Below, in pieces: positions 1 through 64,000 of a DNA stretch of 64,000 bases. The notes beneath the pieces are model-generated. The model did not search any database. It had not been told where the DNA came from and was given only the letters and a program-made list of their open reading frames with translations. The stretch lies in contig NZ_NSKE01000006.1 of the NCBI RefSeq assembly GCF_002287075.1, positions 1 through 64,000 on the forward strand, in the 5' to 3' direction. This stretch comes from Fodinibius salipaludis. GTDB lineage: Bacteria > Bacteroidota > Rhodothermia > Balneolales > Balneolaceae. Position 1 is the stretch's first letter. Each line of letters starts with the position of its first letter. Made by a program: the position numbers and the translations under genes.

Positions 1-154
1 GGTCATGCGGGTAGTTGCGGGCCCAGTTGATCAGTTTGTCTGCTCGTGTGGGCACCTCCCGCTGTTGCACTTGCTCCCCAGTTGGGTCAATGGACTGTAT
101 GACGGTATTGCTTGCATGAATATCCATTCCTGCGTAATGTGTCGTAGTATTCAT
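1..154 (-). CDS. IS110-family transposase, N-terminal fragment cut by the window edge
   Basis: The reverse strand reads from an ATG at 154 into MNTTTHYAGMDIHASNTV and on past the left edge. The GMDIHA segment carries the first Asp of the DEDD RuvC-like nuclease domain found at the N-terminus of IS110-family transposases. A GAGAGG run lies about 8 bases upstream of the ATG. Only about 51 codons are visible, so intactness cannot be judged. It is not a copy of the IS110-family gene at 1813-2766: the N-termini differ beyond the motif. Confidence 0.8.
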   Translation of the reverse strand, partial: MNTTTHYAGMDIHASNTVIQSIDPTGEQVQQREVPTRADKLINWARNYPHD

Positions 155-219
155 AAGAGGACCTCTCTGTATGGTTGGAGTTGAATGTGGATTCTACCCA
201 ATCTACAGGTGTCCTCTTT
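1..219 (-). mobile_element. Right part of an IS110-family element abutting the first attC-like site
   Basis: The 5' end of the transposase gene is followed by about 65 bases of non-coding DNA. This contains an inverted pair, AGAGGAC at 156-162 and GTCCTCT at 211-217, after which attC-like sequence begins. I place the element end near 217-222. The space upstream of the transposase is too short for a bridge RNA, so by family logic that RNA would sit downstream of the gene (IS1111-like layout), outside the window. The boundary is inferred; the other end is not visible. Confidence 0.5.
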
Positions 220-456
220 CTAATGCATAATACCGGACGCACCTCGCCGGACGCACCTCGCCGAATCTTTTTCGGGTTCGTTCGCTTCTTCTCTTATGCT
301 TTTCAACGCTTCTTCAACAAAGTATCGCTCATTAGCTAAATCATATCCATACTCATCTTCGGCACTATCAAACCCATGCAGGGTTTTAATCAAAAGTATT
401 TCAGCTCTTCTAATTGGTTTTAGTTTTCGCTCACTTTCTTCTGTATTCTTACTCAT
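220..456 (-). CDS. Small charged hypothetical protein (78 aa), reversed inside a cassette site
   Basis: I do not recognise this family. The product is highly charged (MSKNTEESERKLKPIRR start) with an EDEYGYDLANERYFVEEAL segment, and no signal peptide or membrane helix. The last dozen residues are translated from the duplicated 14-base attC arm at 235-262, so the original C-terminus was probably different. It lies between the two arms of an attC-like site and points against the other cassette genes. No clear ribosome binding site is seen, though these are often weak in this group. It could be a real reversed cassette gene or a chance frame. Confidence 0.35.
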   Translation of the reverse strand: MSKNTEESERKLKPIRRAEILLIKTLHGFDSAEDEYGYDLANERYFVEEALKSIREEANEPEKDSARCVRRGASGIMH

Positions 457-515
457 AATGTTACATTTAGGTTCGTGTTGGTGTTTGGTGCAGGTTATGC
501 GCTACGTCGTTATAC
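224..515 (+). repeat. attC-like site 1 (abnormally long, left core lost)
   Basis: The left arm starts at GCATAATACC (225-234) and continues GGACGCACCTCGCC. The right arm is GGTGCAGGTTATGCGC (487-502) followed by the core GTTATAC at 509-515. The arms are imperfect inverted repeats of each other, as in attC sites that fold as bottom-strand hairpins. The expected left core is missing because the IS110-type end abuts the arm. At about 290 bases the site is over twice as long as attC-like site 2 (127 bases), because roughly 220 bases including a reversed reading frame separate the arms. Confidence 0.55.
235..262 (+). repeat. Tandem duplication of a 14-base attC arm
   Basis: GGACGCACCTCGCC occurs twice back to back (235-248 and 249-262). 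Single copies of the equivalent segment appear in the other attC-like sites: GGACAGGCCTCGCC near 865, GGACGTGCCTCGCC near 1697 and GGACGTGCCTCGCT near 5302. The duplication is specific to site 1. Confidence 0.9.
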
Positions 516-551
516 TGCGCGTCGGCCATTACAGCTTGTCCAAAAATTTTG
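506..551 (+). repeat. 46-base cassette leader, copy 1
   Basis: The 46 bases starting at GTCGTTATACTGCGCGTCGG are identical to 3019-3064. Both copies begin at an attC core (GTTATAC) and run into the start of the next cassette. Weaker similarity continues: TTTGCTTCTCT follows both, and GCACCAGTGCCA occurs at 638-649 and 3150-3161. The two cassettes therefore share a 5' leader. Confidence 0.9.
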
Positions 552-966
552 CGGCCGTTTTTTGCTTCTCTTTTAGCTGATAACAGCTCCGATTTTTAGC
601 CCATGTTTGTGGTGTGCTTTTTCAGAATTACGAGGTTGCACCAGTGCCAATTTCAAATTTCGCATTCTTGCCCTCGTGGTTGGTGACGTATTCTTGCTTT
701 TACGGCAAAATTCCCGGTGCTCCTGCTCGTTTCGAAAAGCCTGGTTCTCGTGTGCCACCGGCCTCCGCGGCATTTTCTACAATTAACAGCTTCTGGTTTT
801 CCTGCTTCTATCAAAAGAGTTGCTGTGTTCTCATCTTTCGCCCCAGTATAACCCGCGCTATCAGCGGACAGGCCTCGCCACCGGTTGCCTCCCTTCCATT
901 TATTAGTTAATCTTTCGTTTTACAACGAATTCAACATTCGGCGCCTGCAGCTGTAGCGCCATATCG
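510..966 (+). other. Cassette 2: bounded by attC cores but without a convincing gene
   Basis: The interval starts after the G of GTTATAC (509) and ends at the G of GTTAGGT (966), with its own attC at the right end. Between 516 and 845 I find no frame with convincing protein character. A 66-codon minus-strand frame (573-773) is rich in Arg, Lys and His with no recognisable domain, and a 98-codon plus-strand frame (614-910) runs straight through the attC site. The cassette may be a decayed gene, a non-coding cassette or a promoter cassette. Confidence 0.5.
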
Positions 967-972
967 TTAGGT
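846..972 (+). repeat. attC-like site 2
   Basis: The left core GTATAAC (846-852) is followed by CCGCGCTATCAGCGGACAGG; the right arm GCCTGCAGCTGTAGCGC leads to the core GTTAGGT (966-972). The arms are inverted repeats. GTATAAC is the exact reverse complement of GTTATAC at 509-515, the core at the start of the same cassette, rather than of GTTAGGT, which belongs to the next cassette. That pattern is what integron strand exchange between G and TT leaves behind. Length 127 bases, within the usual attC range. Confidence 0.75.
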
Positions 973-985
973 ACAGTTAAGAAAT

Positions 986-1666
986 ATGGATACAAAATCT
1001 AAGAAGAGAGAAGTTTGGGGATTTAGGATATCAATTATTGCAATAATAATATCACTTTTATCAGTAGGGATTAATTATTGGACATACTATGAATCTCAGA
1101 TGGACCAATTAAAAGTAAAACTCGAATCCACAGGAATGTCTGATGTCCCTGTAGTTTTAGAACACCATGAATCATTACCAAGTTTAAACCCATTGGAAGA
1201 CTACATAGTATGCCAATTCACAAACATCGGAAATCGTCCAATCTCCATAACTGATTTTTTCCTTACAGAACTAAAAAATGGTGAAGAATATGGATTTGGG
1301 TTAATGAATCTTGGATTATATAATGACAATTTTGAAGAAATTTCATTACCCATCAATCTGGATGTAGGTGAAAGTACCAAAAGATATTTAAGAATAACTT
1401 TAGATATCGATTCTACTTCTTATGCAATACTCAGGGAAAATTTTGAAGTAGGAAAAACTTATTCAAAATCAAAAGTAGTAGAGTATTTAGCCAAAGAAAA
1501 TGGCATTGATATTTATGGGAATGAAGTTAAATACAGCAAAATTGGAAATGGTTATTCAATAAATAAGGGTATTATTGGCCAGGGTAAATCCCAAACTGTG
1601 ATAGCTTATTTTAAAACTGGACGCGGTTATTTATTTGAAGATAAATATAGGACTAAGAACTTTTAG
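986..1666 (+). CDS. Cassette-borne membrane-anchored hypothetical protein (226 aa)
   Basis: I do not recognise a family. The protein begins MDTKSKKREVWGFR, then one hydrophobic helix (residues about 14-32), a short coiled-coil-like stretch, and a soluble domain of about 180 residues that looks beta-rich (IVCQFTNIGNRPISITDFF resembles an Ig-like strand pattern). It probably sits in the inner membrane with the domain outside the cytoplasm. The start lies 14 bases after the GTTAGGT core and the stop 9 bases before the ACCTAAC core, so the gene fills its cassette, as integron cassette genes do. The gene is noticeably more AT-rich than the housekeeping genes to the right, consistent with a foreign origin. 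Confidence 0.75.
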   Translation: MDTKSKKREVWGFRISIIAIIISLLSVGINYWTYYESQMDQLKVKLESTGMSDVPVVLEHHESLPSLNPLEDYIVCQFTNIGNRPISITDFFLTELKNGEEYGFGLMNLGLYNDNFEEISLPINLDVGESTKRYLRITLDIDSTSYAILRENFEVGKTYSKSKVVEYLAKENGIDIYGNEVKYSKIGNGYSINKGIIGQGKSQTVIAYFKTGRGYLFEDKYRTKNF

Positions 1667-1812
1667 TATCACTGTACCTAACCCGCGCTTCAACTGGGAC
1701 GTGCCTCGCCCTTTCGGTGCCGATTTTGGTTTAGGTAATTTCTGTAGTACATTTTGTTTTTCATTCAACACTACTGCGCACGCCCCTTATGCGCAATGAA
1801 CTGTGTTTAAAG

Positions 1813-2766
1813 TCAAGCAGCCAATGCCTTTTTTTCTTCAAATGGTTCGCACTTACTACCTACGGCAAATGCCTGTCGCAGCAACTTATGTGCAATAGCC
1901 ACTTTAATCACTTTTTCTGGTTTTCCTCTTTTCTTTAGTCGATCGTACATTTTCTTGCAGGCTGGATTGCTGTGTTTTGCGGACCAGCTGCACATATACA
2001 GCAGCTTCCGTAGTTGTGGGCAGCCTAATTTGCTAATACTTCCACGGCCCCTAACCGACGTTCCGGACTCCCATATCCGGGGGCAAATGCCCACGTAGCT
2101 GGCCAGCGTTCTGGCGCTATCGAAGCGACCGAATCCATCGGTAACTGTTACCAGCTCAATAGCTGTTTTTTTGCCAATGCCAGGGATGGTTAAAAGCGCT
2201 TCCATAACCTCCTCGTAATGCTCCTCAGCCAACGCTTCCATACGTTTATCAATACGGGTAATATGTTCCTGGATCTCCGTTTGCATCTTCCGGTTTAGCT
2301 CATTTACCATGGGCTCAACATCCTTATTTTGGCTAAATGCCTCGGCCTGCCCAGTGAGAATGGCTTTCTGCCGCAGGAGCCCTTCCCGCATGGTCATTAG
2401 CTTTTTCAGGCCTTGTCGGGCTTTAGAGGGAGGACACCACAGCTCCGGTTGTTGATCAATGCCATACTGGGCAATTAACCCAGCATCTTTGGCGTCTGTT
2501 TTGGTTCGGGTCAGCTTCATCTGTCCGTAGCGCCGGATAACCAGTGGATTTACGACACTAATTTTTATGTCCTGCTCATATAAATAGCTGGCCAATCCCA
2601 GGTAATAAGGGCCGGAGGCTTCCAGCACCACTAGGGGATCGTCTTCAATCCATTCGCTTAACTGCTTCCATCCGGTTGGGTTATTAGGAAATTGACCAGC
2701 AAGCCTGCGGGTCGAGCAAAAGCAGTCAACCCATTCTTTTGAGATATCTATACCAATAGTGTTCAT
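1813..2766 (-). CDS. IS110-family DEDD transposase/recombinase (317 aa)
   Basis: Catalyses RNA-guided cut-and-paste style recombination of the element. The N-terminal RuvC-like domain shows Asp7 (GIDIS), Glu49 (LEASGPY), and Asp91 and Asp94 (TKTDAKDA), the family DEDD set. A helical middle (about residues 110-185) follows. The C-terminal Transposase_20 domain shows LLTIPGIGKKTAIEL and the Ser-rich motif ESGTSVRGRGSISKLG, which holds the catalytic serine in this family. All expected motifs are present and the frame is open, so the element looks active. The frame extends upstream to 2895, but the start at 2766 is preferred because MNTIGIDIS is the family N-terminus and the upstream part overlaps the structured non-coding end. 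Confidence 0.95.
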   Translation of the reverse strand: MNTIGIDISKEWVDCFCSTRRLAGQFPNNPTGWKQLSEWIEDDPLVVLEASGPYYLGLASYLYEQDIKISVVNPLVIRRYGQMKLTRTKTDAKDAGLIAQYGIDQQPELWCPPSKARQGLKKLMTMREGLLRQKAILTGQAEAFSQNKDVEPMVNELNRKMQTEIQEHITRIDKRMEALAEEHYEEVMEALLTIPGIGKKTAIELVTVTDGFGRFDSARTLASYVGICPRIWESGTSVRGRGSISKLGCPQLRKLLYMCSWSAKHSNPACKKMYDRLKKRGKPEKVIKVAIAHKLLRQAFAVGSKCEPFEEKKALAA

Positions 2767-2799
2767 CGCTTCGTATATTTTAAATACGTGAAGGTGAAG

Positions 2800-2972
2800 A
2801 AGGTTTCCGTGTCCAAATCCATCCTGCATACTGGCTCGAAGCCTACTGTGGCTGCCGGTGGTTACACGGTGGTGGCAAATGGGCAGGACAATCATTGCGC
2901 TCGAGCTCTATGGCTCAATGTCGTCTTACTGGTTCCCTGCCCGCCACCAACCTTCCGTTTGAAGGAATATCT
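2800..2972 (-). ncRNA. Candidate bridge RNA (seekRNA) of the IS110-family element
   Basis: Read on the minus strand, the order is: a small 5' stem-loop (arms 2961-2965 and 2951-2955); a target loop closed by a 13-bp stem (2936-2948 with 2871-2876 and 2881-2887, four-base bulge); and a donor loop closed by CCGTGT/ACACGG (2807-2812 with 2864-2869). In the target loop, 2916-2924 (CAATGTCGT) equals the right half of the restored attC target, and 2893-2900 is the exact reverse complement of GCGCAATG at 1791-1798, the left half. In the donor loop, 2820-2825 is the reverse complement of AGGATG at the right element end, and ACTGTG at 2845-2850 matches the left end (1800-1805). The order and size match published IS110-group bridge RNAs. 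The exact ends are inferred. Confidence 0.7.
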
Positions 2973-2978
2973 ACGAAT

Positions 2979-2986
2979 CAAAAATA
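2979..2986 (-). promoter_or_regulatory. Candidate -7 element for the bridge RNA
   Basis: The minus strand reads TATTTTTG, matching the Bacteroidota -7 consensus TAnnTTTG. Transcription would start near 2972, just before the 5' stem-loop at 2951-2965. A clear -33 TTG at the usual spacing (about 19-21) is not present inside the element; TTTAAAG from the terminal repeat occupies that area. It may also drive the transposase. Confidence 0.4.
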
Positions 2987-3018
2987 CCAGTCAATACCAA
3001 GTGCTTTAAACATAGGAT

Positions 3019-3064
3019 GTCGTTATACTGCGCGTCGGCCATTACAGCTTGTCCAAAAATTTTG
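3019..3064 (+). repeat. 46-base cassette leader, copy 2
   Basis: Identical to 506-551; it begins at the right core of attC-like site 3 and extends into cassette 4. From 3065 to 3261 there is no gene. The sequence keeps patchy similarity to cassette 2 (TTTTGCTTCTCT, GCACCAGTGCCA) and contains no further feature I can name before the ribosome binding region GGGAAGAGAG just upstream of the ATG at 3262. Confidence 0.9.
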
Positions 3065-3261
3065 TCCGGTATTTTGCTTCTCTAAAATGGGTTAAGACGT
3101 CGGCAATTTTGGCCCAGTTTTCCGGCTGCCACTTTTGGGCCAAGAATCTGCACCAGTGCCACTAAAAGTCAGACTTACTTAGTTTTAATTACTATATTCA
3201 TTACAAAGAGATGTCGGTGATGGACTATTGATGTCTATTAATTTACTAAACGGGAAGAGAG

Positions 3262-5265
3262 ATGGGAAGATTAAAGAAGGGTATTCGCCTAACAATAATC
3301 TTTATTCTTGCAATTGGATATAGTTTAGCGAATGCACAGCAAACCATACCAAGATTTGAGCCTGGAAAATGTCCATTTGAAACACAATCTCCACTCGATG
3401 GCTTGGAATGCGGCAAGCTCATCGTCTATGAAAACCGAGACGACCCTGCGGAGGGTACATTGCATCTGGCTGTGGCAATTCTCCACAGTTACTCAGAAAA
3501 CCCAGAACCTGATCCGCTTGTCTTTCCTGCTGGGGGGCCTGGCAATGCTAACGTTGTAAACACGCCGAGGTACGCCAGCTGGGACTTTTTTAACCAATAC
3601 CGCCAGCAGCGAGACATCATTTTATATGACCAACGAGGCACAGGCTACTCCGACCCGGCATTCTGTCCAGAACTTAATCAGCTACTTTCTCCCATGGACT
3701 ATAGCGGTGACGATCCGGAACAGGTCCAAGATCGAGTCGTGTCAGCCACACAAGACTGCCGTGATAAGATGCTAGCTCGAGGAGTGGACTTTTCCCGGTA
3801 TAACAGTGCTACCAGCGTGAGTGATCTCAACGATTTGCGGAAAACATTGGGTTACCAGCAGTGGAACATCTTGAGCGGTTCCTACAGTGCCCGACTCGCA
3901 CTAACGGCCATGCGCGATATGCCGAAGGGCATCCGCAGTGTGATCTTGGATGCTACGAATCCGCCGAACGTGCGGAATTGGGTGCAGATTCCCCAGAATT
4001 TTAGGCGATCCCTGAATCTGGTCTTCGAGCAGTGTATGATCGATGAAAGCTGCCAGGCAGCATTCCCTGAACTCGAATCCAATGTCTACAATACCATTCA
4101 AAAATTGGAAGAAGACCCCATTGTGATGGCTATGGAGGATACTACCCGGTTCCCGGAAGGCCGGGTAGTTCTCGATGGGGACCTCTTTATCGAGGCACTT
4201 TTCGGCGGATTGTACAACCGCAACTTTATTCCGTTAATTCCATTGTTCGTTAAAGAAATTCGTGAGAGTAACACCAACTTGATCCAAGCCCTCGTTAATC
4301 AGATGGCCCCTGTCACACAGGGACCCCGCAGCAATAGTCGAGGCCTTCAGTATGCCGTATACTGCTTTGAGGACCTGCCTTTTAACCCAAAGTCACTGAT
4401 TGATTCTGCCCAAAATAAGTATCCCCGCCTCCGTCCATGGTACTCATCCGGAGCTCCTCGTTGGAATCGTCATGCGATTTGTGAGGAATGGCATAATGTC
4501 CATGCAGACTCTAATGAGTTCCAACCGGTACACAGCAAGATCCCTGCACTGATCCTGGCAGGCGAATTTGATCCTATAACTCCCCCGTCTTATGGGAGGA
4601 TTGCAGCCAAAACACTTCATAATAGTTCGTTTATCGAAGTACCGGCGCTGGGACATGGCACCATGACATACAACCAGTGCACCCGGGATCTGGTAAGCAT
4701 ATTCCTTGATTCACCATCAGAGCCGCTTGATACCAGCTGTGTTACTGATCTCCCGCCTGTCTCATTTATTACAGATGTACATATCAACGGGGGGATCTAC
4801 CCGATGGCCCAACAAATCAAACAGGGATCAGGTCCGCCGTTCTTAGCCGGATTGGGATTGATAGGATTACTCCTGCTTACCGGTGTTCTCACGTGGTCCA
4901 TTGGGCATATTGTAAAACGTTTACGTGGAAAGAAACTGGAATCAAAAAGCATGCACAAAATTGCCAGATGGGTTGTAACTGCCGCCTCGCTGTTAGGATT
5001 AGGTTTTATTATTGGATTGGGATATGCCATTCAGCATACAGCATCTGTCAATCCATTGATTCTGGCCTTTGGCCTGATTGGTAGCTACTCATGGGTTTTT
5101 CTGTTGCCGTGGCTCCTTGCAATTCTAACCCTGGTGTTGATGGGATTTGCAATTACGGCATGGCACAATAAATGGTGGTCAATACTACACCGTTGTCATT
5201 TCACTCTAATAACACTTGCCTGTATTGGATTAATCTCTTTTATAGGTTTTTGGGATCTGATGTAG
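3262..5265 (+). CDS. Cassette-borne alpha/beta hydrolase (S33 / TAP-like) with a membrane tail (667 aa)
   Basis: Starts with a signal peptide (residues about 1-26, ...ANAQQ). An alpha/beta-hydrolase fold follows: an oxyanion-type segment FPAGGPGNA, the strand YDQRGTGYSDP, nucleophile Ser in SGSYSARLAL, Asp in LAGEFDPITPP and His in ALGHGTMTY. The TAP-like C-terminal region typical of tripeptidyl aminopeptidase-type S33 enzymes carries the Asp and His. After residue about 520 come four hydrophobic helices, so the enzyme is probably anchored in the inner membrane facing the periplasm. The role is likely hydrolysis of a peptide or small amide/ester; the substrate is unknown. The gene sits between attC-like sites 3 and 4 and fills a 2.4 kb cassette, large for an integron cassette. 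The start has a GGGAAGAGAG ribosome binding site. Confidence 0.85.
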   Translation: MGRLKKGIRLTIIFILAIGYSLANAQQTIPRFEPGKCPFETQSPLDGLECGKLIVYENRDDPAEGTLHLAVAILHSYSENPEPDPLVFPAGGPGNANVVNTPRYASWDFFNQYRQQRDIILYDQRGTGYSDPAFCPELNQLLSPMDYSGDDPEQVQDRVVSATQDCRDKMLARGVDFSRYNSATSVSDLNDLRKTLGYQQWNILSGSYSARLALTAMRDMPKGIRSVILDATNPPNVRNWVQIPQNFRRSLNLVFEQCMIDESCQAAFPELESNVYNTIQKLEEDPIVMAMEDTTRFPEGRVVLDGDLFIEALFGGLYNRNFIPLIPLFVKEIRESNTNLIQALVNQMAPVTQGPRSNSRGLQYAVYCFEDLPFNPKSLIDSAQNKYPRLRPWYSSGAPRWNRHAICEEWHNVHADSNEFQPVHSKIPALILAGEFDPITPPSYGRIAAKTLHNSSFIEVPALGHGTMTYNQCTRDLVSIFLDSPSEPLDTSCVTDLPPVSFITDVHINGGIYPMAQQIKQGSGPPFLAGLGLIGLLLLTGVLTWSIGHIVKRLRGKKLESKSMHKIARWVVTAASLLGLGFIIGLGYAIQHTASVNPLILAFGLIGSYSWVFLLPWLLAILTLVLMGFAITAWHNKWWSILHRCHFTLITLACIGLISFIGFWDLM

Positions 5266-5281
5266 ACCTCCTTTAAAGGCA

Positions 5282-5446
5282 GTATAAAAAGGCGCATTAA
5301 GCGGACGTGCCTCGCTCTCCTACGCTTCAAAACCAAAGCTTCAGTGAGCATGCCTGTGCCGGTTTCGATTTTGTCAGATACCGTAATACATTTTCAAACT
5401 GATTTGGCGCTGTTCTGCACGCAGCTTATGTGCCATGTCGTTATAC
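5282..5446 (+). repeat. attC-like site 4
   Basis: The left core GTATAAA (5282-5288) is one base off the reverse complement of GTTATAC at 3022-3028, the start of the same cassette. The left arm GGCGCATTAAGCGGACGTGC pairs with the right arm GCACGCAGCTTATGTGC (5417-5433), and the right core is GTTATAC (5440-5446). The hydrolase stop codon lies 17 bases before the site. The stretch 5447-5561 that follows is an AT-rich leader with no other feature I can name. Confidence 0.75.
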
Positions 5447-5561
5447 CGCCATTTCAAATATCGAGAAAACATCGTAACTATTTTCTTTAAAAAGAGTATA
5501 TCAATTAGGAGATATTTCTACTTTCTAAACCAATATTATTAATGCTTGTAAATACAATTCC

Positions 5562-7088
5562 ATGGGAAAAATAATTTTTGTCCTATCATTAATCCTTTTC
5601 ATTAATTTCTCAGCAAAAGGTCAGAAGACGTCAACATATTATTGCCCTCCTTGCAATTGCCAAGCCCATGAAACTAACGAACATTTTAAAGAGAGCGGTG
5701 CTTGCCCCTATTGTGGAATGAGCTTAATACAAGCTCACAATTCAACTGATCCATCTATATCGTATCAAGAGCTATTAGAATACGAAGGCAAATATGAATA
5801 CGTCTCTGGATCAACATTAAAAATCATGGCATCGTCAATGGATACTACGCTATATGCGGTTATAGACAAGGCTAAATATCCGTTGTATCATGTAAAAGAT
5901 GATAGCTTCACTAATATTGATGATACTCCAGTTATTTTTCAGAGAAACGATCAGGACATTATCAATGGCTATACGGTTAATGGACAGTTGTTTGAACTGA
6001 TTACCACCGATATTGAAAAATTGGTGATGTATCCTCGTAAAGAGTTGTTTAATCATCCTGAGGACTACACCTATCAAATTCCCAAAAGAACGAACGATGG
6101 CTTGGAAGTCAGGAATATCAACAATGCTTTTGAAAAGCCCGGACTTATCAAAAAAATGGTTAAGCAAACTATTAAAGGCAAATATCCCGATGTTCACAGT
6201 ATCTTAATTTACAAAGATAACACGTTGGTACTTGAAGAATATTTTTATGGATATGACATAAACACTCAACATCAACTGCGTTCAGCAACAAAGGTATTCA
6301 TCGGATCACTTGTAGGCTTGGCAATAGAAGCAGGTGCGATCGGTAGCGAGCAGGATCAACTCTTGCCTTATTTTAAGGATGAATACAAGAGCTTTGATCA
6401 TATGGGCAAGCAAAAAAAGAGCATTACCATTCAGGACTTTTTAACCTATCGTCATGGCCTGGATTGTGAAAACAACAATCCGGAGAGTGAGGGAAATGAG
6501 CAGCAAATGATGGAAAGTGCCGACTGGGTAAAATACACACTCGATCTTCCAGTAGTTCATCAGCCAGGAGAAGTATCATCTTATTGCACGGGAGCAGCAT
6601 TAACCTTGGGACGGCTTGTTGAGCTTGCAACAGACAAACCCCTGGAAGAGTTTGCTGATGAACATCTCTTTAAGCCTATGGATATTACAAACTACGACTG
6701 GCGGTTTGACCCTGACTCTTCAAGCCGGCAAACGTTTAGTCAAATGTACCTTCAACCCAGAGACCTTGTTAAGCTCGCAACGATGTATATGAATGGTGGA
6801 AAATGGCAAGGTAAGCAAATTCTTCCTGAAAACTGGGCACGGAAAACATTTGAAGTATATACATCCGAATTTGGCTACTTATGGGAACACAAATATTTTG
6901 TTATAGATGGGAAACAATACAATTCCTACATGGCATCGGGTAATGGAGGTCAAAAAATAAATATTTGGCCCGACTACAATATGATCACAGTTTTTACTGG
7001 TGGAAGTTATAATTCATATGAACTGTATGGGAAAAGCACTCCACCAAATTATATGATCCCCAAGTATATATTACCGGCACTTGATTAA
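5562..7088 (+). CDS. Serine hydrolase (beta-lactamase class C/PBP-like) with an N-terminal Cys-rich domain (508 aa)
   Basis: A signal peptide (residues 1-20, ...AKGQ) leads to a short Cys-rich segment, YYCPPCNC ... GACPYCGMSLI (about residues 25-58). This resembles the heavy-metal-binding ribbon seen on copper-handling proteins (CPMHP...CPKCGM). A small beta-rich linker domain follows, then a beta-lactamase/PBP4-type domain from about residue 175: SxxK in RSATKVF, a Tyr motif in SSYCTGAAL, and a GNGGQ loop near the C-terminus replacing the third motif. Such enzymes are usually periplasmic esterases, amidases or DD-peptidases; I cannot tell which. It follows attC-like site 4, so it should be cassette 5, but no closing attC is visible after it. 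The metal-ribbon fusion is unusual. Confidence 0.8.
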   Translation: MGKIIFVLSLILFINFSAKGQKTSTYYCPPCNCQAHETNEHFKESGACPYCGMSLIQAHNSTDPSISYQELLEYEGKYEYVSGSTLKIMASSMDTTLYAVIDKAKYPLYHVKDDSFTNIDDTPVIFQRNDQDIINGYTVNGQLFELITTDIEKLVMYPRKELFNHPEDYTYQIPKRTNDGLEVRNINNAFEKPGLIKKMVKQTIKGKYPDVHSILIYKDNTLVLEEYFYGYDINTQHQLRSATKVFIGSLVGLAIEAGAIGSEQDQLLPYFKDEYKSFDHMGKQKKSITIQDFLTYRHGLDCENNNPESEGNEQQMMESADWVKYTLDLPVVHQPGEVSSYCTGAALTLGRLVELATDKPLEEFADEHLFKPMDITNYDWRFDPDSSSRQTFSQMYLQPRDLVKLATMYMNGGKWQGKQILPENWARKTFEVYTSEFGYLWEHKYFVIDGKQYNSYMASGNGGQKINIWPDYNMITVFTGGSYNSYELYGKSTPPNYMIPKYILPALD

Positions 7089-7239
7089 GCTGGTGTTATA
7101 ATGTTGGGAATCTTACATCATTAACTTTATATCTCCTACTTGTCAATAGAACACTTTCTGATTCAAATAATCCGATGTAAACTAATGAATTAACTCTGTT
7201 ACCTTATATTCTTTTTAGATTCCTATATAGCTATTTCAT

Positions 7240-7710
7240 TTAACTAAGATCTGAAAGTGTTTTTTGAATTGCTTTGAAATTGGGCAACTCACTGGAATCA
7301 TCTAATATTTCTTGAAATCTTATGGTCCCCTGCTTGTCAACAACAAAAGATGCTCGTTTGGAAACACCCTTCATACCATAATAATCATCGTATAATGCAT
7401 TATACTTTGTTGATACTTGTTTATTAAAATCACTCAGGAGCGTAAAATTTAAGTTTTCACTTTTTTTGAATTCTCGCAGGCAGAAGAAACTATCCACGCT
7501 TATTCCAATTATTTTTGCATCAAGAGAATTGTACAATTTCATATTATCCCTTGCGGTACAAAGTTCGTTGGTACAGGTGTTGGAAAATGCAAGGGGAAAA
7601 AATAGTACCACTACGTTTACTTTCTCCTCAAAATCGGAAAGCGTTACCTCTTCCCCTTCTGTATCTTGCAAAGTGAAATCCGGAGCCTTAGAACCTATTT
7701 CCATAGTCAT
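7240..7710 (-). CDS. Peroxiredoxin, AhpC/TSA family (AhpE/PrxQ-like, 156 aa)
   Basis: Reduces hydroperoxides with a thiol. The thioredoxin-like fold is evident from GSKAPDFTLQDTEGEEV and VVLFFPLAFSNTCTNELC; Cys46 in that stretch is the peroxidatic Cys. The usual PxxxTxxC signature is P-L-A-F-S-N-T-C here, so Ser replaces the conserved Thr. Cys51 lies five residues on, as in PrxQ/AhpE-type enzymes. Length is normal. It is the last gene of a minus-strand run; the stop faces the cassette region, and the start codon lies 6 bases after the stop of the upstream membrane protein gene, suggesting co-transcription. Confidence 0.9.
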   Translation of the reverse strand: MTMEIGSKAPDFTLQDTEGEEVTLSDFEEKVNVVVLFFPLAFSNTCTNELCTARDNMKLYNSLDAKIIGISVDSFFCLREFKKSENLNFTLLSDFNKQVSTKYNALYDDYYGMKGVSKRASFVVDKQGTIRFQEILDDSSELPNFKAIQKTLSDLS

Positions 7711-7716
7711 AATAGA

Positions 7717-8343
7717 TTATGTAGTATTTGCAGCTACTTGTGTTTCCGTCTGTTCATATCCAAAAATACTAATTATCATGGCAGCACCTACCAATAATTT
7801 CCATATCCATTGGTAGGAACCCTGAACTTCTGAAATGCTCCAAAAGAGGATATAAGAAATAAGAAATATAATTACTCCAGCAAGAATAAATGCGTATTTA
7901 GGGCGACGGTACGTATAAATGGAGTACATTAAGAATGCTACCGTAATAGCTCCTCCCTGGTAAATTATTAACAACCATGTCTTAATCGCATATGTGTCTT
8001 GTACCAGTAAATAAGAAATAACTATTAAAAGAGGCAGAGCCGTATAAATCATTGGGAATTGTGCAAAAACCGGTTTCGATTCCCGTATAAAAATAGCCAA
8101 CGAGCTAAGAACGAACGCAAGGCTTGTGATATGTCCCCATTCAACAATAAATTCAGAAGCAACAGTTACATTGGGATCTGCCATCAGGTGATTCAAAAGA
8201 ACGGAAAACTGCATAACGGTAAAGATCATGGATGCGACAGTTAGCCCAAGAAACTTAAGGCGGCCCCTTTTATTTGTCAGAGCAAAAAATTTAGCGGCAA
8301 CATATCCACTGATAATCAATAGTAATACTGTTGCCCAGACCAT
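7717..8343 (-). CDS. Polytopic membrane protein of unknown function (208 aa)
   Basis: About six or seven hydrophobic helices fill the whole length (for example VWATVLLLIISGYVAAKFF, LGLTVASMIFTVMQFSVLL and FILAGVIIFLISYILFWSI), with few charged residues between them and a short polar C-terminus (TETQVAANTT). I do not recognise the family or see catalytic residues. The gene is packed between the peroxiredoxin gene (6 bases) and the DinB-like gene (5 bases), so it belongs to the same minus-strand operon as nuoI. Confidence 0.75.
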   Translation of the reverse strand: MVWATVLLLIISGYVAAKFFALTNKRGRLKFLGLTVASMIFTVMQFSVLLNHLMADPNVTVASEFIVEWGHITSLAFVLSSLAIFIRESKPVFAQFPMIYTALPLLIVISYLLVQDTYAIKTWLLIIYQGGAITVAFLMYSIYTYRRPKYAFILAGVIIFLISYILFWSISEVQGSYQWIWKLLVGAAMIISIFGYEQTETQVAANTT

Positions 8344-8348
8344 AAATG

Positions 8349-8924
8349 TTAGTTACCAGTCTTGTTTTCGGTGGGATGTTGATCATTGCGTTGTGAGCGA
8401 CGTTGTTCAAGGTCTCGCTGCTGCTTTTTTTCCTGGTTATAAATACGTACCTGATCAGCGATATCCTTTAAAATCCCTCTTTCAAAGCGAATCATTTCTT
8501 GCATTAAGTCGAACAGCAATAACTGATTATCATCTCGGTAAACAACGGTCTCCCAATCAATTAAAGAAATATTTTTAATTGAATTCACAAGTCCAGCTCT
8601 ATGTTTGGCTATTTTTTTAAGGATCTTATGTACATTCTTTAATTTTTCTTCATCTTTCTCAAAATCTTCTTTGAAATGGGTAAAGTTATCGAGGTGAGTA
8701 GGACGAGGATTATCAATGGCCTCTTCCATGATCGGTCGATAATAGGAAGTTTGGGCGTGATCGATAAACAACAACATTTCTGCTATTGAACGTCCGTCTG
8801 GAGGAGTTTTAGAGTAAGGCACATCATCAATCACATATTGCATAGCCTCTGCCTCATCCTGCAGATATGAGGCATCGTCAATCAAACGGTCAAGTTCATC
8901 CTGTGAGATTTCCCGGTCAGTCAT
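8349..8924 (-). CDS. DinB-like four-helix protein, hypothetical (191 aa)
   Basis: Helical throughout. The segment SIAEMLLFIDHAQTSYYRPIM resembles the first helices of DinB/YfiT-type four-helix bundles, and a conserved-looking His lies in LFIDHAQ; the full three-His metal set is not obvious. The C-terminus (QEKKQQRDLEQRRSQRNDQ) is very polar and probably disordered. No signal peptide or membrane segment. The family assignment is by pattern only. The start lies 7 bases from the nuoI stop, so the gene probably shares its transcript. Confidence 0.55.
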   Translation of the reverse strand: MTDREISQDELDRLIDDASYLQDEAEAMQYVIDDVPYSKTPPDGRSIAEMLLFIDHAQTSYYRPIMEEAIDNPRPTHLDNFTHFKEDFEKDEEKLKNVHKILKKIAKHRAGLVNSIKNISLIDWETVVYRDDNQLLLFDLMQEMIRFERGILKDIADQVRIYNQEKKQQRDLEQRRSQRNDQHPTENKTGN

Positions 8925-8931
8925 GATTTGA

Positions 8932-9630
8932 TTATCTCACCCATTCAGATTCGGGCTCCACATTGTCATTATGACGTTGTTGTTCAAGCATTTCCACAAG
9001 TGAAAGCCCGGAATGGAATTCTTCATCTCTGTCACGAACAGAATGAATGTTATTTTCTTCCTGAAAATCCCAGAACTGACCAAATTGACGATTTTTGTAT
9101 TCCCGCAAAAATTCCAAACGGTCCTGAAGATCTTCTTTGGGAACCAGTAATCGTTCTTTATCGTAAATAGCCTCTTCCCTGGATTCAAAGACAATATCAT
9201 AATCCTTACTCATGACGATCGCCTCTTCCGGACATACCTCCTCACAATATCCACAGTAGATGCAGCGCAACATATTGATTTCGAAAAAATCGGGATAGCG
9301 TTCTTTGGGATCATCTGAATCTTCATTGGCCTGCATACTGATGGCCAACGGCGGACAAGCACGTGCACACAATCCGCAGGCAACACAACGCTCTTTGCCA
9401 TTATCCTCAACCAATACTGGGCGTCCACGAAATATAGACGGAGGGTCCCATTTTTCTTCGGGATACTGCAAAGTTATTTTAGGTTGGAACATCTGCTTAA
9501 GCGAATACCATAACGCTTTAAATATTTCGGGCAGATACAAATTTTCCAGAAAAGAAAAAGAGCGCTCTTGATCAAACTGTTCATTAAGCGCGTTAGCTCT
9601 GGGTTGCTCTAAATTTTTGGGTGTTGGCAT
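8932..9630 (-). CDS. nuoI: NADH-quinone oxidoreductase subunit I (NuoI-like, 2x[4Fe-4S], 232 aa)
   Basis: This is the peripheral-arm subunit of complex I that carries clusters N6a and N6b and passes electrons toward quinone. Two classic ferredoxin motifs are visible: [12 protein letters not shown] and [12 protein letters not shown], each followed by the Pro seen in 2x[4Fe-4S] proteins. The N-terminal helix region [16 protein letters not shown] and the FRGRPVL segment fit NuoI. At 232 residues it is longer than typical NuoI (about 160-180), the extra length being a charged C-terminal tail after about residue 150. None of the neighbouring genes is another nuo gene, so the subunit is encoded away from any visible complex I operon. 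Confidence 0.85.
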
Positions 9631-9717
9631 GAGTATGCAATTAAAATTGGTTGTTGCTCAACGTAACATCGCTGGAAAAATAACTGATTCAACGATTCAC
9701 GTCAAAAGGAATATCAA

Positions 9718-11025
9718 TTATTTCTGAACAAATCTCATAGTTATGGGAACGCCGGTAAATTCAAACTCTTGTCTGATTTTATTTTCAATAAAACGTCGAT
9801 AACTGGCCGGTAGCTCCTCTGGCTTATTCATAAAAAACTTAAAGACCGGAGGATTCGATTTAACCTGGGTGCCATATTTTATTTTTAGCTTAACTCCACG
9901 CCGAACCGGTAATGATTTTTCTTTTAATATGCGTTCGATAAAATCGTTTAAATCTGATGTTTTTATCGTCTTTTTTCGTTCTTGCAATACCTTATCGGCA
10001 ATATCAATCACCCTGTGGATTCGCTTTCTGTTCAGGGCCGAAATAGATACAATGGGAATATATTTCATCATCGGCACGCGACTATAAACATATTCTTCGA
10101 ACTCCTTGTGGACATTGGTATCTTTCTCGGGTACCAGATCCCATTTATTGAGTACTATTACAATGCCCTTGTTATATTTTGCAGCGTCCCGCAAAATACG
10201 CTTATCCTGCTCTTCAAACCCACGCATAGCATCGAGCATTATTAAGGCAACATCGCACTCTTTAAGGGCTCTGTCAGTTCTAACGGTACTATAGAACTCT
10301 ACATTCTCCTTAACCTTGGCTTTCTTTCGAAGCCCCGCGGTATCAACGAGAATATATTCTTTTTCATTATAAATAAGTTTACTGTTGATAGAATCACGGG
10401 TTGTTCCGGGGATGTCGGTCACAATACAGCGTTCATCATCCAGCAGTGCATTAATGAAGCTACTTTTACCCACATTGGGGCGCCCTACCACCGTTAATTT
10501 GGGGATGGATGTTTCGGGTTCATCCTTTTCCTTGGGCAGTAATTTCACAACTTCATCGAGCAAGTCCCCTGTCCCCCGGCCACTTAATGCCGATATGGGA
10601 TACAATTCTTCAAAGCCCAGGGAGTAGAATTCTGTGGCGTTCAGTTCGCGTTCCTCATTATCAGCTTTATTCGCTACCAATAATACGGGTTTTTCTTCCT
10701 GCCTAAGCAGTTGTGCAACCGATTGATCGAGGCTCGTAATTCCGGCCTCAGTATCAACGACAAATAGGATAACATCAGACTCTTCAATAGCAATATGAAT
10801 CTGCTCCCGGATACCCTGAATCATCACGTCCGTTTCATTCGGCAGGTATCCGCCAGTATCAATAACATTAAAATCACGGCCATTCCAGAACGATTCACCG
10901 TAATGTCGGTCACGTGTAACACCGTATTGATCATCAACAATAGCTTTACGACTGCCGATAAGTCGATTAAAGATAGTAGATTTGCCTACATTAGGCCGCC
11001 CTACGATAGAAACTACAGGGAGCAT
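9718..11025 (-). CDS. der: Ribosome-associated GTPase Der (EngA), 435 aa
   Basis: Essential GTPase for 50S subunit assembly. Two tandem G domains are visible: GRPNVGKSTIF with DTGG and NKAD, then GRPNVGKSSF with DTAGLRKK and NKWD. A C-terminal KH-like domain ends in GVPITMRFVQK. Length and order match the family. The start at 11025 gives MLPVVSIVGRPNVGK, the normal N-terminus. It is divergent from the small plus-strand gene at 11109, with about 80 bases between them for two promoters. Confidence 0.97.
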   Translation of the reverse strand: MLPVVSIVGRPNVGKSTIFNRLIGSRKAIVDDQYGVTRDRHYGESFWNGRDFNVIDTGGYLPNETDVMIQGIREQIHIAIEESDVILFVVDTEAGITSLDQSVAQLLRQEEKPVLLVANKADNEERELNATEFYSLGFEELYPISALSGRGTGDLLDEVVKLLPKEKDEPETSIPKLTVVGRPNVGKSSFINALLDDERCIVTDIPGTTRDSINSKLIYNEKEYILVDTAGLRKKAKVKENVEFYSTVRTDRALKECDVALIMLDAMRGFEEQDKRILRDAAKYNKGIVIVLNKWDLVPEKDTNVHKEFEEYVYSRVPMMKYIPIVSISALNRKRIHRVIDIADKVLQERKKTIKTSDLNDFIERILKEKSLPVRRGVKLKIKYGTQVKSNPPVFKFFMNKPEELPASYRRFIENKIRQEFEFTGVPITMRFVQK

Positions 11026-11108
11026 GTGGTATTTATTATTTATATTTTACTTTCAATGATAAGCCACAAAAATAACGAATTTAACTGTCAAAGTAGAGTA
11101 TAAACTCA

Positions 11109-11348
11109 ATGCTTGAAACCTTTTATAATAGCTTCGGATTTATCGGTTCTATCACAGTCGCATTTATTATTTTTATCGCTTTTATTTTCTGGATGGCCGG
11201 CATAGCTGGTCTTTCTCAGCTACCGGAATCGCGCAACAAGAATATAAAACTGGTCTGTTCTATATTTTTTCCTCCCTACCCTATCGTCTGGCTTTTTGTT
11301 GATATGTATCGACAGAGCCACCTTATGAAGGAAACTGATATTAAGTAG
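11109..11348 (+). CDS. Small membrane protein (79 aa)
   Basis: Two hydrophobic helices (about residues 12-35 and 48-62, with FFPPYPIVWLFVD in the second) separated by a short polar loop. This resembles small inner-membrane proteins of unknown role. The stop is 2 bases from the next ATG (11351), so it is likely translationally coupled to the hydroxyacid oxidase gene. No family recognised. Confidence 0.6.
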   Translation: MLETFYNSFGFIGSITVAFIIFIAFIFWMAGIAGLSQLPESRNKNIKLVCSIFFPPYPIVWLFVDMYRQSHLMKETDIK

Positions 11349-11350
11349 GT

Positions 11351-12622
11351 ATGGCTTCCGGAAAACTCTTTTCTCGACAACGGCAAACGGATATTTTTTT
11401 AGGTAGCCTTCGAGGTAAGAGTCGAACAATTTCCACTTCTTTCGATAAACTTCGCGATGCGGCTAAAAAGCGGATGTCGAAAGAGGCCTTTGCTTATGTT
11501 GCCGGATCAGCGGGAGGTGAAGCTACCAAAATCTCCAACCGGTCCGATTTTAATAAGTGGAAAATAACGCCGAGCATGCTTAACGATGTTTCGGAATGTA
11601 ATACCGATATCTCGCTATTTGGGAATCACTATCCTGTCCCCTTTTTATTAGCACCAATTGGCGTGTTAGATATGGCTCACCCGGATGCGGACTTGGCTGT
11701 AGCCAAAGCTTCTGCCGGTGAAGGGGTGCCTTTTATATTTTCCAGCCAGGCTTCGGTTGATATGGAAACCTGCAGCTCGGTAATGGGCGATTCCCCCCGT
11801 TGGTTTCAGTTATACTGGAGCACATCCAACGACCTCGTAGAGAGTTTTGTGCAGCGTGCAGAATCCTGCGGATGCGAAGCCATTGTGCTTACTCTTGATA
11901 CAACCATGCTTGGATGGCGTCCTCGCGATCTGGATCTCGATTACCTTCCTTTTTTACGCGGACGGGGAATCGCACAATATACAAGCGATCCAATTTTTCG
12001 GGAATTAATGAAAACTTCGCTTGGAGATGCTGACGAGCCGCCCAAACTCACCTGGAGCTCGATTAAGGCCCTTATCAAAATGGCAAAGAATTATCCCGGC
12101 GGATTTTGGAGTAACTTATTTTCTGAAGAGCCCCGAAGAGCCGTTAAAACTTTTATTGAGTGTTATTCACGTCCCTCTTTAACGTGGGATGATCTCTCTT
12201 TTTTACGGTCACTTACCGATTTACCAATCCTTTTAAAAGGTATTTTGAGTCCCGAGGATGCGCGCAAGGCTGTTGAAAGGAATATGAACGGGATTATTGT
12301 ATCAAACCATGGTGGACGACAGGTTGATGGCGCTGTTAGTGCTATTGAAGCATTGCCGAAAATTGCTGCTGAAGTGAATGGAGAAATCCCCATATTAATG
12401 GACAGTGGTATTAGATCCGGCAGTCATATGTTTAAAGCCATCGCTTTAGGGGCTGATGCGGTATTGCTGGGACGTCCTTATACCTATGCTCTTGCCATTG
12501 CCGGTGAACAAGGAGTAAATGAGATTATCCAAAACTACCGTGCAGATTTTGAATTAACGATGGCATTATCGGGATGTATATCGGTTGATGAGATCAACAC
12601 TGATCGATTACAATCGGCCTGA
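11351..12622 (+). CDS. FMN-dependent alpha-hydroxy-acid oxidase, lactate 2-monooxygenase-like (423 aa)
   Basis: Oxidises a 2-hydroxy acid such as lactate using FMN. The TIM-barrel signature is present: APIGVLDMAHPDAD, FIFSSQAS, the catalytic His in SNHGGRQVDGA, and the C-terminal FMN phosphate loop GSHMFKAIALGADAVLLGR. The internal segment LGWRPRDLDLDYLPFLRG followed by IAQYTSDPIF is characteristic of the lactate 2-monooxygenase branch (product acetate and CO2) rather than L-lactate dehydrogenase LldD. The reaction is therefore inferred from branch motifs and not certain. The first about 30 residues form an N-terminal extension. Confidence 0.85.
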   Translation: MASGKLFSRQRQTDIFLGSLRGKSRTISTSFDKLRDAAKKRMSKEAFAYVAGSAGGEATKISNRSDFNKWKITPSMLNDVSECNTDISLFGNHYPVPFLLAPIGVLDMAHPDADLAVAKASAGEGVPFIFSSQASVDMETCSSVMGDSPRWFQLYWSTSNDLVESFVQRAESCGCEAIVLTLDTTMLGWRPRDLDLDYLPFLRGRGIAQYTSDPIFRELMKTSLGDADEPPKLTWSSIKALIKMAKNYPGGFWSNLFSEEPRRAVKTFIECYSRPSLTWDDLSFLRSLTDLPILLKGILSPEDARKAVERNMNGIIVSNHGGRQVDGAVSAIEALPKIAAEVNGEIPILMDSGIRSGSHMFKAIALGADAVLLGRPYTYALAIAGEQGVNEIIQNYRADFELTMALSGCISVDEINTDRLQSA

Positions 12623-12719
12623 CATTCAATTCGAATTCATCTTTTTATTTTTACCCTCACAAAGATATATTCCATGCTTTAACAGGGGCATCCAGAATTA
12701 TTTTTAACGTACCGTATTT

Positions 12720-13358
12720 ATGCTTAACGAACCGTCATTTGTACCACAAAAAGTTGGCTGGATCGAAGTTATATGTGGGGGGATGTTCAGTGGTAAAACC
12801 GAAGAGCTGATCAGACGTGCCAAACGTGCCCATATTGCTAACCAAAAAGTGGTGGTGGTAAAACCAAAGGTTGATGACCGCTACGATGAAGAAGATGTGG
12901 TCTCGCACAATCAAAATGTATTACCGGGTTTGGTAGTCGATACAGCTGATCAAATCATACTGCTTACCGGAGAAGCTGAAGTTGTCTGTATTGATGAAGC
13001 CCAATTTTTTGACAAGCAATTGATGAATGTAGCTAACACTTTGGCAAATGATGGCAAAAGAGTGATTGTAGCTGGTCTTGATATGGATTTTGAAGGACAA
13101 CCCTTTGAGCCTATGCCCCAGATGCTGGCCATTGCAGAATATGTTACCAAACTCCATGCTGTTTGTGCCGAAAGCGGAACGATGGCTCATTACTCTCAAC
13201 GGGTCGTGGAAAGTAAAGATCGGGTACTCGTCGGTGAAACAGATGCTTATGAACCCCGCGCAAGACATTGTTATCGCCCTCCTGTTGATAAACGAAGAGG
13301 AAAGCCAATACAACCAATCCAGAAACAAGATAATATGAAAGAACAAAACGAATCATGA
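12720..13358 (+). CDS. tdk: Thymidine kinase (212 aa)
   Basis: Phosphorylates thymidine to dTMP in the salvage pathway. The P-loop GGMFSGKTEELIRR, the DEAQFFD Walker-B-like segment and GLDMDFEGQPFEP are all TK1-type. The zinc lasso near the C-terminus is reduced: the first CxxC reads CAES with only one Cys, and the second pair reads RARHCY with one Cys. The zinc site is therefore probably lost or altered, as in some TK1 relatives. The C-terminal tail is polar. The stop overlaps the next start by 4 bases (ATGA), coupling it to the nucleoside transporter gene. Confidence 0.95.
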   Translation: MLNEPSFVPQKVGWIEVICGGMFSGKTEELIRRAKRAHIANQKVVVVKPKVDDRYDEEDVVSHNQNVLPGLVVDTADQIILLTGEAEVVCIDEAQFFDKQLMNVANTLANDGKRVIVAGLDMDFEGQPFEPMPQMLAIAEYVTKLHAVCAESGTMAHYSQRVVESKDRVLVGETDAYEPRARHCYRPPVDKRRGKPIQPIQKQDNMKEQNES

Positions 13359-14689
13359 TTGACATATTTCGTGGTATGATCGGAATGGCGGTTATTATCG
13401 GCATTTCAATATTATTTAGTAAGAACAGAAAACATATTGATTGGCGCTTGGTTGGTACCGGCCTGGGGATACAGTTTGTTTTGGCTGTATTTATTTTAAA
13501 AGGTCGGCAAATGCAAGAATATTGGGCACCGTTAGGGTGGCCAAAAGATTTCTTTAGCTGGGTGTCTTCCTTTTTTGTAATCGTGTTAGACTTTACAACC
13601 GAAGGGGCTGAATTTATTTTTGGTGATTTGGCAAAAAGTCCCGGCATGGAAGGAAGCATGGGTAACTTTTTTGCCTTCCAGGTATTGCCGACTATCATCT
13701 TTTTTGCTTCACTTACTGCAATATTATACCACTATGGCATTCTGCAACGTATTGTAAAATACATGGCTAAAGGAATGCAGAAAGTGATGGGGACTTCAGG
13801 AGCTGAATCATTAGCAGTTATTTCAAATATCTTTGTGGGTCAAACCGAATCTCCCTTGGTAATTGAGCCTTATATTAAAAAGCTGACCAAATCCGAGCTG
13901 TTGGCTGTAATGACCGGCGGCATGGCCACTATTGCGGGTGGTGTTATGGCTGCATATGTGCAAATGTTAGGCAATTCCTATGCCCAGGCACATGATGTGG
14001 CATTGGATGTGGGTCGCTTAATGTTTGCCGAACAATTGTTGGGAGCAAGCTTGATGGCCGCCCCCGCTGCCCTTGTTATTGCCAAGATTATGTATCCCGA
14101 AGTAGATGAGCCGGTAACCAAAGGAGAAGTTAATATGAGTGTAGAAAAAACAGATGCTAATGGTATCGATGCTGCCGCCAGCGGGGCCGCTACAGGCCTT
14201 AAGTTAGCCGGAAATGTTGGAGCTATGTTACTGGCTTTTATCGCGTTATTGGCTATGGGTAATTATTTCTTGGAAAGCCTCGGTAGTTTTACTGGTATTA
14301 ATGCAATGATTACAGACGGCAAGTTGACCATCGAAAGGGTCCTTGGTTGGATTATTGCTCCCATTGCATTTGTTGTGGGGGTTCCCTGGGAAGATGCTAT
14401 TAATATGGGATCTTTACTGGGGACAAAAGTGGTTTTAAATGAATTTGTCGCTTACCTGCAACTGTCAGATATGGTGAGTGCCTCCGAAATTAGTGATAAA
14501 ACTATTAGAATGGCTACCTTTGCCCTGTGTGGATTTGCTAACTTTTCATCCATAGCTATTCAAATTGGAGGAATAGGTGGACTTGCTCCGAGTAGAAAAT
14601 CTGAGTTGGCTGAGTTTGGTTTGAAAGCCGTATTGGCCGGTACCCTCGCGAATCTAATGACGGCTACAATTGCCGGAATGTTATTCTAA
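13355..14689 (+). CDS. nupC: Concentrative nucleoside transporter, NupC/CNT family (444 aa)
   Basis: Imports nucleosides with Na+ or H+ across the inner membrane. Multiple helices are present, with the CNT core motifs VGQTESPLVIEPYIKKL, a TGGMATIAGGVMAAY re-entrant segment and, near the end, LCGFANFSSIAIQIGG. Length is normal for the family (about 400-440). It overlaps tdk by 4 bases, so uptake and phosphorylation of thymidine are made from one transcript. The downstream lipoprotein gene starts 6 bases after the stop. Confidence 0.93.
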   Translation: MIDIFRGMIGMAVIIGISILFSKNRKHIDWRLVGTGLGIQFVLAVFILKGRQMQEYWAPLGWPKDFFSWVSSFFVIVLDFTTEGAEFIFGDLAKSPGMEGSMGNFFAFQVLPTIIFFASLTAILYHYGILQRIVKYMAKGMQKVMGTSGAESLAVISNIFVGQTESPLVIEPYIKKLTKSELLAVMTGGMATIAGGVMAAYVQMLGNSYAQAHDVALDVGRLMFAEQLLGASLMAAPAALVIAKIMYPEVDEPVTKGEVNMSVEKTDANGIDAAASGAATGLKLAGNVGAMLLAFIALLAMGNYFLESLGSFTGINAMITDGKLTIERVLGWIIAPIAFVVGVPWEDAINMGSLLGTKVVLNEFVAYLQLSDMVSASEISDKTIRMATFALCGFANFSSIAIQIGGIGGLAPSRKSELAEFGLKAVLAGTLANLMTATIAGMLF

Positions 14690-14695
14690 CTGATT

Positions 14696-15634
14696 ATGGG
14701 ATTACGTAAATCATATATAGTTTGTCTACTGGCTATTCTCGTAGCAGGACTATCTTTTATTTTTATCTCTTGTCAGCAAACAACCCATCAAAATACCGAC
14801 GATACGCTTGCACGAGTCGGTAATGAATATTTAACAATTGATCAGGCGGTTAATAATATCCCAGAAGCTGTTTTATCCGAAGATAGTGTAAACGCTTTAA
14901 CAAAATACCGGGAGAACTGGATTCGGCAACAATTGTTGCTCCAGGAAGCAACGCGGCTTGGGTTAGATCAAAAACCAGAAGTACAACAAAAAATTGAGCG
15001 GGCACGAGAGGAAATTTTACGTCAGGCATTAAAAGACTATGTCTTGGCTTCTGAAGAAGACGATATGCAAATAACAGATGAGGAAGCCCGAACCTATTAT
15101 CAAGCCAATAAAGAACAGTTTGTGCTTGAGGAAGATTTTGTAAAATTTCGTCATATGCGTACAAAAACCATTAAAGAAGCCCGTAACGCCCGACAAGATC
15201 TGTTAGATGGGGTGCCCTGGTCCGAAGTTGCTCATACCTATGCCATCAACCCTTCTACTGTTATAAGCGAGTCTGATCAGTACTGGCCCATATCAATGGC
15301 AGCTCAGGATATTGATATCATGCACCGATATCTTACTGTTATTGGACAAAGTGAAATTTCCCCCATCCAGCGGGTTGACGGCGTGTATCATTTTGTACAA
15401 TTAATTGAAACCCGATCTGAGGGTGATCACCCTAACTTAGAATGGCTTATAGAACAGATCAAAGATTGGATGATATTGAATAATCGACAACGAAATTTCA
15501 GTTCCTATGTTAAGAATCTTTATCTTAAGGCCGAATCGAATAATGAAATAGAGACTTTTAACGTTTTACCTACTAAATTTAATCGAAACTCAACGCTTCA
15601 AGATACCCTTGAAAACAACTCAACGAATGAATAA
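14696..15634 (+). CDS. PpiC-type foldase lipoprotein (312 aa)
   Basis: A lipoprotein signal ends at Cys26 (FIFISC), placing the protein in the cell envelope. The mature part has a SurA-like N-terminal helical region (VGNEYLTIDQAVNNIP, a long Glu/Gln-rich helix) and a weakly conserved parvulin-like domain (about residues 130-240: EEDFVKFRHMRTKTIKEA). Several parvulin signature residues are missing, so it may act as a chaperone without isomerase activity. The next gene is surA and overlaps it by 8 bases, so this looks like a tandem pair of periplasmic foldases that arose by duplication. The Bacteroidota 'PpiC lipoprotein before SurA' arrangement fits. Confidence 0.75.
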   Translation: MGLRKSYIVCLLAILVAGLSFIFISCQQTTHQNTDDTLARVGNEYLTIDQAVNNIPEAVLSEDSVNALTKYRENWIRQQLLLQEATRLGLDQKPEVQQKIERAREEILRQALKDYVLASEEDDMQITDEEARTYYQANKEQFVLEEDFVKFRHMRTKTIKEARNARQDLLDGVPWSEVAHTYAINPSTVISESDQYWPISMAAQDIDIMHRYLTVIGQSEISPIQRVDGVYHFVQLIETRSEGDHPNLEWLIEQIKDWMILNNRQRNFSSYVKNLYLKAESNNEIETFNVLPTKFNRNSTLQDTLENNSTNE

Positions 15635-17015
15635 AGCCTATATACTGCTCTTTTTTGTAGTTTCATTAATTTTAACTCCCCTCTTATCACAAGCACAAAA
15701 TCAGCCATCTGATAAAAAATTAGATCAAATTGTTGCTGTTGTAAATGATCATATCATCCTCAAATCGGATGTTGACCAGGAAGTACAACAGTATATGATG
15801 CAGCTTCAGCAGCAACGGAATCAGCAGATCTCGTTTAGTAAAGAAATTTGGTATACCGTATTGGAAAATATCATTGATCGTCATGTAATGCTTGATCAGT
15901 CTAAGCGTGATTCAATTACGGTTTCTGACGATAGAGTGGATCAACAGATTAATCAACAGATAAATTCTTATGTTGAACAAGTGGGAAGTGAGCAAGCGCT
16001 GGAAGAAGAAATGGGACAGAGTATTGTCCAAATTAGGGCTGATTTGCGCGATAATTATCGTGAACAGATGATAGTACAACAGTTTCAGCAGCAAAAACGG
16101 GGAAATGTTTCCATAACCCGACCAGAAGTTGAAGAGTACTTTAATAAGATCCCACAGGATTCACTGCCAATGATCCCTGAGCGTGTAGCAGTATCACAAA
16201 TTGTTTCCGTCCCTCCTCCCTTGAAAAATGCCAGATCCGAAGCTCGAAAATTGGCTAAACAACTTCGTGATTCGGTACTAAATCATGGTAAGACAATTGA
16301 AGAAATGGCCAGAAAATATAGCGACGGTCCTTCCGCTTCCTCGGATGGTAAATTGCCGATGATGTCGATGGATGATTTTGTTGCGGAATATTCTGCTGCC
16401 GCCTCTGCCCTTGAGCCCGGTGATATTTCTCAGGTTGTAGAAACAAGTTTTGGCTTTCATGTTATTCGGCTTAATAAACGTCAGGGCGATCAAATTGACA
16501 CCAATCATATTCTTATTGAAGTTGATGACAAAAGCTATGATGATGAGGCTGCTAAAGAGGAATTGAAACAAATCCGGGATTCTGTTTTAACAGATGAAAA
16601 CATAACCTTTGCCAAGATGGCCAGACGTCACTCGGATGATCCTAATACGGCACCACAGGGTGGTCGAGTGTTAAATCCACAAACTGGTGAGCGACTGATT
16701 GCCCTTGAACAACTTGATCCTGCCCTTTATAGAATTGTGCTTTTATTGGATGAGGTCGGAGATATTTCGGAGCCAAAATCTTTTACCATGGGCGAAGAAA
16801 ATAACTCGCAGCGTGCCTTTCGCATTGTTCGCCTTGATCGACAGATTGAAGAACACAGGGCTAATTTAAAACAAGATTATACCCGTATTAAACAGGCTGC
16901 CCTACAAGAAAAACAGGCAAAGCATATGAGCAAGTTGTTGTCAAATTTACGTAAAAAGATGTATGTAGAGTATAAAATCACGATTCCTGAGCGCTACAAA
17001 AACACCAACTTTTAA
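15627..17015 (+). CDS. surA: Periplasmic chaperone / peptidyl-prolyl isomerase SurA (462 aa)
   Basis: Escorts outer-membrane proteins through the periplasm. Signal peptide at residues 1-24 (...LLSQAQ), then the SurA N-domain (IVAVVNDHIILKSDVDQEV). Two parvulin domains follow: the first about residues 180-290 (ISQVVETSFGFHVIRL) and the second about residues 295-400 (NHILIEVDDKSYDDEA, DPNTAPQGGRV). The ATG at 15627 is chosen over a TTG at 15609 because it gives a proper signal peptide; it overlaps the upstream stop by 8 bases. With BamD at 21779, it shows that an outer-membrane assembly route is encoded here. Confidence 0.92.
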   Translation: MNKAYILLFFVVSLILTPLLSQAQNQPSDKKLDQIVAVVNDHIILKSDVDQEVQQYMMQLQQQRNQQISFSKEIWYTVLENIIDRHVMLDQSKRDSITVSDDRVDQQINQQINSYVEQVGSEQALEEEMGQSIVQIRADLRDNYREQMIVQQFQQQKRGNVSITRPEVEEYFNKIPQDSLPMIPERVAVSQIVSVPPPLKNARSEARKLAKQLRDSVLNHGKTIEEMARKYSDGPSASSDGKLPMMSMDDFVAEYSAAASALEPGDISQVVETSFGFHVIRLNKRQGDQIDTNHILIEVDDKSYDDEAAKEELKQIRDSVLTDENITFAKMARRHSDDPNTAPQGGRVLNPQTGERLIALEQLDPALYRIVLLLDEVGDISEPKSFTMGEENNSQRAFRIVRLDRQIEEHRANLKQDYTRIKQAALQEKQAKHMSKLLSNLRKKMYVEYKITIPERYKNTNF

Positions 17016-17020
17016 GCAGT

Positions 17021-18013
17021 ATGAGTACTATACCTGAGGAATCGGTTGAGGCGGTAGATTTTTTCCGGGAGTCTTTTGATAAGATTCGAAAGGAAGTTGG
17101 TAAAGTAATTGTTGGTCAGGAAGAAATTCTTGACCAGCTTCTTATTTGCCTGTTTTCCCGGGGACACTGTGTACTTATTGGGGTGCCGGGGCTTGCTAAA
17201 ACGCTTCTCATTCGTACGGTATCTCAAACCCTGAATTTAAAGTTTAGCCGTATCCAGTTTACTCCGGATCTTATGCCCGGGGATATTACCGGTACGGAAG
17301 TTATTGAAGATGACCGGGAAACGGGTAAGAAAAGTTTTAAATTCGTTAAAGGGCCTATCTTCGCCAATATTGTGTTGGCTGATGAGATTAATCGTACCCC
17401 GCCCAAAACGCAGGCCGCTCTTCTTGAAGGGATGCAGGAATTTCATATCACCACGGCGGGACATACTTATCCTCTTGAGCCCCCATTTTTTGTTCTTGCT
17501 ACCCAAAATCCTATTGAACAGGAAGGAACTTATCCTTTGCCGGAGGCTCAGCTTGATCGATTTATGTTTAATCTTTGGCTCGATTATCCCTCTCTTGATG
17601 AGGAAAAGGATATTGTGAGCCAAACCACTTCACTTGGTGAAGCCCAAATAAATGCGGTATTAAATGCTGAACAGATAGTAGAACTGCAAGATTTAGTACG
17701 TGAGGTACCTGTTCCGGATGGGGTATTGAAATCAGCCGTTGAGCTTGTAACGAAAACCCGTCCACAATCTGAAATAGCTCCAGAATTTATCCAAAAATAC
17801 ATGAGCTGGGGAGCGGGACCGCGTGCTTCTCAATATTTAATCTTGGGAGGCAAAGCCAGGGCTCTTTCGCGGGGAAGATATAACGTTTCCGAGGATGATA
17901 TCAGGGCTCTTGCGAAACCGGTTTTGCGACACCGGATTGTCAACAATTATGCGGCAGAAGCAGAAGGATTAACAGCCGACAAGCTCATAGAAATGCTGCT
18001 TGACGAAATGTAA
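17021..18013 (+). CDS. MoxR-family AAA+ ATPase (330 aa)
   Basis: A chaperone-like ATPase that typically works with VWA-domain partners. Walker A GVPGLAKT, Walker B VLADEINRTPPKTQAALLEGMQE, sensor 1 ATQNPIEQEGTYPLPEAQLDRF and the C-terminal lid region (PRASQYLILGGKARALSRGR) are all classic MoxR. Length is normal. The start follows the surA stop by 5 bases, and the next gene encodes a VWA-like membrane protein. The usual MoxR partner DUF58 protein is not next to it, so the client is uncertain. Confidence 0.93.
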   Translation: MSTIPEESVEAVDFFRESFDKIRKEVGKVIVGQEEILDQLLICLFSRGHCVLIGVPGLAKTLLIRTVSQTLNLKFSRIQFTPDLMPGDITGTEVIEDDRETGKKSFKFVKGPIFANIVLADEINRTPPKTQAALLEGMQEFHITTAGHTYPLEPPFFVLATQNPIEQEGTYPLPEAQLDRFMFNLWLDYPSLDEEKDIVSQTTSLGEAQINAVLNAEQIVELQDLVREVPVPDGVLKSAVELVTKTRPQSEIAPEFIQKYMSWGAGPRASQYLILGGKARALSRGRYNVSEDDIRALAKPVLRHRIVNNYAAEAEGLTADKLIEMLLDEM

Positions 18014-18024
18014 ACACTATCATC

Positions 18025-20151
18025 GTGGACTTCATCTTTCAAGGATTCCAAGCTTCTCTCCCCCTTTGGGTTTATATCCTGATATTTGTCTGCACCTTCC
18101 TAATTACCTGGTGGTCCTATTCTAACGTTAAAAAAGGTGGCAGCCTCTACTATTATACACTCATAGCTTTGCGCACCTGTGTGTACTTTATTCTGCTGCT
18201 ACTTCTGATAAATCCATTTATAAAAAAAGAAAACTCCTATTACGAACCTGCCAATGTTGTAGTACTGCTTGATAATTCGGCAAGTACTCAAATCGAGAAA
18301 AAAGACTATCAGGGAAGTAAGAGCTACACTCAACTTTTGCAGGAACTTGGCTTATCCGATGAAACGAACGTCAACTATCAATTTTATAAAGTGGGTAGTC
18401 AGGCTGAGCAGTCAGAGATCGACAGTCTTACCTTTGATGAAGATCAAACTAATTTAACGGCGGGAATAGAAGCGATAAGGTCAAATCAGAATAATACTAA
18501 TGCGGCCCTGTTTATAAGTGATGGGATTTATACTACAGGAAAAAATCCCGTTTATGAAACTTCGAATATTAATATACCTGTGTTTTCAATCGGCCTTGGA
18601 GATACGACATTTCAGAAAGATGTTTTGGTTTCATCAATCTCAACGAACTCCACCGGTTATCTTAACAGTACACACAGCATAACAACCACAATTAACAGTA
18701 AAGGTTTTAAAGGGAACTCAATTCGTGTCCAGCTAAAGAAAAGAAATGAGATTCTTTCAGAAAAAGTAATTGCTCCGGAAATAAGGAACAGCAGTCAGGA
18801 AGTCAATTTTGATCTTTTGCTGGACCGAGAAGGCCTGCAACAATACGAAATACATGTTCCAACACTCAGTGATGAATCGACTTCAGCTAATAATACACAA
18901 CGATTTACAGTAGATGTTGAAGATGCCAAACAACAGATATTATCGCTTGCTTTGGAGGTACACCCCGATGTACGGTTTATTCGATCCTTTTTGTCAACAG
19001 ACGAAAATACAGAACTAATTAACCGAACCTGGCTTAAAGGTAATAATTTCATAGAAGGAACCTTTTCTTCCGCCGTGACCGATTCGCTGGACCTTGCTAT
19101 TATACATGGTTATCCAAGCGCAGGTTTACCTACAGAGGTCAAAGAAAAGTTAGCAATGATCGGGGAAAACATCCCCTTGATTGTGTTAGCTACCCCTCAA
19201 TTTAACCCTCAGCAATTTGAACAGGATGTTACAGGTCTTCCTGTTAATAGTACAGGAAGGTGGAATTACGGACAAATTTCACTTCTTTTGGAGGCCAAAA
19301 CGTCTGCTCATCCTATTACAGAACTACCGGGCGTTACCTATAATCAGCTTCCAAACCTAATGGGCCCCGTTGAAAATATTAGCGCTGCAAGCTATGCCAA
19401 CATGCTGTTCAGCAGTAGCTATCGTGGAGAAGATATCCAAAAGCCGTCAGTTATTGCTCATGAATTGGGGAATAAACGTCACCTGTTTGTGACGGCTTAC
19501 AACTGGTATCGCTTTACACAAGATCAAAATCCGGAAACCCAGGCTTTTGTAAGGCAGCTCTGGCAAAATATGATAAGCTGGACGGCCACAGATCCCAATA
19601 ACAAATTGCTTGACATTCAACCTCAGCAAGATTCTTTTACCGGTTCTGAACCGGTAATTATTGAGGGCTATCTAAAAAATGAGCGGGGCGAAAACGAGTC
19701 GGAAGCAAATATCACAATCTCCATAAGTTCCGACACCTTGGATGGTCGAATATATTCTATGGAAAATAGAGACAACGGGAATTACCGTCTACACATCCCT
19801 CCCATGGCCGAAGGAATCTATTCCTTTGAGGCAACAGCACAGAAAGGTGAACGAACGTTAGGCACTGAACGCGGAGAATTTTCTGTAAGTGCCTCAAATG
19901 CCGAATACATTGATATTGACAGAAATGAACAATTGCTTCGCCAAATTGCACGGAATACGGGTGGTCAGTATTTTCCTTTTGATTCTGTGGATGGATTCTG
20001 GAATCAGTTGGAAGAAAAGGGACTCTTAGATCGTCAAGAACAAGTTGACACGAAATTCTTTTACCTCTATCAGCATATCAGCTGGTTTATTCTCGTTATA
20101 ATCCTTTTATGCAGCGAGTGGATTTTACGTAAGTACTTGTCCCTGCCCTAA
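18025..20151 (+). CDS. Membrane-anchored VWA-like protein (708 aa)
   Basis: Two N-terminal helices (about residues 13-35 and 46-66) and one C-terminal helix (about 686-705) flank a large extracytoplasmic part. A VWA-like domain follows the second helix: VVLLDNSAST gives the DxSxS part of the MIDAS, and ALFISDGIYTTGKNP the later strand. The middle region (HGYPSAGLPTEVKEKL, then VIAHELGNKRHLFVTA) resembles the glutamine-amidotransferase-like fold found in such BatA/VWA membrane proteins. The start is GTG at 18025. It is 11 bases after the moxR gene and is its probable partner. The function is not known; envelope stress or stability roles are seen for other MoxR/VWA pairs. Confidence 0.75.
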   Translation: MDFIFQGFQASLPLWVYILIFVCTFLITWWSYSNVKKGGSLYYYTLIALRTCVYFILLLLLINPFIKKENSYYEPANVVVLLDNSASTQIEKKDYQGSKSYTQLLQELGLSDETNVNYQFYKVGSQAEQSEIDSLTFDEDQTNLTAGIEAIRSNQNNTNAALFISDGIYTTGKNPVYETSNINIPVFSIGLGDTTFQKDVLVSSISTNSTGYLNSTHSITTTINSKGFKGNSIRVQLKKRNEILSEKVIAPEIRNSSQEVNFDLLLDREGLQQYEIHVPTLSDESTSANNTQRFTVDVEDAKQQILSLALEVHPDVRFIRSFLSTDENTELINRTWLKGNNFIEGTFSSAVTDSLDLAIIHGYPSAGLPTEVKEKLAMIGENIPLIVLATPQFNPQQFEQDVTGLPVNSTGRWNYGQISLLLEAKTSAHPITELPGVTYNQLPNLMGPVENISAASYANMLFSSSYRGEDIQKPSVIAHELGNKRHLFVTAYNWYRFTQDQNPETQAFVRQLWQNMISWTATDPNNKLLDIQPQQDSFTGSEPVIIEGYLKNERGENESEANITISISSDTLDGRIYSMENRDNGNYRLHIPPMAEGIYSFEATAQKGERTLGTERGEFSVSASNAEYIDIDRNEQLLRQIARNTGGQYFPFDSVDGFWNQLEEKGLLDRQEQVDTKFFYLYQHISWFILVIILLCSEWILRKYLSLP

Positions 20152-20160
20152 CACGCTCAA

Positions 20161-21183
20161 TTACCCTACAGCTGGCTCTTTTAACGTGATTGATCCATCC
20201 TTCGTATTCATCTCAGCTGATAATCCCACAGGCAGAGTAATCATATTATCGATATGACCGATCATAGCCCCGGTAAAGGCTGGGACACCAAGCGGTTTGA
20301 TATGATCATCAAAAACCTGTTTAAGGCTCAGACTTTGATCGTTCGACATTTCACAAGAAGTACATTGCCCAAAAACAAAGCCTGAAATTTGTTCCAACAC
20401 ACCATTTAATTTGAGCTGTGTCAACATGCGATCGAGACGATATACGTCTTCCCCGACGTCTTCCAAAAAGAGAATGCTATTATCCCAATCAGGTAGGTAC
20501 TCTGATCCCATCATTGCTGATAAAACGCTCAGGTTACCCCCCAAAAGCTTTCCCGTTGCCTTTCCCGGGGTAATTACTGCTAATTCATCACAATCCTCGC
20601 ATAGATCCTTGTTAGGGATATTAAATACCTTTTGCTGTCCGGTAAGAACTTCTTTGAAATGTTGTTTTGTATAAGTTGTCCATTCAGATTTTCCTACAGG
20701 CCCATGGAATGTTATCAAACCTGTTTTTGCAAAAATGGATAGTAAAAGAGTAGTAATATCGCTATATCCGACCAGGATTTTAGGATTTGCCCGAATAGTA
20801 TCAAAATTAATGAGGGGCAAAATACGATTGCAGCCCCACCCTCCCCGAAATGGCATAATGGCATCCACAGAATGATCCGCAAACATTGCGTTGAGGTCGG
20901 CAGCCCGCTCTTCATCCGTACCTGCCAAATAACCATATTTATTACGGGCATTCGGACCTTCTTTCACCTGATAGCCCAGCTGTTTTACTTGTTTAACAAT
21001 CTCATCATACTTATTGGGATCTGGTAAAATAAATCCGGGACTTATCAGCCCAATAGTATCGCCTTGCTGTAATCTTTTTGGCTTGATTGCGTTTTTATCA
21101 TGGGAATAATCACCGGTATTTGCCAGAAAAGCGCCCAATCCTGCAGTTGATAAAAGCTTTAAAAACCCCTTTCTATTCATCAT
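20161..21183 (-). CDS. ldcA: LD-carboxypeptidase, peptidase family S66 (340 aa)
   Basis: Cleaves the terminal D-Ala from tetrapeptide stems during peptidoglycan recycling or remodelling. The S66 hallmarks are present: ISPGFILPD near the N-terminus, RGGWGCNRILPLIN, the nucleophile Ser in GYSDITTLLL, the catalytic Glu in FLEDVGEDVYRLDRML, and the His in the C-terminal GAMIGHIDNM. The N-terminus (MMNRKGFLKLLSTAGLGAF) looks like a signal or Tat-like segment with an RKGF pair, so the enzyme may be exported, unlike cytoplasmic E. coli LdcA. It overlaps nadD by 4 bases. Confidence 0.88.
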   Translation of the reverse strand: MMNRKGFLKLLSTAGLGAFLANTGDYSHDKNAIKPKRLQQGDTIGLISPGFILPDPNKYDEIVKQVKQLGYQVKEGPNARNKYGYLAGTDEERAADLNAMFADHSVDAIMPFRGGWGCNRILPLINFDTIRANPKILVGYSDITTLLLSIFAKTGLITFHGPVGKSEWTTYTKQHFKEVLTGQQKVFNIPNKDLCEDCDELAVITPGKATGKLLGGNLSVLSAMMGSEYLPDWDNSILFLEDVGEDVYRLDRMLTQLKLNGVLEQISGFVFGQCTSCEMSNDQSLSLKQVFDDHIKPLGVPAFTGAMIGHIDNMITLPVGLSAEMNTKDGSITLKEPAVG

Positions 21184-21782
21184 ACTTTTAACCTGTATAA
21201 ATTTTCGTTGTCAATAATCTTATTTACGGATGAAGGAACCAATCCGGAAATATCATCTCCATTGGCAACAGCATCCCGGATTTTTGTTGATGAAATTTGG
21301 ACTGGTTCATGATCAATAAAATGGAGATGATTCTTTATATTCTCATCTATGTTCTTAATATCTGCAGATGGTCGCCGGGCTACCAAAAGATTAGCATGAT
21401 CGAGAATCTTTTGCCAGTCTTTCCATTTCTTAAAATCTCGCAGTGAATCTCCCCCAATACATAAACGAAAAGTATATTCGGGATAGTTTTCCTCTAAATA
21501 CTCAAGAGTTTGAATAGTAAATGACGGTTGAGGTAACTTCTTTTCAAGATCACTGACTTTGACACCGTTAAAGTTCTTAAAGGCTGCTTGTAGCATTTCG
21601 AAACGCAACTGGTAATTAGTCTGCGTCCGACCAGTTTTATGGGGTGGATCTGGAGCCAACAGCACCCAGAGCTGATCAATTAAATCTGAATCCAAAAAAG
21701 ATTGGGCAATGGATAAATGCCCGTTGTGAACAGGATCAAAACTCCCCCCCAGTATTCCTATGCTCTTTTCCAGAGCTGTCAT
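21180..21782 (-). CDS. nadD: Nicotinate-nucleotide adenylyltransferase (200 aa)
   Basis: Makes nicotinate adenine dinucleotide from NaMN and ATP in NAD synthesis. The nucleotidylyltransferase motif GILGGSFDPVHNGHLSIAQ opens the protein, CIGGDSLRDFKKWKDWQ follows, and the C-terminal ISSTKIRDAVANG is the ATP-binding ISSTxIR motif. Length is normal. It overlaps both bamD (4 bases upstream) and ldcA (4 bases downstream), so the three genes are probably translationally coupled. Confidence 0.95.
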   Translation of the reverse strand: MTALEKSIGILGGSFDPVHNGHLSIAQSFLDSDLIDQLWVLLAPDPPHKTGRTQTNYQLRFEMLQAAFKNFNGVKVSDLEKKLPQPSFTIQTLEYLEENYPEYTFRLCIGGDSLRDFKKWKDWQKILDHANLLVARRPSADIKNIDENIKNHLHFIDHEPVQISSTKIRDAVANGDDISGLVPSSVNKIIDNENLYRLKV

Positions 21783-22675
21783 TGATTGGAATTTGTGTTG
21801 GCGTCAGGATCAACATCTTCAACAGAAACATTATCTTCATCCTCTTCTACAACGGGTGCCTCCTCAGGCAGCTCGGCTAATGCAGATCGAGCTTCATCCA
21901 CTAATTCCTCGGCCTCTTGGCGGTATTCACCGTTGGGGAAAAGTTGAATAAAGGTTTCGTATGCTTCTACTGCTTTCTGATAGCGTTCGCGCTGTTTTGA
22001 GGCAACACTGCGACCAGCATAAATGTTATAGGTCTTAATTTTATCAACCAACGCACGTTGCGCCCACTTTGTTTCGGGATATTTGTCGATAGTTAAATCG
22101 TAGTAGATAACAGCCGCTTCATATCGATCCGTACGCAAATATAAATCAGCAGAGTGATAAAGCTTTTTTGCGAGCTTTGTTCTCATTTCAGAAATATACT
22201 GACCGGCTTCATTAGCTTTTTCTGAATTTGGAAACCGTGAGTTATACAGCTGGAATTTTTCTATCGCTGTACGAGTGTACCCCTGATCAAGCTTAAAACG
22301 TGGGCTTAACTTGTAGTAACAGTACGCTTCCTTAAACTGTGCTTCTTGCCGTCTTTCTACCCGGGGGAAAAGAGAAATAAACCGCTCATATTCCGAAGCC
22401 GCTAACAAATACCGCCCATCGTTGTAATAGGATTCAGCCAGATAAAACTGGGCATCCTGACCATACTCGGTGCCTCGGGCAATCTGTACAACCGTTTCAA
22501 AAGCCTTGGAAGCATTAGAATAGTCTTCCTTTTCATAAAACGCCATAGCTTTATCATAGGCGACCTCGAGGGAATCCCCTCTTTGTATAAGATCGCTGTT
22601 TTTGCAGGAGGCAAAGACAAATGCAGCAAGTAAAAAACAAGAAAGTTTAAATGTAATAGTAGAAAGCTTATGCAT
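21779..22675 (-). CDS. bamD: Outer-membrane assembly lipoprotein BamD (298 aa)
   Basis: BAM-complex lipoprotein that helps insert beta-barrel proteins. The lipoprotein signal ends at Cys24 (VFASC). TPR-like repeats follow (AMAFYEKEDYSNASKAFETV, AQFYLAESYYNDGRYLLAA, FPNSEKANEA, YPETKWAQRAL). The C-terminus is an acidic tail (VVEEDEDNVSVEDVDPDAN), more acidic than usual. The gene is transcribed after the polyprenyl synthase gene with a 16-base gap and overlaps nadD. Confidence 0.92.
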   Translation of the reverse strand: MHKLSTITFKLSCFLLAAFVFASCKNSDLIQRGDSLEVAYDKAMAFYEKEDYSNASKAFETVVQIARGTEYGQDAQFYLAESYYNDGRYLLAASEYERFISLFPRVERRQEAQFKEAYCYYKLSPRFKLDQGYTRTAIEKFQLYNSRFPNSEKANEAGQYISEMRTKLAKKLYHSADLYLRTDRYEAAVIYYDLTIDKYPETKWAQRALVDKIKTYNIYAGRSVASKQRERYQKAVEAYETFIQLFPNGEYRQEAEELVDEARSALAELPEEAPVVEEDEDNVSVEDVDPDANTNSNQ

Positions 22676-22691
22676 TATTTTTGTTTGTGAT

Positions 22692-23687
22692 TTAATATTC
22701 GCGAGAAATCAAGTGATTAAAAAAATTGATAATTTCTTCTTTGTATTCTGAATCGTCAAACTCTTCAAGATGTTGCACTGCTTCTTGATAATGATATTGA
22801 ACGGCCTTATTGGTGTCTTCAATAATATTTAAATCGTGATATATATCGATAACTGTATCAACATCTGTGGCACTATTTTTATCATCGGTCAGTATCTTCT
22901 TTAACTGTTTTCGCTGCTTATTATTACATCGTTCCAGTGCAAGCAGTGTCAAATATGTCTTCTTGCCTTCAATAATATCCCCTCCCCTTTTTTTACCAAA
23001 CTTTTCGGGGTCAGCAATAGCATCCAGCAAATCATCTTGAATTTGAAAAGCAATACCGGCTTTTTTTCCAACAAAACGTAATTCATCAAGGGTACTATCT
23101 TCGGTTCCTGTCACAGCTCCTCCTATGGCCAGCGCTCCACTGATCAACGCTGCTGTTTTCCCTTCGATCATCTGGATGTACTCTTCAATGCGTACATCAG
23201 ACTGATTTTCAAACATAAGATCATAAGCCTGTCCTTCACAAACTCTTTCAGCACTGTCTAAAAATATATCGACGATTGTTCTATATTGCTCCTTGTTATA
23301 CAAACCTGAGTACCCGTAGTACTGCAGCTGTTTAAATGCCTTGGCATACATGGCATCCCCGGATAAAATTGCGGTATTGGAGTTCCACTTTTTAAAAACA
23401 CTGGGGTTCCCTCTCCTGGTATCAGCCCTGTCCATGATGTCGTCGTGTAATAACGTAAAATTATGGAGTAGTTCTATAGACAGTGCCGCAGGTAAAGCTT
23501 CTTCTACTTCTCCGCCACATATTCCACAGCCAATCAATGTTAAATACGGACGGACACGCTTCCCGGCCAATTCCAGCGTATAACGAACCGGATCATAGAG
23601 CAACGATGGTTCACCGGGCAGGTTCAGTTCTGCCAGCTTTTCATCAATAAGGTCAGAAAGTTTTTGTTGTCGTTCTGTTATTTTCAA
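22692..23687 (-). CDS. Trans-polyprenyl diphosphate synthase (331 aa)
   Basis: Condenses isopentenyl diphosphate units onto an allylic primer. Both Asp-rich motifs are intact: first LLHDDIMDRADTRRG and second FQIQDDLLDAIADPEKFGKK. The GKRVRPYLTLIGC and GKKTYLTLLALERC segments are also typical. Product length cannot be read with certainty; it could be a farnesyl/geranylgeranyl or a longer-chain synthase. The gene next upstream is fni, which supplies the DMAPP/IPP balance, so isoprenoid steps are clustered. The intergenic 23688-23751 contains a minus-strand TATATTTG (23716-23723), a possible -7 element 29 bases before the start. Confidence 0.9.
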   Translation of the reverse strand: MKITERQQKLSDLIDEKLAELNLPGEPSLLYDPVRYTLELAGKRVRPYLTLIGCGICGGEVEEALPAALSIELLHNFTLLHDDIMDRADTRRGNPSVFKKWNSNTAILSGDAMYAKAFKQLQYYGYSGLYNKEQYRTIVDIFLDSAERVCEGQAYDLMFENQSDVRIEEYIQMIEGKTAALISGALAIGGAVTGTEDSTLDELRFVGKKAGIAFQIQDDLLDAIADPEKFGKKRGGDIIEGKKTYLTLLALERCNNKQRKQLKKILTDDKNSATDVDTVIDIYHDLNIIEDTNKAVQYHYQEAVQHLEEFDDSEYKEEIINFFNHLISREY

Positions 23688-23751
23688 ATTCTTTCAGGCT
23701 GTATTTGTAAAAGGCCAAATATAAGTAATTTACAACAACATATTGTTGCTG

Positions 23752-24774
23752 TTATCGCTTCAATTTTATGTGCTTGGGAGTTAATTCAGAGGGCGTTTTA
23801 CATCCCAATAACGTTTGAATAGTAACGAGTTGTTTGTTCCATTTTTGGTACAATTGTTCTAATCCTTCGTATCCATCATCTGCTACAGCTTTAATTACAG
23901 GTTGAGCGGAAGCGGCAAAATCGGCTCCCAAACATAATGATTTTGCGATATCATGACTCGACCGGATTCCACCAGAAGCAATAAGTTCGAAATCATACTC
24001 TTCTTTAAGATCCACTAACTGGGTAACACACTCCAGAGTAGGTATTCCCCAGTCATTGAAATTGTTATCGGGATTTTTGTTCGATGCTCGTTCATTCTCA
24101 ACTTTTGCCCAGCTGGTGCCCCCTGCCCCTGCTACATCAATTACCTTGACTCCTGCATCCAAAAGTCGTCTCCCCACTTCTGCTGAAATTCCCGCCCCGG
24201 TTTCTTTTACAATAATGGGAAGCGTAGTATCCTGGCAAAGCTGTGTTATTCCTTTTTCAATGCCCCTGAAATTACGATCTCCTTCGGGTTGCATTAACTC
24301 CTGAAGCGGATTGAGATGAACAATCACCGCATTGGCTTCAATAGAATTGATGAGCAGATCTAACTTCTTTTTTGATAATCCTCCCACTAATTGAGCCCCA
24401 CCGATATTTGAGGCAATAAAGGCGTTCGGTGCTTTTTCTCTTACAATAGAAAACGAAGTGGTTGTTTCGGGATCTTCGAGCATCACACGCTGGCTCCCCA
24501 CCCCGAATGGGAGATTATACTCCTCGCAAAACTCCGCTATAATGGCGTTAACAGCTCCCGCATCCGTATACCCGCCGGTCATCGAAGAAATAAAGAGCGG
24601 GGATGAGAAAGTTCTGTCCAGCAAACCCACTTCTGTTGAAACATTATCAATATTGATCTCGGGAAGTGCGTTATGAGCAAAATAATACTGTTCAAATCCG
24701 GCAGGAATCTGATAATCCACCTCACCGGAGGTCGTCAAATCTACATGATCTTTTTTGCGGTCTTTAATGCTCAT
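23752..24774 (-). CDS. fni: Type 2 isopentenyl-diphosphate delta-isomerase, FMN-dependent (340 aa)
   Basis: Interconverts IPP and DMAPP using reduced FMN. Family motifs are SSMTGGY, GVGSQRVMLEDPE, the Gln-containing LNPLQELMQPEGDRNF, PIIVKETGAGISAEVGRRL, DVAGAGGTSWAKVENER and the FMN phosphate loop ASGGIRSSHDIAKSLCLGAD. Length is normal. It is separated by only 2 bases from the upstream SDR gene and sits at the isoprenoid end of the SUF-isoprenoid-envelope gene run. Confidence 0.95.
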   Translation of the reverse strand: MSIKDRKKDHVDLTTSGEVDYQIPAGFEQYYFAHNALPEINIDNVSTEVGLLDRTFSSPLFISSMTGGYTDAGAVNAIIAEFCEEYNLPFGVGSQRVMLEDPETTTSFSIVREKAPNAFIASNIGGAQLVGGLSKKKLDLLINSIEANAVIVHLNPLQELMQPEGDRNFRGIEKGITQLCQDTTLPIIVKETGAGISAEVGRRLLDAGVKVIDVAGAGGTSWAKVENERASNKNPDNNFNDWGIPTLECVTQLVDLKEEYDFELIASGGIRSSHDIAKSLCLGADFAASAQPVIKAVADDGYEGLEQLYQKWNKQLVTIQTLLGCKTPSELTPKHIKLKR

Positions 24775-24776
24775 AA

Positions 24777-25508
24777 CTAAATCATATAACTTCCGCCGTT
24801 AATATGGAAGGTTGATCCCGTCATATGCGGAACTTTCCCACTTGCAAGAAAAGCAACCAGTTCTCCAACTTCATCAGGGGATGTTATCTCATCAAAGGCC
24901 ATACCCTCGGTTAAATATTCTTCGCCATAAACGTCAATAGATTCCATCGCCATATCAGTTTTGATAAATCCCGGTGCTATAGAATATGCGGAAATGCCGT
25001 GTTCACCGAAGTCTCGGGCTATACTTTTGGTAAAGGCTACAAGTCCGCCTTTGGAGGCCGCATAAGCCGAATATTCCTGAGTGTCACCGCGATAAGCTGC
25101 CCTCGAGGATATATTGATAAGATATCCGCCTTCCTCCTGTTTTATCCAGCGATTTAATGCCCATTTAGAAAGTAATGCTGGAGCACGGAGATTCACCTGC
25201 ATGGTCTTATCCCATTTTTTAAGCCAAAACTCATCATCTTTTTCGAAACCAGATTCCATAAAAACCCCGGCATTGTTGATGAGTACATTGGGGGTCTCTT
25301 CCCTTTCAAATATCGGCTTTAGCTTTGTTTCAATAGCCACGGAATCGGCTAAATCAACATAGAGGCCTTCAAAGTTATCGTTTTGGGAAAATTCTTTGGG
25401 AAATTCGGAAGATCGGGCGGTACCAATAACGGAAAACCCCTCTTTTAGAAGGGATTTTGTGATGCTCTTACCGATACCTCGAGAAGCGCCGGTGACTAAT
25501 GCGTACAC
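24777..25508 (-). CDS. Short-chain dehydrogenase/reductase (243 aa)
   Basis: An NAD(P)-dependent oxidoreductase of the FabG-like classical SDR type. The cofactor motif VTGASRGIGKSI, LINNAG, catalytic Ser in INISSRAAYRG and YxxxK in YSAYAASKGG are all present, with the C-terminal GSTFHINGG usual for 3-oxoacyl-ACP reductase-like members. The substrate cannot be read from sequence. It lies between the DUF2480 gene and fni in the minus-strand run. Confidence 0.9.
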   Translation of the reverse strand: MYALVTGASRGIGKSITKSLLKEGFSVIGTARSSEFPKEFSQNDNFEGLYVDLADSVAIETKLKPIFEREETPNVLINNAGVFMESGFEKDDEFWLKKWDKTMQVNLRAPALLSKWALNRWIKQEEGGYLINISSRAAYRGDTQEYSAYAASKGGLVAFTKSIARDFGEHGISAYSIAPGFIKTDMAMESIDVYGEEYLTEGMAFDEITSPDEVGELVAFLASGKVPHMTGSTFHINGGSYMI

Positions 25509-25585
25509 AGTAGTTTCAGTTCGTTATAATTGCTTTCTGTGAAGGTAAGAATCGGATTGAGGGCATCCAAAGATTTGATAAAATT

Positions 25586-26110
25586 CTATGCTCTGTAAAC
25601 CGGCACATTAGAGCAGGCCTCACCATACATCAGCTTTTTAACGTGTGGAACGAGTCGTTGCGTAGCATAAAGGTAAACACTTTCCGGGACCGGCTTTTCC
25701 TTACTCGAACATCCCTTGAGAATGACAAACTTATTTTTGTAGCTGCTCCAATCCACCTCATTCAACTTTCGCCGATACAATTCAAAAAGCATATCATCTT
25801 TTCGACCCATGAATACTTCTTTGGCATAACTTGCAAGGTATTGGCCTACAAGCATATACGCCCATTTTGATATAATAGCATCTGTGGAACAGTAAACAGC
25901 TACATACTGATCCTCAAACTGACTCCAGTCGAACTGTTCCAGCTGATCTCTGAAATCCTGTTCCTTCAGGATCATCCCCTTAAAAAGGAACTGTTTTAGA
26001 TCAAGTTCAGATCTGGAAGTGTCATCGAAGTACTTCTGAAGATCGATGGTCACAAGTTTATCAGACTGCTTTACCTTGTTGACAATTTCGCCTTTGGTAT
26101 CAGTAGCCAT
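25586..26110 (-). CDS. DUF2480 family protein (174 aa)
   Basis: A Bacteroidota-type family of unknown function that is often found with SUF genes. The whole length fits: an N-terminal DLQKYFDDTSRSELDLKQFLFKG segment, FEDQYVAVYCSTDAIISKWAYMLVGQYL and the C-terminal LKGCSSKEKPVPESVYLYATQRLVPHVKKLMYGEACS. Three Cys residues (YCSTD, KGCSS, EACSN) are candidates for metal or persulfide handling; that is inference. The start lies 3 bases from the iscA-type gene stop. Confidence 0.85.
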   Translation of the reverse strand: MATDTKGEIVNKVKQSDKLVTIDLQKYFDDTSRSELDLKQFLFKGMILKEQDFRDQLEQFDWSQFEDQYVAVYCSTDAIISKWAYMLVGQYLASYAKEVFMGRKDDMLFELYRRKLNEVDWSSYKNKFVILKGCSSKEKPVPESVYLYATQRLVPHVKKLMYGEACSNVPVYRA

Positions 26111-26113
26111 AAC

Positions 26114-26452
26114 TTAAATTGAAAATGATTCTCCGCACGAGCATGTGCGATTTGCATTCGGATTATGAAAGTGAAATCCTTCGCCGTTTAAACCATCCGT
26201 ATAATCCAGCTCTGTTCCGGAGAGGTATAAAAAGCTTCGCATATCCACGACCAAGTTTATGCCTTTATCTTCAAACTGCTGAATTTCTTCATCACCATTT
26301 TGAGGATTGGAATCAAATTCCAGGTCATAAGTCAATCCAGAACATCCACCGCTTACAACGCCTACACGTAATAAAGCATCATCGGAAATCTCCTGATCTT
26401 CACGAATCTGCTTAATACGTTGTGCCGCACGATCTGTAATAGAAATGGACAT
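26114..26452 (-). CDS. sufA: A-type Fe-S carrier protein, SufA/IscA/ErpA family (112 aa)
   Basis: Carries Fe-S clusters from the SUF scaffold to target proteins. The three conserved Cys are visible: one in VVSGGCSGLTYDLEF and two in the C-terminal CSCGESF. Length is normal. The symbol is given by operon context; sequence alone does not separate SufA from IscA or ErpA. It is 15 bases downstream of the nfu gene and followed by DUF2480. Confidence 0.93.
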   Translation of the reverse strand: MSISITDRAAQRIKQIREDQEISDDALLRVGVVSGGCSGLTYDLEFDSNPQNGDEEIQQFEDKGINLVVDMRSFLYLSGTELDYTDGLNGEGFHFHNPNANRTCSCGESFSI

Positions 26453-26467
26453 AAAAATATGCTCTAA

Positions 26468-27019
26468 TTATACAGAGATAACCTGAATTTCAGGATCAAT
26501 GCGTTTCACCATACTTTCAATGGCATAAAGGGTTCCGCTTGTTGCTGTTGGACAGGTTCCGCAAGCACCCTGATAGTGAACCTTGAGGCGATTGCCGTCA
26601 AGGCCTAAGATCTTTAATCCGCCGCCGTCAGCCAAAAGATATGGACGAACCTGCTCATCAAGCATTTGATTGATTTCCTGAAGGCGCGGATCATCGGTCT
26701 CCTGTACTTCTTTGGTAGCATGAACTTCTTCATCCTCAACAGCATCCGTTTGAGGCGTAGCTTCACGAATAGGCGGAGCTAATTGCCGGAGTAGTTCGGA
26801 CCATACCGCATCGCCGTCTTGAGTCACCGTCACGTATTTATCTACATAATAGACATTTATAACGTGATCGATGGAGAAAAGCGCTGATGCGAGTTCATCA
26901 TTTTCTGCATCAGAAGCATTTTCATACGATTTAGTTACTCCGTTGGTCAATGGTTCTCCCAATACAAAACGCATTGCATCGGGATTTGGCGTGCGTTCAA
27001 TTTCTTTAATCTTAGGCAT
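26468..27019 (-). CDS. NfuA-like Fe-S scaffold/carrier with an N-terminal Nfu_N domain (183 aa)
   Basis: The N-terminal Nfu_N domain (about 1-90; ERTPNPDAMRFVLGEPL, ALFSIDHVINVYYVDKYVTV) is joined by an acidic linker to a C-terminal NifU domain (about 110-183) with the cluster-binding CxxC in ACGTCPTATSGTLYAIE. It takes clusters from SufBCD to client proteins. The eukaryote-like Nfu_N plus NifU layout is common in Bacteroidota and mitochondria. It sits between sufS and sufA. Confidence 0.92.
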   Translation of the reverse strand: MPKIKEIERTPNPDAMRFVLGEPLTNGVTKSYENASDAENDELASALFSIDHVINVYYVDKYVTVTQDGDAVWSELLRQLAPPIREATPQTDAVEDEEVHATKEVQETDDPRLQEINQMLDEQVRPYLLADGGGLKILGLDGNRLKVHYQGACGTCPTATSGTLYAIESMVKRIDPEIQVISV

Positions 27020-27106
27020 AATAGTTTGGTCTAATAGCTTTTATTATTTCACTATTTAGAACGAATATAAATATAAAAAAGTTCAATTCACAGCTTCAAG
27101 TTAAAG

Positions 27107-28354
27107 CTATTCGAACATTGAAATAGCTTTCCGAATTCCTTCTGTAAGCCGGTTAATATCTTCTTTGTTATTGTAGAATGAGAGTGAAGCTCGAGCCGTA
27201 GCCGGTACATTAAATCGCCGCATCGTGGGCTGTGCGCAATGATGGCCGGTTCGTATCGCTATCCCCTGTTGATCCAGAATTGTACCGATATCTGTAGCAT
27301 GAATATCTTCATGGACAAAAGATAGTACCGAAGCCTTTTCTTTGGCTGTGCCGATGATACGAATTCCATCAATACGTTGCAGCTGTTCGGTACCGTACTC
27401 CAATAACTCTTGCTCGTATTGAGCAATGTTTTCCATTCCTATCTCATTTAAAAATGAAATAGTTTCACCAAAACCGATTCCCGCTACAATAGGCGGCGTT
27501 CCGGCCTCGAATTTATGGGGAGTAACATTATAGGTCGTTTCTTCAAAGGAGACTTTGTCAATCATGTCTCCACCACCTCGATACGGTGGCATCTCATCGA
27601 GATATTTTTTCTTGCCGTAAAGAATACCAAATCCTGTAGGGCCGCACATTTTGTGAGCTGAAAAAGCATAGAAATCGACATCCAGATCCTGAACATCTAC
27701 AGGAGCATGCGGCACCGCCTGGGCTCCATCTAAAAGAACAGGAATATCTCGGCTGTGAGCTTCTGTAATCATCTTTTTTACGGGATGAACGGTTCCCAAT
27801 GCGTTGGAAACATGTCCCACAGCAACAATGGCTGTATTATCATTGAGCAGGTCCACATATTCATCCCAGATAATATCGCCGTTATCATCAACGGGAATTA
27901 CACGAATATTTGCCCCCTTCCGTTTGGCAATCATCTGCCATGGGACAATATTGGCGTGATGTTCAATTTCAGAGAGCAGAATTTCATCACCTTCTTCAAT
28001 AAACCGATTACCAAAGCTATTAGCTACAAGGTTTATCGAATCGGTGGTGCCGGTCGTGTAGATAATTTCATCTTTATGCTCCGCATTAATGAATTGCTGC
28101 ACTTTTTCTCGTGTCAACTCATATTCATCGGTAGCCTTTTGGCTGAGCGTATGAATGCCGCGGTGGACATTCGCATGTTCATTACGATGGTAAGCATCAA
28201 TGCGATCAGCTACACGAGAAGGCATTTGACTGGAAGCTGCATTATCAAGATATACCAAAGACTGCCCCTTTACCTGTTGAGAAAGGACAGGAAATTGTTC
28301 CCGGATGCGATTAAAATCCACATCCACCTTTGATTTTGTTGCAGCTTCAGCCAT
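27107..28354 (-). CDS. sufS: Cysteine desulfurase SufS (415 aa)
   Basis: PLP enzyme that frees sulfur from cysteine as a persulfide for Fe-S assembly. Type II features are YLDNAASSQMP, the PLP Lys in FYAFSAHKMCGPTGFG, and the catalytic Cys in RTGHHCAQPTMRRF. Length is normal. It follows sufD by 9 bases. No SufE or SufU partner gene is in the cluster; a sulfur acceptor must be encoded elsewhere or replaced. Confidence 0.96.
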   Translation of the reverse strand: MAEAATKSKVDVDFNRIREQFPVLSQQVKGQSLVYLDNAASSQMPSRVADRIDAYHRNEHANVHRGIHTLSQKATDEYELTREKVQQFINAEHKDEIIYTTGTTDSINLVANSFGNRFIEEGDEILLSEIEHHANIVPWQMIAKRKGANIRVIPVDDNGDIIWDEYVDLLNDNTAIVAVGHVSNALGTVHPVKKMITEAHSRDIPVLLDGAQAVPHAPVDVQDLDVDFYAFSAHKMCGPTGFGILYGKKKYLDEMPPYRGGGDMIDKVSFEETTYNVTPHKFEAGTPPIVAGIGFGETISFLNEIGMENIAQYEQELLEYGTEQLQRIDGIRIIGTAKEKASVLSFVHEDIHATDIGTILDQQGIAIRTGHHCAQPTMRRFNVPATARASLSFYNNKEDINRLTEGIRKAISMFE

Positions 28355-28363
28355 AAATAACCG

Positions 28364-29728
28364 TTAAACTGTTAGTTCTGAATCAAGCTGATTCTCCGTG
28401 AATCGGTGTACTTCATCAACAAGCAGATCTTGAACTGAATCGACGGTAATGTTCTCAATTGTTTCAAGCGCAAAAGCGTAAATAAGCATTTCGCGAGCTT
28501 GTTGTTCATTTAGACCGCGACTCATCAGGTAGAAAAGTTCATCCTGCTCCAACTGTCCCACGGTGGCACCGTGGGTACAAACGACATCATCGGCAAAAAT
28601 CTCAAGCTGCGGCTTGGTATTTACCAATCCTTTGCGAGAAAGCAACAGGTTTCGATTTTCCTGGAAAGAATCAATTTTCTGCGCATCCTTTCGAACAAAA
28701 ATCTTCCCATTAAATACCGAGTGTGCCTTACCAGTAATTACACATTTGTGCAGCTGGTGACTTTCGCAATGCGAAAACCGGTGATCCATTACAGAGTGCG
28801 TATCAGAAACCTGATCTCCGTCAATGAGTACAAGTCCATCAACGGTGAATTCAACCTCTTCATCACGCTGAGAAATTCGCGGCTCGTTACGTGAAAGTTT
28901 GGCACCACGGGTGATTGTATACGACTCATAGTTTGCGTGGTGATGTACAAAAGCTGCGGTGCGTGCGATATGAATCGCTTCACGGCTGTCGCGTTGAATC
29001 TTAGTATGTTTTACATACGACTCTTCCTCGGCATTAACTTCAACAACCGGGAGGTTGAAATACTTGTTATCTCCCAGCCCGATGTGATCTTCAACAACCG
29101 TTACCTCGGATTCCTTATCAGCGACAACTACACTGCGCGAGGTAGTAAAGTAGTTAGTATCCGCATCTGTTTGCACAAATAGCAAGTGCAATGGTACGTC
29201 AACGGTAAGCCCTTCCGGTACGTAGACAAACACACCGTCCTTTAAGAAGGCTTTATTGAAGGAAGAGAATACATCTTCCTCAAAATTATTCTCAACATAT
29301 TTGTTGAGATGTTCTTTAAGAAGATCATTATCCTCTTCGGCCAGCTTGGCAATGTTGCCAATCAGCACTTCCTCGGGAATATCCTCTGTAGAAGAATGTT
29401 CCGCAGAAAAGGAACCGTTGATAAATGTCAATCGGGCTCCTTTGCTTTCCGGCAGATAGTGTTCGCTGATATCCGGTACATCGACATCCAGATCAGAAGC
29501 CAGCTCATAGGAATCCTTGTAAAGATCCCGCAGGCTGATGAACTTCCAGTCCTCAAGCTTTTTGGTCGGGAAAGGAATATTACGAACTTCCTCTGCCCCT
29601 TTGAGGCGAACCTCATCCAAAAATTTAGACTTGCCGTTCAGTGAACCTTGAAAATTAAGTAAGTCTTGTAAAAATGTGCGTTCTTTTTGTTGCTTCACTT
29701 TTCCCATTTGATTATTGCTGTTCACCAT
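28364..29728 (-). CDS. sufD: SufD, SUF scaffold complex subunit (up to 454 aa)
   Basis: Forms the SufBC2D scaffold on which Fe-S clusters are built. The beta-helix core ends with the SufBD C-terminal region: [54 protein letters not shown] and the terminal helix. A start at 29728 overlaps sufC by 17 bases; the next Met, at 29707 (MGKVKQQ), would leave a 4-base gap, and the sequence does not decide between them. Shares its C-terminal domain with SufB. Confidence 0.94.
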
Positions 29729-30488
29729 TTACAGATACTGTATCAGTAAGCCAGTCGTAGCCTTGCTCTTCGAGCTTGATAGCCAGGTCTTTATCACCTG
29801 ATTTAGCTATCTTGCCGTCAATCATTACGTGCACATGATCGGGTTGCACATAATCCAAAATACGCTGGTAGTGTGTTACTAATACTACAGCATTATCTTC
29901 TCCGGATAACTCATTAATGCCATTTGCTACAATCTTCAACGCATCGATATCAAGTCCGGAATCAGTCTCATCCAGGAATGACAACTTCGGTTGCAACACT
30001 GCCATCTGGAAAATCTCGTTCCGTTTCTTTTCACCGCCACTGAATCCGGCGTTTACGCTACGCTCAAGAAATTCTTCTTTCATATCGACGAGCTTTAGCT
30101 GCTCACGAGCATGGTCTTCAAATTGCAAGGGATCGAGCTCTTCACGTCCCTGTTCCTCGGCAATCGTATTGTAGGCCTGACGAAGCAGATTCTTATTCGT
30201 TACTCCGGGGACCTCAACGGGATATTGGAAAGCAAGGAAAATTCCCAAATGAGCACGTTCATCTGCCTCAAGATCAAGAATGCTTTCTCCGTTGTACAGA
30301 ATATCGCCCTGAGTAACCTCATAAGCTTCGTGTCCTGCAACTACTTTTGAAAGCGTACTCTTTCCGCTTCCGTTGGGACCCATGATCGCATGGATCTCAC
30401 CCTCATTAATTGTCAAGTTAACTCCTTTAAGGATCTTTTCTGACGGATCCTCTTCTACGCATACATGTAAGTCTTTTATTTCTAACAC
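29712..30488 (-). CDS. sufC: SufC, ABC-type ATPase of the SUF complex (258 aa)
   Basis: Drives conformational change of SufBC2D by ATP hydrolysis. Walker [16 protein letters not shown]-loop [13 protein letters not shown], signature [13 protein letters not shown], Walker [15 protein letters not shown] and the H-loop VTHYQR are all visible and close to the family consensus. Cytoplasmic, no membrane partner. It lies 48 bases downstream of sufB. Confidence 0.96.
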
Positions 30489-30536
30489 TTTACCTTATTC
30501 CTCTAATATTTTTGATTAAAAAGTTTTCCTGATCTG

Positions 30537-31985
30537 TTAACCTACGCTGCCTTCGAGCTTAATACCGAGCAATTTGTCAGCTTCAACGGCAAACTCCATC
30601 GGCAGCTCTTGTAATACTTCTTTGGCAAAACCATTAACGATGAGTGAAATAGCATCATCCTCATCCATTCCGCGCTGCTGTAGATAAAAAATCTGCTCTT
30701 CACCAACACGGCTGGTAGAAGCCTCGTGCTCTACTTTTGCTGTAGGATTGGCCGATTCAATATACGGGAAGGTATGAGCTCCGCAGGTTTGACCAATCAG
30801 CATAGAGTCACAAACAGAATAGTTCTGTGCACCATCTGCACGCGGACTAATTTTTACCAACCCTCGGTAACTGTTGTTGGATTCACCCGCAGAAATACCT
30901 TTCGAAATAATAGTACTCTTGGTGTTTTTACCAACATGGATCATCTTCGTTCCGGTGTCGGCCTGCTGGCGCTGATTTGTTACTGCTACAGAATAAAATT
31001 CTCCAACGGAATTATCCCCCTGCATGATTACACTTGGATATTTCCATGTAATAGCAGAACCGGTTTCGACCTGTGTCCAAGATATTTTTGAGTTGTCTCC
31101 ACGGCAGTGTCCGCGCTTGGTAACAAAGTTAAAAATACCGCCCTGCCCTTTTTCATCACCGGAATACCAGTTCTGAATAGTAGAGTACTTGATTTCGGCA
31201 TCTTCGAGCGCTACAAGCTCAACGACAGCTGCGTGCAGCTGATTTTCTTGGTACTGTGGTGCAGTACATCCTTCAAGATAACTAACATGGCTGTTATCCT
31301 CACAGATGATAAGCGTACGTTCGAACTGTCCCGATTGCATATTATTGATACGGAAATAGGTCGAAAGCTCCATTGGGCAAACTGTATCTTCCGGAACGTA
31401 TACAAACGATCCGTCAGAAAATACCGCCGAATTTAATGCAGCATAAAAGTTGTCTCCCTTAGGTACTACAGAACCTAAATATTCTTTAACTATCTCAGGA
31501 TGGTCCTGAATAGCTTCCGAAATGGAGCAGAAAATGACTCCTGCTTCAGCAAGCTTCTCTTTAAAGGTGGTAAAAATGGATTCGCTGTCAAAAACTGCAT
31601 CTACAGCAATCCCCTGCAGTTGCTTCTGCTCCTGAAGAGGTATTCCCAGTTTTTCATAGGTTTCGAGAATCTGCGGATCCACGTCATCCAGGCTTTCCGC
31701 TTTTTTACCATCTTTCTTCTTTGTAGAAGAATAGTACTGGATATTCTCAAAATCCGGTTTTTCATATTCAACGTTGGGCCAGTCGGGCTCTTCCATCTGC
31801 TTCCACTTCTCAAAAGCTTCAAGACGGAATTCCAAGACCCATTCGGGCTCATCTTTGCGACGAGAAATTTCCCGGATGATATCTTCGTTTATGCCTTTAG
31901 GAAAATCTTCATATTCCACATCGGTGGTAAAACCATACTTATACTCACCACCAACCATGGATTCAAGCGCTTCAGTTTCACTCAT
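30537..31985 (-). CDS. sufB: SufB, SUF scaffold complex subunit (482 aa)
   Basis: Core scaffold subunit for de novo Fe-S assembly. The N-terminal [29 protein letters not shown] is the SufB hallmark. The core has [53 protein letters not shown] and the cluster-ligand region [19 protein letters not shown]. It is the first gene of the operon sufB-sufC-sufD-sufS-nfu-sufA-DUF2480 and probably continues into SDR and fni, since gaps are small throughout. Confidence 0.96.
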
Positions 31986-32304
31986 AAGAAATTATTGAGG
32001 TAATTTTACGATTTCTGCAGTTCGATTTAGTAAACAGTAGAACAAATATTTACGTTCGGAAACTAAATCTGGATTAATTCTAAGTAGTCCTAATCGAACC
32101 AATAATTCAGCTTCCCGATCAGAGCCTCAAATATAAGCATTATTGCATGTAACTTAAACTTAATTCGGCTACTTTTATTTATTGTCCCTTTAAAGTTCTT
32201 AGCTTTCAAATATCGCACAGTACTTACTGTATCGCCAATTGAAAGTTGCTATATATCTAATAAGTAGCACTTATTAGAACTAAGACCTTCAAAGGTAAAA
32301 GCTT
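31986..32304 (-). promoter_or_regulatory. Region upstream of sufB: candidate promoter and structured inverted repeats
   Basis: No gene. A minus-strand TATATTTG (32128-32135) fits the TAnnTTTG -7 consensus, about 143 bases upstream of sufB; no -33 TTG stands at normal spacing. Further upstream lies a nested inverted repeat: CTTTCAA (32203-32209) with TTGAAAG (32239-32245) around CAGTA/TACTG (32218-32229). Nearest pta is a perfect 9-bp hairpin, CTAATAAGT-AGC-ACTTATTAG (32257-32277), which could end pta transcription although no T-run follows on the minus strand. The nested repeat could be a regulator binding site for the SUF operon; that is inference. Confidence 0.35.
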
Positions 32305-33291
32305 TTACTCTCCCATGAGAATAGCAACACAAGCTGCATTCACAATATCCTGCCAGCTACACCCTCGCGAAAGATCCATCATGGGCTTGGCAAGTCCCTG
32401 CAGGATGGGTCCCGTAGCTGAAGCTCCGGCCAAACGTTCGGTAATTTTATAAGCAATATTCCCGGCGTCGATATTGGGAAATATGAGCACGTTGGCATTG
32501 CCGGCAATAGGTGAATCAGGAGCTTTACGCTGTGCCACTTCGGGGACAAAGGCAGCATCAAATTGCAGCTCACCATCCATTAAAAAATCCGGTTGTTTTT
32601 GCTTGATGATATTCGTCGCATTAACTACCAGCTCGGTGCGTTCGTGTTTGGCACTACCTTTAGTCGAGAATGAAAGCATGGCTACTCTGGGAGCTTCCTG
32701 CGTTAATAGCTGGTGTGTGCGAGCCGATTCCATAGCAATATCGGCAAGCTGTTCGGCATCGGGATATGGAACCACTCCGCAGTCGGCATAGGTCAACGCC
32801 GGTTGATTTTTAAGTGCCATTAAAAAGGTGCTGGAAACGGTTTTATTTCCTTTTCGAAGCCCGATACTGTGTATAGCCGCCCGAATCACATCGCCCGTTG
32901 TGGTTATTGACCCGGCTACGCATCCGTCTGCGCGGTCTGTAGCTACCATTACAGCTCCAAGATAAAGAGGATTTTCCAACATCACTTCAGCCTCTTCACG
33001 AGATATTCCCTTCTGTTTTCTCCTTTCATAAAGGTGGTCTGTAAGTGGGATTTTGTCTTCAGGCTCCCCAATAAAGTAGCCGGATAAATTTTTGGGTATT
33101 TCCCTCTCTTCTATTTCATTAGCGGCAATGATTTCTTCTTTATTGCCCAACAGCTTGATATTACAAATATTTTCCTCCAACAAATACGAAGCTGCCCTCA
33201 ACACTCTTGGATCCCCGGCTTCTGGAAATACTATGGTTTTCTGTAGTTTAGAGGCTCGTTCGCGTATCTGATGAATTATTTCTACATCCAT
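32305..33291 (-). CDS. pta: Phosphate acetyltransferase (328 aa)
   Basis: Interconverts acetyl-CoA and acetyl phosphate. The short, single-domain Pta form: IVFPEAGDPRVLRAA at the N-terminus, the central VAGSITTTGDVIRAAIHSIG, and the C-terminal GNANVLIFPNIDAGNIAYKITERLAGASATGPILQG consensus. The long N-terminal regulatory domain of E. coli Pta is absent. No ackA lies beside it. It follows the EamA-type transporter gene by 10 bases. Confidence 0.93.
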   Translation of the reverse strand: MDVEIIHQIRERASKLQKTIVFPEAGDPRVLRAASYLLEENICNIKLLGNKEEIIAANEIEEREIPKNLSGYFIGEPEDKIPLTDHLYERRKQKGISREEAEVMLENPLYLGAVMVATDRADGCVAGSITTTGDVIRAAIHSIGLRKGNKTVSSTFLMALKNQPALTYADCGVVPYPDAEQLADIAMESARTHQLLTQEAPRVAMLSFSTKGSAKHERTELVVNATNIIKQKQPDFLMDGELQFDAAFVPEVAQRKAPDSPIAGNANVLIFPNIDAGNIAYKITERLAGASATGPILQGLAKPMMDLSRGCSWQDIVNAACVAILMGE

Positions 33292-33301
33292 GGTCTCAGT
33301 A

Positions 33302-34159
33302 TTATATCAAAAGTGTAATGGCTATTACGGCCGTTGCTATTCCAATCCATTGTTTTGTTGAAACCTGATCATTCCAAACAATCAACCCGAGAAACGTTCC
33401 TCCCACGACATTTAAAATATTAACAATGGGATAGGCTATGGAACCGCTGATACCGCCCAGAGCATAAATTAAAAATATTGAAGAATATAAGTTAGGAATT
33501 CCGATAGCCGCCCCTAACAATGCTTCTTTTTTTGTTATTAAAGGCCCCTTTTTAAAAAGGGCTATTATTAATCCAATGACAAAAGCTCCCATGAAGACCA
33601 ATCCCATAAAGGTTAATTCATTGAGATTTGTACTAAATTCCTCTTCATAAATTTTTAGAGATGCATCTGCAAAACCGGATAACACAAAAATTAATATCAG
33701 TAACCATGAAGCACTGATGGAACCAATTTTGATATCATTCTTTTTGGGAATGAGTAACAGCATAGCTCCAAATACACCTATTATTCCCACGACTTTAAGT
33801 CCATTCAAGAATTCGGCATACCAATAGATGGAGATTACCACCGGTATCAAAAGAGAGAGTCGCATGGCGGCAATGGTAATGCCCACTCCATTTGTGTGGA
33901 CCGACTTACTGTATGCTATAAAATTCCCAATAAAAAAGGCTCCAACGATAATACAAAACACCACGAGAACCGCAGAATGACTCACGAAAGCGGAGCTCAG
34001 GGTGCTCTCATACCCTACAAACAAAGCAAAGACAGCCGCTACTATATAATTTACAGTGAGTGTATTTAGGGTTCGCAGCTTTTGTGTTTCAGTGACTTTT
34101 AATAAATGGGCAATGGTCAGCGAGCATACCGAGCTTAATACCAAAAATACGTAGACCAT
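33302..34159 (-). CDS. EamA/DMT-superfamily membrane transporter (285 aa)
   Basis: About ten hydrophobic helices in two halves, as in EamA-type drug/metabolite transporters. The first half contains IGNFIAYSKSVHTNGVGITIAAMRLSLLIPV, and the second ends with GSIAYPIVNILNVVGGTFLGLIVWNDQ, a segment common in this superfamily. The substrate is unknown. Its start overlaps the stop of the upstream caspase-like gene by a single base. Confidence 0.85.
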   Translation of the reverse strand: MVYVFLVLSSVCSLTIAHLLKVTETQKLRTLNTLTVNYIVAAVFALFVGYESTLSSAFVSHSAVLVVFCIIVGAFFIGNFIAYSKSVHTNGVGITIAAMRLSLLIPVVISIYWYAEFLNGLKVVGIIGVFGAMLLLIPKKNDIKIGSISASWLLILIFVLSGFADASLKIYEEEFSTNLNELTFMGLVFMGAFVIGLIIALFKKGPLITKKEALLGAAIGIPNLYSSIFLIYALGGISGSIAYPIVNILNVVGGTFLGLIVWNDQVSTKQWIGIATAVIAITLLI

Positions 34160-35913
34160 TATTCACCGGCTAAATTCAATTGGGTATTGCCAAGTAGCAA
34201 TGGATCCTGGGGACGATCAAAAAGCCGACGGGAAGTATACGATACATTGCGTTCAAGAAATTGATAGATATCCGAAAGTACTGTTTGGCGCTCCTGTAGC
34301 GCTTTGGCAAAAAAGTACGGGAAAATATGATGCTTTTTATCCTCGCGGTCTTCCGACATATATAAATGAGATGGATTATTTAGTTGTGATCCCATTAAGA
34401 CAGAACTGTTGGGATTTTGTGATAATAATGGCCAAACGTTGCTTTCTATTATATTCCGCATTTCGTTTTCAGAAAAGGATTCGCCACTGCTTCCACTTGC
34501 AAAATCTATGTCACTTAGCACTACTGTTTTTTGGGATGGGATATCTCCTATCTGAGTAAATATATCGGGAAGTGCTATCGTGGAATCTGATTGCCCCTCT
34601 GAAGGTATTGTCAAAAATTGCAACTGTCGTTCTTCTTTTTCGATAGTACCGTAACCGCTGAGGTAAACAAACAGTTCAGTACTGTCGCTGGCCGTTGATC
34701 GCAGTGAAGAAAGCAACGTATTTAGACTATCACTGCTATTTATATCAGCCAATTGGTATATATTTTCTTCAGAATAACCTAATGCATTGCGCAAATAAGT
34801 GCGCATTAATCGCCCGTCTCGCAACGCATAATTCCGGCTTCCAAGCGGATCGGTATAATTTTGATTTACCAACAATAGTGCCTTGGCATTAGGATTTTTA
34901 TCCCGCAGTATGGGAATGTTACTTTCAACGTCAATATCACCGAAGGGAACGCGGGGAACGGTCACCACCTGATCTTCAACTGTATAATCTTCTGATCGCC
35001 ATATGATACTGGCGTCCGACTTTTTAATATATGTCTCTGATATCCCATACATTACCTGATACCAGTCATCGTTGATACTGCTAATTTCGATCTGACTTCC
35101 CTCAACAAGATCAGCGAGCACATTGTCGGCACTCTCTTCCGGACTGTTCCGTAATGCCGCAAGTTGCTCGTCAATAACAGCATACGGTCGCAAAACGGAA
35201 TCTATGGCAAAATTGTAGCGATATAACGAATCCGCAAACAACACCTCAACTGTAGCATTTCCGGGATTTTGGCCGGATAATCCCAAATCGTTGAGTGCGT
35301 TACCGATCGGAATATTAAGCGTACCATTGTTGATATTCTGCTTGGGTTCCTCAAAAATAATGAGGTCATTATATAGCATATATACCGATGCAGAAGTATC
35401 AATCTCGGCATCCGTTTTGACCGTATCAATCTCGATAGTAGTACCGGTGCTTCGGAGGTAGCGTTCCTCTCCCGTCGGACGCGGCTCACCTACAGGGTTC
35501 ATATTCAAAAACCCCGTTGCAAGCATCAAAGTCCCCATCCCGTTTAGTGTCCATTTTTTTGTTGAGGATGAATGACTGCCAAAATCAGCAATATTTGCCA
35601 AATAAAAAGCCATTGTAGCGCCTCCGATACCAAGGGCCACAGATCCCGTTCGCAGCTTGTAATCCTGAACATTACGTTCCATTAATACCCGTTGGGGATA
35701 TTCATATTTAGTTTCGGAGAAAAGCGTTAATGACAAGACCGGGTTTTCGGGTGTTACCTCATCAATTTGCTGTAGAAAATAATCTTCATCTACAAGCTCA
35801 TATTCAGATCGGTCAACAGATTCCTTCTCTTTGACGGTCCACCGAGCGCTGGTACAGGATCCCACAAAAGAGAGTAAAAATGCAGCTAATAATATGTAGT
35901 GTAATGTTTTCAA
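34159..35913 (-). CDS. Caspase-like lipoprotein with replaced catalytic residues (584 aa)
   Basis: A lipoprotein signal ends at Cys20 (FVGSC). The N-terminal half has one hydrophobic stretch (SVALGIGGATMAFYLANIA) and an SH3-like segment (VEGSQIEISSINDDWYQVMYG). From about residue 340 it looks like a caspase/C14 fold: KALLLVNQNYTDPLGSRNYALRDGRLMRTYLRNALGY, then LFVYLSGYGT where active members have SGHG, then VVLSDIDFASGSSG where active members have DACxSG. So His is replaced by Tyr and Cys is missing. A pseudo-peptidase role is inferred. The start is TTG at 35913, the only candidate in frame near the lipoprotein signal. Confidence 0.7.
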   Translation of the reverse strand: MKTLHYILLAAFLLSFVGSCTSARWTVKEKESVDRSEYELVDEDYFLQQIDEVTPENPVLSLTLFSETKYEYPQRVLMERNVQDYKLRTGSVALGIGGATMAFYLANIADFGSHSSSTKKWTLNGMGTLMLATGFLNMNPVGEPRPTGEERYLRSTGTTIEIDTVKTDAEIDTSASVYMLYNDLIIFEEPKQNINNGTLNIPIGNALNDLGLSGQNPGNATVEVLFADSLYRYNFAIDSVLRPYAVIDEQLAALRNSPEESADNVLADLVEGSQIEISSINDDWYQVMYGISETYIKKSDASIIWRSEDYTVEDQVVTVPRVPFGDIDVESNIPILRDKNPNAKALLLVNQNYTDPLGSRNYALRDGRLMRTYLRNALGYSEENIYQLADINSSDSLNTLLSSLRSTASDSTELFVYLSGYGTIEKEERQLQFLTIPSEGQSDSTIALPDIFTQIGDIPSQKTVVLSDIDFASGSSGESFSENEMRNIIESNVWPLLSQNPNSSVLMGSQLNNPSHLYMSEDREDKKHHIFPYFFAKALQERQTVLSDIYQFLERNVSYTSRRLFDRPQDPLLLGNTQLNLAGE

Positions 35914-35921
35914 CTATTTTT

Positions 35922-37169
35922 TTATAGTGAAATTGTAGCTCCTATGCCAAAAACCTGTCGAAATTTAACAGCGTTTTCTGTCCCTGGATGCGAAAGCCAG
36001 AAAGGCATGTCGTAACGTAAAACCAATCCCCGTGATTTTCCAAGGTAATCAGGGATATCGATGGATAATAAAAAACCGAGTCCGGCATCAGATAATACGT
36101 TGCTTTCTTCAATATTTGTTATTCCAAATGATGTTCCTGAATCCCAAAATAAATACGAGCGAAGATCAATAAGTCCACCAATTACGGGAATTTCTTTCAG
36201 TCCCTTGTCCAATGGGTTGGGATAATCCAATTCAAGATTCAGGGCTGACAGTGAAGTGTAAAGCGGTACATTTCCATCATTTAATAATTGAATATCATTC
36301 TTTAGATATCCCCTTAAATTAGGTCCGCCTGTTACCTGTATATTGCCAATCTTCATCCATGAGGGTGGAATTGTACCGCGTGCTCTCGTAAGCCCACTTC
36401 CCATCCAGTTTCGGGCCGACCGGAAACTATGTGTAAACAGATACTCGGGAGCAGTGTTCTCAGTGGCAAAACCAGAATATAGTCTCCCGGATAGCGAAAA
36501 TTTTTCAGAAAGATCAACATTTTGGCGGAGAGTAAATTCGCTACGCAAAAATTGATCAGCTTTGCCCGCAATATTAGCATCAACCGAAAGGGATAGAGCA
36601 TATCTACCAAGCCCGTTGGTATTCGTAAGGTCAAAAGTGGCATTGGCCAAATATAACCACTGCGTTTGCCACAGTTGTTGATATAAGAGGTATTCCTCAT
36701 TAAAACGATGTTCCCCTCTCACACCTACTGACAATTCCTTGTAATTCATTTCATTAAAGCCAGTCTGCCATCTTTTGTCAAAGGTCAATCCATGCGACTG
36801 AAATCCGGTACGGTAGGAAGTTTCTGCAGAGATACTCCCTTCGCTCCCAAAATCTGAAATAGAAGGTATCGGTTCGGTATACTTCAAATAGTATGAGACA
36901 GGATTCGCCGGAAAATTCGTACCAAGCCAAAGTCCTGCATTTAACCTATGCGGCCCGTCACCAAAAGTGCCGGACACCTGCCCGCGAAGTCGTATTCCCA
37001 GCCGAATTCCATCCACGCTATTATACCACGCATCTGGGGCTGGTAGAAGCTCATAGGAAGACTCTTTATCTTGGGCAAATGATTCATTGGAGATAGAAAA
37101 CCCCACTACAAAAAGAACCAAAAAGAAGGTAATACAGCGATAAAACGATTTTAAAATTCTATTATCCAC
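35922..37169 (-). CDS. Outer-membrane beta-barrel protein (415 aa)
   Basis: A signal peptide ends near residue 32 (NESFAQ). The rest alternates polar and aromatic residues in many amphipathic strands, for example SVDGIRLGIRLRGQVSG and LGFLLSIDIPDYLGKSRGLVLRYDMPFWL, and ends in the strand QVFGIGATISL. The C-terminal third resembles the closing strands of BamA/TamA-type or patatin-associated barrels, but no POTRA domain is seen. The start is GTG at 37169, which overlaps the Nudix stop by 19 bases. It is likely co-transcribed with the caspase-like gene, 8 bases away. Confidence 0.7.
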   Translation of the reverse strand: MDNRILKSFYRCITFFLVLFVVGFSISNESFAQDKESSYELLPAPDAWYNSVDGIRLGIRLRGQVSGTFGDGPHRLNAGLWLGTNFPANPVSYYLKYTEPIPSISDFGSEGSISAETSYRTGFQSHGLTFDKRWQTGFNEMNYKELSVGVRGEHRFNEEYLLYQQLWQTQWLYLANATFDLTNTNGLGRYALSLSVDANIAGKADQFLRSEFTLRQNVDLSEKFSLSGRLYSGFATENTAPEYLFTHSFRSARNWMGSGLTRARGTIPPSWMKIGNIQVTGGPNLRGYLKNDIQLLNDGNVPLYTSLSALNLELDYPNPLDKGLKEIPVIGGLIDLRSYLFWDSGTSFGITNIEESNVLSDAGLGFLLSIDIPDYLGKSRGLVLRYDMPFWLSHPGTENAVKFRQVFGIGATISL

Positions 37170-37600
37170 TCTTCTAAAATTTGTTTAGATGTTAAAATGT
37201 GAGCCAATTGGTTCATCAAACGTTTCTGCTCAGGCCATTGAATATAGGTATCTATCCCCTCTTGGGAAATCCATTTCCAAGTGACATGTTCATGGTTTAA
37301 CGTAATGGGGGACTCTTTATTTACTTCAGCACCAAAAGCCGGGATCTGCAGTATGCTATCACTTTTAAAATCATAAAATTGATTTACTGAAGGAATTGTC
37401 CAGAAAAGGTCCGGTGAGAGTCCTGTTTCCTCTTTCAGTTCCCTCAACGCCGCTTCAAAATACGTTTCTTGGGCGTTAACTTTACCTCCAACCATGCGCC
37501 ATTGATGAGCATACTGAACATCAGCAGCTCGTTTAAAAACCAGAAATTTAACCTCGTCTTGTTCTCTTCGGTATGGATAAACATCGACGAGGCGCTTCAT
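37151..37600 (-). CDS. Nudix hydrolase (149 aa)
   Basis: Hydrolyses a nucleoside-diphosphate-linked substrate. The Nudix box runs from GKVNAQETYFEAALREL to KEETGL and matches GX5EX7REUXEEXGU. Upstream, WRMVGG and a DEVKFLVFKRA strand fit dATP pyrophosphohydrolase-like members. The substrate is not readable. The gene overlaps the barrel gene by 19 bases and starts 11 bases after the uxs stop. Confidence 0.92.
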   Translation of the reverse strand: MKRLVDVYPYRREQDEVKFLVFKRAADVQYAHQWRMVGGKVNAQETYFEAALRELKEETGLSPDLFWTIPSVNQFYDFKSDSILQIPAFGAEVNKESPITLNHEHVTWKWISQEGIDTYIQWPEQKRLMNQLAHILTSKQILEEWIIEF

Positions 37601-37611
37601 ATTACAACAGG

Positions 37612-38559
37612 CTATGAATTCAGCACTTTTTGTTTAAAGTACTCCAATGCTACCGACAGCCCTTCCCGGCGGTCATATGTTGGTTCCCAGTCGAGCACTT
37701 CTTTTGCTTTGCTAATATCAGGCTGACGTATTTGTGGATCATCCTTGGGTAGTTCTTCAAAAATAATTTCACTATCAGATCCTGTTAACTCAATAATCTC
37801 TTTGGCGAACTCCAGAATTGTGATTTCTTCGGGATTCCCAATATTTACAGGCTCGACGTAATCCGACTTCGAAAGCCGCCACACTCCTTCCACCAGATCA
37901 TCGACATACATAAATGAACGTGTCTGGGAACCATCCCCATAAACGGTAAGCGGATTACCGCGTAATGCCTGCCTCATAAACGTCGGCAGAGCACGTCCGT
38001 CATGCAGACGCATTCGTGATCCATAGGTATTAAAAATGCGTACAATTCGCGTTTCAGTACCGTGATAGCGGTGGTAAGCCATCGCCATCGCCTCAGCAAA
38101 CCGTTTAGCTTCGTCATATACCCCGCGGTGTCCTATGGGATTTACATTGCCCCAATAATCTTCTTTCTGGGGATGCGTGAGCGGATCGCCATAGACTTCA
38201 CTGGTAGATGCCAGCAAAAAACGGGCATCTTTTTCCTTGGCAAGCCCAAGCGCTTTATGGGTACCCAAGGAACCAACCTTGAGGGTTTGTATCGGCATCT
38301 CCAAGTAATCAACCGGTGAAGCGGGCGATGCGAAATGGAGAATTAAATCCAGATCTCCCTTCACATGGATAAAATTCGTAACATCATGCTTAACAAACTC
38401 GAAGTCTTCATTACCCATCAAATGGGCAATATTTTCGGCGCTGCCGGTGAGAAGATTATCCATACAAATAACCTTATAACCTTCCTTCAAATAGCGATCG
38501 CATAAGTGCGATCCCAGAAATCCGGCGCCGCCCGTAATGAGGACTCGTTTAGTTGACAT
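37612..38559 (-). CDS. uxs: UDP-glucuronate decarboxylase / UDP-xylose synthase, extended SDR (315 aa)
   Basis: Converts UDP-glucuronate to UDP-xylose. The NAD motif [82 protein letters not shown] (YxxxK) and [10 protein letters not shown] are the family hallmarks. Length is normal. It overlaps the ugd gene by 11 bases, and Ugd makes its substrate, so the pair forms the UDP-glucose to UDP-xylose route for polysaccharide building. Confidence 0.94.
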
Positions 38560-39883
38560 TTATTGATGGCCTCCCCACGCTGATATAGGTTATCCCTGCT
38601 TTTTTGGCTCGTTTGAGGTCGTAGAGGTTACGGCCATCAAAGATGACCGGATCTTTCATCTCATCGGCAAAATTATCGACCGTCGGCCGACGGAACTCGT
38701 TCCACTCGGTGCAAATGACCAAGGCGTCAATATCGTTTAGGGCCGCTTGCTGGTCGTGAACAAACGTTGTGTTGTCAAGCACGGCTTGCGTGGTCGCTTG
38801 TTTGAAGGTGCCAATGGCTTCCGGGTCGTAGGCCAGCAGTTGGGCTCCTCTTTTTACCAGTTCTTCGGCAATATACAAGGCCGGGGCCTCGCGGATATCA
38901 TCGGTCTCGGGTTTGAAGCTCAACCCCCAGATGCCGAAGGTTTTGCCGCTGAAGTCGTCGGCGGCGAAGTACTCTTCCATTTTCTTCACGATGGAAACTT
39001 TCTGGGCATTGTTGACCTCCATCACTGAGTCGACAATTTTAAAGTCGTAGCCGTGTTGGCCGGCCGTGTGATGGATGGCCTGCACGTCTTTGGGGAAACA
39101 GCTTCCGCCATAACCGATGCCGGCAAACAGGAAGCGCTTGCCGATGCGGGAGTCAGTGCCGATGCCGCGACGGATGTTGTCGACGTTGGCGCCGACCTTC
39201 TCACAGATATTGGCAATCTCGTTCATAAAGGTAATTTTGGTCGCCAGCATGGCGTTGGCGGCGTACTTGGTCAGCTCCGCGCTGCGGCGGTCCATCACAA
39301 TGATGGGGTTGCCGGAACGGACAAACGGTTCGTAGAGGGTGGTCATAATCTCGGCGGCCCGGTCGCTGCCCGTACCAATCACCACGCGTTCGGGGTATTT
39401 AAAGTCCTCGACGGCGGCCCCTTCACGGAGGAATTCGGGGTTGGAGACCACATCAAACAGCTCCTCGTCCACATTATCGGCAATAGCCGCTTCGACGCGG
39501 TCGCCGGTGCCGACGGGCACAGTTGACTTGTTGACCACGACGGTATACTCATCGATAAGCGAACCAAGCTGGTCGGCTACCTGCATGACGGCCGTAAGAT
39601 CAGCCTGTCCATCGCCTCCGGGCGGGGTCGGCAGGCACAGAAAGACGATGTCAGCCTCGGGAACCGCCTCGGCTATATCGGTCGTAAAGTTCAGGCGTCC
39701 CTCCCGCTGGCTGCGGGCGAAGATGGTCTCCAGGCCGGGCTCGTAAATCGGGATCTGGCCGTCTTTTAGCTTTCCTACTTTCTCTTCATCAATGTCGACA
39801 CATGTTACCTTATTGCCTGAATCCGCGAAACAGGTCCCGCTGACCAGTCCTACATATCCCGTTCCAATGACTGCTATGTTCAT
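38549..39883 (-). CDS. ugd: UDP-glucose 6-dehydrogenase (444 aa)
   Basis: Oxidises UDP-glucose to UDP-glucuronate with two NAD+. N-terminal Rossmann motif [50 protein letters not shown] and the catalytic Cys in [14 protein letters not shown] are intact. The gene is clearly more GC-rich than all its neighbours, with runs of G/C at third positions (about 38600-39800), and codon use differs accordingly. Its partner uxs, overlapping by 11 bases, has ordinary composition. This suggests ugd was acquired or replaced separately. It is also why long open frames appear on the other strand here. Confidence 0.96.
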
Positions 39884-39887
39884 TTAT

Positions 39888-40358
39888 CTATCGCTCAATA
39901 TTTTTAACTTCTAATTTTAGTTTCCCGGCGGGAACGTCTACTTCAAACGTTTCTCCGATTTCTCGGCCAAGAATAGCTTTCCCGATCGGTGATTCAACTG
40001 AAATTTTATTCTTTTTAAAGTTCGCCTCGTCCTTAGAGACCAATGTATACTTAACCTCTTTATCTACATTATAATTGTGGATTGTTACTGTAGAAAGGAG
40101 ATAAGCCTTATCGGTTTTAATGTCCTCCTCGTCCAGTATACGTGCGTTCGCAAGGGCGTTCTCAAGCTCGGCAATTCTCTTTTCGAGCATTCCTTGGGCC
40201 TCTTTGGCCGCATCATATTCCGCATTTTCACTTAAATCTCCCTTTGCCCGTGCTTCGGCAATTTCTTCGGCAATTTCTTTTCTACCACGGGTCTTTAAAT
40301 CTTGTAGTTCTTCTTCAAGCTTTTCGTAGCCTTCGCGTGATAAATAATTCTTGTCCAC
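39888..40358 (-). CDS. greA: Transcription elongation factor GreA (156 aa)
   Basis: Rescues backtracked RNA polymerase by stimulating transcript cleavage. The N-terminal coiled coil YLSREGYEKLEEELQDLK and the tip acidic residues in GDLSENAEYDAAKEAQ are present, and the C-terminal FKBP-like domain holds SPIGKAILGREIGE. The frame stays open up to 40433, but the GTG at 40358 is preferred: it gives MDKNYLSREG, the normal GreA start, with AAAGG about 10 bases upstream. It lies 4 bases after ugd on the minus strand. Confidence 0.94.
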   Translation of the reverse strand: MDKNYLSREGYEKLEEELQDLKTRGRKEIAEEIAEARAKGDLSENAEYDAAKEAQGMLEKRIAELENALANARILDEEDIKTDKAYLLSTVTIHNYNVDKEVKYTLVSKDEANFKKNKISVESPIGKAILGREIGETFEVDVPAGKLKLEVKNIER

Positions 40359-40688
40359 GGTACCTTTTCTTTGATTTAGATCCTTGTTTGTGCAAGCTTT
40401 CAAATAATAAATGCCAGCCAATAAAGCTGACACTATTGTTTACAAAGCGCCTTAAAATACCATGATTTGTCCTCTGTTTCCAAATATAAATTAACACCTT
40501 GCTACCGTTACAGGGAGCACATTTTTTTGTATCGTTAGCGGGTTACAACGATGTATACTATTCAAATAAATTACAAACCCGGTAGTGCGGATACTAAACC
40601 AGACCTCATTTGACATCGTATAAATGGTCAAATACAACTGTAGTCTTTACACGTTTCGGATTTGAATGACTAACCCCATAATTATTGC

Positions 40689-40886
40689 TCAGCGATAAAG
40701 AAATGACTTATTATTTATAGATCGTGATGCTACCCACCGTTTATGATTCTTTTCTATAGTAACCACAGCTTCTGTACTCAATAACGGTTCAATTTCAGTT
40801 GGGAAATTAGCATTGCCTCTAAAATGACGGTAAATTAAATAAGTATCTCTATATACTTTTCGACATCTATTAAGTTTTCGACTCAT
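40689..40886 (-). CDS. Possible small basic protein (65 aa), uncertain
   Basis: Reads MSRKLNRCRKVYRDTYLIYRHF and onward: basic, Tyr-rich, no signal peptide or membrane segment. I recognise no family. It stands alone in a long intergenic region, and the perfect hairpin at 40910-40939 lies 24 bases upstream of its start. It may be a real small gene or a chance frame. Confidence 0.25.
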   Translation of the reverse strand: MSRKLNRCRKVYRDTYLIYRHFRGNANFPTEIEPLLSTEAVVTIEKNHKRWVASRSINNKSFLYR

Positions 40887-40909
40887 CTTTATTAAGCTTT
40901 TTTAATCAA

Positions 40910-40939
40910 ATTATTTGATTCTATTAGGAATCAAATAAT
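40910..40939. repeat. Perfect 11-bp inverted repeat
   Basis: ATTATTTGATT (40910-40920) and AATCAAATAAT (40929-40939) are exact reverse complements around an 8-base loop. There is no T-run typical of a terminator on the plus side, and no upstream plus-strand gene that would need one. An operator for gdhA or for the small minus-strand frame is possible. Confidence 0.6.
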
Positions 40940-41061
40940 CTTTTACAAATCCAATCGCACTGTTGCTTCTTTACTGCTATTTCAAGATGATATTCCATTC
41001 GCAATTGGGACTAATATTTTAATCAGAATTTAACCTAAAATTATTTTGAGTAGAGGTTTAG

Positions 41062-42465
41062 ATGTCGAACTACAATTTTTTTAGTCAGGTTAATAAATCA
41101 TTTGATATTGCAGCCAAACACTCCAAGTACAAACAAGGGCTGCTCGATCAGATCAAAGTTTGTAACAATATTTACCATATCACCTTTCCGGTTGAGCGCG
41201 ATGACGGATCTATTGAAGTTATCGAAGGATGGAGAGTGGAACACAGCCATCATAAATTACCCACTAAGGGCGGCATCCGTTATAGTACTACCGTTAATGA
41301 AGATGAAACTATGGCACTTGCAGCATTGATGACCTACAAATGTGCTATTGTGGATGTTCCATTCGGCGGTGCCAAGGGAGGTATACAGATTGACCGATCA
41401 CGGTTTTCGGAGGAGGAACTGGAACGTATAACCCGCAGGTATGCATATGAGCTTATTAAGAAAGATTTCTTGGGGCCCGGTACTGACGTTCCCGCTCCCG
41501 ATTATGGAACCGGTCAACAAGAAATGGGATGGATACTGGATACCTATCGTCAACTAAATCCGGATTTAAATGCCGAAGGCTGCGTAACGGGTAAACCTAT
41601 TAGTATGGGTGGCGTTCGGGGACGATCCGAAGCTACGGGACGAGGCGTCTTTTACGGTATTCGCGAGGCTTGTCGTGATAAAGAGGATATGGAAGAACTG
41701 GGACTGGACTCCGGCCTTGAGGGTAAAACATTTGTCATACAAGGACTTGGCTCCGTAGGATACTCCGCAGCAAAAAATATGATCAACGCCGGTGCTAAAA
41801 TGGTAGGCGTTGCCGAAATTGAAGGCTCAATTTATGATTCTGATGGAATTGACCTTGAAGAGTTATTAACGTTCCGAGATGAAACCGGTTCCATTCTTGG
41901 TTTTAAAGGCTCAGAAGAACTTGAGGACAATACTGCAGTATTAAAAGCCGAATGTGATATATTGATTCCGGCAGCACTTGAAAATCAACTGCATGACTGG
42001 AATGCCCCGGACATCAAAGCCAGCATTATTGCCGAGGCAGCCAACGGGCCCACTACCGCAGACGCCCATCAGATACTTAAAGAGAAAGGATGTCTCATTA
42101 TCCCCGATATGTATTTAAATGCAGGCGGTGTTACAGTTTCCTATTTTGAATGGCTTAAGAACCTTTCGCATGTGCGGTTCGGGCGCATGCAAAAACGTTT
42201 TGAAGAGAGCAGCTACCGTAAAATTCTGAATACCGTAGCAAATGTTTCTGATCATACCTTTACCGAACAGGAAATGCAGCGGCTAGCTAACGGAGCCGAC
42301 GAGTATGCTTTGGTAGATTCCGGTCTGGAGGATACAATGATCAATGCCTATAACGAGCTTAATGTACTTCGTAAAGAGCATGACATTGATCTGCGTACAG
42401 CGGCCTATCTAAATGCTGTTGAAAAGGTAGGGGTTATGTATGATCAGATGGGTATTTTCCCATAG
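41062..42465 (+). CDS. gdhA: Glutamate dehydrogenase, Glu/Leu/Phe/Val type (467 aa)
   Basis: Interconverts glutamate and 2-oxoglutarate plus ammonia. The catalytic region VPFGGAKGGIQID, PAPDYGTGQQEMGWILDTY, GGVRGRSEATGRGVFYGIRE and the Rossmann motif IQGLGSVGYSAAKN are conserved, along with IIAEAANGPTTADAHQIL and PDMYLNAGGVTVSYFEW. Length fits. Coenzyme choice (NAD or NADP) is not safely readable. It is a single-gene unit closed by the hairpin at 42508-42542. Confidence 0.95.
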   Translation: MSNYNFFSQVNKSFDIAAKHSKYKQGLLDQIKVCNNIYHITFPVERDDGSIEVIEGWRVEHSHHKLPTKGGIRYSTTVNEDETMALAALMTYKCAIVDVPFGGAKGGIQIDRSRFSEEELERITRRYAYELIKKDFLGPGTDVPAPDYGTGQQEMGWILDTYRQLNPDLNAEGCVTGKPISMGGVRGRSEATGRGVFYGIREACRDKEDMEELGLDSGLEGKTFVIQGLGSVGYSAAKNMINAGAKMVGVAEIEGSIYDSDGIDLEELLTFRDETGSILGFKGSEELEDNTAVLKAECDILIPAALENQLHDWNAPDIKASIIAEAANGPTTADAHQILKEKGCLIIPDMYLNAGGVTVSYFEWLKNLSHVRFGRMQKRFEESSYRKILNTVANVSDHTFTEQEMQRLANGADEYALVDSGLEDTMINAYNELNVLRKEHDIDLRTAAYLNAVEKVGVMYDQMGIFP

Positions 42466-42507
42466 TCACTGGTTCGAATAAATATCATCCTTATCATTTT
42501 TCATATT

Positions 42508-42548
42508 CCCCATCCGACCGCTGGTTTCAATATCGGATGGGGTTATAT
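42508..42548 (+). terminator. Terminator-like hairpin after gdhA
   Basis: CCCCATCCGA (42508-42517) and TCGGATGGGG (42533-42542) are perfect 10-bp arms with a 15-base loop, followed by TTATATATTTA. It lies 43 bases after the gdhA stop. Confidence 0.75.
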
Positions 42549-42847
42549 ATTTAGATCTTGTTATAGCGTCGATACTCAGAAAGAATTATTTAAAAAAAGT
42601 GACGAAGTAATGTTAGTCTAAAAATAATCTAACTGTCCACTTTTGGTTTTAATGTATCCGAAAAGAACATTTTAGTATCTTTGTACCATAGAAAAACCTC
42701 ATTATCGTATATGGATTTTATCCCTCCACAATTCCTCTCAAGGTAATCCCTTCAATCCCGTTCCTGTCCTATAAATACTATAACAGATCATCCAAAATTT
42801 TTATCTTGGACTTCGATTATAAAATCAGTCTAACTGTCCTCAAATCC
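42549..42847 (+). promoter_or_regulatory. Leader of the SpoU methyltransferase gene with a -7 candidate
   Basis: No gene. TATCTTTG (42676-42683) matches TAnnTTTG, but the nearest TTTTGG (42641-42646) is about 30 bases upstream, too far for a -33 element. The remaining sequence up to the ATG at 42848 shows nothing else I can name. Confidence 0.3.
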
Positions 42848-43375
42848 ATGGAGAAACTCAGCACCAAAGAAATACTTCAACAAAATCTAAAACGCACCAC
42901 TCCGGGGCACCTAAATAAACTCAAAATTTTACTTCACAACGTCCGGAGTATGCATAACGTGGGAGCCGCTTTTCGGAGTGCTGATGCCTTCGGCATTGAT
43001 GAGATCCTGATATCAGGATATACCCCAACTCCACCGCGACCTGAAATTGCAAAGACAGCAATTGGGGCCCAGAAACATGTCGATTGGCAACATACCGAAG
43101 ATCCCCAAGAACAAATTGCAGAGCTAAAAGAGATGGGATACCGCCTGGTGGCACTTGAACAAATGACGGACAGTATTTTACTCCCTGATTACACCATGCC
43201 TAAAGAGCAGGATATCTGCCTTGTTTTTGGAAATGAGGTTACCGGTGTTGATGAAGATATTCTCTCTTCTATCGATGATTTTGTCGAGATTCCCCAATAC
43301 GGACACAAGCACTCACTGAATGTATCGGTTACTGTTGGCGTAGCTTTGTATGGCTTCTTAGTTAAGTATTGGTAG
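42848..43375 (+). CDS. SpoU/TrmH-family RNA 2'-O-methyltransferase (175 aa)
   Basis: Methylates a ribose in tRNA or rRNA using SAM through a trefoil-knot SPOUT fold. Motif 1 lies in LLHNVRSMHNVGAAFRSADAFGIDE, motif 2 in ICLVFGNEVTGVDEDIL, and motif 3 in EIPQYGHKHSLNVSVTVGVALYGFL, with the usual N, E and S/N residues. The ATG at 42848 is preferred over a TTG at 42806. The RNA target is not readable. Length is that of minimal family members with no added RNA-binding domain. Confidence 0.92.
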   Translation: MEKLSTKEILQQNLKRTTPGHLNKLKILLHNVRSMHNVGAAFRSADAFGIDEILISGYTPTPPRPEIAKTAIGAQKHVDWQHTEDPQEQIAELKEMGYRLVALEQMTDSILLPDYTMPKEQDICLVFGNEVTGVDEDILSSIDDFVEIPQYGHKHSLNVSVTVGVALYGFLVKYW

Positions 43376-43430
43376 AATACCTCTTTGTATTTTTTATCTA
43401 CAGTAATTATTGAAGATAAAATATGAGTGT

Positions 43431-43859
43431 CTAATTCTTTTGAAATTCTATCTGTTCCGGTTCTTTTACAATAATCTGTGGTGTTCTTTCATGCATCTCC
43501 ACTATTCCAATTACACATATGTGTCCCTTTGCAAATTTTTGCTGTGGAGGGGAACTCCACTTCGATCTGTCTTCTTCCCATATGACTGCTGTAAATAGTT
43601 GGCTGGGGTAAGGCTTCTCGAAGTTTAAAAAAGTGGGGTTACCATCAATTTCTCTTATGTAATCAGCTGATACAACATTCCCACAAACTTTTGCTGGGGT
43701 TCCAATATAATTAACAGCCTCAGCAGCGGAAATCTGAACTTCGGGAGTAGGGACGGCTGGTTTCGGTTGATACATCCTTGAAAGAACCAGCCCAATAATC
43801 ACAATTATAATAAGTACCGGAAAAATGTATTTAAGGTTATCCCTGATCTTATCAATCAT
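43431..43859 (-). CDS. Membrane-anchored OB-fold-like protein (142 aa)
   Basis: One N-terminal helix (about residues 13-28: YIFPVLIIIVIIGLVLS) anchors a small domain. The domain (ISAAEAVNYIGTPAKVCGNVVSADYI ... NFEKPYPSQLFTAVIWEEDR ... KGHICVIGIVEMHERTPQIIVKEPEQIEF) has the strand pattern of OB-fold DNA-binding-like domains found in secreted nuclease-like and hypothetical proteins. No catalytic residues seen. Probably periplasmic. A single-gene unit convergent with the methyltransferase gene. Confidence 0.65.
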   Translation of the reverse strand: MIDKIRDNLKYIFPVLIIIVIIGLVLSRMYQPKPAVPTPEVQISAAEAVNYIGTPAKVCGNVVSADYIREIDGNPTFLNFEKPYPSQLFTAVIWEEDRSKWSSPPQQKFAKGHICVIGIVEMHERTPQIIVKEPEQIEFQKN

Positions 43860-44055
43860 ACCTTTAACTGCATTTAACTAATTAACCTTAGTAGCGATAG
43901 TTAAAATCTTGGAACATTTCATTAGCCTGTTTATAGGTGTTTTCTGCTATTTGTCAACTAATATAAATAAGCATTTAATGCTATTGCTTTAATTATTGAC
44001 TCATCATAATTTTTCGAAAATATTTTCGCAGTCTTTTATTTTCGAGGGTAAAGCC

Positions 44056-44310
44056 ATGATGAGTGAGTATAAAAATAGCTTCAAACAATATTATAAAACC
44101 GGAAAATACAAAGGTTTTTATAAGATTAGAGAGCGCGTGTTTAAGCTTTCAGCTAAAACAAATATGACATTTAGTAATGGCGAAAAGGAATTTTTTGCAT
44201 CCGGACAGTTCAAAGAAGAAGTACTTGAAAAAATATTTAACAAGATAGATAACTTTCTTTCTGATCGGGAATCATCAAAAGAGAATAGTACGAATGTACA
44301 GTATTCTTAA
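44056..44310 (+). CDS. Small hypothetical protein (84 aa)
   Basis: MMSEYKNSFKQYYKTGKYKG opens a basic, Phe/Tyr-rich soluble protein with no signal or membrane segment. I recognise no family. GAGGGTAAAG precedes the ATG pair at 44056/44059, a plausible ribosome binding site; the frame stays open upstream to 43996, but that start lacks one. 44311-44532 holds no gene I can support. Confidence 0.5.
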   Translation: MMSEYKNSFKQYYKTGKYKGFYKIRERVFKLSAKTNMTFSNGEKEFFASGQFKEEVLEKIFNKIDNFLSDRESSKENSTNVQYS

Positions 44311-44532
44311 ATAGCTTAAGGTGCTTTCAGCTTACTGCCCCATCACATACTCTGACTTCTAATTTTTTATTGGCCGGAACAATTCCTTTAGAACAAAGGA
44401 ATATCAGCATATCGCGTCTGTCAATAGAATTGATTCCTTATATCAGATTTAAATCGGTCACAAAACCGTTTTTAATTTTATGGCCGATACTCTTATTTTC
44501 GAGCTTAGAAAATCAAACGTTAAACTATTGTC

Positions 44533-46566
44533 ATGTCCAAACGAACACTTGTTACTTCTGCCCTGCCCTATGCTAATGGTCCCATTCACTTAGGACATCT
44601 TGCCGGTGCTTACCTACCCGCCGATCTTTACGTTCGCTATAAGCGACTAACAGATGAGGATATTATTCATATATGCGGATCTGATGAACATGGGGTACCC
44701 ATTACCATTGCGGCAGAAAAAGAGGGTGTTCAACCGCAGGACATCGTGGATGAATTCCACGAGCGGAATAAGCAGATTTTTGAGGATTTTGGCATCAATT
44801 TCGACTACTATGGGCGGACGAGTTCGGAAGTACATCACAAAACATCTCAGGAGTTTTTCACTAAACTTTATGAAGATGATGTTTTTGTACAGAAAACAGA
44901 AGAGCAGCTCTACGACCCCAAAGCCGAAATGTTTTTGCCCGATCGCTATGTAAAAGGCACCTGTCCCAATTGCGGATACGAAGAAGCTTATGGTGATCAG
45001 TGTGAAAGTTGTGGAACTTCTCTTTCTCCAAAGGAACTCAAAAACCCCAAGAGTGCTATTACGGGCGATATCCCAGAAACCAAAGAAACCACGCACTGGT
45101 ATCTGCCGCTTGGTGATTTCCAGGATCGCCTTGAAAAATGGCTGGATACCCGAGAAAACTGGAAACCCAATGTAATGGGACAGGTTAAAAGCTGGCTTAA
45201 CGACGGACTTGCCGATCGGGCGGTAACCCGCGACTTGACGTGGGGCGTACCGGTGCCGCTCGATGATGCAAAAGGAAAAGTACTCTACGTCTGGTTTGAT
45301 GCCCCTATTGGATATATCTCTGCTACCAAAGAATGGGCAGCCGAGAAAGGCAATCCTGACGAGTGGAAAACGTACTGGCAGGATGAAGACACCGACCTCA
45401 TCCATTTTATAGGTAAAGACAATATCGTATTCCACTGCATCATGTTTCCTGCGACGCTTATGGCAGACGGAGACTATGTATTACCCAAGAATGTACCGGC
45501 TAACGAGTTTCTGAATTTAGAAGGCAAAAAACTTTCAACCTCCCGTGGCTGGGCTGTCTGGCTGGATGAATATTTGAAAGATTTTGACGCCGATCTTCTT
45601 CGTTATGTATTGGGTACTACCCTTCCCGAAACAAAAGACTCCGACTTTTCCTGGGAAGATTTCCAAAATAAAGTGAACAGTGAACTGGCCGATGTGCTCG
45701 GTAATTTTGTATATCGCACAACCTCATTTACTGAAAACTATTTTGAGGGTAACGTCCCCGAGTTAAACAATCCGACTGAAAAAGACCGGAATACATTAGC
45801 AAAAATTGAGGAGCAAAAGCAGAAGATCAGTGAAGCGTATGAACAGTTTAAGCTACGCGAAGCCATTACAGAAACCATGAATTTAGCACGTATTGGTAAT
45901 AAATACTTTACCGAGATGGAGCCGTGGCAAAGCCGTAAAGATGATCTGGAAACCTGTGGTAACACGCTGCACGTATGCCTTCAGATTACTGCGGCTTTAA
46001 GTATACTTTTCGATCCCATTCTGCCTAATAAGATGGCCGAGCTGCGCGATGAGCTCAACATAGCAGAAAAGATTAGCTGGAGTGACATTACCGGCACGAT
46101 CCTCAAAAGTGGCTCAACTATTAAAAAGGGAGCTATTTTATTTGAAAAAATTGAAGACGAAGAAATCGAAAAACAACTTAACAAATTGAAAGAACGCGCA
46201 TCAGAAAGCGAAGAAGAATCACAAGACCATTATGAACCACTTAAAGAAAACATGGAGTTTGACGACTTTATGAAGATGGACCTGCGAGCCGGAAAAATTA
46301 TTGAGGCCTCAGCCATTGAAAAAGCAGATAAACTGCTCAAAATAAAAGTGGATTTAGGTTTTGAAGAACGCATTATTGTCTCGGGAATCTCCAATGACTT
46401 TACTCCGGATGAAATTGTAGGACAAAACGTTTGCGTAGTGGCAAATCTGGCTCCAAAGAAACTCATGGGAGTTGAAAGTAACGGCATGATTCTAATGGCC
46501 GAGGAAGATGACGGTTCCCTTAAGTTTCTTGAAACCGACGCTGAGCCCGGTAGTGTTATCAAATAG
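44533..46566 (+). CDS. metG: Methionyl-tRNA synthetase with C-terminal tRNA-binding domain (677 aa)
   Basis: Charges tRNA-Met. The HIGH motif reads HLGH in YANGPIHLGHLAGAYLP, and the KMSKS motif is KKLSTSRGW, with Thr for Lys in the loop. The zinc knuckle CPNCGYEEAYGDQCESCG has four Cys, so a single zinc site is expected. A C-terminal EMAP/Trbp111-like OB domain (about residues 575-677; FDDFMKMDLRAGKIIEASAIEKADKLLKIKVD) supports dimerisation and tRNA binding. Length matches the long E. coli-type enzyme. Followed by an AT-rich inverted repeat at 46639-46659. Confidence 0.97.
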   Translation: MSKRTLVTSALPYANGPIHLGHLAGAYLPADLYVRYKRLTDEDIIHICGSDEHGVPITIAAEKEGVQPQDIVDEFHERNKQIFEDFGINFDYYGRTSSEVHHKTSQEFFTKLYEDDVFVQKTEEQLYDPKAEMFLPDRYVKGTCPNCGYEEAYGDQCESCGTSLSPKELKNPKSAITGDIPETKETTHWYLPLGDFQDRLEKWLDTRENWKPNVMGQVKSWLNDGLADRAVTRDLTWGVPVPLDDAKGKVLYVWFDAPIGYISATKEWAAEKGNPDEWKTYWQDEDTDLIHFIGKDNIVFHCIMFPATLMADGDYVLPKNVPANEFLNLEGKKLSTSRGWAVWLDEYLKDFDADLLRYVLGTTLPETKDSDFSWEDFQNKVNSELADVLGNFVYRTTSFTENYFEGNVPELNNPTEKDRNTLAKIEEQKQKISEAYEQFKLREAITETMNLARIGNKYFTEMEPWQSRKDDLETCGNTLHVCLQITAALSILFDPILPNKMAELRDELNIAEKISWSDITGTILKSGSTIKKGAILFEKIEDEEIEKQLNKLKERASESEEESQDHYEPLKENMEFDDFMKMDLRAGKIIEASAIEKADKLLKIKVDLGFEERIIVSGISNDFTPDEIVGQNVCVVANLAPKKLMGVESNGMILMAEEDDGSLKFLETDAEPGSVIK

Positions 46567-46638
46567 TTTGAGGGTATTAACATCTTTTCAAAAATTTGAT
46601 TTGTAAGTAAGCTTCTTGCATTACATTTTACGACGACT

Positions 46639-46659
46639 TTTATTATCACTGATAATAAA
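46639..46659. repeat. AT-rich inverted repeat between metG and the symporter gene
   Basis: TTTATTATC (46639-46647) and GATAATAAA (46651-46659) are perfect arms around ACT. It could be an operator or weak terminator in the 120-base gap; there is no G/C-rich stem. Confidence 0.45.
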
Positions 46660-46688
46660 CCAAAACTAAAGAAACGGGGATCTGACTT

Positions 46689-48065
46689 TTGGCTGAAACA
46701 ACATCTACATCACGGGGAAATTGGAATTCGAAATTGGGATTTATTTTGGCGGCAGCCGGGTCGGCCGTTGGGCTGGGTAACATCTGGCGGTTTCCCACTG
46801 AGGTAGCTTCTAACGGCGGCGGTGCTTTTCTGCTTATCTACCTATTGTGCTGTTTTGCAATTGGCTTCCCGGTGATGGTAGCAGAATTGAGTATCGGCCG
46901 GAAAACAAATCGTAATCCCGTAGGGGCATTTAAAGCCTTAAGCTCTAATAAATTGTATCCCCTTATAGGTTTTTGGGGCGTTCTTTGTGGCGTAATGATC
47001 CTCTCCTTTTATACGGTAGTTGCAGGCTGGACGTTCAGCTATGTCTTTGAAGAAATACTCTTTTTTACGGGATTTACTGAGTGGGCAACTCTCTTTGCCG
47101 ACGTCACACACGGAGTCAAAAATGCCATTTTCTCGGTGCTGTTTATGGGAGCTACCGTCTCCATAATCCTTGGAGGTGTTAGCGATGGCATTGAAAGGGC
47201 AACAAAATTTCTAATGCCTGTTTTGATCGGAATATTATTGATAATGATCGGATACGTAGCCTTTCAACCGGGAGCAGGGATAGGATTTGCTGAATATCTC
47301 AAACCCGACTTCTCGATGATTTCGGCCCCTCTTATTTTTAGTGCTATGGGACAGGCGTTTTTCTCACTTTCCCTGGGGATGGGCGCCTTGATTACCTATG
47401 GTTCTTATCTGAGTAAAAAAGAAAATATTCCCGAAGCAGCAGCTTATGTCACGCTTGCTGATGTGGGTATTGCCTTTTTAGCCGGGCTCCTTATTATGCC
47501 AGCTATGTATATGGCCGAATCGTTTGGAGTAGATATTTTTAATGACGCCGGGGAATTGTTAGCCAGTACGGATCTTATTTTTCAGGTTCTCCCTGCCCTG
47601 TTTCACAGCTTAAGTACTACGGCCGGTATTATTTTCGGAACCGGTTTCTTTCTTCTTTTATCGATGGCTGCACTTACATCAACCATTTCACTGCTCGAAG
47701 TCCCCACTTCTTATGTGATCGATGAGTTTAACATACAACGCAAGAAAGCGGCTACCATGATTGGTGGGGGGATTTTGATCATTTCATTAATTATTTCTTT
47801 TGATATTGCCTTAATTGATTCAATAGATTTTATCTTTAGCACCGTAGGCCTACCCCTTGGCGGATTCTTAATCTGCTACTTCCTCGGATATGTCTGGAAA
47901 GTTGAAAACGCTTTTGAAGAGTTAGAACAGGGATATCATGGGTTACATACCTCATTATTCAAGACTATTTGGCCAATATTTATAAAATATATTGCCCCAC
48001 TTGCCATTCTATATAATCTGTTAGAGGCTATTGGGTTAATAACATATATTCAAGAGCTATTTTAA
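46689..48065 (+). CDS. Sodium-dependent transporter, NSS/SNF family (458 aa)
   Basis: Sodium symporter of the LeuT fold, probably for an amino acid. The N-terminal signature WNSKLGFILAAAGSAVGLGNIWRFPTEVASNGGGAFLL is nearly complete and covers the sodium and substrate sites in TM1. About twelve helices are predicted by hydrophobicity. The start is a TTG at 46689 with GGGGAT ten bases upstream; no ATG fits. The substrate is not readable. Confidence 0.93.
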   Translation: MAETTSTSRGNWNSKLGFILAAAGSAVGLGNIWRFPTEVASNGGGAFLLIYLLCCFAIGFPVMVAELSIGRKTNRNPVGAFKALSSNKLYPLIGFWGVLCGVMILSFYTVVAGWTFSYVFEEILFFTGFTEWATLFADVTHGVKNAIFSVLFMGATVSIILGGVSDGIERATKFLMPVLIGILLIMIGYVAFQPGAGIGFAEYLKPDFSMISAPLIFSAMGQAFFSLSLGMGALITYGSYLSKKENIPEAAAYVTLADVGIAFLAGLLIMPAMYMAESFGVDIFNDAGELLASTDLIFQVLPALFHSLSTTAGIIFGTGFFLLLSMAALTSTISLLEVPTSYVIDEFNIQRKKAATMIGGGILIISLIISFDIALIDSIDFIFSTVGLPLGGFLICYFLGYVWKVENAFEELEQGYHGLHTSLFKTIWPIFIKYIAPLAILYNLLEAIGLITYIQELF

Positions 48066-48067
48066 GC

Positions 48068-48098
48068 TTGTTATCTTTCAAGTCTCATAGTATTTTTG
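48068..48098 (+). promoter_or_regulatory. Bacteroidota-type promoter for efp-accB-accC
   Basis: TTG at 48068-48070 and TATTTTTG at 48091-48098 are 20 bases apart, matching the -33 TTG / -7 TAnnTTTG layout. The efp start is 33 bases downstream of the -7 element. This is the best-spaced match found in the window. Confidence 0.5.
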
Positions 48099-48131
48099 GG
48101 CACTGAATTTGAAGATTATTAATTAAGGTTT

Positions 48132-48707
48132 ATGGCAAAAGTTTCTACATCAAATTTTAGAACTGGAATGGTTATTGAGCTCAATAATGAGCTTTATGAG
48201 GTTATTGACTATCAGCATGTAAAACCCGGTAAGGGCGGTGCTTTTTTGCGCACAAAACTGAAAGGCGTTGTTAACGAAAAGAATATCGAGAAAAAATTCC
48301 GTTCTGGTGAAGATGTCGAAGAAATTAGGGTGGAACATCAGCCCTATCAGTTCCTATACAAGGATGGCAATCTTCATTATTTTATGCACCAGGAAACATA
48401 TCGGCAATTGCCTGTATCACAAGAAAATGTCAAGAAATCAGAATTTATTGCCGAAGGACAAGTGTGCACTTTGGTGATTGATGTCGATAACGAAGAAGTT
48501 TTGTATGCACAGCCGCCGGATCACATTACGGTAAAAATTGCTAAAACTCGTCCCGGCCTCAAAGGTGATACTGCTACCGGCGGAAGCAAACCGGCAACAT
48601 TGGAATCGGGCGCCAAAGTGCAGGTACCACTTTTTATCAACGAAGGTGAAGAAATAAAAGTAGATACTCGAACGTCAGAATATATTGAACGCGTAACATC
48701 AAACTAA
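48132..48707 (+). CDS. efp: Elongation factor P (191 aa)
   Basis: Relieves ribosome stalling at polyproline. Three OB-like domains of normal total length; the loop that reaches the peptidyl-transferase centre reads YQHVKPGKGGAFLRTKLK with the Lys at the modified position. The conserved C-terminal GLKGDTATGGSKPATLESGAKVQVPLFINEGE is present. The modification enzymes are not in the window. It starts the efp-accB-accC-gcvH run with gaps of 9-15 bases. Confidence 0.97.
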   Translation: MAKVSTSNFRTGMVIELNNELYEVIDYQHVKPGKGGAFLRTKLKGVVNEKNIEKKFRSGEDVEEIRVEHQPYQFLYKDGNLHYFMHQETYRQLPVSQENVKKSEFIAEGQVCTLVIDVDNEEVLYAQPPDHITVKIAKTRPGLKGDTATGGSKPATLESGAKVQVPLFINEGEEIKVDTRTSEYIERVTSN

Positions 48708-48716
48708 TTTTATATC

Positions 48717-49220
48717 ATGGATTTAAAAGAAATTGAAAATCTTCTGGACCTCATTGCCAAAAGTGAAGTCAATGAAGTCTCTATAGAAGAAGGGGATTTT
48801 AAAATAAAGGTTAAAAAGAAACCTGATATCAAAGAATCAGCGGCACCACAGCAAATGCCGATGCAATACCAGGTTCCCGCTCAACCTCAGCAAGCACCTC
48901 AACCACAGCAGGCTCCGCAACAGCAGCCCCAGCAATCTTCTGGCGGACAAGAATCAGGAGACTCCGGTGGCGACAGTCAACCATCCGGCGATGTGGTTAA
49001 ATCACCTATTGTAGGGACTTTCTATCGTGCACCCTCACCCGACGACGATCCCTTTGTTAAAGTGGGTGATTCAGTGGAGAAAGGGGAAACCTTGTGTATT
49101 GTTGAAGCCATGAAAATTATGAACGAAATAGAGTCGGATTATTCCGGAGAGGTCAAAAAGATTCTTGTTGAAGACGGCGAAGCAGTGGAATTCGATCAAC
49201 CTTTATTTATCATCGGGTAA
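48717..49220 (+). CDS. accB: Biotin carboxyl carrier protein of acetyl-CoA carboxylase (167 aa)
   Basis: Carries biotin between the carboxylase and transferase steps of malonyl-CoA synthesis. An N-terminal segment ([29 protein letters not shown]) is joined by a Pro/Gln-rich linker (residues about 45-75) and Gly/Ser-rich stretch to the biotinyl domain. The biotinylated Lys lies in [13 protein letters not shown]. Length is normal. Directly followed by accC. Confidence 0.96.
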
Positions 49221-49234
49221 AATCAGTAAAATTC

Positions 49235-50581
49235 ATGTTTAACAAAATTCTTGTCGCCAACAGAGGCGAAATTGCACTTCGTATCATTCGTACATGTAAA
49301 GAGATGGGGATTCCCACGGTTGCTGTTTTTTCTACAGCCGACCGTGACAGCCTGCCCGTTAAATTTGCTGATGAAGCGGTCTGTATTGGACCCCCTCCCA
49401 GTAAAGAAAGCTATCTCAAAATCCCTAATATTTTATCAGCCGCAGAAATTACCAATGCCGATGCCATTCATCCCGGTTATGGATTTTTATCTGAAAAGGC
49501 AGAGTTTTCACGTATTTGTGCCGAGCACGATATTAAATTTATTGGTCCGGCTCCCGAAAGTATTGCTGCCATGGGAAACAAGTCTATGGCCAAAGAAACG
49601 ATGGAAAACAGCGGCGTCCCTACCGTTCCCGGTAGTGAAGGTGTTGTAGAAAGCCTGGAGGAAGCCAAAAAAATATGTGCTGGAATCGGATACCCTTGTA
49701 TTATTAAGGCATCATCGGGCGGTGGCGGACGCGGAATGCGCGTAGTGCAAGAGGAGAGCAGCCTTAAGCAAGCCTACAGCATGTGTAAGAATGAGGCTGA
49801 AACAGCTTTCGACGATCCCGATGTATATATAGAGAAATTTGTTGAGGACCCACATCATGTTGAAATACAGGTTTTAGCTGATCAACATGGGAATGTAATT
49901 CATCTTGGAGAACGAGATTGTTCGCTCCAGCGTCGACATCAAAAAATCTTAGAAGAAGCCCCCTCTCCCCTTATGACACCCGAACTACGTAAAGAAATGG
50001 GGGATGCCGCAGTTAATGCAGCAAAGGCTGTTGATTATGAAGGCGCCGGTACGGTAGAATTTTTGGTCGATAAAGACCACAACTTCTATTTCATGGAGAT
50101 GAATACTCGGATACAGGTCGAACATCCGGTAACTGAAGAAATTACCAATTATGATCTTGTAGCTGAACAGATTAAAGCTGCCGCCGGCAAAAAGATGGAA
50201 CAGAAAGAGCTTAAAATGCGCGGTCATGCTATCGAATGCCGAATTAATGCCGAAGATCCGGAGCATAACTTTCGCCCCTCTGCCGGAAAGATAGAGGTAT
50301 TTCATACCCCCGGCGGTCACAGTGTTCGCGTTGATACACATGCGTATGCCGGATATCGCATTCCTCCTCATTACGACTCTATGATTGGCAAACTTATTGT
50401 AAGTGCCCCTACTCGAGAGGAAGCTATAAAACGGATGAAGCGATCACTGGAAGAGTTTATCATCGAGGGTGTTAAAACCACTATCCCCTATCATATTCAA
50501 TTGATGGAAGATGAAAACTTTAAGAAGGGAACCTTTAACACCAAGTATTTAGAAGAGTTTAAATTTAATCCCGACAACTGA
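49235..50581 (+). CDS. accC: Biotin carboxylase subunit of acetyl-CoA carboxylase (448 aa)
   Basis: Carboxylates biotin on AccB using ATP and bicarbonate. [24 protein letters not shown] opens the protein. The ATP-grasp glycine loop [34 protein letters not shown] and the catalytic [21 protein letters not shown] are conserved. Length is normal. accB-accC pairing is standard; accA/accD are not in the window. Confidence 0.97.
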
Positions 50582-50596
50582 TTTAGATAATCCAAT

Positions 50597-50977
50597 ATGA
50601 GCTACCCTACCGATTTAAAATACACCAAAGAGCACGAATGGATCCGAGACAACGGTGACGGCACGGCAACCGTTGGTATTACCGATTTTGCCCAAAGCGA
50701 ACTCGGCGATATTGTTTTTGTTGAAATGGAACCGGAAGGTTTTGAATTTGAGCAAGATGAGGTCTTTGGGACTGTTGAGGCTGTCAAGACAGTATCAGAG
50801 CTTTTTGCTCCCATTGCAGGTGAAATTGTTGAGATCAATGAGCAGCTGGAAATGGAGCCCGAACTTGTGAATGACGATCCCTACGGTGACGGTTGGATGG
50901 CTAAAATATCCATTGAAGACGAAGCTCAGCTCAATGACCTGATGTCGCCCGACGAATACAAAGAAATCGTAGCTTAA
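50597..50977 (+). CDS. gcvH: Glycine cleavage system H protein (126 aa)
   Basis: Shuttles the aminomethyl group on a lipoyl arm. The lipoylated Lys lies in [16 protein letters not shown], and the N-terminal [32 protein letters not shown] is typical. Length is normal. No gcvP or gcvT nearby. Placement after accC may be for shared lipoyl/biotinyl-type carriers or chance. A strong terminator follows at 50986. Confidence 0.96.
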
Positions 50978-50985
50978 TTTACACT

Positions 50986-51013
50986 GGCACCCTACTGGGT
51001 GCCTTTTCTATTT
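50986..51013 (+). terminator. Rho-independent terminator after gcvH, 20 bases before guaA
   Basis: GGCACCC (50986-50992) and GGGTGCC (50997-51003) form a perfect 7-bp stem with a TACT loop, followed by TTTTCTATTT. Its closeness to the guaA start (51024) means guaA needs readthrough or a promoter inside gcvH, or the hairpin acts as an attenuator. Confidence 0.8.
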
Positions 51014-51023
51014 GATTCTTTTT

Positions 51024-52574
51024 ATGCAACACCGCCCACAAAACTGGATACTAATTCTCGACTTTGGATCTCAGTACACTCAGCTTATTGCCCGTCGTGT
51101 ACGAGAGTTAAACGTTTATTGCGAAATTCATCCCTTTAACAAAGACCTGGCAACCTTTGCTGATAATCCGCCCAATGGCGTTATTCTTTCGGGCGGGCCA
51201 AGCAGCGTAAATGATGAAAATGCCCCTAATATAAATGAAGATATTTTTAATTGGGATGTTCCCGTCTTAGGGATTTGTTATGGCTTACAGATTCTGGCTC
51301 ATAATGAAATATCGGGCAGTGTAGAAAAAGCAGATCGACGTGAGTTCGGCCGTTCAGAACTTATCGTTGATGACAATACAGACCTGTTGAAAGAGATTCC
51401 CGAAGAATCCGTCGTTTGGATGAGTCACGGAGATCATATCAAAGAACTATCCTCGAATTATGAAGTTATTGCCCATACCGACAATGCTCACGTAGCCGCA
51501 GTACGTCACGACGAAAAACCTATATATGGAGTCCAATTTCATCCTGAAGTAGTACATACCGTTTATGGAGGTCAAATTCTCCAAAACTTTGTGTATTCAA
51601 TCTGTCATCTTAAGGGAAGCTGGACTGCTAAATCCTTCATAGAATCTACTATCGAAGAAATAAGAGAAAAGGTGGGTGATGATCGCGTTATTTGCGGGCT
51701 AAGTGGTGGCGTTGATTCCACCGTTGTAGCCACTCTGGTACATGAAGCCATTGGCGATCAGCTGCAGTGCATTTTTGTGGATAACGGTGTACTGAGAAAA
51801 AATGAATTCCAGGACGTGCTGGATATCTATGAAGACCAACTTCATCTGCCGGTGAAAGGAATTGATGCCAGTGATAAATTCCTGGAACGACTTAAGGGCG
51901 TTGTAGATCCCGAAATGAAGCGAATAACTATCGGTGAAACCTTTATTGAGGTATTCGATGAAGCCATTGCCCACGATGATTCGTATAAATATCTTGCCCA
52001 GGGTACGCTTTATCCCGATGTGATCGAGAGTATTTCATTTAAGGGACCTTCGGCGACAATCAAATCACATCACAATGTTGGCGGTTTGCCCGAAGAGATG
52101 AATCTCGATCTCATTGAACCGGTCCGTGAGCTTTTTAAAGATGAAGTTCGCAATGTAGGTCGTGAACTTGGGATTCCCGAACACTTTATCAAACGCCACC
52201 CCTTCCCCGGCCCGGGATTAGCAATCCGTATTATTTCTGATGTCGATCGTCCCAAGCTTGACATACTTCGAGAGGCTGACGACATTTTTATCAGTGAATT
52301 ACGGAAAAATGATCTTTATGATGAGGTATGGCAGGCCCTTGCTGTACTGCTTCCAGTACAAAGTGTTGGCGTTATGGGAGATGAACGCACTTATGAATTT
52401 ACCATAGGTTTACGAGCGGTTACCAGTGTTGATGGCATGACGGCCGACTGGGCTCATCTGCCCCATCCCTTTTTAGCACATGTATCGAACCGAATCATAA
52501 ACGAAGTTCGCGGTATCAACCGCGTTGTTTATGATATTAGCTCAAAACCCCCCTCTACTATAGAGTGGGAATAA
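51024..52574 (+). CDS. guaA: GMP synthase, glutamine-hydrolysing (516 aa)
   Basis: Converts XMP to GMP. An N-terminal class I amidotransferase domain ([19 protein letters not shown], the nucleophile Cys in [11 protein letters not shown], and His/Glu in [11 protein letters not shown]) is followed by the ATP pyrophosphatase domain with P-loop [20 protein letters not shown]. The dimerisation domain ends PPSTIEWE. The ATG at 51024 is preferred over a TTG at 51012. Length is normal. Confidence 0.97.
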
Positions 52575-52646
52575 ATTTGAGAACAAAACAGCTGAAATTT
52601 AGTTAGTATAAGAAACACCGATACTGCTCCTAATTATTATTCAATC

Positions 52647-54410
52647 ATGATTTTTTCGATCCCAAATAAATTTCCGTTACATCTTTTACTAATCACCATT
52701 TTTGTGATATATCTGCCCATCAGCGTTCATGCCCAATCTATTGATGAGGGTATTGAATATTACCAGCAGGGAGATTTTGAACAGGCTTTACAAATATTTA
52801 ATGATATTGATACTCCTCAGGGAAGGTTGTTTTCAGGAAAATCATATTACAGCCTTGGCCAATACCTGACGGCTAAAACATATTTAAATCAAGTTAGCCA
52901 AGAAGCTGAGGATGAAATCTATCTTGAGGCAGAATATACCACGGCATTGGTTGACTTTCAGCTTGGATTGTATGGCGATGCACTTAATCGACTATATGAA
53001 TTAAAAGATCAATCCGTAAAAACGCAGCTGGTAACTAATGGACGTCAGCTTTATAACGAAATTTTAGGCTATTTAACGCTTGATCAACGAAAAAGTGCCT
53101 TTCAACAGGCTAAGGACCCAGAAATAAAGTACGACCTGATTGAAGCAGCAATCGGATCAGTGCCTCTTGAAGATGCTCGTACCCTTTATGCTCAACTTGT
53201 TCAATCAAAAATTGATACCACCAGTGCGAACATGCGCGAGTTATCCGAAACCCTTTCTGATTCCGTGAATTATGCAACTGAACGCAGATATGGCAATCAG
53301 GTTAAAGCCCCCGAGGGAATTGTTTATGATATTGGTGCTGCCCTACCCTCCCACTCCGATTCCGGTTCTGAATTCGAAGTGGCCCGGGGATTACACTTTG
53401 GATATGTATTAGCTGCAGAAGAATTCAACCAGCAACAGGCTAATAAAAAAGCATTTATCAGGCATCAAAATACGGCGGCCAATATGGATTCTGCCGGTCA
53501 TGCTATGACCAATCTCGCTTGGAATTATCATGCTGATGTGGTATTGGGTCCGCTATTTTCGGAACCGGCTCGCAAGATGGCCGGCTTGGCTGAGCAGTAC
53601 CAGATTCCATTGATAGCTCCTTTGGCTAATTCAGACACACTGAATGTGGACAATCCTTTTGTATACCAAGCGAATCCTACATTTGCCTCTCATGGACGTA
53701 AAATGGCTGAATACGCGGTCCAAAATATGAAGATGGATACCTTGGCAGTGTTTGCAGAGAAAAATTCTCTGGGAGAAGCTTCAGCTTTTGCATTTAGAGA
53801 CAAAGCTGAAAAGCTGGGGGCTAAAGTTGTGCATTTCTTTGTTGAAGATCTGGAATCAGAAGGATACGATCTTACTGATTATACCAAATTTTTTACCACC
53901 GACAGTGCAAAAATAGATAAAATGAAAAATCACCATCAGTTAGATGGAATTTATGCACCGTTTACAGGACAAGCCGCTTCTACCCTTGCCGAATTACTTC
54001 TGGTAGATATGGAGGCAATGGGTAGCGATATTCCGATACTGGGCTCACAAGAATGGGGTAATTTTAATATTCCTGAAATTCAGCTTGAAAATCAGCCTGT
54101 TTATTTTTCGGAGAGTTATTATATCGATGAAAAGAGTGAGCGAGTGGAGCAGTTCAGGAAAACATTCAAAAAACGTTTTGATACCGAACCTAACCGTTTT
54201 GCCATGATTGGCTACGATGTTGCCTCGTACGTTTTAAAGACTCTTAACCGCATCGAAAACTCGGCTTATTTGAAGAATGCTTTAAAGACACAACCAATGT
54301 ACAAAGGGATTATCAGCAACATTAATTTTAAAGGCAGTCATATCAATCAAGAAGTAAAAATCTTTGAAATATCTGAGAATGGAATTCGCCCAGTGCTAAA
54401 ACAGGATTAA
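52647..54410 (+). CDS. Periplasmic TPR plus type 1 binding-protein-fold protein (587 aa)
   Basis: A signal peptide (...SVHAQS, about residues 1-30) leads to TPR-like helices (about 31-190: YYQQGDFEQALQIFNDID, YSLGQYLTAKTYL, FQLGLYGDALNRLYEL). A type 1 periplasmic-binding-protein fold follows (about 220-587; DIGAALPSHSDSGSEFEVARGLHFGYVLAAEEFNQQ, VLGPLFSEPARKMAGLAEQYQIPLIAPLANSDTL). The layout resembles the LpoA-type activators of penicillin-binding proteins and Leu/Ile/Val-binding-like proteins without transporter genes nearby, so a regulatory rather than transport role is inferred. Its stop overlaps the stop of mltG by 4 bases on the opposite strand. Confidence 0.75.
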   Translation: MIFSIPNKFPLHLLLITIFVIYLPISVHAQSIDEGIEYYQQGDFEQALQIFNDIDTPQGRLFSGKSYYSLGQYLTAKTYLNQVSQEAEDEIYLEAEYTTALVDFQLGLYGDALNRLYELKDQSVKTQLVTNGRQLYNEILGYLTLDQRKSAFQQAKDPEIKYDLIEAAIGSVPLEDARTLYAQLVQSKIDTTSANMRELSETLSDSVNYATERRYGNQVKAPEGIVYDIGAALPSHSDSGSEFEVARGLHFGYVLAAEEFNQQQANKKAFIRHQNTAANMDSAGHAMTNLAWNYHADVVLGPLFSEPARKMAGLAEQYQIPLIAPLANSDTLNVDNPFVYQANPTFASHGRKMAEYAVQNMKMDTLAVFAEKNSLGEASAFAFRDKAEKLGAKVVHFFVEDLESEGYDLTDYTKFFTTDSAKIDKMKNHHQLDGIYAPFTGQAASTLAELLLVDMEAMGSDIPILGSQEWGNFNIPEIQLENQPVYFSESYYIDEKSERVEQFRKTFKKRFDTEPNRFAMIGYDVASYVLKTLNRIENSAYLKNALKTQPMYKGIISNINFKGSHINQEVKIFEISENGIRPVLKQD

Positions 54411-55489
54411 TTCCCGTTTTGTTTTTGCTCGTTATTTCGTTTGATTCGGTATTGCTCTTGTAACCACTTTCGCCATTTGGCACTTTTCTGTTTGTGCTCC
54501 TCAAAAGTTTTTGAAAAAGCATGTTCCCCCTTTGGAGTTGCTACCATATATAAATAGTCATGATCTTCGGGATAAAGTGCCGATCTAATAGATACTAAAT
54601 CAGGATTGGTAATGGGTCCGGGTGGTAATCCACGGTACAAATAAGTGTTATAGGGATGATCAACCTGATAATCCTCATATAACAGGCGCCTGCGTTCCCC
54701 TACGGCGAAATTCACGGTGGGATCTGCCTGCAAACGCATGCCCCTGTTTAGCCGGTTCCAATAAAGTCCGCTAATGGTTCTTTTCTCCTCCCTGTTTCGA
54801 GCCTCCCATTCAATAATTGAGGCCAGGGTAATAATCTCATCTACCGATCGATTTAATTCCTCCATTTGTTCCTGCTCAGACTCAATCACTGCTTTATCAA
54901 ACTCATTTAAAATGCGCTTAAAAAAGGATTCTGGGGAGATGGTCCAATACACTGAATAGGTATTGGGAAATAACCTGCCAACAACATCTTTTTGGTCGAG
55001 TTCATGCTTGGCAATAAATATTGAATCCTTAAGCGTTTGATGAAAAGTAAGTGAATCAAACTGTAGTTGATTGGCAACTTTAGTAACGATATCTCCCTTA
55101 GTTCTACCCGGTAAAATAGTCACTGAAACCGGATCCTGAATCCCACGGGCCAGCTTGGAAAGAAATTCTTCGTATTCGTATGGCTCGTCAATCAAATAGT
55201 GACCCGCTTGAAAGTTTCGCCACCCCAATAAATTAGCTGCCCATCTAAGTTCTTCCTCACTTTCTACATAGGATGAATCGACCAGAATACTCGATAATTC
55301 ATCGAGGGTGGTACGCTTATCTAAGTACAAATGCGCTGGTTTATCAGATGATATAGCCTGTCCATTGTAAAGTGTGGCCCATCTCATACCGGCAACTGAA
55401 AAAGCAGTTACCAATAATAATATCGTACCAACTATAAATTCATTTTTAGAAACTGGGACAAATTGTTTAGATAGCAAAATAAACCGCAA
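54407..55489 (-). CDS. mltG: Endolytic murein transglycosylase MltG (360 aa)
   Basis: Cuts nascent glycan strands to release them from the membrane. One N-terminal helix (about residues 17-36), a LysM-like region, and the YceG domain with catalytic Glu in ITLASIIEWEARNREEK, then GLYWNRLNRGMRLQADPTVNFAVG and PYNTYLYRGLPPGPITNPDLVSIRSAL. Length is normal. The start appears to be TTG at 55489; no ATG fits. It is 8 bases downstream of the Bax1-like gene. The penicillin-binding-protein-activator-like gene facing it hints at a peptidoglycan theme. Confidence 0.94.
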   Translation of the reverse strand: MRFILLSKQFVPVSKNEFIVGTILLLVTAFSVAGMRWATLYNGQAISSDKPAHLYLDKRTTLDELSSILVDSSYVESEEELRWAANLLGWRNFQAGHYLIDEPYEYEEFLSKLARGIQDPVSVTILPGRTKGDIVTKVANQLQFDSLTFHQTLKDSIFIAKHELDQKDVVGRLFPNTYSVYWTISPESFFKRILNEFDKAVIESEQEQMEELNRSVDEIITLASIIEWEARNREEKRTISGLYWNRLNRGMRLQADPTVNFAVGERRRLLYEDYQVDHPYNTYLYRGLPPGPITNPDLVSIRSALYPEDHDYLYMVATPKGEHAFSKTFEEHKQKSAKWRKWLQEQYRIKRNNEQKQNGN

Positions 55490-55497
55490 TTAAGTGA

Positions 55498-56220
55498 TTA
55501 ACGCTGTTGCAGTTTAGACAAAAGTCGAAGTATTTCGATATACAACCAGACAAGAGTAATCATAAGTCCGAATGACGTATACCATTCAAAATACTTGGGA
55601 GCATTTGCCTCGGCTCCTTTTTCTATCATATCGAAATCAAGAGCAAGATTTAAGGCAGCAACCCCCACTATGATAAGACTAAACCCAATGCCCATAAATC
55701 CCGAACCGTGGATCAGGCTTATATTTATCCCAAAAAAGCTTAATACGAAGCTGGCTATATAAACTAAGAAAATCCCACCTGTTGCGGCTACAACGCCTGT
55801 CCGAAACTTTTTAGTCACTTGTATCATACCAGAACGATAAGCAAAAAGCATAGCCGCAAAAACACCGAGTGTCAATAAAATAGCATTGTAGACTATCCCA
55901 GAATAAGCGGCCTCGTACATAACTGAAATCCCGCCCAGGAATAATCCCTCCAGTCCGGCATATAGCGGTGCTGTAAATGGAGACCATTCCTTTTTAAAAA
56001 TAGTGGCCATCGCGACAATAAATCCGCCAATGGCCCCGCCCCAAATAAGCAACTGTGAAGGCTGGTACCAGCTTATAGATGCTCCCAAAAGAAGAATTAG
56101 AAAGAGCATCCCCGTTTTATTAATGGTACCGCTTACCGTCATGGTGCCTTCTGAGGGGGCAGCTGTTCTATCTAAATTTTGAAAAGTCTTTTCGCTTAGC
56201 GTAGGATTTCCGGATCTCAT
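55498..56220 (-). CDS. Bax inhibitor-1/YccA-like membrane protein (240 aa)
   Basis: Seven hydrophobic helices after a polar N-terminus (MRSGNPTLSEKTFQNL...TVSGTINKTG). GLEGLFLGGISVMYE, GFMGIGFSLIIVGVAALNLALDFDMIEKGAEANAPKYFEWYTSFGLMITLVWLYIEILRLL is the UPF0005/Bax1-I bacterial signature, with the paired Asp residues in DFDMIEKG. Related proteins act as pH-gated calcium leaks; a role here is unknown. Confidence 0.9.
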   Translation of the reverse strand: MRSGNPTLSEKTFQNLDRTAAPSEGTMTVSGTINKTGMLFLILLLGASISWYQPSQLLIWGGAIGGFIVAMATIFKKEWSPFTAPLYAGLEGLFLGGISVMYEAAYSGIVYNAILLTLGVFAAMLFAYRSGMIQVTKKFRTGVVAATGGIFLVYIASFVLSFFGINISLIHGSGFMGIGFSLIIVGVAALNLALDFDMIEKGAEANAPKYFEWYTSFGLMITLVWLYIEILRLLSKLQQR

Positions 56221-56362
56221 ATAACTAATTATGTTTGAAATTTTGAGTGTCTAATATACAACCTCACTGGTAGGAATAACAATATTTGAAGTCAAAAATT
56301 ATAATCCATTTTACGTGTAACAATGTGTTTAGTTATGCGTAATGACAATTGGAAGAGCAATA

Positions 56363-56386
56363 ATTTGGAGTTACCTAACTCCAAAT
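56363..56386. repeat. Perfect 10-bp hairpin
   Basis: ATTTGGAGTT (56363-56372) and AACTCCAAAT (56377-56386) are exact reverse complements around ACCT. A second hairpin starts 14 bases later. Confidence 0.7.
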
Positions 56387-56399
56387 GCCCTATAGAAAG

Positions 56400-56440
56400 A
56401 GCTCTCGGTTTTGATCGGCCGGGAGCTTCTATTTTATCCC
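56400..56440 (+). terminator. Terminator-like hairpin in a divergent intergenic region
   Basis: AGCTCTCGG (56400-56408) pairs with CCGGGAGCT (56419-56427), with one G-T pair, followed by TCTATTTTATCCC. It has terminator form on the plus strand although no plus-strand gene precedes it; a short RNA starting nearby would explain it. Confidence 0.5.
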
Positions 56441-56551
56441 TACCCTCCTCGTTGTTCAAATTATTTCAAACATAGAGGCAACCCTTTCCCTAAAAGTCTT
56501 GTATAATTAATTAGAAGAGATAAAAAACTATTAAATGGGATAGGTTCTGTT

Positions 56552-57079
56552 TTGATCAAAAAGATCATACAAGGCTGTCGAAAACGGCAGCGAAAAAGCC
56601 AAAAGAAGCTTTACAAAATGTTCTATGCTTATGGCATGAGCATTACCCTGAGGTATGCCGACTCCAGAGAACAAGCCGCAGAAGTGCTGAATGATGCTTT
56701 TATGAAGGTTTTTACCAATATCGAAAAGTACGATCCGAATCGTCCTTTTAAACCTTGGTTACGCCAAATAATTGTGAATACAGCTATTAATCAATATCAC
56801 AAAAACCAGAATAAGCTTCAGCAGACCGATTTGGAATCAATAAATCACAAACCCGCCCGGAAACAGGAAGTCTTAAGCGGGATGTCTTATGATGAGATTA
56901 TAGAAATGGTCCAACAGCTTACCCCCGCTTATAGAACGGTTTTTAATCTCTATGTAATAGAAGGGTTTAAGCATAAGGAAATTGCCGATACGCTCGATAT
57001 TGCAGTTGGTACTTCAAAATCAAATTTAGCGAAAGCTAAAAAGAATCTGCAGTCGATCGTAGAGAAAAATTTTATCTAA
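56552..57079 (+). CDS. ECF-type sigma-70 factor (175 aa)
   Basis: Directs RNA polymerase to a stress or envelope regulon. Region 2 (about 20-90: YADSREQAAEVLNDAFMKVFTNIEKYDPNRPFKPWLRQIIVNTAINQYHK) and region 4 (about 115-170: LTPAYRTVFNLYVIEGFKHKEIADTLDIAVGTSKSNLAKAKKNL) are both complete. The start is a TTG at 56552, since no ATG fits. The next gene begins 6 bases after the stop and encodes a membrane protein that is its likely anti-sigma partner. Confidence 0.92.
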   Translation: MIKKIIQGCRKRQRKSQKKLYKMFYAYGMSITLRYADSREQAAEVLNDAFMKVFTNIEKYDPNRPFKPWLRQIIVNTAINQYHKNQNKLQQTDLESINHKPARKQEVLSGMSYDEIIEMVQQLTPAYRTVFNLYVIEGFKHKEIADTLDIAVGTSKSNLAKAKKNLQSIVEKNFI

Positions 57080-57085
57080 AATACT

Positions 57086-58357
57086 ATGGGTAACGAACAA
57101 CATAACGATCCCCTTGAAGAATTCTTCAGAAAGAAGGTTCGTGAATACGATATAGAGTATAAGGAAGAAGATTGGCGTAAGCTCGAAAGCAGGCTTGATG
57201 CCAAAGGAGCTAACAAAGACTCTCAGAATTATTGGAAACGCTATATAACCGCTGCTGCCGTTATTTTGCTGTTTTCCGTTTTGGGATACTACACCTATCA
57301 TCAACAACAAAAAATAAATCAGCTCAATGAACGAATAACAAGAAGTGAACAGACCGCCAATCCCCAAAATGGTCCTTTGGGAATTTCACCTGATGAGCTT
57401 TTCTATTTTTCTTTTCCTGATAATCCATCATATACACTACCTGAAGACAGGTCAAATGTTGATCAAAGTCCCGAAAATATTGCCGACGTATCTCAAAACA
57501 ATCGATACGAATCCCAAAGGGATGATAACACGAATAATAATTCGCAGCGGCAACTCGCTATCGCAGATTCGTATCAGGAACCAATAGATTTGGCAACGCT
57601 TTCGGAATCAGCCAAGCTTTCTACCGGAGATATCCGTGTTGGTATTGAAGCCCTTGGTTTTGCCAGCAATAATTTAACTCCTACTAATACCCTTTACCGG
57701 TCAACTTTTGTTAACAATACACCAACAAGTTCTAATGTATTTAACCAGCCTCTCGAGCGCCAATCCCCTCAATTAACGGTAGGTCTTATGGGGGGACCGG
57801 ATATCAGCACCGTTGGTGGAATTTCGGATTTCTATGATCCCGGTTATAAAATTGGATTATCTGTGGAATACCATATTTCCAAAAATTTTGCCCTCTCGGT
57901 CGGGGCAATACATTCTAAGGTACAATACACGGCCGGCGGAAATGATTATAATCCCCCCGAGGGATATTGGTCATACGGAGGGGCACCCCAAGAAACTGTT
58001 GGGCGATGTCTTCTTATCGATATCCCGATTAGCTTAAAATACAACCTTATGCACTTCCACAATTCAAAACTTTTTGTGACCGGCGGGGCTTCTTCATACA
58101 TCATGCTCAATGAAGATTATCAATTCCAATATAATAGCTACTCGACCGGACAGCAGCAACGCTGGCAAGAACGCACCGGTACCCGCCACTGGATGAGTAA
58201 TGCTGTTTTATCCTTGGGATATGAAATGGATCTCAGAAAAAATATCAGTTTACGCGTTGAACCATTTATCAAAGTTCCTATGCGAGAAGTCGGCTGGGGT
58301 AATGTCAAACTCTACTCAATGGGATCATTTATCTCGGTTAATTACAACATCTTTTGA
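57086..58357 (+). CDS. Putative anti-sigma protein fused to an outer-membrane-type beta-barrel domain (423 aa)
   Basis: Residues 1-50 are charged and cytoplasm-like (DPLEEFFRKKVREYDIEYKEEDWRKLESRLDAK). One helix follows (about 51-68: YITAAAVILLFSVLGYYTYH), then a coiled-coil and a long Asn/Gln/Ser-rich low-complexity linker (about 85-200). The C-terminal 200 residues look like an OmpA/PorT-type beta-barrel (LTVGLMGGPDISTVGGISDFYDPGYKIGLSVEYHISKNFALSVGAIHSKVQY ... NISLRVEPFIKVPMREVGWGNVKLYSMGSFISVNYNIF). It is coupled to the sigma gene. A barrel on an inner-membrane anchor implies a protein that spans the periplasm, or a barrel-like domain used as a sensor; that is inference. Confidence 0.75.
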   Translation: MGNEQHNDPLEEFFRKKVREYDIEYKEEDWRKLESRLDAKGANKDSQNYWKRYITAAAVILLFSVLGYYTYHQQQKINQLNERITRSEQTANPQNGPLGISPDELFYFSFPDNPSYTLPEDRSNVDQSPENIADVSQNNRYESQRDDNTNNNSQRQLAIADSYQEPIDLATLSESAKLSTGDIRVGIEALGFASNNLTPTNTLYRSTFVNNTPTSSNVFNQPLERQSPQLTVGLMGGPDISTVGGISDFYDPGYKIGLSVEYHISKNFALSVGAIHSKVQYTAGGNDYNPPEGYWSYGGAPQETVGRCLLIDIPISLKYNLMHFHNSKLFVTGGASSYIMLNEDYQFQYNSYSTGQQQRWQERTGTRHWMSNAVLSLGYEMDLRKNISLRVEPFIKVPMREVGWGNVKLYSMGSFISVNYNIF

Positions 58358-58403
58358 TGCTATAATCACCTAAATACCATGAGTCCCAAATCGGAGGTTA
58401 CCA

Positions 58404-58895
58404 ATGGAAAAACCAAACTCATTCTACATAAATGATACATGGTTCATTAATCGTATCTCAGTTCAGTCAAGATTTCTTATTATAATTTGCATCTGCTTTT
58501 TCAGCCTTGTTTTAGCTTCCTGTGGTGGAGATGGCAACAGCACTGGTCCTGCCCCCGATCAAGATCCCGACCCTGATCCGGATCGGAAAGTAAGTTTCTC
58601 TCAGGACATCTCTCCCATTTTTCAAGCCTCTTGCGCCGGAAGTGGATGTCATGATTCCGGGACTCAAGAAAGCGGTGTCAACTTGAATTCCTATGATGAT
58701 GCCATGAATAGCGTAGGAACTCAATATGAGGAAAAGGTGATTAATCCCGGCAATCCCGATGAAAGTCCGCTGGTAGATAAAATTGAGCCGGATCCACAAG
58801 AAGGCCAGCGCATGCCCTATCAGCGCGACCCATTATCTCAGGCAAATATCGATTCCATCAGGGCTTGGATTGAAGACGGTGCGCCCGACAACTAA
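58404..58895 (+). CDS. Cytochrome-c-like lipoprotein (163 aa)
   Basis: A lipoprotein signal ends at Cys40 (LVLASC). A Pro/Asp-rich linker (GPAPDQDPDPDPDRK) leads to a domain with SFSQDISPIFQASCAGSGCHDSG, a Cys-x4-Cys-His haem-like motif with one more residue than canonical CxxCH, and the C-terminal AGE-type segment DESPLVDKIEPDPQEGQRMP ... IDSIRAWIEDGAPDN seen in planctomycete-type (PSCyt1/DUF1588-like) cytochromes. Haem attachment is therefore likely but not certain. It is followed by YceI and DUF5777 genes. Confidence 0.8.
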   Translation: MEKPNSFYINDTWFINRISVQSRFLIIICICFFSLVLASCGGDGNSTGPAPDQDPDPDPDRKVSFSQDISPIFQASCAGSGCHDSGTQESGVNLNSYDDAMNSVGTQYEEKVINPGNPDESPLVDKIEPDPQEGQRMPYQRDPLSQANIDSIRAWIEDGAPDN

Positions 58896-58928
58896 TCATT
58901 TAAAATGTAATTAACAGCTAAACAATTG

Positions 58929-59486
58929 ATGAGCAAAGCCACTTACATATTATCCGGATTCTTTTTTGCACTCGTATTTCTTACCGCTCCTATATCGGGC
59001 TCTGCGCAGAGTTATATGACTGAATCGGGACATGTGGAATTTGACTCTTCAGTCCCCCTGCATTCTTTTACGGGAGTATCGGATTACCTGGTAGGAAAAA
59101 TAGCGCTAAATGACTCCATCGTAGATTTCTATGTAGATGTGAATACCCTGGAAACCGGAATCGGAAAGCGAGACAACGATATGCTAAAAACACTCGAGGC
59201 TGAAAAATATCCCTTTGCAGAATTTTATGGCAAGATAGTATCGGATTTAAACTCCATTACTGATAAACCGCAAGAAGTTACGGTAGAAGGCGAATTCACC
59301 ATTCATGGAGTATCAAAACAAACAACAATTACCGGCACGCTTCAAAAAGTACCGAAAGGAATTCATGTTGAGGCTTCGTGGACCCTTAACATGAAAGATT
59401 ATAATATTGAGCCTCCCGGCATTTTGTTTTATCGCGTTAGTGAAAAAATAGACGTGTCTATTTCTGCCACATTAACCCCCAACTAA
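58929..59486 (+). CDS. YceI-family periplasmic lipid-binding protein (185 aa)
   Basis: A signal peptide (...SGSAQS, about residues 1-26) is followed by the YceI lipocalin-like barrel: SGHVEFDSSVPLHSFTGVSDYLVGKI, VDFYVDVNTLETGIGKRDNDMLKTLEAEKYPFAEF and GEFTIHGVSKQTTITGTL are typical. It binds polyisoprenoid or similar amphiphiles; the role in this set is unknown. The ATG at 58929 is preferred over an adjacent TTG. Confidence 0.93.
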   Translation: MSKATYILSGFFFALVFLTAPISGSAQSYMTESGHVEFDSSVPLHSFTGVSDYLVGKIALNDSIVDFYVDVNTLETGIGKRDNDMLKTLEAEKYPFAEFYGKIVSDLNSITDKPQEVTVEGEFTIHGVSKQTTITGTLQKVPKGIHVEASWTLNMKDYNIEPPGILFYRVSEKIDVSISATLTPN

Positions 59487-59498
59487 TTTTCAAAACTT

Positions 59499-60341
59499 AT
59501 GAGAGTACAACTGAAAATGTTATTGGTGCCCATTATTTTACTTCTTTTCTCAATGCAGAGCATTGCTCAGATGGAAAGAAAACGTGCAGAAACTGTAGAA
59601 CCGGTTGAAACATTCTGGTCGCCAACTCTTATATCACAAGCCACTACTGAACATTTACCGGCCGGAAATCTTAATGTTACTATTATGCACAGTTTTGGAA
59701 TTGCTACCACCAATCCCATCCAAAACTTTTTTGGACTGGATAATGTACAGAATGTCCGTCTGGGACTCGATTATGGCCTTACTGATCACTGGTCGGTAGG
59801 CATTGGACGGTCTTCGCTCTTCAACGTAGTTGACTTGCGAACAAAATATGCCTTAATGCGACAAAATACGGATGGATCAAAACCGATCAGCATATCTTTA
59901 AAAGGAGATCTCGGAATAGTTACCCAAGAAAACAGGCAACCTTTTAAGGATGACATAAGTACATTTACATCTGCAATTATATCAAAGAAAGTTAGTGAAC
60001 AGATCCGTTTACAGTTAACTCCTATGTATGGGTATTTCGGTTCTGTCAATGGCGGAGATAACAATCATCTCGTTTCTGTTGGTATGGGAACCCAAATAAA
60101 TCTGTCCGAACGTTTTGCTTTTATGGCAGAATACTATCCCATGATCGGAGAAAAGAACCCAAACACAAATAATGCCTTTTCACTGGGATTAAATATCCAG
60201 ACCGGCGGACATGTATTCCAGCTGTTTTTCGCCTCTACCCGATGGCATCTGGAACAGTACACGATGGCCCAAAATCGCGAGCAATTCTGGACAGGAGATT
60301 TTCGCTTTGGTTTCAACGTCAACAGAATATTTGGCTTATAA
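59499..60341 (+). CDS. DUF5777-type beta-barrel protein (280 aa)
   Basis: A signal peptide (...QSIAQ, about residues 1-24) precedes a beta-barrel of the DUF5777 family. SPTLISQATTEHLPAGNLNVTIMHSFG and NVQNVRLGLDYGLTDHWSVGIGRSS are its front strands, and FGFNVNRIFGL the last. Barrels of this family often occur with cytochrome and YceI genes in Bacteroidota. It is probably in the outer membrane. The substrate or partner is unknown. Confidence 0.85.
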   Translation: MRVQLKMLLVPIILLLFSMQSIAQMERKRAETVEPVETFWSPTLISQATTEHLPAGNLNVTIMHSFGIATTNPIQNFFGLDNVQNVRLGLDYGLTDHWSVGIGRSSLFNVVDLRTKYALMRQNTDGSKPISISLKGDLGIVTQENRQPFKDDISTFTSAIISKKVSEQIRLQLTPMYGYFGSVNGGDNNHLVSVGMGTQINLSERFAFMAEYYPMIGEKNPNTNNAFSLGLNIQTGGHVFQLFFASTRWHLEQYTMAQNREQFWTGDFRFGFNVNRIFGL

Positions 60342-60344
60342 CTA

Positions 60345-60689
60345 CTATTGGATCAGCGAAACAGCTTCCCGGGCAACCTCCCTATTATGCTCAAAAGCCA
60401 GATTCTTGTAGTTGATAACATCCACTATTGTCCCAATGAAACAGAGTCCCGCAGTAAACAGATATAACAGCCCCATCCCCAGTTGGCCAACGAGAAATCG
60501 ATGAATACCTGCTACACCAAAAAAGCCAATGAGTGCCGTCAACAATATCGTCTGTGGATCTTGCCTTCGAGCTCTATAAACTTTCGCAAATCTGTCGGCT
60601 GACTTTTCATCCATAGACTCCATCACTTTTGAGATATAAGCCGCTTCGTCTCCCTCAAGTTCAGGTAAATAATCTATCATATTAGCCAT
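60345..60689 (-). CDS. TM2-domain protein (114 aa)
   Basis: A soluble N-terminal half (MANMIDYLPELEGDEAAYISKVMESMDEKSADRFAKVYRARR) is followed by two helices forming the TM2 domain, with LTALIGFFGVAGIHRFLVGQLGMGLLYLFTAGLCFIGTIVDVINY: the GxxGxHRFYxG signature reads GVAGIHRFLVG here. Typical of Bacteroidota, often beside a DUF2752 gene, as here. The function is unknown. Confidence 0.9.
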   Translation of the reverse strand: MANMIDYLPELEGDEAAYISKVMESMDEKSADRFAKVYRARRQDPQTILLTALIGFFGVAGIHRFLVGQLGMGLLYLFTAGLCFIGTIVDVINYKNLAFEHNREVAREAVSLIQ

Positions 60690-61002
60690 AATATTTTCCA
60701 GTTTTGTTATAGTTTAAATAGTTTTGAGAAAACAGATAAAAAATCCTTCCCAATAAAGTAATCAAAGCAAAAGGACCTAACATATTTGCTTGCAATGCAT
60801 TACTAAAATCTCCTCGAAATATAAAAGATATCGAATGACCCAATCCATCGCCCGGACAATACGGGAAATTCATGTTTTCTAACAAGCACAGCCCCGGACC
60901 AGTGGTCGTATACGGATCCATAAACGCCATCAACAAAAGCCCCACACAAAAGGCTGTAATTTCAAAATAATTACGGTATACATATCCTATTGATTCTTTC
61001 AT
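60682..61002 (-). CDS. DUF2752 membrane protein (106 aa)
   Basis: Two or three helices (YFEITAFCVGLLLMAFMDP, LGPFALITLLGRIFYLFSQ) with the family-type segment GLCLLENMNFPYCPGDGLGHSISFIFRGDF; the usual CPGCGLTR is YCPGDGLGHS here. The start at 61002 (ATG) is preferred over a TTG at 61029. It overlaps the TM2 gene by 8 bases. The pair is likely a single transcription unit. Confidence 0.85.
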   Translation of the reverse strand: MKESIGYVYRNYFEITAFCVGLLLMAFMDPYTTTGPGLCLLENMNFPYCPGDGLGHSISFIFRGDFSNALQANMLGPFALITLLGRIFYLFSQNYLNYNKTGKYYG

Positions 61003-61171
61003 CACAGTAGAAGTACGAGAGTTTATCAACTGAGGTTACAATAAAGAAGTAAATAAAAGTTAAAAGTGTAAGAAATTTTTATTTGATTGGAACTCAAAAC
61101 CAGGAATTACTATCTATCTCGCTTTGTTAACACCTCTGAATTATCTGACGATTAAATCTCCAATAAACAGC

Positions 61172-63244
61172 ATGACTAATCAAACCCAACGAAACCGTTA
61201 TTCTTTTCATCTTTTAAATACGTTCGCCCGTTATCTTCTTTTATGCACAGCTTTATTTGTCTCCCTTTCAATTACCACATATGCCCAAGAGGTTGATGAC
61301 AGCTTAAAGGTTGATCTTGATCCTATTGAAGTTACGGCCATGCATTCGGTTGTCAGCTCATCGGATGCTCCGGTAGCCCTGAGTACCCTCTCGAGAAATT
61401 TAGAGGAAATAAATGGCACTGCTACGCTGTCGTTGGAAGATATTAGCCAGCAAATGCCCGGCATTTGGGTTAGTGATCGTCAAAATTATGCATTGGGGGA
61501 ACGCCTAACGATTCGGGGTGTGGGCTGGCGTGCTGCCTTTGGGGTTCGCGGCGTCCAGGTTGTACTCAATGATATGCCTTTAACAGTAGCCGATGGGCAG
61601 ACCATGCTCAATATTGTAGATCCTTCGTTTATCCGTCGCGCTGAGCTACTCCGAGGCCCTGCAGCAGCCTATTGGGGAAACAGCAGCGGTGGTGTTTTAT
61701 ATTTGTCTACCAAAGCACGTTCTGAACAGGGCAATAGTTTCCGCCTTAAAACAATGGGCGGCTCCTTTGGAACGCAAAAAGTTGAAGGAGAATTTTCCGT
61801 TCGTAATTCAAAACATCAAATGACGGGCTATACCAGCTACTTGAATACCGATGGATACCGGGATTACAGTGCCGCCCAGGTATTTCGATCAGGGGTTACG
61901 GGTGCTGTTAATCTTACTTCCAAGAGTCGACTTGAATATCAGACAGCTATTATAAACATGCCCAAAGCCCAGCACCCAAGTGCCCTAACCGCGCAGGATG
62001 CTGAAAATAATCCCACCAATGCAGTATCTTCTTTCGTTGATGCGGGTGCCGGCAAACAATTAACCCAACAGCAAGCAGGATTGTCATACATGCTTGAAAC
62101 CGGTGCAGGCACGTTCGATATCACCGGTTATGGCATTTATCGTGATTTGAATAACCCTCTCCCCTTTGGTATTATTACTGTTAACCGTTCCGCCGGCGGA
62201 TTGCGAACGACTTTCGATAAGGAGTGGGATCAGCTTAAAATTAAAATGGGGATTGAAACCAAATTCCAAAACGACGATCGAGAAGAGTTTCAAAATACGG
62301 GAGATGCCAAACGAGGTGCTACTACGGTTGACCAAGTTGAAAAAGTGTGGAACCAAGCTGTCTTTTCTACCGCAACCTATTCATTAGGGAAATTCAATAT
62401 TCTGGGTGGCCTGCGGTACGATAGAATAAACTTCAGTACGGATGCCAACACCGCATCACAATCCGGAGATCGTACTTTCAAGTCGGTAAGTCCAAGTCTG
62501 GGAATTAATTACCGCCCGGGCAATCAAAATATATTTGCGAATGTGAGCACCTCATTTGAAGCTCCCACTACCACTGAACTGGTTAACAGGCCCGGCGGCG
62601 GCAACGGTTTTAACCCCAAATTAAAACCCGAGCAAACAATCGGTTTAGAAACCGGAATCAGAGGCCATATCCAATCCAGTGCCCTTACGTACGATTTAAC
62701 ATTCTATCGACTATGGATTGACGATCTGCTATTCCCCTACCAACTTGAAACTGACGGGCCAACCTTTTATCGAAACCAGGGAGAAACCCGCCACACCGGT
62801 ATAGAAGCACAACTCGGATGGCAAATTCATCAGGATTTAAAATTATCGGCCACTACAACGGTTACAAATGCCACATTTAAAGAGGTGCAACCTGATTCAC
62901 TTAAAGGCAACGAAGTGCCGGGCATTGCTCCCTTTCGGTTGAATGGAAAAGCAAGCTGGACGCCCGGGAACTTTTTACTTTCGCTCACCTATAAGCATGT
63001 AAGCAGTTATATGGCTGATAATCGAAATACTGCCGAAAATGATGCTTACCATGTGTTCGATGGTTCATTCAGCTTTCAAAAGCTTTTTAGCACGCAAGAT
63101 GTTGAGGTCCAACCCTTTATAGATATTAACAATCTATTTGATACTCGTTACAATGGATCTGTTACCGTAAATGCTTTTGGTGGCCGATATTTTGAACCGG
63201 CCCCCGGCAGAAATTGGCAGGCAGGTATTTCGTTAAACTTTTAA
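61172..63244 (+). CDS. TonB-dependent outer-membrane receptor (690 aa)
   Basis: A signal peptide (...TTYAQ, about residues 1-40) leads to a plug domain, DPIEVTAMHSVVSSSDAPVALSTLSRNLEEI (a TonB-box-like start), RLTIRGVGWRAAFGVRGVQVVLNDMPL and RAELLRGPAAAYWGNSSGGVLYLST. A 22-strand-type barrel ends in FGGRYFEPAPGRNWQAGISLNF, with the terminal Phe. The classic SusC carboxypeptidase-like N-terminal extension is absent, so it is closer to siderophore/metal-type receptors than to SusC. The ATG at 61172 is preferred over a TTG at 61124. No SusD or siderophore genes adjoin. Confidence 0.93.
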   Translation: MTNQTQRNRYSFHLLNTFARYLLLCTALFVSLSITTYAQEVDDSLKVDLDPIEVTAMHSVVSSSDAPVALSTLSRNLEEINGTATLSLEDISQQMPGIWVSDRQNYALGERLTIRGVGWRAAFGVRGVQVVLNDMPLTVADGQTMLNIVDPSFIRRAELLRGPAAAYWGNSSGGVLYLSTKARSEQGNSFRLKTMGGSFGTQKVEGEFSVRNSKHQMTGYTSYLNTDGYRDYSAAQVFRSGVTGAVNLTSKSRLEYQTAIINMPKAQHPSALTAQDAENNPTNAVSSFVDAGAGKQLTQQQAGLSYMLETGAGTFDITGYGIYRDLNNPLPFGIITVNRSAGGLRTTFDKEWDQLKIKMGIETKFQNDDREEFQNTGDAKRGATTVDQVEKVWNQAVFSTATYSLGKFNILGGLRYDRINFSTDANTASQSGDRTFKSVSPSLGINYRPGNQNIFANVSTSFEAPTTTELVNRPGGGNGFNPKLKPEQTIGLETGIRGHIQSSALTYDLTFYRLWIDDLLFPYQLETDGPTFYRNQGETRHTGIEAQLGWQIHQDLKLSATTTVTNATFKEVQPDSLKGNEVPGIAPFRLNGKASWTPGNFLLSLTYKHVSSYMADNRNTAENDAYHVFDGSFSFQKLFSTQDVEVQPFIDINNLFDTRYNGSVTVNAFGGRYFEPAPGRNWQAGISLNF

Positions 63245-63338
63245 AAATCAATAACCTACATAAATCTTTTTTAACTTGTAACAAATGGCGCTTTTACTAT
63301 CTTGATTATATAAACATGATAGTAAACAGGACCCTATT

Positions 63339-63929
63339 ATGATTAAACACATTCTTTTTGTCATTTTACTGATTGGCGGTGTCTATTACTACTGGACCAC
63401 GCATCCGGTAGAACATGGACCCGGCGTGGTAGCACCTGAAGCCCCTGTTCAGGAAGTTACCTATAATGCCGATACGTTCAATTACAAAGGTTTTGATATA
63501 ACCCCCAAAGCCAATATTGATCTCGAGGCGCGGATACTTTCAATAAAAAATTACTATTTTGATCAGTATTCAGATCTCGCTCCTACTGATATTGTTGTTG
63601 GTTGGGGCCCGATGTCTGATGAGCGTAATCTAAGCTCAATGATGGTTCGTCAATCTGACCGTTCCTTTTATTATGAAATGGCGAAACCTCCCATCGAGAA
63701 AACCGAGATGTGGAAAAACGCATCCAATATGCATTTAATCGGCTCAACAAAGCAGATACGAGAGAAGATAAACACACTCAGAGAGGGACATATTATTCGC
63801 ATCGAAGGATACTTGGTCAATGCCTCATCAACCAAAGAGGGATGGACCCTTAAAAGTTCGTTGAAAAGAGATGATATTGGAAAAAATGCCAGTGAATTAG
63901 TTTGGATTAAAAGCCTTACTATTCTTTAA
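63339..63929 (+). CDS. Membrane-anchored hypothetical protein (196 aa)
   Basis: One N-terminal helix (about residues 4-20: HILFVILLIGGVYYYW) anchors a domain of about 150 residues in the periplasm. The motif VGWGPMSDERNL and the C-terminal strand pattern IRIEGYLVNASSTKEGWTLKSSL are seen; the latter has the look of an OB-type strand set. I do not recognise the family or any catalytic residue. It stands alone after the receptor gene, with a terminator hairpin at its stop. Confidence 0.7.
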   Translation: MIKHILFVILLIGGVYYYWTTHPVEHGPGVVAPEAPVQEVTYNADTFNYKGFDITPKANIDLEARILSIKNYYFDQYSDLAPTDIVVGWGPMSDERNLSSMMVRQSDRSFYYEMAKPPIEKTEMWKNASNMHLIGSTKQIREKINTLREGHIIRIEGYLVNASSTKEGWTLKSSLKRDDIGKNASELVWIKSLTIL

Positions 63930-63958
63930 TTGGATGCTATAAAATCACATCCAATTAA
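63926..63958 (+). terminator. Terminator-like hairpin overlapping the stop codon
   Basis: TTAATTGGATG (63926-63936) and CATCCAATTAA (63948-63958) are perfect 11-bp arms. The stop codon TAA at 63927-63929 lies inside the left arm. GAATATATTTTTC follows. Confidence 0.65.
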
Positions 63959-63972
63959 GAATATATTTTTCT

Positions 63973-64000
63973 ATGTCGTGGCTCAAAGATGTTATTGTTG
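63973..64000 (+). CDS. Start of a possible gene cut by the right edge
   Basis: ATG at 63973 opens MSWLKDVIV and runs off the window. Only nine codons are visible, so neither family nor reality can be judged. Confidence 0.3.

What the first reader, a model, noticed from the sequence alone, without database searches (positions are those of the whole stretch)
2800..3028. IS110-family element with a readable bridge RNA programmed to the attC recombination core
In the 237-base non-coding end, one stem-closed loop carries a segment equal to the right target half (CAATGTCGT, 2916-2924) and another complementary to the left target half (2893-2900 versus GCGCAATG at 1791-1798). The second stem-closed loop carries matching pieces of the right and left element ends (2820-2825, 2845-2850). 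A 5' stem-loop and a TATTTTTG -7 motif sit just upstream. The order is the one reported for IS110 bridge RNAs. The guide therefore specifies the 3' end of attC including the first bases of the crossover core, so the element should home to cassette junctions.
Basis: partly seen in the sequence, partly recalled or inferred. Interest (0 to 1): 0.8.

Follow-up and report, generated by a model that had tools for sequence, protein, structure and literature searches.

The report
RNA-guided jumping gene targeting integrons
A small bacterial jumping gene appears to carry its own guide RNA that spells out the end of integron gene-cassette sites, so it lands in and probably locks those sites, and a second, only distantly related jumping gene in the same bacterium seems to do the same at the other end of the site.

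Summary
The window (Balneolota, probably Fodinibius) carries a 1.2-kb IS110-group element (minus strand, 1799-3016) inside an integron attC site. Its 250-nt upstream non-coding end folds like a bridge RNA; the two sides of its first loop read ACGACAT and GCGCAATG, together naming ACGACATTGCGC, the empty target. Both guides in order: 0 of 20,000 shuffles. This 12-mer occurs 14 times in the host genome (reversed control 0), each time at an attC 3' end, three times beside IntI. The three copies found sit at that site. In relatives guides and targets change together (5 of 5040 permutations as good), even between sister copies in one genome; the right donor guide follows the element end (1 of 720). 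Beyond it, a second, distant IS110 in this genome carries guides for the 5' end of attC and sits there in four species, and flavobacterial relatives sit in integron-like arrays. attC-targeting IS1111 elements with guide RNAs are known; an IS110-group version with an upstream RNA is a new variant. Transcription and movement are untested; the left donor guide of the focal copy is mismatched.

The parts
1799..3016 (-). IS110-group insertion element (left end at 3016, right end at 1799), excluding the 3-nt core
   Evidence: alignment of three copies with different flanks; empty attC sites in the same genome
1796..1798 (-). core CAT, copy at right junction
   Evidence: CAT is shared by both junctions and single in empty sites
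3017..3019 (-). core CAT, copy at left junction
   Evidence: as above
1813..2766 (-). transposase/recombinase, 317 aa, DEDD_Tnp_IS110 + Transposase_20
   Evidence: Pfam, PDB relatives IS621 and ISCro4, tree
2790..2975 (-). predicted bridge RNA (ends approximate)
   Evidence: fold; conserved scaffold; covarying donor-loop stem
2936..2942 (-). target-loop outer stem, 5' strand GGGCAGG (partner 2881-2887)
   Evidence: 7 of 7 pairs; stem kept with other letters in relatives, strands chosen by hand
2881..2887 (-). target-loop outer stem, 3' strand CCTGCCC
2918..2924 (-). left target guide ACGACAT
   Evidence: equals target top strand; covaries
2903..2916 (-). inner hairpin between the two target guides (GAGC...GCTC)
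   Evidence: 4 of 4 pairs, stem kept with other letters in relatives
2893..2900 (-). right target guide GCGCAATG
   Evidence: complement of target CATTGCGC; covaries
2846..2854 (-). position of the left donor guide; reads CAGCCACAG, poorly matched to the right end ACAGTTCAT
   Evidence: alignment with relatives
2833..2843 (-). donor-loop hairpin GGCTTCGAGCC
   Evidence: compensatory changes across 10 sequences
2820..2825 (-). right donor guide AGGATG, complement of CATCCT at the left end
   Evidence: covaries with left end
3004..3016 (-). left end with subterminal repeat TGTTTAAAG
1799..1812 (-). right end CTTTAAACACAGTT, 14 nt non-coding, carries the inverse copy CTTTAAACA
1672..1798 (+). interrupted attC, 5' part (R'' ACTGTACCTAAC ... 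GCGCAATG)
   Evidence: R'' complementary to own cassette start 6 of 6; GGAC...CCTCGCC block at 1697
3020..3028 (+). interrupted attC, 3' remnant TCGTTATAC (R' box, start of next cassette)
840..973 (+). intact attC of the preceding cassette (ends approximate); the cassette with the 226-aa ORF 986-1666 follows

Best explanation
An IS110-group element encodes, upstream of its recombinase, a bridge RNA whose target loop is programmed to the 3' end (L'-R' spacer plus the first bases of the IntI crossover box) of the host integron's attC sites. Inferred steps: the RNA is transcribed from the circular or inserted element, binds the recombinase, its left guide (ACGACAT) pairs with the bottom strand and its right guide (GCGCAATG) with the top strand of attC, its donor loop pairs with the joined element ends, and recombination at a CAT core inserts the element in one orientation. 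This separates R' from the rest of attC and so should lock the cassette. Shown by sequence: anatomy, guide-target identity, match in the own genome to attC only, occupancy of three different attC sites, guide-target and guide-end covariation in relatives. Not shown: expression, movement, effect on cassette excision.
For: Recombinase family. Three copies at the same attC position with different flanks. The guide 12-mer occurs 14 times in the own genome, reversed-pattern control 0, all 14 at attC 3' ends (13 with the conserved attC block), 3 of them beside an IntI of 441 bits; of 33 places with the attC block GGACNNNCCTCGCC, 12 keep the exact free target, 2 are occupied by this element, 16 have 1-6 mismatches and 3 lie beside another element and gave no readable target. 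Shuffles 0 of 20,000. Own versus swapped guides over 7 families: mean 8.2 of 11 versus 6.3, 5 of 5040 permutations as good. Sister copies in one genome (L006/L010 versus L013): both guides and both target halves differ together. Same scaffold with other guides and other target in L032. Right donor guide versus left end 50 of 54; 1 of 720 permutations. Donor-loop stems: 7 of 10 pairs with compensatory change.
Against: Left donor guide in both copies of this genome does not match the right end well, while that of L005 and L032 does: the focal copies may be impaired. The second own copy (L017) has a broken transposase frame. The left target guide pairs only 4 nt beyond the core. RNAalifold on the 10-sequence alignment found only the donor-loop stems; target-loop stems were counted on strands I chose by hand. 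In the permutation test, without wobble one target (G390) is fitted better by other guides and one (G343) equally well; with wobble the G400 guide beats the own guide for G343 and G390 and ties for G112 and G162. In F. sediminis the only 12-mer found lies outside an attC. Rfam had no hit. No expression data.
Confidence: 0.9

Rival explanations
1. The element recognises attC as a folded structure or by protein-DNA contacts, and the guide matches are incidental.
For: attC sites, and the REP-like repeats where several relatives lie, are both of palindromic kind (REP-like is my reading); IS1111 elements at such sites were described as sitting in a potentially folded structure (passages of PMC11187229).
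Against: Guide and target letters change together across families and between sister copies, and 0 of 20,000 shuffles give both guides. In the second clade L107 sits at a target that shares little with attC, yet fits its own guides 17 of 17.
Confidence: 0.05
2. The element is a dead relic: guides are fossil, no longer functional in this genome.
For: Mismatched left donor guide in both own copies; L017 frame broken; only two copies found although 14 exact free targets exist.
Against: The window copy has an open 317-aa frame, target guides and right donor guide that fit; the F. sediminis copy has an open frame and a fitting left donor guide.
Confidence: 0.3
3. It is a member of the known IS1111-attC group.
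For: Same kind of target; subterminal repeat of 9 bp (10 of 11 with one mismatch) is long for IS110-group elements. The G--P----SG motif does not separate the groups: IS621 also reads GL-P.
Against: The long non-coding end is upstream of the gene; a tree places the recombinase on the side of IS621/ISCro4 and apart from IS4321, with moderate support (88/87) and long branches.
Confidence: 0.05

Closest known systems
IS621 and IS110-group bridge RNA elements (PMC11208160, passages read)
   Same: DEDD recombinase, long left end, upstream RNA with target loop then donor loop, left guide equal to and right guide complementary to the top strand, core kept at both junctions
   Different: Core CAT, not CT; left guide short beyond the core; target is attC; longer subterminal repeat
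IS1111-attC group: ISKpn4, ISPst6, ISPa21 (PMC11187229 passages and section 6; PMC11616780 passages; Tetu and Holmes 2008 not held; Post and Hall 2009 known from citations only)
   Same: RNA-guided insertion at one end of attC (described for ISKpn4 and ISPst6), proposed to immobilise cassettes (ISPa21)
   Different: RNA downstream of the gene, IS1111 transposase, usually 11-13-bp subterminal repeats
ISEc11/ISXne4 and ISEc21/ISMch6 natural redirection (PMC11187229, passages read)
   Same: Sister elements with altered guides and altered targets
   Different: Here the two sister types (focal and L032) lie at attC and at a REP-like site; the direction of the change is not established

Membership tests
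IS110 family | DEDD (PF01548) and Transposase_20 (PF02371) domains | tested here: met
   both over curated cut-off
IS110 group | long non-coding end upstream of the gene, short right end | tested here: met
   250 nt versus 14 nt
IS110 group | no or very short subterminal repeats | tested here: inconclusive
   9-bp perfect TGTTTAAAG/CTTTAAACA in the focal copy; shorter in relatives by eye
IS110 group | recombinase groups with IS621 | tested here: met
   15-row side with IS621/ISCro4, separating branch 88/87, IS4321 type apart; midpoint rooting and long branches, so moderate
Bridge RNA | two loops with left/right guides for target and donor in fixed order | tested here: met
   target guides and right donor guide; the left donor guide is weak in the focal copy
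Bridge RNA | RNA is transcribed and copurifies with the recombinase | not testable with these tools
   no expression data
IS1111-attC group | non-coding RNA region downstream of the gene | tested here: not met
   right non-coding end is 14 nt
IS1111-attC group | inserts in attC | tested here: met
IS1111-attC group | GL-P----S/TG transposase motif | tested here: inconclusive
   focal GICPRIWESG, IS4321 type GLVPRQYSTG, but IS621 (GLTPRRYESG) and relatives L014, L033, L038 also read GL-P
Integron attC | IntI in the genome and cassette start complementary to R'' | tested here: met
   IntI 441 bits, cut-off 265; 4 of 4 start/R'' pairs scored match at 5-6 of 6

The most novel reading that the evidence does not exclude
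attC is a recurrent RNA-guided homing site of IS110-group elements: at least three lineages (the focal clade at the 3' end of attC, the C13-type clade at the 5' end, and a flavobacterial clade in integron-like arrays of genomes without a recognised IntI) were separately reprogrammed by guide changes, so that IS110 elements act as systematic lockers of cassettes and their guides can be used to discover unrecognised integrons.
Probability: 0.6. Interest if true: 0.75.

Novelty: new variant of a known kind. Interest (0 to 1): 0.6.

Why it matters
It suggests that natural bridge RNAs of the IS110 group, not only IS1111 seekRNAs, are programmed to a recombination site that is present in many copies, lies between genes and moves with its cassettes. 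Related pairs with changed guides and changed targets are natural reprogramming experiments. Insertion cuts off the IntI crossover box, so such elements may freeze cassette arrays. In flavobacteria the same kind of element points to cassette arrays in genomes where the integrase model found nothing.

Tried and rejected
Rfam at gathering thresholds gave nothing for the window. Viral contigs: no relative; genome contigs: one. Plasmid tblastn: only relatives under 60% identity. RNAalifold did not recover the target-loop stem on the MAFFT alignment, in which stems of different length are not in register; it was counted by hand instead. No covariance model was built and no protein structure predicted. 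The exact core of the flavobacterial elements stays unresolved: both junctions read CTT but the empty sites seen lack it. The early idea that CATTG is shared by both guides was dropped: TG is scaffold.

Rows left out of counts: L035 (G029) and the guides of G226 and G057 are not in the permutation table; L013 is not in it either (its key was not found by script and it was read); the permutation used 6 distinct end types of 9 families. In the G057 cassette test the 18 start/R'' pairs include misses, partly because my regular expressions skip some sites. Of the relatives of the second element printed, L108, L109, L110, L116, L117, L118 and L119 were not scored; most matches at 42-58% identity were not examined for their target. 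Of the papers listed I read passages only of those cited; the others I saw as titles and starts of abstracts.

Full report
Observation. The minus strand of window 1799-3016 is an IS110-family element. Its gene (1813-2766, 317 aa) carries DEDD_Tnp_IS110 and Transposase_20, and its solved relatives are IS621 and ISCro4. The 250 nt between the gene start and the left end (3016) are non-coding, the right end has 14 nt. Folded as RNA (2790-2975, minus), the region gives a target loop closed by GGGCAGG/CCTGCCC with an inner hairpin, then a donor loop; z -2.36, 2 of 200 shuffles as stable.

Target. Two more copies carry the same guides: L017 on contig C10 of the same genome (85% protein identity over most of the protein, frame broken) and L005 in Fodinibius sediminis (78%); L031 lies on a contig of the same length as that of L005 and is taken as the same copy. 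All three left junctions read TAACGACAT, all three right junctions CATTGCGC, with different sequence further out on the left. The genome has an integron integrase (441 bits, cut-off 265) on contig C4, followed by three intact attC sites that all end in TTATGCGCAATGTCGTTAG. Read on the other strand this is the empty target TAACGACATTGCGC. The 12-mer named by the two guides, ACGACATTGCGC, occurs 14 times in the genome, the same pattern read backwards 0 times; all 14 lie at attC 3' ends, 13 with the conserved attC block, the 14th (C8:12774) sharing only the 3' end, judged by eye. In F. sediminis (G396) it occurs once, outside an attC. Of 33 places with the attC block GGACNNNCCTCGCC, 12 have an exact free target, 2 are occupied by this element, 16 have 1-6 mismatches and 3 lie beside another element and gave no readable target. 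That these are attC sites is supported by the complementarity of cassette starts to their own R'' (4 of 4 pairs scored, 5-6 of 6).

Guides. ACGACAT equals the left half plus core, GCGCAATG is complementary to core plus right half; in that order and orientation they fit the published arrangement (passages of PMC11208160). Both occur in order in 0 of 20,000 dinucleotide shuffles, singly in 266 and 58. The nearest relative with another target, L032 (56% identity), has the same scaffold but CGTTTGT and GTTCGGG as guides and a REP-like target TCGT-CAT-CCTGAGCG. Over seven families with a CAT core (15 insertion sites) the own guide fits on average 8.2 of 11 positions, swapped guides 6.3; 5 of 5040 permutations do as well, and also 5 of 5040 when wobble pairs count (9.7 versus 7.9). 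Against this: without wobble G390 is fitted better by other guides and G343 equally well; with wobble the G400 guide beats the own guide for G343 and G390 and ties for G112 and G162. In one genome (G112) the sister copies L006/L010 and L013 differ in both guides and correspondingly in both target halves (CGT/CCCGGA versus CGGT/CCCGAAC). The right donor guide fits the left element end in 50 of 54 positions over nine families; over six distinct types 1 of 720 permutations does as well. The donor-loop stems have compensatory changes at 7 of 10 pairs. The left donor guide of CAT-core relatives equals their right end (ACAGTTCA; L008 reads ACAGATCA and ends in ACAGATCAT), but in both copies of this genome it reads CAGCCACAG: a possible defect.

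Group. The upstream RNA and the tree place it in the IS110 group; IS4321, of the IS1111 family, falls on the other side, with moderate support (88/87), midpoint rooting and long branches. The transposase motif does not help, since IS621 reads GL-P as IS1111 members do. The subterminal repeat is long for the IS110 group. IS1111 members that target attC, with RNA downstream of the gene, are known (passages of PMC11187229; PMC11616780; PMC11089894). Library searches for bridge RNA or IS110 together with attC or integron showed no IS110-group case in the listings and passages that I saw; I did not open every listed paper, and Tetu and Holmes 2008 is not held.

A second element. On contig C13 (L030) an IS110-type gene with 26% identity to the focal one and a 340-aa product sits in attC at the other, 5' end: TATAACCCGCGCATT | ... 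| ATTCAAGCGGAC, the two flanks being on contigs C13 and C10 that overlap by 249 bases. Its upstream region folds with z -5.14, 0 of 200 shuffles, and holds CCCGCGCAT and CGCTTGAAT on either side of a small hairpin inside the first loop. Copies at 85-89% identity in three further genomes of the genus (L103, L104, L105) lie at attC in the same position, so 4 of 4 copies with both ends; two truncated ones (L116, L117) look attC-like at their right flank by eye. Guides fit 17 of 17 in own, L103 and L105, including a shared change CGCTTG/CAAGCG to CCCTTG/CAAGGG; L104 fits 12 of 17 (right guide 3 of 8). A relative at 55% identity (L107) fits its own non-attC target 17 of 17 and the attC targets 8 of 17; L106 fits 14 of 17 in an uncertain register. 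The five genomes of that check (G282, G270, G081, G155, G278) all have IntI over the cut-off. The C10 attC thus seems to carry both elements, one at each end. This second transposase was not put in the tree.

Flavobacterial relatives. Copies in G057 and G226 (36-39% identity) are inserted next to the R'-like box of attC-like repeats; for L034 and L039 the far end of the repeat is not clear. Their left guides share 6-8 nt with the target arm, the right guides less or unevenly (by eye, not in the permutation test). In G057 a 40-kb stretch is an array in which 11 of 18 cassette starts match the next R'' at 6 of 6 and one at 5 of 6 (sum 79 of 108, 0 of 10,000 shuffles). No IntI was found in these two genomes at E 1e-60. 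IntegronFinder 2.0 names Salinibacter ruber for a complete integron in Bacteroidetes, besides Chlorobi and Ignavibacteriae (passages of PMC9024848), and a search for integron, Flavobacteriaceae and attC sites together gave no paper; the 44 papers were not read beyond the one cited here.

Verdict. The combination is a new variant of a known kind.

Noticed in passing
L030 (contig C13) 2266-3573; L017 3' tail: A second, distant IS110 element with bridge-RNA-like left end whose guides (CCCGCGCAT, CGCTTGAAT) specify the 5' end of attC; 4 of 4 copies with both ends, in four genomes of the genus, sit there, two truncated ones look alike at the right flank.
   Followed up: yes
window 1-234; L030 1-234: The window starts inside a third IS110-like element (minus strand, MNTTTHYAGMDIHASNTV..., start at 154; family by eye); its left end abuts an attC block GGACGCACCTCGCC in both contigs that carry it; its other end was not found.
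   Followed up: partly
L092 and L093 (G057 C1:104000-143800): Integron-like cassette array in a flavobacterial genome in which the IntI model found nothing at E 1e-60: 15 R''-like sites, 11 of 18 scored cassette starts matching the next R'' at 6 of 6, five IS110 copies inserted at R'.
   Followed up: partly
L094, L037, L039, L041, L044, L033 (G226): Another flavobacterial genome with attC-like repeats (ATTATACACG-TTGTTGCC) occupied by IS110 relatives at the same boundary.
   Followed up: partly
L006, L010, L013 (G112): Natural reprogramming between sister IS110 copies within one genome: both target guides and both target halves differ together.
   Followed up: yes
window 235-262: The attC block GGACGCACCTCGCC occurs twice in tandem beside the third element; no other such tandem among the 33 places found.
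   Followed up: no
L104 right guide: One copy of the second element (G270) has a right target guide that no longer fits its attC (3 of 8), perhaps a decayed or newly redirected copy.
   Followed up: no
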